Of a stretch of DNA of 24,124 bases, positions 1 through 24,124 are shown one piece after another. Made by a program: the position numbers and the translations under genes. Origin of the DNA: a virus; the IMG/VR virus record IMGVR_UViG_3300022929_000201, positions 1 to 24,124 of that record; one strand, written 5' to 3'. The stretch's first letter is position 1. Every line of letters starts with the position of its first letter. Below the pieces are notes generated by a model. That model made no database searches and had not been told where the DNA came from. It worked only from the letters and a program-made list of their open reading frames with translations.

Positions 1-195
1 CATTCGCTTCATAGCTTCTGCCAACTCTGCAATATAACCTCGTTGCATCATATCTGCTCGCTGCTGTTCTAACTGTGCTGTGTGACTTTGATCTCGTGTA
101 TATTGAATCTGACTAAGTACATGGCGTACTTCATCGGATAAATCATCAACAAGATATTCGACTTCATCAATTGTTACTGTATCAGTGTTATTCAT
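1..195 (-). CDS. DUF6447-like small phage protein (3' end cut by window edge)
   Basis: This partial reading frame starts with ATG at 195-193 and stays open for 65 codons to the left edge. The product begins MNNTDTVTIDEVEYLVDDLS. The pattern of a short beta start (VTIDEVEYLVDDLSDE) followed by a glutamine-rich helix (QIQYTRDQSHTAQLEQQRAD) resembles the small phage family DUF6447, from memory. No catalytic residues are evident and the function is unknown. An AGGA ribosome-binding site overlaps the TAG stop of nrdB, so the gene is the distal member of the nrdA-nrdB unit. Because the 3' end is outside the window, total length cannot be judged. The family match is tentative; that this is a real coding frame is fairly secure. 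Confidence 0.6.
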   Translation of the reverse strand, partial: MNNTDTVTIDEVEYLVDDLSDEVRHVLSQIQYTRDQSHTAQLEQQRADMMQRGYIAELAEAMKRM

Positions 196-204
196 AATAA
201 TTTC

Positions 205-1167
205 CTATTTAAATATGTCTTGCCAATTACCTGTAGTGCTCGCTCTTGAGTACTCGGTGGCTCGGTTTTCAAAAAAGTTAGTGTGTTCTACTGCATTTAG
301 CATATAGTCCAGCCAAGGTAGAGGATTCTCAGTAGAACCAAAAATCTTCTTCATGCCCAAACCTAATAGTCTTCGATCTGCAATATAACGAATATATTCT
401 TTTACTTCTTGAGGAGTAAGGTTTTCAATCTCTGCTCCTGTAAAGCATAAGTCAATAAACGCATCTTCTAGCTCTACTGTACGTTCTGCTGCACAATAAA
501 TCTCATATTTTAGATCATCATTCCATAGCTCTGGGTTCTCGTGAATAAAAGTACGGAATAACTGAGACATTCCTTCTACGTGGAGAGTTTCATCTCGTAT
601 AGACCATGTAACAATCTGTCCCATACCTTTCATCAAGTTATGTCGAGGAAAGTTCAATAGAATAGCAAAACTACTAAACAACTGTACTCCTTCTGTAAAA
701 CCACTATAGATTGCCATTGTTTTAGCAATATTTGTGGGTGTATCCATGCCAAAGTTAGATAAGTATTCGTGTTTATCAAGCATTTCTTTGTGCTCAAAAA
801 ACTTTTGATACTCATCATCCCCAAACCCAAGAGTCTCTAAAAGCAAAGAGTATGCCTCTTGGTGTACTGCTTCCATCGCTGCAAAAGCTGATAGCATCAT
901 TCTTACTTCAGGCTGTTTAAATGTTGGTAGATAATGTTTAGCATAACCACAACATACATCAACGTCAGCCTGTGTAAAGAAGCGAAAGATATTAGTAAGC
1001 AATAGTTTGTTACCATCACTTAATTTTTCCCTATAATCCTTCAGATCGTCTGCCAAGTTCACTTCGTCTGGAAGCCAGTGCATATGCTGCTGGCTCTTAT
1101 AATGCTCAAATGCCCAAGGGTAATTGAACGGCTTATAATAGTCCCTTTCTACTAATAAATTACTCAT
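205..1167 (-). CDS. nrdB: Class I ribonucleotide reductase, small (beta) subunit
   Basis: The 320-aa protein is the radical-generating subunit that supplies dNTPs together with NrdA. The metal ligands of class Ia beta subunits can be placed: D68 (in FFTQAD), E99 and H102 (in MEAVHQEAY), E160 (in FTEGV), and E193 and H196 (in RDETLH). Y106 falls at the position of the E. coli radical tyrosine Y122. The C-terminal tail ends NWQDIFK, as expected for the peptide that docks on NrdA. It is shorter than E. coli NrdB (about 376 aa). The ATG lies 2 nt after the nrdA stop, with a GAGGG ribosome-binding site inside the end of nrdA, so the two are probably co-translated. Family assignment is secure. Confidence 0.96.
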   Translation of the reverse strand: MSNLLVERDYYKPFNYPWAFEHYKSQQHMHWLPDEVNLADDLKDYREKLSDGNKLLLTNIFRFFTQADVDVCCGYAKHYLPTFKQPEVRMMLSAFAAMEAVHQEAYSLLLETLGFGDDEYQKFFEHKEMLDKHEYLSNFGMDTPTNIAKTMAIYSGFTEGVQLFSSFAILLNFPRHNLMKGMGQIVTWSIRDETLHVEGMSQLFRTFIHENPELWNDDLKYEIYCAAERTVELEDAFIDLCFTGAEIENLTPQEVKEYIRYIADRRLLGLGMKKIFGSTENPLPWLDYMLNAVEHTNFFENRATEYSRASTTGNWQDIFK

Positions 1168-1169
1168 CT

Positions 1170-2954
1170 CTATCCCTCACACGCTAGACACGCGTTCTCG
1201 TCTAAACTCTCAAATATAATCTGACGCAATGCTTCATCAGACACGTTTTCGGCACGCTTGTATGCCTCACTCCGTAGATAATATAGAGTTTTTACTTTCT
1301 TTTTCCAAGCCATCATATGTACCGCGTGAAGTTCTCCCTTAGACACATTCGCAGGAAAAAATACGTTTAGTGACTGACTCTGGCAAATCTCTTTCTGACG
1401 ATCAGCAGCCATATCAATTACCCAACGTTGATCAATCTCAACTGCAGTTCTAAATACTTCTTTAGTCCAATCATCGAGAAAATCAAGATGTTGTACACTA
1501 CCGCCTTTTGTTACAATGCTCTTCCATACGTCATCTGTGTCCATATCCAGGTCTTGCAGAATATGTTCCAGATACTCGTTCTTCATCAATGAAGTTCCGG
1601 ATTTAGTTTTCTGAGCATACGCATTAGCTCTATAAGGCTCAATACTAGGACTAGTGTTACCGCAGATAATGCTACTACTAGCATTTGGAGCGACAGCCAG
1701 CAAATGACAGTTACGCATTCCAGTACCCACTGCATCAGGCGCTTCCCCGCGCTCTGTAGCAAGTTTCCTGCTTTCCGCCACTGCTTTTCTTTTAATAAGA
1801 CTAAAAATGGCAATATTCCTGCTCTTTGCAATTGCGCTTTCAAAAGGTATATTGTGTCGTTGTAGATACGCATGAAATCCCATAGCCCCCAAACCAATAC
1901 TTCTTTCTCGTTCTGCACTGTACTTTGCACGATGTAACTCATCTGGAGCATTTTTGATAAAGTGCGTTAACACGTTATCTAGCATTCGTACTAAGTCAGA
2001 TATAAAAAACTCATTGTTTGACCACTCATCATATTCTTCCAAGTTTACACTAGATAAACAACATACTGCTGTACGATCCTTATCTGTAGCTAGAGTAATC
2101 TCAGAGCAAAGATTGGAGTGGTGTACTTTTAACCCTCGTTCCTTTTGGCACTCGGGTAGTGCGTCTTGAACAGTATCCCCAAACATAATGTAAGGCTCTC
2201 CAGTCTCAACGCGATTTTGTATCAATTTTACCCAAAGGGTTTTAGCTGATACTGTTTTTGTTACTTGCTTTGAGTGTGGGTCAACTAAGTCCCAACTATC
2301 ATCAAAGCCCTCAACAAGAGTTGCCTGCTCTATAAGGTGCATAAAGTCGTTACTAACGACCACACCATGATGGAGATTAGTAGACTTTCTGTTAATATCT
2401 CCACCTGTCGGCTTCCTAATGTCAAGGTATTCTTCAATCTCTGGGTGAGAGATTTCAAGATATGCTGCATAGCTTCCTCGTCTTGTAACTCCTTGTGAAA
2501 AAGCAAGCATTTCTGCATCTACTACTTTCAAAAAGGGAATTACACCTGTGCTTTCTGACCCCGCTGAGGTTTTACTTCCAACCGAGCGAATATCATTCCA
2601 GCAACCGCCTATACCACCGCCCACAGAGCTTAAAAAAGCATTCTCTGTGTAGTGGCTTGTTAATCCATGTCGGCTGTCTTCTACATAATTTAGAAAACAG
2701 CTTATTGGTAGCCCTCTTTTGGTTCCACCATTACTTAAAATAGGAGTAGAGAACATAAACCAAAGTTTACTAGCATAATCATATAAACGCTGGGCGTGCT
2801 CTTTATCGTCTGCAAAAGCACAAGCGGCTCGTGCAAACGCATCCTGTGGTGAGGTCTCACCGTTTACTAAGTATCGGTCTTTCAAAGTTTTAATACTAAA
2901 CTCTGATAGATACCGATCACGTCGATAATCAATATCAATATTATACTTCAACAT
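1170..2954 (-). CDS. nrdA: Class I ribonucleotide reductase, large (alpha) subunit
   Basis: The 594-aa protein is the catalytic subunit that reduces ribonucleoside diphosphates. Active-site residues are visible: C86 (PISCFL) and C298 or C299 (AVCCLSS) form the redox pair, and N281, C283 and E285 (NLCSEI) form the thiyl-radical site. The C-terminal shuttle cysteines are C589 and C592 (CLACEG). The protein is much shorter than E. coli NrdA (761 aa) and begins directly with the helical domain. It therefore lacks the N-terminal ATP-cone, so dATP feedback inhibition through that domain is probably absent (inference). Its start overlaps the flap endonuclease gene by 14 nt and nrdB follows 2 nt later. 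One copy of the repeated YAGCGGGGTY motif lies inside. Confidence 0.96.
   Translation of the reverse strand: MLKYNIDIDYRRDRYLSEFSIKTLKDRYLVNGETSPQDAFARAACAFADDKEHAQRLYDYASKLWFMFSTPILSNGGTKRGLPISCFLNYVEDSRHGLTSHYTENAFLSSVGGGIGGCWNDIRSVGSKTSAGSESTGVIPFLKVVDAEMLAFSQGVTRRGSYAAYLEISHPEIEEYLDIRKPTGGDINRKSTNLHHGVVVSNDFMHLIEQATLVEGFDDSWDLVDPHSKQVTKTVSAKTLWVKLIQNRVETGEPYIMFGDTVQDALPECQKERGLKVHHSNLCSEITLATDKDRTAVCCLSSVNLEEYDEWSNNEFFISDLVRMLDNVLTHFIKNAPDELHRAKYSAERERSIGLGAMGFHAYLQRHNIPFESAIAKSRNIAIFSLIKRKAVAESRKLATERGEAPDAVGTGMRNCHLLAVAPNASSSIICGNTSPSIEPYRANAYAQKTKSGTSLMKNEYLEHILQDLDMDTDDVWKSIVTKGGSVQHLDFLDDWTKEVFRTAVEIDQRWVIDMAADRQKEICQSQSLNVFFPANVSKGELHAVHMMAWKKKVKTLYYLRSEAYKRAENVSDEALRQIIFESLDENACLACEG
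2557..2566 (-). repeat. YAGCGGGGTY motif, copy 1 (candidate T5-type nick site)
   Basis: On the minus strand the bases read CAGCGGGGTC. This is one of five copies, all on the same strand. Here it is read in frame as TCA GCG GGG TCA (S-A-G-S) within nrdA. Confidence 0.5.
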
Positions 2955-3786
2955 TATCTAACATTCTCCGTTCTAAATCAGCCAAATTCTCGGCTCCGAT
3001 TGCTTCATCGCAATATGTAATTAAATCCATCAACTCATAGTTTGTAAGGAGTTGCTCTGCATTTGCATTTAGCTCCTGTATATACTTATATTTGCTACTA
3101 ATAGGTGTAGCATCATAAATATCCATAGCACTTCCAAACTCTTTAATAAGCTGCTCGGCCCGCTTCGGCCCTATACCTGGTATCCCAGCAACATTATCTC
3201 CCTTATCGCCCGTTAAGCATTTGAGTGAGATGTATTGTTCTGGAGTAACACTATAGTGCTCTGCCCAGTTATCTATTCGAACTTCTTTCCTTGTAACGTA
3301 TGAGAACCTACTTACATTATCCTGTATCAGTAGATCCCAGTCTCGGTCACTAGATACTAGCCATATACGCTCTAAGCCGTACTTGACTTTCTCTTTTACC
3401 AAGTGTGCTGCAATATCATCGGCTTCTACACCTTTGTACCTTAGCACAGTTGCTTCGTCTTGTAAGAGTTCTAATGTAGCTTCATACTCTTCAAAAAACT
3501 CTTCGAAAGCAACTTTCTCTTCTTCAGTTTGCTCCGCAAACTTATCTTTCCTATTCTGCTTATAGTCGGGACATACATTCTTTCTATAGCTAGAACTTCC
3601 CCAATCTGCTGCGATAATTATATTTGAACAACTATAGGATTTTGCTAGGCTTTGTACTGTCTGTTGATAATCATATCTAAAGTCAGTACGTCCTTGGTGC
3701 TTCCACCTAAATGCTAAGTTGAGTGCATCTATAACTATTGTGGCGTCTGGGTCTTTTACCATTTTTTCTGTAAAGTTAAACGCCAT
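2941..3786 (-). CDS. 5'-3' exonuclease / flap endonuclease (T5 D15-like)
   Basis: The 281-aa protein belongs to the structure-specific 5' nuclease family; T5 D15 is about 291 aa. It would remove RNA primers and 5' flaps during replication. Metal-binding acidic residues occur in the expected order: D20 (VIDALN), D61 (AADWG), E121, D123 and D124 (GVEADDIA), D147, D149 and D151 (SDRDWDLL), and D194 and D197 (TGDKGDNVAGIPGIGPKRA). The last segment is the helix-3-turn-helix DNA-binding motif, about residues 190-215. The arch region around SSSYRKN and PDYKQNRK is basic, as in the family. The gene overlaps its upstream neighbour by 11 nt and nrdA by 14 nt. Assignment is secure. Confidence 0.95.
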   Translation of the reverse strand: MAFNFTEKMVKDPDATIVIDALNLAFRWKHQGRTDFRYDYQQTVQSLAKSYSCSNIIIAADWGSSSYRKNVCPDYKQNRKDKFAEQTEEEKVAFEEFFEEYEATLELLQDEATVLRYKGVEADDIAAHLVKEKVKYGLERIWLVSSDRDWDLLIQDNVSRFSYVTRKEVRIDNWAEHYSVTPEQYISLKCLTGDKGDNVAGIPGIGPKRAEQLIKEFGSAMDIYDATPISSKYKYIQELNANAEQLLTNYELMDLITYCDEAIGAENLADLERRMLDNVEV

Positions 3787-4225
3787 CTAAAAACTCCGTT
3801 GTTTCTTCTGTTAGCCAGGTGTCTGCTACCATTACATAGCAGTCTAGCCAGTTAATATACATATACTCAGCTTCAGAGGACTCTGGTTTAATAGAAGTAA
3901 CAACAAATACCGTTGACCGATTATATTTGAAAAACAATAAAGGCTCCTGGTTTCCGCCTTCTGCTTGTTGTACTACTTTCTTCCACCATCTACTTAAATT
4001 ATTAGTCTTTCTTGCCGTGAATATCTTATCATTTAAAGGAGACTCTGCGTAGTTTTTTACTTCAATACAAAACCTATTCTTTGCATGGGGTACATACAAA
4101 TCACCTTTTAAGTACTCAAGAGCGCCCGAGTTGGGCACTCTCTCGAACTGGTGTCCTGTTGTGCTTCGAAGCATATCACGAACTAAGTATTCGCCCCTCG
4201 CCCCTTTCGCTCTCGAATCTACCAT
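3776..4225 (-). CDS. Holliday-junction-resolvase-like PD-(D/E)XK nuclease
   Basis: The 149-aa protein resembles archaeal Hjc-type resolvases. It has a basic N-terminal segment SRAKGARGEYLVRDML, then RVPNSGALEYLKGDL, then FCIEVKNYAESPL. Numbered from the chosen start, the putative catalytic set is E12, D42, E55 and K57. It sits where T5 carries D14, between the SbcC-like gene and the flap endonuclease, which fits a recombination role. The reading frame is open upstream to 4303, but ATG 4225 has a clear GAGGA ribosome-binding site about 5 nt away. The 26 extra residues are very basic and unlike the family, so the shorter form is preferred. The start overlaps a 53-aa ORF in another frame. Nuclease fold is likely; resolvase activity is inferred. 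Confidence 0.75.
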   Translation of the reverse strand: MVDSRAKGARGEYLVRDMLRSTTGHQFERVPNSGALEYLKGDLYVPHAKNRFCIEVKNYAESPLNDKIFTARKTNNLSRWWKKVVQQAEGGNQEPLLFFKYNRSTVFVVTSIKPESSEAEYMYINWLDCYVMVADTWLTEETTEFLDGV

Positions 4226-4337
4226 CAGTATCCTCTTCTTCTTCTTGCTCTGGCTCTTTCTCAGTAGCTTGCTTCTTATTCTCGCTGTATGCAGTACTCG
4301 CATACATCCACCAAATTCTCCTACGCCCTGCTCCCAT
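4176..4337 (-). CDS. Small ORF of unknown function, 53 aa, coupled to the SbcC-like gene
   Basis: The ATG at 4337-4335 overlaps the TAA stop of the SbcC-like gene (TAATG), a junction used repeatedly in this window. The frame runs to TGA at 4178-4176. The product starts MGAGRRRIWWMYAS and has a strongly acidic middle (KEPEQEEEEDTDG) followed by a mixed-charge tail. It overlaps the resolvase-like gene by 50 nt. Without it, more than 100 nt between two tightly packed genes would be unused. No family is recognised. The basic/tryptophan-rich start plus acidic tail suggests a small protein- or nucleic-acid-binding protein, but that is a guess. It could instead be only a ribosome path to the next gene. 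Confidence 0.5.
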   Translation of the reverse strand: MGAGRRRIWWMYASTAYSENKKQATEKEPEQEEEEDTDGRFESERGEGRILSS

Positions 4338-6130
4338 TACTCTAGCTCACTAACGTTTCCGTTCTTGACCACCTCAATCTTTTCCAAGAGAGGGTGAGTC
4401 CAACCATGGCTTACAACATATGTATTTAAGTCTTCATTTAGGAGAACTTCTACTAGCTTCTCTCTGCCTGCGTCATCTAATACGTTTATCACCTCATCTA
4501 AAAATAATATATTAAGTTTAGACTTTGAAATACTACTCATTAGTTTGCGTATAGCAATCAAAGTAGCGGTATTAACTCTAGCTAATTCTCCTGAAGAGAG
4601 GGCTAGAATATCTACTATATTACCATTGTCAGTAATTTGTACATTAAGTTTATCATTTAAAACAACAAACTCTAGTGTAAACCTGCCATCGGACAGCTCT
4701 GCAAGGTATATATTAGTAAGATCTTCTAGTTCTTTTACTAAGTTTTCTATCTTGTATGCCAATAAGCCATTAGTACTGAATGCTTTCTTTAACACCTCAA
4801 GATTTGAGTTTATAGCGGTTTCTTCTGCAAGTAGAAGCTGGGCTTCTTTTAATTGAGAGGAAAACTCTTCGGTTTGCTCTTGAATTACTTGAATTCTAGT
4901 ATTCTTACGGGTTTTTAACTCGTTTTCTTTTGAGATTCGCGAGAGTTCCGCTCGTACTCTCTCCAACTCTCCTTGAATGCGTGTAGCGCGTTCTTCGAGC
5001 TTTGCTTTATCCAAAAGGGTTCCGGGAAGGCTTTGATCAATCCCTCGGTATAAGTCCTCCCAATCTCTTTGAAGTCTGGCTTTACGTTCATACTGTCTAT
5101 TGTTTTCTTTAATATCTTCAATCTCTGACTGAATTTTAGCATTTCTCTCCTTTGCTTCATCTATCTTAGATTTCTCTGCCTGTATCATAGAGCTTTTAAA
5201 CTCTGAATCCACGGACTGTTCACAAGTAGGGCAAGTATCTCCTAGACTGTTTAACTTTTCTAAAAGTTTCTCTGACCCCGCTACGGTCGCTCTAATTGCA
5301 CCAAACTCTCCCTGTAATTTATCATAGGATAGTTTACTTACTGCTGTGATACTCTTGATTTCTTCAAGGTCTATCGCAGCCAACATTTCTTTGAATTGAT
5401 TATTTTTTATAATTTTTTTATTTTTTTCGGAAATATTTGAAATCTCTACTTGTAAAGAACGTAAAGCCTTCTCATCTTCTTCCGTGTCAATTATAATATT
5501 TTCAAGTGGCGCTATGTTGGTATCACTCAATTTGTTGTCACTTAACCACTTTTCTATTGTAGCCATTTTTGCTTCAATTGTAGTCAAATTAGCTACACTT
5601 TTTCTAGCTTCGTCTTTGAATAACTCAAATAACTTTACATAGTTCTCAAGGTGCAACAAATCTATCAGAAACTTTTTTCTGTTTGTGTCTGTAGCGGTTA
5701 AGAACTGTAAGCTAGTATTAGTGTTTTGATATACTAACTGAGAGAACGTCTTAAAGTCAATACCAAGTATTTCCTGTAAAGTCTTATAAGTATTTGTAGC
5801 CGTATGACTACTAATATCTTCGTTATTCTTTAAAAGCTGTAATTTAATACTGCTTTTTCTATCAATTATTACATCATAAGAATCATCGTCCTTCTTAAAG
5901 GACAAATGTATGTTATACCCGTCATTTACATATCTATTAGGTATATCAGCTTTTTTAATGCCTTTGGAGTTTTTATTATACAATGCTTCTTCAATAATTA
6001 ACGGTATGGAGGACTTCCCCATACCGTTAGTACCGATTATTTGAGTTACTGTATTATCAGATAAATCTAACTCATTGTTAGCGCCGTAACTAAAGCAATT
6101 ACTCCATTTCAATTTTTGAAGTGTAATCAT
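4337..6130 (-). CDS. sbcC: SbcC/Rad50-like recombination ATPase (T5 D13-like)
   Basis: The 597-aa SMC-family ATPase would pair with the SbcD-like nuclease to process DNA ends for recombination-dependent replication, as T4 gp46/gp47 and T5 D13/D12 do. Walker A is GTNGMGKS (residues 33-40). Two coiled-coil arms (about 165-295 and 310-450) flank a zinc hook CPTC (300-303). The ABC signature is LSSGE (511-515), Walker B is ILFLDE (541-546), and the H-loop histidine is H575 (VVSHGW). The gene starts inside the end of the SbcD-like gene (32-nt overlap) and ends in a TAATG overlap with a small ORF. Copy 2 of the YAGCGGGGTY motif lies in the coding sequence just before the zinc hook. Assignment is secure. 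Confidence 0.94.
   Translation of the reverse strand: MITLQKLKWSNCFSYGANNELDLSDNTVTQIIGTNGMGKSSIPLIIEEALYNKNSKGIKKADIPNRYVNDGYNIHLSFKKDDDSYDVIIDRKSSIKLQLLKNNEDISSHTATNTYKTLQEILGIDFKTFSQLVYQNTNTSLQFLTATDTNRKKFLIDLLHLENYVKLFELFKDEARKSVANLTTIEAKMATIEKWLSDNKLSDTNIAPLENIIIDTEEDEKALRSLQVEISNISEKNKKIIKNNQFKEMLAAIDLEEIKSITAVSKLSYDKLQGEFGAIRATVAGSEKLLEKLNSLGDTCPTCEQSVDSEFKSSMIQAEKSKIDEAKERNAKIQSEIEDIKENNRQYERKARLQRDWEDLYRGIDQSLPGTLLDKAKLEERATRIQGELERVRAELSRISKENELKTRKNTRIQVIQEQTEEFSSQLKEAQLLLAEETAINSNLEVLKKAFSTNGLLAYKIENLVKELEDLTNIYLAELSDGRFTLEFVVLNDKLNVQITDNGNIVDILALSSGELARVNTATLIAIRKLMSSISKSKLNILFLDEVINVLDDAGREKLVEVLLNEDLNTYVVSHGWTHPLLEKIEVVKNGNVSELE
5274..5283 (-). repeat. YAGCGGGGTY motif, copy 2 (candidate T5-type nick site)
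   Basis: On the minus strand the bases read TAGCGGGGTC, preceded by CCG. It is read as GTA GCG GGG TCA (V-A-G-S) within the SbcC-like gene. Confidence 0.5.
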
Positions 6131-7058
6131 TATATGTTCCTAGTATATCTGTTATTCTATCTTCCCCAATATCTAAAATATACTGGAGATATTCTGCAAG
6201 CTCTTCAGATACAGTAAGGTCTTTATCCATAATCAAAGTAGCTTCCGAATTACGTTTTACTACTTTCTTATCGAGTAACTCACTGTTCTTTACAGAAGCA
6301 AGCTCCTGAATATCACCTTCTACTTCGTAGATTGTATGGTGAAAATGCGTAGGAACCATGTCACTAGTATCTCTTACCGTTTTACGGATAAGCTGAGGTA
6401 ACTCAAACCTTTCCCACAACCAAGACCAGTCTTGCTCATTGATAAGGATATACCCTGTATTTACTTCTGTTCTGTGAAAAGAAGTAGTCATTGGGCTGCC
6501 TGGATATACTATATTACGTTGACAATTACTATGTGAGTGCAAATCTCCTGAGAATACTACAGGAAAGTCCTCGAACCTGTCTAAGTCCACCTCTGGCTTG
6601 ACGTGTGGAGGTATTTCACCACGCACATGAGTAAATAATGGTCTTTTAGTATTAAACTGCTCAATGCTGTCTGGTCTATGTAAGTCAGCATATGGCAGTA
6701 TTCCAAAACCTAAATCTTCATCTATGTATGCAATATCTACTATATTCACTAGAGGATTTATATCCCTAGATACTTGCTTTAACTGGGTAAAAAAGGTTTT
6801 ATGTTTCTTAGTAGCCTCGTGATTACCGTCATAAATAATAGTAGGTATCTTTACTTTACGAATAAACTTAAAGTATAGTTCTAACTCTTCCATATTCGGA
6901 AGACGATCAAAGAGATCGCCTCCGATTATGTGCATATTACAGTCGGCTTCTAGGGCATGGATCTGGTCAAAGAATAGGTTATACCTATTCAGTGCCCATT
7001 TAACTGGGACATTCTTCTGTCCCAGTTTGATATGCCAGTCGGCTGTAAATAGAATCAT
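6099..7058 (-). CDS. sbcD: SbcD/Mre11-like nuclease (T5 D12-like)
   Basis: The 319-aa protein is a calcineurin-type metallophosphoesterase, the nuclease partner of the SbcC-like ATPase. The metal-binding motifs are in order: D7 and H9 (TADWH), D48 (GGDLFD), N79 and H80 (DGNHE), H144 (FTHVRGE), and H174 and H176 (GDLHSHSNC). The C-terminal 120 residues carry no recognisable motif and probably form the SbcC-binding part. The ATG overlaps the stop of the ssDNA-binding protein gene by 4 nt (ATGA), and the end overlaps the SbcC-like gene by 32 nt, so stoichiometric translation is likely. Assignment is secure. Confidence 0.94.
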   Translation of the reverse strand: MILFTADWHIKLGQKNVPVKWALNRYNLFFDQIHALEADCNMHIIGGDLFDRLPNMEELELYFKFIRKVKIPTIIYDGNHEATKKHKTFFTQLKQVSRDINPLVNIVDIAYIDEDLGFGILPYADLHRPDSIEQFNTKRPLFTHVRGEIPPHVKPEVDLDRFEDFPVVFSGDLHSHSNCQRNIVYPGSPMTTSFHRTEVNTGYILINEQDWSWLWERFELPQLIRKTVRDTSDMVPTHFHHTIYEVEGDIQELASVKNSELLDKKVVKRNSEATLIMDKDLTVSEELAEYLQYILDIGEDRITDILGTYNDYTSKIEME

Positions 7059-7681
7059 GATATATCGAACTCAGCTTCTAAAGACTCGTCAATTTCTTCT
7101 GAGCCAGCTTCACGAATCTCGTCAAGCAAAGTTTTCTGAGCATCTGGAGTAGGACGTGGCATTACATCATCCATAGATTTTAAACCATCTACAAGAGCTT
7201 TCTCGTCTGCATCTAGTTCACGATGCTTACACTTCAATACCTGTAATTGATACTCTACATTATATGCTAGTGGGCCAGTCTTTACTCGCTTGAATTTAAC
7301 ATCCCAACCTGATACTGGATCAGTAGGGTCGCCAAGGTCTTCAGCAGCAGTCATGATCTGCTCAAAGAGTTTCTTCTTCAAGTTAATTACTTTGACTTCG
7401 CCGTTGTCAATGCACTGCATTGCGTAGCTCCAGCCACATTTCAGATCGGGGTAGAATTCACGAACCCAATCTTTTTCTTTGTTATTAAAACGCTCTTCGT
7501 TTCGATCAAAAGACAGACACTCGAAAGGAATGTTCTTGCCATTCTTACCTTCGATCCAATATACATAGCGAGCTAGTATATCACCTACGAGGCGGACAGA
7601 GTTGTCACCATCGCGGTAGCCGAAAGAAGAGATAGAAGATTTTTGGGCAGAGCCCTTAGATTTGTTGAATGATAGTGCCAT
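7055..7681 (-). CDS. gp32-like single-stranded DNA-binding protein
   Basis: The 208-aa protein looks like the T4 gp32-type ssDNA-binding proteins of many phages. It has a basic, serine-rich N-terminus (ALSFNKSKGSAQKSS), an OB-fold-sized core with many aromatic and basic residues (RYVYWIEGKNGK, DWVREFYPDLKCGWSY), and a strongly acidic tail (EEIDESLEAEFDIS). Such tails recruit other replication proteins. The gp32 zinc site is not clearly present. Position fits: it lies ahead of the recombination nucleases and about 410 nt downstream of a strong promoter, as expected for a protein needed in quantity. The gene ends in an ATGA overlap with sbcD. Function is inferred from overall shape and context rather than from a diagnostic motif. 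Confidence 0.75.
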   Translation of the reverse strand: MALSFNKSKGSAQKSSISSFGYRDGDNSVRLVGDILARYVYWIEGKNGKNIPFECLSFDRNEERFNNKEKDWVREFYPDLKCGWSYAMQCIDNGEVKVINLKKKLFEQIMTAAEDLGDPTDPVSGWDVKFKRVKTGPLAYNVEYQLQVLKCKHRELDADEKALVDGLKSMDDVMPRPTPDAQKTLLDEIREAGSEEIDESLEAEFDIS

Positions 7682-7683
7682 TT

Positions 7684-8088
7684 TTAATGCCTCGTTGTTT
7701 TGTCGTTGACTTCTTCATATAGAAAATGTAATTTACCATCTTCTGCGTGTAGTAGTCTATTATCATAGTAAAGTTCATGACTTACGGGAACTTCCAATAA
7801 GTCTACAGTTGTTGTGCCATAGGCAAGGTAGTCAGCAAGACTTCTTATCGAAGCGAGAGCAAGGTACTGACAAATCTCTCTTGAGTCATACTTATACGCA
7901 TTGAACAAAAGAACATCTGGGTGAACCAAGAATGACTCACCTGTAAAGTCTTTGTCTGCGTACTTGTATATTTTATCATAACGATTGTTTGGTATTTGGC
8001 GTTCTACAAGCATTTTGAATATTCTTCGTACCTCAGTAACCGAACCATTCGCCTCGTTATATATCTTATTCCAATTAAATAAGAACAT
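7684..8088 (-). CDS. Conserved phage protein of unknown function, 134 aa
   Basis: The product contains stretches I recognise from hypothetical proteins of tailed phages and cyanophages: FNWNKIYNEANGS, IPNNRYDKIYKYAD, SFLVHPDVLLFNAYKY and YLALASIRSLADYLAYG. No enzyme motif is visible and the protein looks soluble and helical. It sits directly before the ssDNA-binding protein gene (2 nt apart), so a replication link is possible. The start is odd. The ATG at 8088 lies 2 nt after the -10 box of the promoter at 8091, so transcripts from that promoter should begin just inside the ATG. There is also no clear ribosome-binding site. Full-length product would then need read-through RNA from the cupin gene. 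An internal start at M26 is possible but would remove conserved residues. Confidence 0.75.
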   Translation of the reverse strand: MFLFNWNKIYNEANGSVTEVRRIFKMLVERQIPNNRYDKIYKYADKDFTGESFLVHPDVLLFNAYKYDSREICQYLALASIRSLADYLAYGTTTVDLLEVPVSHELYYDNRLLHAEDGKLHFLYEEVNDKTTRH

Positions 8089-8090
8089 CT

Positions 8091-8130
8091 ATTATACCAG
8101 AGTAGTGAGCAAAAGTCAAGAACTATTTTT
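8091..8130 (-). promoter_or_regulatory. Sigma70 promoter for the SSB-SbcCD-NrdAB unit
   Basis: On the minus strand the -35 TTGACT is at 8119-8114 and the -10 TATAAT at 8096-8091, with a 17-bp spacer. It is preceded by the shared A/T-rich block AAAAATAGTTC. Transcription should start near 8084. The TGA stop of the cupin gene lies inside the -35 hexamer (8118-8116). Confidence 0.85.
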
Positions 8131-8895
8131 TTGAAAGTCATAATACTTTCTATCAATAGGTATTTCTTTATTCGACCTTGCTAGTGGGACAGATATGGAA
8201 ACTCGTGCACTGGCTGGTGATGCTTTATGAAACATCCCTGCAGGTATATACAATAAGTCCCCTGTTGTTAGTACAGTATCAACTATAGTCTCGTACTTAG
8301 CCTCCTGTTCAGGTGGCATTGTCATTCTACTAGTAAACCGCTTTTTGCCGTCTTCACCGACTTCGCTTCTGGCAAATACATTGTATACTTTCCAGTGTAC
8401 TTCTCCAATAGCATGAACAAGATAGTTATCGTCTGCATCTGCATGGCACTCAAAAGATACTGCATTTTCGCTCGGAGAGCAATAGAAGTGTGCATCTGCA
8501 GAAGAGTTCTGGTATCTATCTTCCAGGGCTTTGCCAATGGCTGAAATATTGGGACTAAACATGGAGGCTTTGGTAAGTATCATACTTCCACCTTTTTTCC
8601 ATATGTCGTAAACGTACTCTTTTTCATAGTAGTCTTTTTTAGACCATGAGCTTTTCTGTCCACGATAAAGGTTTCCCTTTTCCATACACAATTTTTTGCC
8701 GTCTGGAGTAATCATCTGCAACCCCGCTACGGCTCTATCATTGCTAACATACTTTGAAATATCGTCCCAAGAACAGATATTACTAAAGAAGTATCTTTTA
8801 TACGCATCGGCACGAATAACGATTGGTTTCTTTCCTAGAATAGTTTCTTGGAACACATGGTCTGTGATCGGATGTATTAAGTCTTCGAATATCAT
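8116..8895 (-). CDS. JmjC/cupin-type 2-oxoglutarate Fe(II) oxygenase
   Basis: The 259-aa protein has the layout of JmjC-domain hydroxylases (cupin_4/YcfD and ROX relatives). The N-terminus matches the usual entry of the fold (HVFQETILGKKPIVIRAD). The iron-binding triad HxD...H can be placed at H151 and D153 (ECHADADDN) and H223 (IPAGMFHKASP), followed by the final strand VSISVPLA. Family members hydroxylate protein or RNA-linked residues with 2-oxoglutarate and O2; the substrate here is unknown. The gene overlaps the UvsW-like helicase by 4 nt (ATGA), so it belongs to the replication operon. Its last codons are encoded by the promoter at 8091, giving the tail KNSS. Fold assignment is good; target is open. 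Confidence 0.75.
   Translation of the reverse strand: MIFEDLIHPITDHVFQETILGKKPIVIRADAYKRYFFSNICSWDDISKYVSNDRAVAGLQMITPDGKKLCMEKGNLYRGQKSSWSKKDYYEKEYVYDIWKKGGSMILTKASMFSPNISAIGKALEDRYQNSSADAHFYCSPSENAVSFECHADADDNYLVHAIGEVHWKVYNVFARSEVGEDGKKRFTSRMTMPPEQEAKYETIVDTVLTTGDLLYIPAGMFHKASPASARVSISVPLARSNKEIPIDRKYYDFQKNSS
8720..8729 (-). repeat. YAGCGGGGTY motif, copy 3 (candidate T5-type nick site)
   Basis: On the minus strand the bases read TAGCGGGGTT, preceded by CCG. It is read as GTA GCG GGG TTG (V-A-G-L) within the cupin gene. Confidence 0.5.
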
Positions 8896-10175
8896 ATCTG
8901 TTTTATTTTATACCCCATTTTTATATAGTGCCCCATACGAGCTGACGCTTGTTTAGTGGCAGTATTTCCTTTTAAATGTATATCAATTACTACTGGGTCA
9001 CGTTTTCCATCCATCTTTCGGATAACTCGCCCAATAAGCTGTGTGAGTAATGGCTCATTATTTATAGGTGTTCCTAGAATGAGACAACTAAGTGTATTTA
9101 CTGATATACCTTCACTGAAGATTGCTTGAGTTCCGTAAAGCACATTCTTGTCCCCATACAAGATCTCATCAATCAACGCTTCTCTTTGCTCATGTGGTAC
9201 CTCACCTGTAACACAAATCGCTTTGTCACCAGTCAGCACGGCGCAGCTCTTTAAGAAGTGAACTCGATCGCTAACTACGAGGACTTTATGACCTCGTGCC
9301 GCATATGCAGCTGCTAGCATAGCTACGCTGTGCCTGTACTCCTCGTTATTCGTTAAATGGTTAACACGTTTTGCCCAAGGAACACTAGCCCCGTCCATAA
9401 ATCGAATATCTGATCTAAATATCTCGATAGTCGGGGTCATAGCATTTTCTTTTGGCGGTTTAAAGACGTTATTACCAAAGTAATCTCTAAAAACAACGTG
9501 TTTTCCATCTTTTCGTTCAATAGTACCAGATAAGCCAATTTTATATCTACAGTAGTTGGTGTCAAGTACTTTAGAAAATGTAGGGCTTGAGACGTGGTGC
9601 ATCTCATCCAGAATTACTGTACCAAACATTTTCTTTATCTTATCAATGTTTCGGTAAAGAGTTTGAGTATTGCCTATAACTATAGGACTATCAGTATCGA
9701 ATGAACCACTACCAATTATGCCAGCTTCTATGCCGAATACTTTCTTTACTTCTTTAGCCCATTGATTTCTCAAAGCAATTGTATGTGTTACTACTAGCGT
9801 TTTCTGCCCTAGCTTTGCTGCGATTGCCAACCCCGTGAAGGTTTTACCCCAGCTAACCCAGGCATTGATAATTGCATTGTCATCTAACGCATCGTAAACT
9901 TCTCTTTGGCTATCTCGTAGCTCAAACTTAAACGTAGGAAACTCTACAGGTATAGTAATGCGTCTGTCTACTACCTCGTATCCTTTAGGTATAAGATCAG
10001 TGCGCCCTACAGGTATAGTCACGAGATTTTCTCGTACTCGTGACATATTTTTAATGACCTGCGGAGGATCATTTGGGTTACTAGAAGGTATAGTATAAGT
10101 AAGAGCCTTACTAAGCTCCTCTTTATACTCTGGGGTTACTTCTAAATATATCCTATTACTAATAACTGCTTTCAT
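8892..10175 (-). CDS. UvsW-like superfamily 2 DNA helicase (T5 D10-like)
   Basis: The 427-aa helicase has the superfamily 2 motifs in order: a Q-like motif LRDSQ (86-90), Walker A AWVSWGKT (105-112, with W where glycine is usual), DEMHH as motif II (190-194), SGT as motif III (216-218) and QLIGRVIR as motif VI (379-386). T4 UvsW and T5 D10 relatives unwind branched DNA such as R-loops, stalled forks and Holliday junctions. About 85 N-terminal residues precede the helicase core, as in UvsW. The ATG overlaps the PhoH stop (TAATG) and the gene ends in an ATGA overlap with the cupin gene. Assignment is secure; activity on branched DNA follows from the family. Confidence 0.92.
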   Translation of the reverse strand: MKAVISNRIYLEVTPEYKEELSKALTYTIPSSNPNDPPQVIKNMSRVRENLVTIPVGRTDLIPKGYEVVDRRITIPVEFPTFKFELRDSQREVYDALDDNAIINAWVSWGKTFTGLAIAAKLGQKTLVVTHTIALRNQWAKEVKKVFGIEAGIIGSGSFDTDSPIVIGNTQTLYRNIDKIKKMFGTVILDEMHHVSSPTFSKVLDTNYCRYKIGLSGTIERKDGKHVVFRDYFGNNVFKPPKENAMTPTIEIFRSDIRFMDGASVPWAKRVNHLTNNEEYRHSVAMLAAAYAARGHKVLVVSDRVHFLKSCAVLTGDKAICVTGEVPHEQREALIDEILYGDKNVLYGTQAIFSEGISVNTLSCLILGTPINNEPLLTQLIGRVIRKMDGKRDPVVIDIHLKGNTATKQASARMGHYIKMGYKIKQI

Positions 10176-10840
10176 TAGAATCCTAGTTCGGTTTTTGCTA
10201 TAATATAGTTTTTAACGAATGAGCTACGAACAATATCGTCTACGCCGAACTCAATAAAGTCAAAATCATTCATCCTTTTCAAGATATTAAGAAAATCAAC
10301 CATGCCGCTTTGACCGGCCTTTAGGTCTGCCTGTCTAAAGTCTCCACAAAACATAACTCTACAATCTTCACCCATTCGGGTTATAATAGAGTCTAGCTCA
10401 TGGAAAGACATATTTTGACATTCGTCAATGACAATTACTGCGTTACGAAGCGTAATACCCCGAATAAAAGAAGTTGTCATAAAGTCAACGATATTTTTAT
10501 TCTTTAGTATCTGGTACGCATCGCCCCGTCCAAATAGATCGTTACATATATCTTTATAGGGCTCCTCATATACAGATTGCTTTTCTTTTTCAGTGCCAGG
10601 AAGAAATCCAATATCTCGTGTTGGTACAGCACTACGAATGATTACTAGTCTCTCGTAACAGTGCTTTGCCATATCATCAAATGCTAAATAGCATGATATA
10701 AAGGTTTTTCCTGTTCCTGCCAGCCCATGAAGTACTAAATGCTTATTAGATTCAAAAACTTCAAGCTGGTTTTTAGTGAGGGGCTCTATCTCTCGTAGGT
10801 CTAACCCAGCTCCTGCGATTGTACGATTTCTTTTTGCCAT
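10175..10840 (-). CDS. phoH: PhoH-like ATPase
   Basis: The 221-aa P-loop ATPase belongs to the PhoH family, common in tailed phages. From the chosen start, Walker A is GLAGTGKT (39-46), Walker B is VIVIDECQN (135-143) and sensor-like GDFRQAD follows. PhoH proteins resemble the N-terminal part of superfamily 1 helicases; their phage role is not settled, with RNA or nucleic-acid remodelling suggested. The frame extends upstream to a TTG at 10888, but ATG 10840 lies 1 nt after the stop of the preceding gene, with an AGAAGAAAAG purine tract before it, and is preferred. The gene ends in TAATG with the helicase. Family assignment is secure. Confidence 0.92.
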   Translation of the reverse strand: MAKRNRTIAGAGLDLREIEPLTKNQLEVFESNKHLVLHGLAGTGKTFISCYLAFDDMAKHCYERLVIIRSAVPTRDIGFLPGTEKEKQSVYEEPYKDICNDLFGRGDAYQILKNKNIVDFMTTSFIRGITLRNAVIVIDECQNMSFHELDSIITRMGEDCRVMFCGDFRQADLKAGQSGMVDFLNILKRMNDFDFIEFGVDDIVRSSFVKNYIIAKTELGF

Positions 10841-10841
10841 A

Positions 10842-11336
10842 TTATACTTTTCTTCTAGTATCTTTGAGCTTCGTTTCCGAATATTCAAAGAGCATCCACG
10901 GAAGTCCGTGGTAGTGGAGGACGGCTGCCCACTTCATTCCTTCGAGTGGAGGCCTCGGTACGATAAAAGGCTTTCTAACGCCTTCTAATCGCAATACACA
11001 AGCAACTTCTTTTAAAATCACTTCTGTAATTTTTATATACTTTAACTTACACATCAAGGTCTTTTCATAAATAAATAAACGACCTTCACTGTCTATAAAA
11101 GTATTTGTTCTTTGTTTTAATATACCGTTTAGATCAACTAAGGCTTTTCTTAATTTTAGCAGCTCCCTATGAGGGGTTTGCATTCTTCGAATACCTAAAG
11201 TTTCCCCTGGCATATTTTTGTCGTCTATAAGCTGTTCATCTACAAATACTAATCCATCTGCCTGTAGCCAATTAGCGGAAGGCACTACGAATACAGGGAA
11301 CTTAATGCTCTTGATAGACCGGTATGAGATCACCAC
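10842..11336 (-). CDS. Conserved phage protein of unknown function, 164 aa
   Basis: The product has conserved-looking blocks: SYRSIKSIKFPVFVVPSANW, FVDEQLIDDKNMPGETLGIR, FIYEKTLMCKLKYIKI, FIVPRPPLEGMKWAAVL and a basic end KDTRRKV. I recall similar hypothetical proteins in T4-like cyanophages. No catalytic motif is evident; the sequence suggests a compact beta-rich protein. The start is GTG at 11336, with AAAGGAG 7 nt before it; a second GTG follows at once. The gene starts inside the end of the radical SAM gene (35-nt overlap) and ends 1 nt before phoH. Its place between a radical SAM enzyme and PhoH raises the possibility that it is a partner or substrate of either, which is speculation. Confidence 0.75.
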   Translation of the reverse strand: MVISYRSIKSIKFPVFVVPSANWLQADGLVFVDEQLIDDKNMPGETLGIRRMQTPHRELLKLRKALVDLNGILKQRTNTFIDSEGRLFIYEKTLMCKLKYIKITEVILKEVACVLRLEGVRKPFIVPRPPLEGMKWAAVLHYHGLPWMLFEYSETKLKDTRRKV

Positions 11337-12240
11337 CGCGTAGCTCCTTTATATATTCTAATCCTTCTTCACCTGCTATTTTAGCAACGTGCTGCCTATA
11401 GAAAGGAGTTTTTCTAAACTTTTCAATAGTGTTCATAGTATCTTTTCGGCCACCTTGACCATCATCACAACTGGCACAAGGAAGTATATCTCTACGTCTA
11501 TTATTTATCAAAGACCAACGTATTCTATTTAATTTAGGGTCATTCACATACATATCCATTAAGCTACGTTCGTGAATATTGCCTATCTTAATTTGGTACT
11601 TCCAGTCGTTGCAACACATCTGGTAGTTACCCTTGTAGTCAATAAATATTTGTCGCATAGGATGCCAACAAGGACTATCTAAGACTTTATCAGAGAACCA
11701 GCCTGCTCTATTGTTAAAAGCATATCTAAACTGTTTACCTTCGTTCTTAACATCATTCTGGTTTCCCAGCTTATTTATTTCATCAACAGATAGACCATCT
11801 GGCTTAAAGTACTGATCTACAATAGTACCATTAGCAAGGCTTCTGTATTGAACTAGCCTTTCCTCAAAGTCTTCTCTGTTAGTATATGTGTTAAGTATAA
11901 GCTCATCAATTTTAGTATACGCTCTTGACCAGTGCTTTTTAATACGATAACCATTTGTAGTTACTCGTACTTTCCACTTACGTGGTTCCTGAGTTAGTAA
12001 GTCTATAACTTTCTCAAACTTAGGGTGTGTAGTAGGCTCGCCTCTCCCCGCTAACTCGATAAAGCCTTTAAAATCTATACTTCGTAGTTCTTCCAGAACT
12101 GTTTCTATAGTTTTAAAAGACATGATCTCATTTACATTAGGGTAGGTAGGGTTAGACCTAGGACAGAAACTACACGTTTTATTGCATAGTCCTGTCAGGT
12201 CAAGGTCAATCCTATAAATGTATTTAGTAAGTTGATCCAT
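11302..12240 (-). CDS. Radical SAM enzyme with SPASM-like C-terminal cluster
   Basis: The 312-aa protein has the radical SAM CxxxCxxC motif at C19, C23 and C26 (GLCNKTCSFCPRS), the GGEP-like motif GRGEPTTH (65-72), and a barrel-sized middle. Near the C-terminus, C191, C209, C210, C255 and C258 form a SPASM-like set for an auxiliary Fe-S cluster (CWHPMRQ, YQMCCND, LPCASCDDG). SPASM enzymes usually modify peptides or proteins. The substrate here is unknown and no obvious short precursor peptide was found next to it. ATG 12240 lies inside the end of the polymerase gene (17-nt overlap) and is preferred over an open frame to 12342 that would overlap the polymerase further. Fold is secure; role is open. 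Confidence 0.85.
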   Translation of the reverse strand: MDQLTKYIYRIDLDLTGLCNKTCSFCPRSNPTYPNVNEIMSFKTIETVLEELRSIDFKGFIELAGRGEPTTHPKFEKVIDLLTQEPRKWKVRVTTNGYRIKKHWSRAYTKIDELILNTYTNREDFEERLVQYRSLANGTIVDQYFKPDGLSVDEINKLGNQNDVKNEGKQFRYAFNNRAGWFSDKVLDSPCWHPMRQIFIDYKGNYQMCCNDWKYQIKIGNIHERSLMDMYVNDPKLNRIRWSLINNRRRDILPCASCDDGQGGRKDTMNTIEKFRKTPFYRQHVAKIAGEEGLEYIKELRGGDLIPVYQEH

Positions 12241-14497
12241 ATAATTTTTCAAATTTGCCCATTGAATAGTCATCACCAATATCGAAGTCACAACCAACCG
12301 GAGCACCTGGGATATAAATACCCCTGTCCTTTTGTACCGCATCCAATAGAATAGCAGTATAGTCCTCTATTTCACCTTCTGGCACTTCTGCTAGAATGGA
12401 GTCGTGTACAAGGGCAAATATGCGTGCCTTCATACCTTTTGCTTTTATCATTAGCTCTGCGTCTATAGCGCCTAGGAGGTTAATATCAGATGCAGCAGAC
12501 TGCACCAGAAAATTAAGACCAGACCTAATGCTATGAGATTTGATGCCTTGATCTTCAGATCCAACATTTGGTAATCTCCGCTTTCTACCGAAGTAGCTGT
12601 AAATAAACCCATTTTGTTCGATGAATTTATGGTTATCGTTTATCCACTCGCGTAGCTTATGGAAAGTTTTAAAGTAATCATCGATTACCTCTTTTGCTTC
12701 TTGTGGACTAAAGTACTTGCCCGAATCTTTTGTAACCTGTTCACTAATCTTCTTTGGGCCAGCTCCATACATAATACCGAAGGTTACAGCCTTTGCAGCC
12801 TGTCGGCGATCTGGATAGAGTTCTGCTACGTCTTCCACGGCACAAGGAAGGCTGAACACTTTGTGAGCAATAGTACTGTGGAAGTTTCCGCCTGAACGAA
12901 ACACATCCATCAATGCTTTATCTTTTGCTAGAACTGCTGCAACATATACTTCTGCTGTTGTTAAGTCCATTGCGACAATCTTGTGTCCAGGGGCAGCTTT
13001 AATACAGCCTTTAACAGTAGGATTATCTCGTGGAAGCTGTTGCATATTCAACTTACCACTTGAACTTAAACGACCAGATGTAGTACTATGCAGATTAAAG
13101 CCTGTACGCAAACGACTATCTCGGTCAAGCTGTGGAATAATCTTATCAAGATAAGTATTCTTTATCTTAGACTTCTGACGAATAGAAAGAATAAGGGCTG
13201 GAACCTCTGATTGCTCCGCCAGCTCATTCAATACTTCTGCATCTGTAGAGTCTGCACCAGTACCGGTTTTCTTACCTGTAGGGCGTAAACCTAAAAAGTC
13301 AAACATTAACTTTCGTAGTTGTACTGTAGAGTTAGGGTTGAACTCCTTGCCCTGTATCTCTTCAAACTTACGGATAGCGGGATTCTCGTATAAAGATGCC
13401 ACTGCCGTATCAATGTCCTTTTGCATCTCCTCTTGAGAGAATTCTAGGCGTTTGCGATCAAAGGGTACCCCGTTGTCTTGAATGTCAGTAAGAAAACGAC
13501 AGCCTGGAATAAGAATATTCTCATACACCCAGTTTAGCTTTTTGTTCTGTTTGATCTTACTAAATTTCTCGTAGAGAATAAACGTACAAAGTGCGTCCAT
13601 CCCCGCATAGGTTTTCATAATATCAAAAGGAATATCACCCCAGTTGAATTGACTTTTTAGAATGCCGTTAGCTTTCTTATATGAGTCGATCCAGTCGTAC
13701 ATTGGCTTTTCATAGTCGCCGTAAGGAGTGAACTTCATAGTAAGCTGCTTCAATCCATGAGTACCTGGGTTCTCATCAATAAGATAATGAAGAAGCATTG
13801 TATCTTCGAAGACTGGAAACTTAAAGTTAAAGTGGTACTCAAAGAACGCCATATCGAACTTAGCGTTGTGGAATACTACAGTCTTTTTGTTAAACAACTC
13901 TTGAAGCAGTTCTTCTGTAGTCTCGTCAAAACACTCTGTATCAATATATGCGCCCTTCTGATCACAATACGCTAGTGAAATACCGAGCATATGACCGTCA
14001 CGAGGATAAAGACCAGTTGTTTCGGAGTCAAGTGCGATATAAGGAAGCGGAGCATCAATAGCTGCTTGAATATACGCATTAGCTTCTTCAGTATCTTGAA
14101 TACCGAAAGAGATAGAGGAATCAATTATTACATCTTTGACTTCGCCAGCAATATGTGCAATAACACTTTCTTTACTAGAGTCCCATACTTTCTGTACTTC
14201 AGGCTTAAAGCGAAGCATAGCAGGGTTGATAATTGGAAGGAACTTACCCTCCACTTTCTTACCAGAGTATTCTGTAACAGAATTGATTTTGGTAAAGTAC
14301 TTGAGAGCATCCGATCCTACTAGTATCACCCAGTCGTAATCATCTGTGTCAAGTTGAATGTCACAGTCTCTCTTTAATACTTTCTTTAGGGTAGGGTCAG
14401 AACACAGTTGGAACTGATCGAAAGAAAAAGCGTCGTCAAACGCCTGTTTAAAATTGGTATTGCTTGGCTTCGTTTCTACTAATGCAACTTTAGGCAT
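12224..14497 (-). CDS. Family A DNA polymerase with 3'-5' proofreading exonuclease
   Basis: The 757-aa replicative polymerase resembles T5 D9. The exonuclease has D157 and E159 (ALDSETTG), D215 (HNAKFD) and Y297 with D301 (YAGMD). Polymerase motif A is AMDLTTAEV (D511, E516), unlike the usual DYSQIELR. Motif B is RRQAAKAVTFGIMYG, with K569, F573 and Y577. Motif C is VHDS (D699), where HDE is usual in cellular enzymes. Residues 54-100 (DWVILVGSDALKYF to INPAMLRFKPE) look like a uracil-DNA-glycosylase-type fold without an obvious active site. The ATG has a GAGGAA ribosome-binding site, lies inside the end of the upstream nuclease-like gene (19-nt overlap), and the gene overlaps the radical SAM gene. 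Assignment is secure. Confidence 0.96.
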   Translation of the reverse strand: MPKVALVETKPSNTNFKQAFDDAFSFDQFQLCSDPTLKKVLKRDCDIQLDTDDYDWVILVGSDALKYFTKINSVTEYSGKKVEGKFLPIINPAMLRFKPEVQKVWDSSKESVIAHIAGEVKDVIIDSSISFGIQDTEEANAYIQAAIDAPLPYIALDSETTGLYPRDGHMLGISLAYCDQKGAYIDTECFDETTEELLQELFNKKTVVFHNAKFDMAFFEYHFNFKFPVFEDTMLLHYLIDENPGTHGLKQLTMKFTPYGDYEKPMYDWIDSYKKANGILKSQFNWGDIPFDIMKTYAGMDALCTFILYEKFSKIKQNKKLNWVYENILIPGCRFLTDIQDNGVPFDRKRLEFSQEEMQKDIDTAVASLYENPAIRKFEEIQGKEFNPNSTVQLRKLMFDFLGLRPTGKKTGTGADSTDAEVLNELAEQSEVPALILSIRQKSKIKNTYLDKIIPQLDRDSRLRTGFNLHSTTSGRLSSSGKLNMQQLPRDNPTVKGCIKAAPGHKIVAMDLTTAEVYVAAVLAKDKALMDVFRSGGNFHSTIAHKVFSLPCAVEDVAELYPDRRQAAKAVTFGIMYGAGPKKISEQVTKDSGKYFSPQEAKEVIDDYFKTFHKLREWINDNHKFIEQNGFIYSYFGRKRRLPNVGSEDQGIKSHSIRSGLNFLVQSAASDINLLGAIDAELMIKAKGMKARIFALVHDSILAEVPEGEIEDYTAILLDAVQKDRGIYIPGAPVGCDFDIGDDYSMGKFEKLYGSTY

Positions 14498-15003
14498 TCT
14501 TCTATTTCCTCATAGCTTAAAATTTGTACTAAGTTTTTCTCGTGTAGCCCAATGCTACGCGCATTTATATGGAACTGTCCTTCTCCTACATTTCCTCTAT
14601 GCTGTTTATTACTATAGTTTACTTCTTCGTTTATATCTTCTGACTTTATACTATATATTACTAGGCAATCTGAGAAGAATATGCCATAGTATAGAACATC
14701 AAATAAATCTTTCTTAATCTGTTGAAAGTTGCAATCCCAACTATAAAACTCACAAGTGTCGTAGTCAATGTCCCTATTTGCATCCTGAAATATAGCTTCT
14801 AGGATGGTGTCTTCTGTTACTTTGACTGTATCTTTCTTCTGTGCTCTACTGAACTTGCACTCTACTTTCTTTCCATCTATTATCAGATCATACGTGTTAT
14901 CTGGAGAAGCTTCTGCATTAAATAACTTTTTAACTAATATCTCTGCTGCTGTTCCAAATCTTTTATAGCCAAGTTTGAATATGGCATCTTTAAGGTTACT
15001 CAT
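14479..15003 (-). CDS. PD-(D/E)XK-nuclease-like protein of unknown role, 174 aa
   Basis: The N-terminal half fits a restriction-endonuclease-like core: E21 in a helix (GTAAEILVKKLF), then YDLIIDGKKVECKFSRA with D39, E48 and K50 as a possible D...ExK site. A second conserved-looking block is NKQHRGNVGEGQFHINARS (132-150), and FDVLYYGIFFSDCLVIY (101-117) is a hydrophobic strand region. The gene lies between primase and polymerase and overlaps both (8 nt and 19 nt). The fold is a moderate-confidence reading and no closer family is recognised. It could be a repair or recombination nuclease, a site-specific nicking enzyme or a restriction-type enzyme; the sequence does not decide. Confidence 0.6.
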   Translation of the reverse strand: MSNLKDAIFKLGYKRFGTAAEILVKKLFNAEASPDNTYDLIIDGKKVECKFSRAQKKDTVKVTEDTILEAIFQDANRDIDYDTCEFYSWDCNFQQIKKDLFDVLYYGIFFSDCLVIYSIKSEDINEEVNYSNKQHRGNVGEGQFHINARSIGLHEKNLVQILSYEEIEECLKLH

Positions 15004-15829
15004 ATAATTTCTTCTTTAAACTGCGAACCTGTGAATAGGTGAGAGCACCTGCATCAAGCTCTTTGTTACCAAACTGGATAACACGGCAGTTTAAGCCGAG
15101 AGTATCACACATTGTCTTAATTTTAGAGGCACCAGATTTACCTGCCTCATCATTATCAAAGAATACATCTATACTGTCAACGCCCTGCATTGAAAGTATA
15201 CTTAATTTATCCTCATTTACATTCTTTACACCAAAGCAGCATACCGCATTAGTCAAGCCCTTATCATGAAGGTTAAGCATATCGTAGATACCTTCTACCA
15301 ACATTATCGAACCCCGCTGCGGCTTTACCTTTGGATATAAAGGCATCTTAGCCCCGCGAGGACTATTTAGATACTTAGGAGTACCCATTGCGGTATGTCT
15401 ACCAATAAAGGCAGCTATCTTACCTGTAGTATCCCTTATAGGAAATACTATACGGTTTATAAATTCTGGGTCAGTAGACTCGAAGGCTTCAAAGGTTGCA
15501 TACGTTTCTTTGGAAATACCTCTCCACTCACCTGTATAATCTACAGCATTCTCGGGAAAAGACAAACCAATACTTTCCGCACGTTTCTCAGCAATTTTTT
15601 TCTTTAAAAGTTCTCTGCGTATTTGTAATTGATTTGCCTTTTCCCCAAAATGTGTAAATAGATTTCCCTTGTACTCACAAGAAAAACAGTTAAAGATACC
15701 AGTAACCTGATCTACCCTCATACTAGGGTTACGATCTGGGTGTTCAGGATTAAGGCAGCTAATCAAATAATCAGCACCTTTAGGTATGTATGGAATATCT
15801 TTACTTTGTAATAAATCGAGTACGTTCAT
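14996..15829 (-). CDS. DnaG-type DNA primase (zinc finger plus TOPRIM)
   Basis: The 277-aa protein is a compact primase. The zinc finger is C25, H30, C48 and C51 (SCLNPEH, NCFSC). The TOPRIM domain has VEGIYD with E179, then CFGVKN (198-203) and DNDEAGKSG with D225 and D227. It lacks the helicase-binding C-terminus of cellular DnaG and has no helicase domain, unlike T7 gp4; the helicase is the separate dnaB-like gene upstream. The ATG overlaps the stop of the preceding 83-aa gene by 1 nt (TAATG). Copy 4 of the YAGCGGGGTY motif lies in the region before the TOPRIM EG motif. Assignment is secure. Confidence 0.92.
   Translation of the reverse strand: MNVLDLLQSKDIPYIPKGADYLISCLNPEHPDRNPSMRVDQVTGIFNCFSCEYKGNLFTHFGEKANQLQIRRELLKKKIAEKRAESIGLSFPENAVDYTGEWRGISKETYATFEAFESTDPEFINRIVFPIRDTTGKIAAFIGRHTAMGTPKYLNSPRGAKMPLYPKVKPQRGSIMLVEGIYDMLNLHDKGLTNAVCCFGVKNVNEDKLSILSMQGVDSIDVFFDNDEAGKSGASKIKTMCDTLGLNCRVIQFGNKELDAGALTYSQVRSLKKKLYE
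15310..15319 (-). repeat. YAGCGGGGTY motif, copy 4 (candidate T5-type nick site)
   Basis: On the minus strand the bases read CAGCGGGGTT, preceded by CCG. It is read as CAG CGG GGT (Q-R-G) in the primase gene, a different reading frame from the other four copies. The constraint is therefore on DNA rather than on protein. Confidence 0.5.
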
Positions 15830-16080
15830 TAACAGTCCGGGTCAAAGTCGTGCCATTCATCCATCTCTGAGGGTTCAAACGATTCGTCAACCCCGTTGAG
15901 CATAATTTCTACTACATTTTGAGCATACTCATAGTACTCGGCAGAATCCTGGTCAAAGTGAATGTAATACTTTGATAGTTTTGCTAGAGCAAGATCAGCT
16001 GTCTCGTACCTTTCGTTTTCAAGTGCAATCTGCAGTTGATCAAAAAGTAGGTCAATCTTTGGAACTATGCGGTTGTTCAC
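15829..16080 (-). CDS. Small acidic protein of unknown function, 83 aa
   Basis: No family is recognised. The product is mostly helical and acidic, with SKYYIHFDQDSAEYYEYAQ in the middle and a C-terminus EPSEMDEWHDFDPDC. The frame is open to a TTG at 16116. GTG 16080 has GGAG 6 nt before it (TTGGAGAAAGAAGTG) and lies about 38 nt from the predicted RNA start, so it is preferred. It is the first gene behind the promoter at 16125 and overlaps the primase start by 1 nt. As the leading gene of the primase-polymerase unit it may be a small replication or regulatory factor, but that rests on position only. Confidence 0.65.
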   Translation of the reverse strand: MNNRIVPKIDLLFDQLQIALENERYETADLALAKLSKYYIHFDQDSAEYYEYAQNVVEIMLNGVDESFEPSEMDEWHDFDPDC

Positions 16081-16095
16081 TTCTTTCTCCAATTT

Positions 16096-16148
16096 AAAAA
16101 AAATCCTGTCACTCAAGAATACATATTATACTCAAAAATGACAGGATT
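16096..16148 (-). terminator. Terminator-like inverted repeat that encloses a promoter -10
   Basis: A 10-bp inverted repeat pairs AATCCTGTCA (minus strand, 16148-16139) with TGACAGGATT (16111-16102). A run of eight T follows (16103-16096, two of them in the stem). The 27-nt loop holds the -10 box and start site of the promoter at 16125. RNA arriving from dnaB could form the hairpin, while RNA started at about 16118 lacks the first arm and could not. An operator is an alternative reading, since TGACA-ATCC-TGTCA also overlaps the -35 hexamer. Confidence 0.55.
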
Positions 16149-16164
16149 GTCAAGAACTATTTTT
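16125..16164 (-). promoter_or_regulatory. Sigma70 promoter for the primase-polymerase unit
   Basis: On the minus strand the -35 TTGACA is at 16153-16148 and the -10 TATAAT at 16130-16125, with a 17-bp spacer and the shared upstream block AAAAATAGTTC. The predicted start is near 16118, about 38 nt before the GTG of the 83-aa gene. It is the only copy here with the consensus TTGACA. It is overlapped by the inverted repeat at 16102-16148. Confidence 0.85.
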
Positions 16165-16165
16165 G

Positions 16166-17515
16166 TCAAAGGTCATCAATAGTTTCGTCAGTCTTATGTG
16201 AACTATCTTCTCTCTCTTTCGGAGTCAGGGCAGTTTCCGGCCCGATCTTTAGAGTTTCCCAATCTACAGTAGATGAAAACGAACGCATACTGGCGGCACG
16301 CATTTTAACACAGTTAAAAGTCATGCAATTGTCCTCGTGATCCCAGGTTTCCAAGGCATAGGCCGCATCCGCTGCGTCCAAGATACCTTTGGCGAAACGA
16401 GCCTCACCAGTAGCGTCTGTTTGGTATGGAGAGAATACAGTGCATTCATACTCCTGTGCCATAGCTTTCAGTGCTTTACTAACTTCAATCTGTTCAGTCC
16501 AGTCGTACTGCCCGCCTCGTGCGGGAGCGGCAGAGCGTTTAACCTGGTTTATATAGTCTACAATAATCACACCTACGTCTAATGCTTTGACTTTCTTGTC
16601 AAGCGTTGCACGTATCTTAGCTAATGTAAGAGACGGATCGTAAACAACTTGTAACTGCTGAGTCGGGAGAAGCTCGCAGCTAGTAGTTAGTTTATCGTGA
16701 AACTTCTCAAAGTCTCTGTGTTCTTTGTATTCCATAAGACGCTCTTGCCCTTGCTGGAAGCGATTTGCCCACCAGCCAGCCACTTTTTCCCATTCGAGTA
16801 CACTAAGATTTTTAGTGCGTAAACGAGAAAACGGCACACCAGTCGCTATTGCACAGCAACGCTGTAGAACAGAGCGGCTATCCATCTCAATAGTGAAATA
16901 AATAGCGGATCGACCGGATTCAACGACATTATTAGCAATGTTAGCACAAGTTAAGGATTTACCAGCACCTCTACGACCGCCTACAAGAACCAAGTCTCGG
17001 GGGGAGAACTTTATCTCGTGATCGTATTCAGCGTTTAAGCCGAGGCCAATATATTTCCCTATCTCTTCTTCAGGTTCAAAAAGTTTTATGCGTTGCATAC
17101 TTTCTTCTGGAACCTCCAAATCTACTTTCTCTTCAATGTCAAGTACGATCTGGTGTAGTTGTCCTACTGACTCTTCCGCATCTGCGAACAGTACGGTATT
17201 ATCAATGTAACTATCAAGCGAATTCAGAATTTCTTTCTGAGTGTATTCGTTCTTGAGGTATTGCAATAAAGTATATGCGTCTACATCAACATCAACTGCT
17301 TCAATAGCGTGTATCTTTTCTTGCGTACCAGAATGGCGAATACTAAGCTTGAGATCATCGAACGAGGGGAGCGAATGAAAATTCTCACAGTGCTTATCAA
17401 TAAGCTCATGGAGCTTATGATATTCGGCAGGCAAGTATTCCTTACGCAGATAAGACCAAGTCTCAAAGTCGCGCAATGAAATAACCTGCTTGATAATAGC
17501 ACTAGATATATTCAA
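16166..17515 (-). CDS. dnaB: Replicative DnaB-type DNA helicase
   Basis: The 449-aa protein is a RecA-fold hexameric helicase of the DnaB/T4 gp41 type. The N-terminal 150 residues are helical and diverged. Walker A is GGRRGAGKS (179-187), the catalytic glutamate region is YFTIEMDSRS (206-215), Walker B is IIVDYINQV (317-325), and FSPYQTDATG (361-370) corresponds to the DnaB H4 segment. The start is a TTG at 17515, supported by a GGGGGA ribosome-binding site about 5 nt upstream and by the lack of a nearby ATG. A terminator ends 14 nt before the start, and no promoter was found between them, so expression probably depends on read-through. The stop lies just upstream of the promoter at 16125. 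Confidence 0.93.
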   Translation of the reverse strand: MNISSAIIKQVISLRDFETWSYLRKEYLPAEYHKLHELIDKHCENFHSLPSFDDLKLSIRHSGTQEKIHAIEAVDVDVDAYTLLQYLKNEYTQKEILNSLDSYIDNTVLFADAEESVGQLHQIVLDIEEKVDLEVPEESMQRIKLFEPEEEIGKYIGLGLNAEYDHEIKFSPRDLVLVGGRRGAGKSLTCANIANNVVESGRSAIYFTIEMDSRSVLQRCCAIATGVPFSRLRTKNLSVLEWEKVAGWWANRFQQGQERLMEYKEHRDFEKFHDKLTTSCELLPTQQLQVVYDPSLTLAKIRATLDKKVKALDVGVIIVDYINQVKRSAAPARGGQYDWTEQIEVSKALKAMAQEYECTVFSPYQTDATGEARFAKGILDAADAAYALETWDHEDNCMTFNCVKMRAASMRSFSSTVDWETLKIGPETALTPKEREDSSHKTDETIDDL

Positions 17516-17529
17516 CAGTTCCCCCGAAC

Positions 17530-17569
17530 AAAAAAGAGCCTACACGTGCCCTAAAGCAGAGGTGTAGGC
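17530..17569 (-). terminator. Intrinsic terminator between the D5-like gene and dnaB
   Basis: On the minus strand GCCTACAC (17569-17562) pairs perfectly with GTGTAGGC (17545-17538) around a 16-nt loop. TC and a run of six T follow (17535-17530). It lies 16 nt after the D5-like stop and 14 nt before the dnaB start. It is the cleanest intrinsic terminator in the window. Confidence 0.85.
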
Positions 17570-17585
17570 CATGTTTTACAACAAC

Positions 17586-18311
17586 TTACTGTGCAGCTTT
17601 CTGTTGACGAGCAGCGCCGTCATAGTCAGCAGCAGACAGACCACGGCGAGTCAGCATGGTTTTAACACCACGAGCTGTCTTACCAATAGCTTCAGCGATA
17701 GCTTCAACAGTCATGTCACCGATGTTAGTCAGTGCAGCCAAAGGATCTTCTTTGTCAGAACCTTTAGTGTGCTCTTGCTTAGGAATAGCAGCGATTTCGC
17801 CTGAACGAAGGAGGCTCAGAGCCTTACCACGAACAGAGTTTACGCTACGATCCAGAGCTTCTGCGATAGCTTCAACGAAAGCACCGTCATTAACCATACC
17901 GATAAAGGTGGCTTCTTCAGCTTCGCTGTACGTGCGTACAGTTTCTACTTTAGGAGCTGGCTTGACGTGGCCAGTCAGTTCCATAGACAAGATTTTGCCT
18001 TGGATTGACTTAGCTGAGAATGCACCATCTTCAAAGTGATTAGCGATTTCAGCATAAGTATACTCACCGCTGTTGTCATTGACAAAAGCTGCGAGGGTTG
18101 CTTCTTGGTCTTCCGAGAAAGACTTACCGCCAGCGGTAGAAGCGAGGACTACATCGTAACCCATCTTGCGCAATTTGCTAGAGATAGAACGAGTAGAGGT
18201 TTCAAGTTGTTCTGCTGCTTCTGCAACAGTTGCTTGAGAAATAGGTGATTCATCACCTACGAATGAGGTAAGTTGAGCAGTACGCTCTTCAGTCCACTTA
18301 GGAAGTGCCAT
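17586..18311 (-). CDS. Multi-repeat HTH (Myb-like) DNA-binding protein, T5 D5-like
   Basis: The 241-aa protein is built from repeats of one unit: an aromatic-S/T-E-x-x start, a first helix, then a helix-turn-helix of the form xxxIAexLxxSxxSVxxKl. Copies lie at about 4-53 (KWTEERTAQL; AEAAEQLETSTRSISSKL), 66-113 (FSEDQEATL; AEIANHFEDG), 128-171 (YSEAEEATF; EAIAEALDRSVNSV) and a half-copy at 201-225 (EAIAEAIGKTARGV). Length and context match T5 D5, an abundant dsDNA-binding protein that also controls transcription; the link is from memory. The ATG directly follows the ligase stop (TAAATG) with GGAG 9 nt upstream. A strong terminator follows the gene, which fits high separate expression. DNA binding is likely; D5 identity is inferred. 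Confidence 0.75.
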   Translation of the reverse strand: MALPKWTEERTAQLTSFVGDESPISQATVAEAAEQLETSTRSISSKLRKMGYDVVLASTAGGKSFSEDQEATLAAFVNDNSGEYTYAEIANHFEDGAFSAKSIQGKILSMELTGHVKPAPKVETVRTYSEAEEATFIGMVNDGAFVEAIAEALDRSVNSVRGKALSLLRSGEIAAIPKQEHTKGSDKEDPLAALTNIGDMTVEAIAEAIGKTARGVKTMLTRRGLSAADYDGAARQQKAAQ

Positions 18312-19091
18312 TTATATAACTCCGTTATTTGTTAGTTGGCCTAGGTTATCAACTACTGTGATACCTTTTGACCTTGCTTGGTTAGTTTTTGCCGATTCAA
18401 TTCCTGACTCATTTAATAGATGAGTGCAGTCTTTAGTAAGAGTACTTTTTACAATCCATCCATAGTGCTCTAAGTATTTAGTAGCTTCTGCTTTTGATGG
18501 AAAACTCTTTAGTTTTCCAGTAATACAGACTACTCCTACAGGATCTATAGTGACTGTAATAGTATCTTTTGACTTCTCAGTGAATTTAAAATCAAAAGGC
18601 AGTTGTGTATCATATACTCCTAGGAAGTCCCAGTGATACCAGTCCATTAGGGATTCCGTAGCTTTTAGGCCAAGACCGGCATCTGCACACTTATCTTCGC
18701 TCAGTTCAAATATATTAGTGATTACTGAAGATAGCTTGTTTGCTGCTGTTTTGCCTATTAGCGGAATACTGAACGCTGGTAGTACCATCTCAAGAGGGGC
18801 ACTCTCAGAGTTCTTAATCTCAGCAAATAGCTTTGCTGCAATCTTTGGAGAGGAAAGACACTCTGCAATCTGATCTTCAGCAAGACAATATATCTCACGA
18901 ATATCAGATAGACCTAGCTTCTCAATGGAGCTTGGCCCAAGACCCTTAATTTTAAGAGTCTTTGCAAAGTGCTCTACTTTTTTCTGCATCTGTGCGGTAC
19001 AGGACGCAGACACACAGTACAGAAGGTGATTCCGCCAAGTAAGTTCCGCACTGCAACTAGGGCAATGTGTAGGAGCTTGGATCGGTATCAT
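18312..19091 (-). CDS. NAD+-dependent DNA ligase, C-terminal subunit (Zn finger, HhH, BRCT)
   Basis: The 259-aa protein corresponds to the C-terminal third of bacterial LigA. A four-cysteine zinc finger is formed by C10, C13, C26 and C31 (HCPSC, YCVSASC). Helix-hairpin-helix segments follow (KIKGLGPSSIEKLG, FSIPLIGKTAANKL, AGLGLKATESL), then a BRCT domain (about 185-255, VCITGKLKSFPSKAEATKYL). The adenylation domain is absent and is encoded by the neighbouring gene, so the two products must work together, as in T5, where the NAD+ ligase is also encoded by two genes. ATG 19091 has AGAGGA upstream and its own promoter at 19121. This is not a frameshifted single gene: a promoter and about 80 nt separate the parts. 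Confidence 0.9.
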   Translation of the reverse strand: MIPIQAPTHCPSCSAELTWRNHLLYCVSASCTAQMQKKVEHFAKTLKIKGLGPSSIEKLGLSDIREIYCLAEDQIAECLSSPKIAAKLFAEIKNSESAPLEMVLPAFSIPLIGKTAANKLSSVITNIFELSEDKCADAGLGLKATESLMDWYHWDFLGVYDTQLPFDFKFTEKSKDTITVTIDPVGVVCITGKLKSFPSKAEATKYLEHYGWIVKSTLTKDCTHLLNESGIESAKTNQARSKGITVVDNLGQLTNNGVI

Positions 19092-19120
19092 GCGGAGTGT
19101 CCTCTATTGATTGAATGTAT

Positions 19121-19160
19121 ATTATAAACAAGTTTAAGGTAAAAGTCAAGAACTATTTTT
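19121..19160 (-). promoter_or_regulatory. Sigma70 promoter for the ligase C-terminal and D5-like genes
   Basis: On the minus strand the -35 TTGACT is at 19149-19144 and the -10 TATAAT at 19126-19121, with a 17-bp spacer. The upstream block AAAAAATAGTTC and downstream ATACATTCA match the other copies. Start near 19114, with the ATG 23 nt further on. Confidence 0.9.
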
Positions 19161-19172
19161 TCTAAGGTGAAC

Positions 19173-20093
19173 CTATTCGGCTACACGTCTCAAAATTCGA
19201 GGTATAATTTCCCCAGATCTAATAACTTCCACCATACACCCAATCTCCAGATTGAGCTCTTGGATATACTCTATGTTGTGCAGGGTTGCCTTTCTTACGT
19301 TAGCGTCTCCAATGAGCACAGGCTCTAGGATTGCTACAGGGCTAACCACACCAGATTTGCCTGTCTGCCACACAACATCGAGTAACTTTGTTACTACACC
19401 ATTCTTCTGCTCTTTGAAAGCAAAAGCACCACGAGGATGATGTGCAGTAAATCCGAGTTGCTTGAAAGTCTTATACGAATCTACACGATAGACAATGCCA
19501 TCTGTAGGATATTCACTAGCATCAAACTTATTAACTGTACTGAAGCCTTGAACGCTTAAAGCCCTCATTGCTTCGCTCCATGTATCATAGTCTCCGCCTT
19601 GAATATCATAGGCCACAAAAGTCAGGTCTCGAGCATGAAACTCGTCCATACACTTTAGGTTTAGTGACCCCGCTGCGACATTTCGAGCATTTACAACACG
19701 AGATGGGCAAACTACCTCACCTGTAATCTGGATACTGCCTCGATAGAGGATTTCCTCAGGTACTAGGTACTGCATCTTTTCAGTGATGTCTCTTCCGACA
19801 TTACCATCACCTCGTGTTAAAGCTAGTGCCAATAATCCATTTACATAGACTAAAGACACTGCTGCACCATCAAGTTTGGGAGTCTGCACGTATTCGTCTA
19901 GTGCCGGGGCACTATTCATATCAAAGACTTTTTTGAGCGAGTACATTGGGTACAGATGTGGAATGCCGTCAGTAATCTTATGGCCTACCTCATTGTATCC
20001 GTACTTTGCAGCTAACTCATCGAACTCGATATCCGAGATAATCGGAGTACCTTCGTAGTATGCGTTACTTGCGTTGTCTAAAAAGTCTTTCAT
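19173..20093 (-). CDS. ligA: NAD+-dependent DNA ligase, N-terminal adenylation subunit
   Basis: The 306-aa protein carries domain Ia (NASNAYYEGTPIISDIEFDE, typical of NMN binding), the nucleotidyltransferase motif TPKLDG with K73 as the AMP-accepting lysine (numbered from ATG 20093), ALTRGDGNVGRDIT as the next conserved motif, and an OB-fold start (WQTGKSGVVSPVAILEPVLI, ATLHN, RSGEIIPRI). It ends before the zinc finger, which lies in the next gene. The frame opens at a GTG at 20105, only 7 nt after the predicted RNA start. ATG 20093, with GTGGGA upstream, is preferred. Copy 5 of the YAGCGGGGTY motif is inside. Function is secure as half of a two-gene ligase. Confidence 0.92.
   Translation of the reverse strand: MKDFLDNASNAYYEGTPIISDIEFDELAAKYGYNEVGHKITDGIPHLYPMYSLKKVFDMNSAPALDEYVQTPKLDGAAVSLVYVNGLLALALTRGDGNVGRDITEKMQYLVPEEILYRGSIQITGEVVCPSRVVNARNVAAGSLNLKCMDEFHARDLTFVAYDIQGGDYDTWSEAMRALSVQGFSTVNKFDASEYPTDGIVYRVDSYKTFKQLGFTAHHPRGAFAFKEQKNGVVTKLLDVVWQTGKSGVVSPVAILEPVLIGDANVRKATLHNIEYIQELNLEIGCMVEVIRSGEIIPRILRRVAE
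19666..19675 (-). repeat. YAGCGGGGTY motif, copy 5 (candidate T5-type nick site)
   Basis: On the minus strand the bases read CAGCGGGGTC, preceded by TCG. It is read as GCA GCG GGG TCA (A-A-G-S) within the ligase adenylation gene. Confidence 0.5.
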
Positions 20094-20118
20094 GCGTATT
20101 CCCACTTAATGAATGTAT

Positions 20119-20158
20119 ATTATACCGACAAATGAAACTAAAGTCAAGAACTATTTTT
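20119..20158 (-). promoter_or_regulatory. Sigma70 promoter for the ligase adenylation subunit
   Basis: On the minus strand the -35 TTGACT is at 20147-20142 and the -10 TATAAT at 20124-20119, with a 17-bp spacer. The upstream AAAAATAGTTC contains the TAG stop of the PC4-like gene (20153-20151). Predicted start near 20112. Confidence 0.9.
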
Positions 20159-20453
20159 CGTAAACCTGGGACATTAAATCAGAAAAGTGTTCCTCAATGA
20201 TCTCCCTAGATTCTGCTAACGATAATATCTCAGTTAAACCCACAAAGAGTTCTCTTGAGTTATTAAAGTCCAGGGGCATTGATATGCCTTCTGGTGTTGG
20301 CTTCCATTCCTCTGTAAAGTCAAGATAGTATTTTCGTAGACTCAAATACTCAACACCTCGAAAGGTACTGACAGTGAGGCGTACTTGTACTTCCTTACTT
20401 TCATCATAGTGAATTACTCTCTCGAATAATTCTGGGGCTTCATGTAGTTCCAT
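20151..20453 (-). CDS. PC4-like ssDNA-binding protein
   Basis: The 100-aa protein matches the PC4/YdbC fold pattern: a beta hairpin EVQVRLTVSTFRGVEYLSLR, then YYLDFTEEWKPTPEGISMPL, then a helix RELFVGLTEILSL. These correspond to the eukaryotic PC4 signature of a strand block, KPGKKGISL-like turn and dimerising helix. A PC4 homologue linked to recombination-dependent replication has been described in phage T5, from memory. ATG 20453 has GAGG 6 nt upstream and is preferred over a TTG at 20465. The gene follows the 86-aa gene closely, and its TAG stop is supplied by the promoter at 20119. The fold is likely; the ssDNA role is from the family. Confidence 0.75.
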   Translation of the reverse strand: MELHEAPELFERVIHYDESKEVQVRLTVSTFRGVEYLSLRKYYLDFTEEWKPTPEGISMPLDFNNSRELFVGLTEILSLAESREIIEEHFSDLMSQVYEK

Positions 20454-20461
20454 TAGTCGCC

Positions 20462-20722
20462 TCAATTACGAAGAATTGAGGATAATGATACTACACTTGT
20501 TACATTCTTAGGCTTTATCAGGCGGTACGAGTCCGTATCCCAACAAAACATTAGAAGTGTATCGGTAGTTTCTTTTGCACGGTTTTTCTTTTGTTGGATA
20601 TACGGAGTGCTAAAATCTAATGTACAAACATTATACTTTAGTTTATTACTGTTTTCACTTCGATAAGTAATTACAGCATCACCGTGGTCTTCAACAATCT
20701 GTGCTAGTTCTTCTTTTTTCAC
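20462..20722 (-). CDS. Conserved small phage protein of unknown function, 86 aa
   Basis: The product has a short helical start (KKEELAQIVEDHGDA), then likely beta strands (VITYRSENSNKLKYNVCTLD), and a distinctive end TLLMFCWDTDSYRLIKPKNV. The overall look is a small beta-barrel of the Lsm/SH3 size class, but no family is recognised. The start is GTG at 20722 with a near-perfect AAAGGAG ribosome-binding site. That site can pair with an upstream copy of its complement (20771-20778), so translation may be controlled. The TGA stop overlaps the GAGG ribosome-binding site of the PC4-like gene. Belonging to the same unit as PC4 suggests a replication or transcription link. Confidence 0.7.
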   Translation of the reverse strand: MKKEELAQIVEDHGDAVITYRSENSNKLKYNVCTLDFSTPYIQQKKNRAKETTDTLLMFCWDTDSYRLIKPKNVTSVVSLSSILRN

Positions 20723-20727
20723 AGTTG

Positions 20728-20778
20728 CTCCTTTAAAGCAGGTTAGCAGAATCTTCTGCTGTACTATCCATAAAGGAG
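20728..20778 (-). promoter_or_regulatory. Leader fold that can mask the ribosome-binding site of the 86-aa gene
   Basis: In the minus-strand RNA, CUCCUUUA (20778-20771) is the exact complement of UAAAGGAG (20735-20728), the ribosome-binding site of the gene at 20722. The 35-nt loop contains a second perfect stem, AGCAGA/UCUGCU (20760-20755 with 20750-20745). A 12-codon frame, ATG 20771 to TAA 20733, fills the loop and its stop lies in the ribosome-binding site. Regulation is inferred. Confidence 0.5.
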
Positions 20779-20798
20779 GTGCGCCGTTTTGTTGTTAT

Positions 20799-20822
20799 CC
20801 CAGGCAGCGCGTGCCTCCTGGG
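20799..20822 (-). repeat. GC-rich hairpin in the 134-nt leader
   Basis: CCCAGG (20822-20817 on the minus strand) pairs with CCTGGG (20804-20799). An alternative inner stem pairs AGGCA with TGCCT. No T-run follows on the minus strand, so this is not a typical terminator. It could be an RNA-processing or stability element for the downstream genes. Confidence 0.45.
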
Positions 20823-20856
20823 CTAAGGTAGTTAGTCGTTTAGACGCTCTTAGAAT

Positions 20857-21303
20857 CTAGCTGTTGACAGCCGTTACTACAGCAGCGAAGTACTGTGCAG
20901 CTTTACCAGTCAACTTGGAAATGATTTCCTCGTCAACTTCTTGGCCAGCATCAGATAGTGCTGCGGACAGAGCTGCGATAGCGTCTGCTTTTGATACTCG
21001 TGTACCGCCGGTACTGCCAGATGATGCTTTTGCACCGCTAGCAGCAGGTGTCTTCTTGACGTATACACCAGCTTTGGTGAGAATCATACGAACACCGTTA
21101 GGAGATTCATCAAGTTCTTCTGCGATCTCTTTAACGATTTCCATAGATGTTTCAGGGGTTGGTTCAGCTTCTTCGTACATTGAAACTGCTTGTGCTTTTT
21201 TGTCGTCGTCCCACGCCATTTTGCGCTTCCTTCTATTAGTAAGTGGTGCTCCAGGACAGTTTCCTGTTGCTCGTAATTGTGCTTGGTAAAATCGGTCGCC
21301 CAT
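20857..21303 (-). CDS. Single-unit HTH DNA-binding-like protein, 148 aa
   Basis: From ATG 21303 the product starts MGDRFYQAQLRATGNC and has a basic stretch RRKRK. It then carries one copy of the unit seen repeated in the D5-like protein: AWDDDKKAQAVSMYEE, then IVKEIAEELDESPNGVRMIL. A serine/threonine/alanine-rich linker follows (PAASGAKASSGSTGG), then a helical tail. GAGGA precedes ATG 21303 and is used here. A second start, ATG 21219 with AAGGAAG upstream, would give a protein beginning MAWDDDKK. It lies 19 nt after the predicted RNA start of the promoter at 21329, so high expression is likely. A DNA-binding or transcription role is inferred from the shared unit. Confidence 0.7.
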   Translation of the reverse strand: MGDRFYQAQLRATGNCPGAPLTNRRKRKMAWDDDKKAQAVSMYEEAEPTPETSMEIVKEIAEELDESPNGVRMILTKAGVYVKKTPAASGAKASSGSTGGTRVSKADAIAALSAALSDAGQEVDEEIISKLTGKAAQYFAAVVTAVNS

Positions 21304-21328
21304 TGCTTTCCTCATTTATTAAGTGTAT

Positions 21329-21369
21329 ATTATAACAATATATACCAAAGAAAGTCAAGAATTATTTTT
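21329..21369 (-). promoter_or_regulatory. Sigma70 promoter for the HTH / 86-aa / PC4-like unit
   Basis: On the minus strand the -35 TTGACT is at 21358-21353 and the -10 TATAAT at 21334-21329. The spacer is 18 bp, one longer than in the other copies. The upstream block is AAAAATAATTC. The TGA stop of the methyltransferase gene lies inside the -35 hexamer (21357-21355). Confidence 0.85.
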
Positions 21370-21870
21370 CTTAGGCCTAATAAAAGCTGTAAAACTTGCT
21401 TCCTTAAACTCAAGAGACTCTAGTGTGTAAAATTCCTGTAGTACTTCTACCCACCAAGCTACTGGGCGTAATAAAATATGTGCATTCCTTCCGTCTGGAA
21501 GAAAGTGTTTAGACTCTGTTAATGCTATATTCAACATAGCACCTACTGTAAATTTACTAGCAATATGCTCTAGCACCGAATAAAGATGCTCAGGTTCAAT
21601 ATGTTCTAGTACGTCTATACATAATAAGTGCTTACAAACTTGAGGGTCTGCACTCCACTGAGGTACACCTGGATCATAGTTTACTATTTTAATTGGCAGA
21701 ATAAAAGGTACGTTTTTACCCTTTCCACACCCGTAATCAAGTAATTCTGTAACTTCTTCTTCCAGAATCCATTTGGAGATACGTAACATATACATACGAG
21801 GGCCGTTACCCCAAGTAACGTTTTCCTCATGTAAGGTTTGTAGCTGTTGTCTATAGTAATCGCTTATCAT
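21355..21870 (-). CDS. Class I SAM-dependent methyltransferase-like protein
   Basis: The 171-aa protein has the Rossmann methyltransferase motifs: motif I LLDYGCGKGKN (43-53), an acidic residue at the end of strand 2 (NYDPG, D66) and motif IV-like LCIDVLEHIEP (83-93). It lacks DPPY or PCQ motifs of DNA adenine or cytosine methyltransferases, so it more likely acts on a small molecule, protein or RNA. The N-terminus YYRQQLQTLHEENVTWGNG is typical of type-11/12 methyltransferases of phages. The ATG overlaps the HTH gene stop by 4 nt (ATGA). The last residues KNNS and the TGA come from the promoter at 21329. Substrate unknown. Confidence 0.75.
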   Translation of the reverse strand: MISDYYRQQLQTLHEENVTWGNGPRMYMLRISKWILEEEVTELLDYGCGKGKNVPFILPIKIVNYDPGVPQWSADPQVCKHLLCIDVLEHIEPEHLYSVLEHIASKFTVGAMLNIALTESKHFLPDGRNAHILLRPVAWWVEVLQEFYTLESLEFKEASFTAFIRPKKNNS

Positions 21871-22592
21871 AACTTCTTTAAATCCACTCCATACTTCTCA
21901 AGATGCTTTAGACACCCGAGATCATATGCTAGAGAAAATGCGTTGAAGCCGCCACTATTAGGCACGGCCATCCACATATCTTCTTGTTGTTGTATGGGCT
22001 GCAAGATATAAATACTATAGCACTTACTTCCGTAACGCGCTTCGTAGTTAGTGTCTTGATACCCCATCTTTTCAGCCTGATATGCTATAGAAATCTCTTG
22101 TTCTACGATAGCTGGTGAATGGTACTTTGCAGACCATACTATAGCTCCTTTCTCAAAAGACTCTGCTACGCACTCATCTGGTAAGTAAGCAGGGTTAATG
22201 CGATCTGCCGCAGACGCTGGCTTACTAGGCACACCGACTCTATCAATTATATTCTTTACGAAACTTGCTGAACGATAGAGCTGTTTTGCGATTGCTGCAA
22301 TACTTTCTCCGTCGAGATAACTGGTAACGGCTTCTCTAATCTCATGATCAGCCGCCTTCGTGCCGCGTAGCTTTGCCTTACGCGCTGCTGTGTATTCCTT
22401 ACGTTCCTCATACTCATCAAGAATCTTCTGTAGTCTAGTTGTGTTGTATGCTATATTTAAGAAGTCGCAGGCTTCTTTCTTAGTAATTGGTGCTTTAGTT
22501 GAGCCAGGACTCAATAGATTTAACACCTTCTCTATGTTTGTACTCGATAGATTTTCGTGATCCTTTTTCTTCACCCTCTTCGCTAATGCCAC
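21867..22592 (-). CDS. Helix-turn-helix protein of unknown function, 241 aa
   Basis: Two DNA-binding-like segments are visible: KKEACDFLNIAYNTTRLQKI (about 38-57) and ESIAAIAKQLYRSASFVKNI (about 95-114), the latter like the HTH of resolvases. A basic start (AKRVKKKDHEN) supports nucleic-acid binding. The C-terminal half, with IVWSAKYHSPAIV and SIYILQPIQQQEDMW, looks like a separate folded domain that I do not recognise. The start is GTG 22592 with GGAGG 9 nt upstream inside the preceding gene, so the 98-nt overlap with that gene appears real. The gene ends in ATGA with the methyltransferase. A regulatory role is plausible but not shown. Confidence 0.7.
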   Translation of the reverse strand: MALAKRVKKKDHENLSSTNIEKVLNLLSPGSTKAPITKKEACDFLNIAYNTTRLQKILDEYEERKEYTAARKAKLRGTKAADHEIREAVTSYLDGESIAAIAKQLYRSASFVKNIIDRVGVPSKPASAADRINPAYLPDECVAESFEKGAIVWSAKYHSPAIVEQEISIAYQAEKMGYQDTNYEARYGSKCYSIYILQPIQQQEDMWMAVPNSGGFNAFSLAYDLGCLKHLEKYGVDLKKL

Positions 22593-22869
22593 TTAGTTTT
22601 GCCTCCAATTTGAACATTAAACAACATATGGCATGAGCAAGATGGTCTAGATTTGTTTCTTCGTCTAGGTCTTCTCCGTCCATGTGTGCGAATAAATGAC
22701 GCAACGCTGCGCCCGTATATCTATTTTGCAAGTTGTCTAGTTTTTTCCAGTTATGTTCATCATACTTGGCTGCACCGTATGTCAGCACCTTACCAACTTC
22801 TACTAAAGTTTTAGGCGGTAACAAATACAGCCTTGGCTTTTCGCCATCAAATTTTTTACCTTCAGTCAT
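22495..22869 (-). CDS. dATP/dGTP diphosphohydrolase-like protein (DUF5664 family)
   Basis: The 124-aa protein has the layout of the DUF5664 / dATP-dGTP diphosphohydrolase N-terminal family: KFDGEKPRLYLLPPKTL at 6-22, LTYGAAKYDEHNW at 29-41, and ALRHLFAHMDGEDLDEETNL followed by DHLAHAICCLM (55-85). This is an all-helical MazG-like fold with acidic metal-binding residues. Relatives such as MazZ of diaminopurine phages turn dATP and dGTP into monophosphates, but no PurZ is present here to support that pathway. It may adjust dNTP pools beside ThyX and NrdAB. Residues after about 90 are low in conserved features and are encoded where the next gene overlaps. It is the first gene behind the promoter at 22894. 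Confidence 0.75.
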   Translation of the reverse strand: MTEGKKFDGEKPRLYLLPPKTLVEVGKVLTYGAAKYDEHNWKKLDNLQNRYTGAALRHLFAHMDGEDLDEETNLDHLAHAICCLMFKLEAKLSGISEEGEEKGSRKSIEYKHREGVKSIESWLN

Positions 22870-22893
22870 TATTTCTCTCCTCTATATGTGTAT

Positions 22894-22927
22894 ATTATAC
22901 TAGCATACGCATTTAAAGTCAAACTAT
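22894..22927 (-). promoter_or_regulatory. Sigma70 promoter for the diphosphohydrolase / HTH / methyltransferase unit
   Basis: On the minus strand the -35 TTGACT is at 22922-22917 and the -10 TATAAT at 22899-22894, with a 17-bp spacer. The upstream block is reduced to GTATAGT, which contains the TAG stop of thyX (22926-22924). AGAGGAGAGAAATA precedes the ATG at 22869. Confidence 0.85.
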
Positions 22928-23598
22928 ACTTCGTCAAGTGCTGCTACAACATCTGGAAAGTGTTGCCCTAGGACATTCCAACATTGTTCAGCAACTATCA
23001 TATGTTCTTTCTGAGTTCCATGAGCCATTCGTAGCTGACAATAGTGTATCCAAGAACGCAGACTTCCTGCCATATACAAAGTAGTGGGGGTGTTTCCTTC
23101 CGGCAACAACACTCTGGCTTGCTCTTTTGCAATACCATTATCAAGTGCCCACTTATAGGCTTCATTTGCAGCTCTATTAACTGTAGCTTGCTTCATTCTC
23201 CAGCTCTCTGCCAGCTCACGTGATACAGGGTCAGAGTAGTCAAGTTCAGTACTATTCTGACGGTTTTTTGTATCTTGTAGGCGACACTCACGAGACTCGT
23301 AAGGCTCCTGTACTTCTGCATATCGCTGACTAAACTCTTGAAAAGAGAAGCTACGGTGACGAATAATCTGCCTACTAATATCACGAGTAGTTTCGATTTC
23401 GAGAGTAACGTGTACCATCTCGAAAGGTGACCAGTGCTCATGTTGAATCAAGTATCTTAACAGCTTGGGAGCTGAATATAGAGTTGCTTGATTACTCGGA
23501 TTACTTACCCTAGCCGTATATGCCACTAGCTCATTAGCTGTATGACAGCCGGTTGTCGCTGAAGGCGTTGTCATTCCTACTAAACTTACTTTACTCAT
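22924..23598 (-). CDS. thyX: Flavin-dependent thymidylate synthase ThyX
   Basis: The 224-aa enzyme makes dTMP from dUMP using FAD and methylene-tetrahydrofolate. The signature RHRSFSFQEFSQRY (80-93 from the chosen start) matches RHRxxSxxxxSxR. EHWSPFE (54-60) and the C-terminal RSWIHYCQLR block are also typical. ATG 23598 overlaps the upstream stop (ATGA), with AGAGGAAG upstream, and its product begins MSKVSLVGM as expected. The frame extends to 23649, but that segment is not part of the family. The TAG stop lies in the promoter at 22894. Assignment is secure. Confidence 0.96.
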   Translation of the reverse strand: MSKVSLVGMTTPSATTGCHTANELVAYTARVSNPSNQATLYSAPKLLRYLIQHEHWSPFEMVHVTLEIETTRDISRQIIRHRSFSFQEFSQRYAEVQEPYESRECRLQDTKNRQNSTELDYSDPVSRELAESWRMKQATVNRAANEAYKWALDNGIAKEQARVLLPEGNTPTTLYMAGSLRSWIHYCQLRMAHGTQKEHMIVAEQCWNVLGQHFPDVVAALDEV

Positions 23599-23855
23599 TC
23601 TTCTTCCTCTAAACAATAATATGGGCCAGAGTCCGGTTCTGCATACCACCAGCGTTCTTCTGAGGCATTAGGGCAGCGTTCAGGCGTACCATAGCCGTCA
23701 CCACTAAGAAACTCTCCACAATTTGGGCATGACTCATCCATTTCTTGGTATCCTTTGTATTTGCTGTAGCCTTTTTTAGACGCGGCTTTGCGATCAATAA
23801 ATACTTTCGCTTTATTGTATGCTCTGGCGTGTTTTGCTACAAAGTTATTTTTCAT
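23595..23855 (-). CDS. Small zinc-ribbon-like protein, 86 aa
   Basis: From ATG 23855 the product has a basic first half (KNNFVAKHARAYNKAKVFID, RKAASKKGYSKYKG) and four cysteines at C43, C46, C61 and C81. They are arranged as a CPNC knuckle, ERCPN and PYYCLEEEE, suggesting a small zinc-binding fold. The basic N-terminal pattern is common in small phage proteins of unknown role. The start overlaps the upstream stop (ATGA) and the end overlaps thyX (ATGA), so the frame is well supported by packing. The open frame to 23903 would add 16 residues that overlap the upstream gene further. Function unknown. Confidence 0.65.
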   Translation of the reverse strand: MKNNFVAKHARAYNKAKVFIDRKAASKKGYSKYKGYQEMDESCPNCGEFLSGDGYGTPERCPNASEERWWYAEPDSGPYYCLEEEE

Positions 23856-24124
23856 TTTCTTGATATTCTTTGGTCGTAGTCTGCGAGGCTCTCGTCCCAC
23901 CAATACGGCTTGTCTCTATGTTTCCACGAAGCGAACGTAGCTTTGTCGAGCATATAGAAATTACGATAAGACTGTATAGGATCGCCATAGTCTTTTAACT
24001 CCTCAGTCATTGCTAAAGCAAAAGTGGTAAACCCATGGTCTTCCATATTCTTTGGCTCTGGTAAATTCATTAGCATTTTCATGCTTTTGTGTTCACTACC
24101 ATAACGATAGTGTGCCTCGCTACC
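23852..24124 (-). CDS. Phage protein of unknown function (5' end beyond the window)
   Basis: The frame is open from the right edge to TGA at 23854-23852. An ATG at 24082 would give 76 aa. However, the 14 in-frame codons before it (GSEAHYRYGSEHKS) read like continuous protein, and no clear ribosome-binding site precedes 24082. The gene therefore probably starts outside the window. The end has SYRNFYMLDKATFASWKHRD and PYWWDE, a pattern of aromatic and basic residues I recall from small phage proteins of unknown function. It ends in ATGA overlap with the zinc-ribbon-like gene. Confidence 0.55.
   Translation of the reverse strand, partial: GSEAHYRYGSEHKSMKMLMNLPEPKNMEDHGFTTFALAMTEELKDYGDPIQSYRNFYMLDKATFASWKHRDKPYWWDESLADYDQRISRK

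What the first reader, a model, noticed from the sequence alone, without database searches (positions are those of the whole stretch)
8116..8895. JmjC-type oxygenase in a phage replication operon
The HxD...H iron triad (H151, D153, H223) in a cupin_4/YcfD-like frame is translationally coupled to the UvsW-like helicase. Known relatives hydroxylate ribosomal proteins or other proteins. A phage copy may modify a host ribosome or phage replication protein, or act on a modified base. I know of no defined target.
Basis: partly seen in the sequence, partly recalled or inferred. Interest (0 to 1): 0.55.

Follow-up and report, generated by a model that had tools for sequence, protein, structure and literature searches.

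The report
JmjC oxygenase cargo in T5-like phage
A T5-like phage carries, as optional cargo between two replication genes, an iron-dependent oxygenase of the JmjC kind whose predicted grip on its helper molecule differs from that of its cellular relatives; what it modifies is unknown.

Summary
A 259-aa ORF on the minus strand (8116-8895) has the H151/D153/H223 triad and matches Pfam JmjC_2 at E 2.7e-15. Its model matches NO66, MINA53 and YcfD (Z 18-21). The triad is kept in the homologs compared: H151 and D153 in 78 of 78, H223 in 77 of 77 aligned there.

The gene looks like optional cargo, not part of replication: in T5-like contigs the same slot between helicase and SSB module is empty in 15, holds this gene in 3 distinct genomes, a glycosyltransferase-like gene in 3 and another ORF in 1. 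A near-consensus promoter overlaps its stop codon.

It is not a ribosomal oxygenase by architecture: it is too short for the dimerization and winged-helix domains. It lacks the beta-IV Lys/Arg that holds 2-oxoglutarate in JmjC enzymes (0 of 78; 9 of 9 aligned cellular relatives have it) but has an invariant Arg-x-Ser on beta-VIII (77 of 77; 1 of 8 cellular), the motif described for most non-JmjC 2OG oxygenases (PMC2453528). I read it as an Fe(II)/2OG hydroxylase with a moved cosubstrate anchor; the substrate is unknown.

The parts
8116..8895 (-). JmjC_2 oxygenase gene, 259 aa
8443..8445 (-). codon of H151, first iron ligand
   Evidence: H in 78 of 78 phage-type proteins; coordinates by arithmetic
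8437..8439 (-). codon of D153, second iron ligand
   Evidence: D in 78 of 78
8227..8229 (-). codon of H223, third iron ligand
   Evidence: H in 77 of 77 aligned there; the 78th, Syn30, was split by the aligner and has it
8398..8400 (-). codon of V166, at the place of the 2OG-binding Lys/Arg of JmjC enzymes (beta-IV)
   Evidence: alignment to NO66 and YcfD; T/V/I/C in 78 of 78 phage-type proteins, K/R in 9 of 9 aligned cellular ones
8203..8205 (-). codon of R231, start of beta-VIII, proposed 2OG anchor (R of the RXS motif)
   Evidence: 77 of 77 aligned; strand 231-240 in the model
8197..8199 (-). codon of S233, S of the RXS motif
   Evidence: 77 of 77 aligned
8892..8895 (-). ATGA overlap of helicase stop and JmjC start (left edge of the cargo slot)
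8091..8119 (-). sigma-70-type promoter-like site TTGACT-17-TATAAT overlapping the JmjC stop codon (right edge of the cargo slot)
   Evidence: 11 of 12 consensus bases; 12 of 12 in L007 and L108; activity not tested
8892..10175 (-). T5 D10-type helicase, upstream neighbour
7684..8088 (-). phrog_4258 protein, unknown function, first gene after the promoter-like site
7055..7681 (-). single-strand DNA-binding protein (phrog_1607)

Best explanation
The gene is accessory cargo (a moron) of a T5-like phage. It sits in an optional slot between the D10-type helicase and the promoter of the SSB/SbcDC module, and is inferred to be made with the helicase as the last gene of that transcript. The product is a single-domain JmjC_2-fold Fe(II)/2-oxoglutarate oxygenase: H151, D153 and H223 hold iron. 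The far carboxylate of 2OG is most likely held by R231 (with S233) on strand beta-VIII, not by the beta-IV lysine/arginine of known JmjC enzymes. It then hydroxylates a side chain, most likely in a host or phage protein or peptide, giving an advantage that only some phages of the lineage need. Shown here: ORF, triad, fold match, conservation, residue swap, slot variability. Inferred: catalysis, 2OG use, R231 as anchor, co-transcription, protein substrate.
For: Fold and family: PF08007 E 2.7e-15; 56 of 56 aligned proteins match PF08007 at E 0.01 or better; model pLDDT 79.3, pTM 0.79; Z 21.3 to NO66 4cco (rmsd 3.5, 230 aligned), 20.4 to YcfD 4lit (3.0, 206), 16.8 to YxbC 1vrb, 14.5 to JMJD5. Triad conservation: including 8 proteins found only through a promoter pattern. 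Residue swap: Lys on beta-IV in JmjC enzymes and RXS on beta-VIII in most other solved 2OG oxygenases (passages of PMC2453528; PMC9712658; PMC5862935); phage proteins 0 of 78 basic at 166 and 77 of 77 R231/S233; cellular 9 of 9 basic at 166 and Arg at 231 in 1 of 8; two more cellular ones, L120 and L125, have Arg and Lys 15 residues after the first His by spacing alone. Cargo: slot states; the gene in the slot of L108 is unrelated yet has the same ATGA start junction and the same AAAAATAGTTC-TTGAC right edge. Selection: pN 0.087, pS 0.716 between window and L007.
Against: No activity data exist. R231 as 2OG anchor rests on sequence and strand position; side-chain geometry was not inspected. 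N157, which by spacing matches the JMJD5 pocket residue N327, is kept, so part of the canonical pocket remains. Of the 62 proteins first counted, 61 came through searches with conserved-peptide patterns, and those could themselves favour H151, D153 and T166; the 8 promoter-found and the tblastn-found rows do not share this bias. The cellular control is small, and is made of matches that the phage profile could align; one cellular protein (L117) has both the Lys and RXS. All slots taken have the promoter motif by selection. The consensus promoter scan of the region was barely above shuffles (21 sites against 15.7, sd 3.6), though sites with at most one mismatch are 8 on the gene strand and 0 on the other. 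Protein as substrate is a prior from characterised relatives, not a result.
Confidence: 0.6

Rival explanations
1. Hydroxylate-then-glycosylate pair: the oxygenase makes a hydroxyl that a phage glycosyltransferase decorates, on a protein, surface sugar or base, for host-surface change, protection or takeover.
For: In 8 second-location loci (3 of them, L109, L169 and L179, with a T5-like ligase on the same record) a GT8-like gene lies directly upstream of the JmjC gene in 6 of 8 and within two genes in 8 of 8, one of these a 76-aa piece at a contig end; 7 of 7 of its members scanned match Pfam GT8, best 9.7e-12, with an invariant DxD. In the helicase slot a glycosyltransferase-like gene (phrog_1574) stands in place of JmjC in 3 contigs.
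Against: No glycosyltransferase among the 30 window ORFs compared with PHROGs; the rest of the genome is missing. In sister record L110 the place where the second-location cluster lies in relatives (upstream of the phrog_624 gene) shows no GT8-like, 2OG oxygenase or second JmjC match over the 2.4 kb held. The first GT8-like member is just under Pfam's cut-off. Among the 10 commonest neighbour families of the mostly cyanophage loci no glycosyltransferase was recognised, but 6 of the 10 had no Pfam match.
Confidence: 0.17
2. Ribosomal oxygenase: a phage copy of YcfD/NO66 that hydroxylates a host ribosomal protein.
For: NO66, MINA53 and YcfD are the nearest solved structures.
Against: 259 aa is JmjC core only; ROX enzymes have JmjC, dimerization and winged-helix domains (PMC6006756, passages). 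The basic beta-IV residue of YcfD and NO66 is T, V, I or C here. The phage rows form one side of a branch from the 4 cellular rows (support 91/91, long branches).
Confidence: 0.12
3. Nucleic-acid oxygenase acting on a modified base of phage DNA or on tRNA.
For: JmjC-type TYW5 acts on tRNA (PMC4543633, passage) and is a weaker structural match (Z 13.2). The helicase neighbour, and QueC-like and carbamoyltransferase genes in relative G004, would fit a DNA-modifying phage.
Against: No hydroxymethyl-base or deazaguanine synthesis gene was recognised among the window proteins scanned; that ThyX only makes dTMP is recalled. The gene is absent from most slots seen while replication genes stay.
Confidence: 0.1
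4. Not a 2OG oxygenase: a metal-binding cupin that lost 2OG use when it lost the beta-IV lysine (pseudo-enzyme or binding protein), or an enzyme that mainly alters host 2OG levels.
For: The canonical 2OG anchor is missing in all 78 proteins. Changing host 2OG levels was proposed for cyanophage oxygenases in general (PMC3037559, passage).
Against: The triad stays invariant together with R231-x-S233, and a substitute anchor of known type is present.
Confidence: 0.1

Closest known systems
NO66/RIOX1, MINA53/RIOX2 and E. coli YcfD/RoxA (ribosomal oxygenases)
   Same: JmjC_2 core fold and HxD...H iron triad
   Different: no room for dimerization and winged-helix domains; no basic beta-IV residue; invariant RXS on beta-VIII; 16-18% identity in the structural alignments to these three
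Phage 'JmjC domain-containing proteins' of T4-like cyanophages (phrog_8014)
   Same: same subfamily: triad, N157, RXS, no basic beta-IV residue; 22-29% identity in 27 records
   Different: other phage lineage; in most of the 10 records opened the gene lies among 2OG-Fe(II) oxygenases, often with tryptophan halogenase; by name none of the 27 records is T5-like
B. subtilis YxbC (1vrb, 7zcc), called putative asparaginyl hydroxylase
   Same: JmjC_2-type core (Z 16.8)
   Different: only distant sequence similarity (E 0.0022); its 2OG residues were not compared here
RXS-type 2OG oxygenases (PHD, plant and beta-lactam type; names recalled, motif from PMC2453528)
   Same: Arg-x-Ser after the distal His, here at +8 and +10, on beta-VIII
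   Different: sequence and fold rank far below JmjC/ROX; spacing in those enzymes is recalled, not measured here

Membership tests
Pfam JmjC_2 (PF08007) | score over the curated cut-off | tested here: met
   56.4 bits against 22
Fe(II)/2OG oxygenase | HxD...H triad, conserved in homologs | tested here: met
   78 of 78, 78 of 78 and 77 of 77 aligned
Fe(II)/2OG oxygenase | 2OG-dependent turnover | not testable with these tools
   needs protein
JmjC subfamily as described for FIH, KDM4A, JMJD5, JMJD6, YcfD | Lys/Arg on beta-IV binding the 2OG C5 carboxylate | tested here: not met
   V166; 0 of 78 phage-type proteins basic, 9 of 9 aligned cellular ones basic (passages of PMC9712658, PMC5862935, PMC2453528)
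Ribosomal oxygenases (ROX) | JmjC plus dimerization plus winged-helix domains | tested here: not met
   whole protein is 259 aa, near the size of the JmjC domain alone (236-242 aa in Riox1)
Ribosomal oxygenases (ROX) | hydroxylates a ribosomal protein | not testable with these tools
   needs mass spectrometry
RXS-type 2OG binding | Arg-x-Ser on beta-VIII after the distal His | tested here: met
   R231, S233 in 77 of 77 aligned rows; strand 231-240 in the model
RXS-type 2OG binding | Arg side chain contacts 2OG C5 carboxylate | not testable with these tools
   model coordinates and ligand not available
T5-like phages (Demerecviridae kind) | T5-type genes in T5-like order: split NAD ligase, D5-like regulator, DnaB, primase, pol A, D10-type helicase, SSB, SbcD, SbcC, RusA, flap nuclease | tested here: met
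   for the genes; order compared with pVp-1 and misterkot
T5-like phages (Demerecviridae kind) | family-level taxonomy of the whole genome | not testable with these tools
   only a 24-kb fragment; no near nucleotide match in the phage collection

The most novel reading that the evidence does not exclude
Phages hold a distinct clade of JmjC-fold oxygenases in which the 2OG anchor has moved from a beta-IV lysine to a beta-VIII Arg-x-Ser, as in prolyl-hydroxylase/IPNS-type enzymes. In T5-like phages this enzyme works with a GT8-type glycosyltransferase to hydroxylate and then glycosylate a host or phage target.
Probability: 0.12. Interest if true: 0.75.

Novelty: new variant of a known kind. Interest (0 to 1): 0.45.

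Why it matters
If R231 is the anchor, the phage clade breaks the feature that separates JmjC enzymes from most other 2OG oxygenases, and would be a natural experiment on how the cosubstrate site moves within one fold. The slot comparison (empty, JmjC, glycosyltransferase-like) gives a way to look for hosts or conditions in which the gene pays. No paper on a phage JmjC protein turned up in the searches made of an open-licence library (44 and 92 were broader), although such proteins are annotated as JmjC in databases.

Tried and rejected
Replication role from position: rejected, the slot is variable. A recombination scar at the right edge: weakened, because the shared AATAGTTC-TTGAC stretch is a promoter context found at three other promoter-like sites of the window (a variant at a fourth) and in at least 120 IMG/VR stretches. 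Close isolates: no near nucleotide match. Cellular source of the gene: the one scan of genome contigs gave 2 relatives among 24 stretches, both on contigs of metagenome-assembled genomes, with proteins that score as phage-type members, one with the same match coordinates and contig length as an IMG/VR contig (L056), so likely phage contigs; no donor found. NCBIfam gave nothing for the protein. Rfam and tRNA scans of the window were empty. The gene after the helicase in pVp-1 did not match the window's phrog_4258 protein, so pVp-1 is not in the slot table. R249 looked invariant at first but not in another alignment and was dropped as an anchor. The tree's placing of the window copy against the second-location copies is unsure (open forks, long branches).

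Full report
WHAT IS THERE. The ORF lies on the minus strand at 8116-8895, 259 aa. Pfam JmjC_2 matches residues 127-241 at E 2.7e-15 and PHROG 8014, unknown function, at 6.5e-38. In the PDB by sequence the best are NO66 chains (E 2.8e-6), and with a 56-row profile NO66 4.5e-16, MINA53 1e-13, YxbC 1.5e-10, YcfD 2.2e-7.

THE GENOME. The window is a 24-kb virus record with T5-type genes: ThyX, NAD ligase split in two genes, D5-like regulator, DnaB, primase, pol A, helicase, SSB, SbcD, SbcC, RusA, exonuclease and ribonucleotide reductase, in an order like that of pVp-1 and misterkot. Pol A and helicase are nearest to Demerecviridae phages of Aeromonas and Vibrio, 44.1% and 45.8%. No phage record matches at the nucleotide level. 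All 27 phage records with a JmjC match are named Synechococcus phage or cyanophage.

STRUCTURE. AlphaFold2 from 56 sequences gave pLDDT 79.3 and pTM 0.79; most ten-residue blocks of the barrel are at 90 or more, while residues 1-20, 31-40, 71-90 and 181-190 are below 65. The best structural match is NO66 (Z 21.3, rmsd 3.5, 230 aligned), then MINA53 20.9, YcfD 20.4, YxbC 16.8, JMJD5 14.5, TYW5 13.2. BFVD gives phage JmjC proteins among the first.

RESIDUES. Pattern-based scans gave loci with 62 distinct proteins including the window's; 8 more came from an unrelated promoter scan and 8 from annotated phage records: 78 in all. H151, D153, N157 and W168 are kept in 78 of 78; H223, R231, S233 and S235 in 77 of 77, the remaining row (Syn30) having been split by the aligner and having all four. 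Residue 166 is T 64, V 7, I 6, C 1. It aligns with the Lys of NO66 and the Arg of E. coli YcfD. In papers this beta-IV residue binds the 2OG C5 carboxylate: K214 FIH, K206 KDM4A, K336 JMJD5 (PMC9712658, passages), R148 predicted in R. marinus YcfD (PMC5862935, passage), K204 modelled in JMJD6; the JMJD6 paper adds that most other structurally solved 2OG oxygenases have instead an Arg in an RXS motif on beta-VIII, absent in JMJD6 (PMC2453528, passage). The phage proteins have that motif: R231-x-S233 at the start of strand 231-240. Cellular control: a search of 149 genomes of one phylum gave 17 JmjC_2 matches; the 8 that the phage profile aligned over the triad, plus YcfD, have K/R at 166 in 9 of 9 and Arg at 231 in 1 of 8. 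That one (L117) also has the Lys. L120 and L125 have Arg and Lys at the same spacing but were not aligned there. L115 is phage-type; L121 and L126-L130 were not compared. One cellular row (L122) has Ala in place of the triad Asp. The YcfD residue opposite R231 is Met or Ala depending on gap placement, not Arg.

THE SLOT. The helicase stop and the next gene's start overlap in ATGA in the window, in L007 and, for an unrelated gene, in L108. A promoter-like site TTGACT-17-TATAAT overlaps the JmjC stop; it is a perfect consensus in L007 and L108. A looser scan of the region found 21 promoter-like sites against 15.7 (sd 3.6) in shuffles; with at most one mismatch there are 8 sites on the gene strand of the window and 0 on the other. 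L108 is a T5-like relative (pol 66%); its slot gene is a 305-aa protein matching phrog_1574 and weakly a glycosyltransferase PHROG. Of the fetched loci holding both the helicase and the phrog_4258 gene, 15 have only 43-84 nt between the two alignments, 1 (L220) has 518 nt with a 160-aa ORF, 3 distinct ones have JmjC (window with identical copies, L007, L191), 3 have the glycosyltransferase-like gene (L108, L149, L189), and the isolate misterkot has 206 nt and no annotated gene there. L150 and L186 have the same slot sequence, so the 15 are not all independent. Most of this set is conditional on the promoter motif. L191's JmjC is 52% identical to the window's.

ELSEWHERE. In eight other loci, L109, L169, L179, L183, L185, L235, L250 and L229, the JmjC gene sits in another cluster: a GT8-like gene directly upstream in 6 of 8 and within two genes in 8 of 8, a small conserved gene that reads like a membrane protein directly downstream in 7 of 8 (alignments; membrane nature judged by eye). 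All 7 GT8-like members scanned match Pfam GT8, best 9.7e-12. A 2OG-Fe(II) oxygenase PHROG and DUF6445 are near in L022/L109. That cluster lies upstream of a phrog_624 gene, whose end is at the right edge of the window. In sister record L110 the 2.4 kb upstream of that gene has no GT8-like, 2OG-oxygenase or second JmjC match, against a fixed pairing. In the pattern-found set of 82 loci, 35 clusters at 90% identity, 33 of 35 have a relative of a PF13759 2OG oxygenase and 31 of 35 of a tryptophan halogenase nearby.

HOW IT LIKELY WORKS. Shown: gene, triad, fold match, residue swap, optional slot. Inferred: the protein binds Fe(II) by the triad and 2OG by R231/S233, and hydroxylates a side chain. 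Protein substrates are favoured only because characterised relatives hydroxylate proteins (passages of PMC4543633, and PMC6006756). The GT8 neighbourhood makes a hydroxylate-then-glycosylate module a specific, testable idea.

LITERATURE. Searches for JmjC with cyanophage and JmjC with 'phage genome' found 0 papers; JmjC with bacteriophage and oxygenase listed 1 paper, on cereal metagenomics. Papers on cyanophage 2OG oxygenases exist (PMC3037559, PMC9964418, PMC9602691; [quoted passage not shown] Subscription papers and preprints were not searched.

VERDICT. A real, conserved, probably active oxygenase, carried as optional cargo; a new variant of a known kind. Interest 0.45, mainly for the moved cosubstrate anchor.

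Noticed in passing
window 11302-12342 (-) and 10842-11336 (-): Radical SAM/SPASM gene next to a phrog_4386 gene between polymerase and PhoH; a 34% and a 43% homolog lie between polymerase and helicase in relative L108. Only 7 phage records match the radical SAM protein, 6 of them Campylobacter phages. The longest rSAM ORF overlaps the polymerase by 119 nt, so its true start is probably internal.
   Followed up: partly
window promoter-like sites at 20147, 19149, 16153 and 8119 (-), variant at 21358: Shared promoter context AATAGTTC-TTGAC...TATAAT, also in at least 120 IMG/VR stretches, many with T5-like genes: a possible lineage-wide promoter signature.
   Followed up: partly
L108 2918-9769 and 17380-19481: Relative G004 has, between polymerase and helicase and near the ligase, QueC-like, asparagine-synthase-like, cytidylyltransferase, sulfotransferase-like and Nol-like carbamoyltransferase genes: perhaps a sugar or base modification set.
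   Followed up: no
cyanophage loci, e.g. L012, L014, L068: Clusters of several 2OG-Fe(II) oxygenases, a JmjC protein and often a tryptophan halogenase; a conserved 178-aa protein with no Pfam match lies in 29 of 35 locus clusters and could be a target.
   Followed up: no
L112, L113: Phage-type JmjC genes on contigs filed under a Rhodopirellula and a Euryarchaeota metagenome-assembled genome, probably phage contigs.
   Followed up: partly
window 18312-19091 and 19173-20105 (-): NAD-dependent DNA ligase split into two genes, as in T5-like phages.
   Followed up: no
L122 859-1986 (+): A cellular JmjC_2-type protein with Ala in place of the triad Asp, a pattern recalled from halogenases; the alignment there has a gap.
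   Followed up: no
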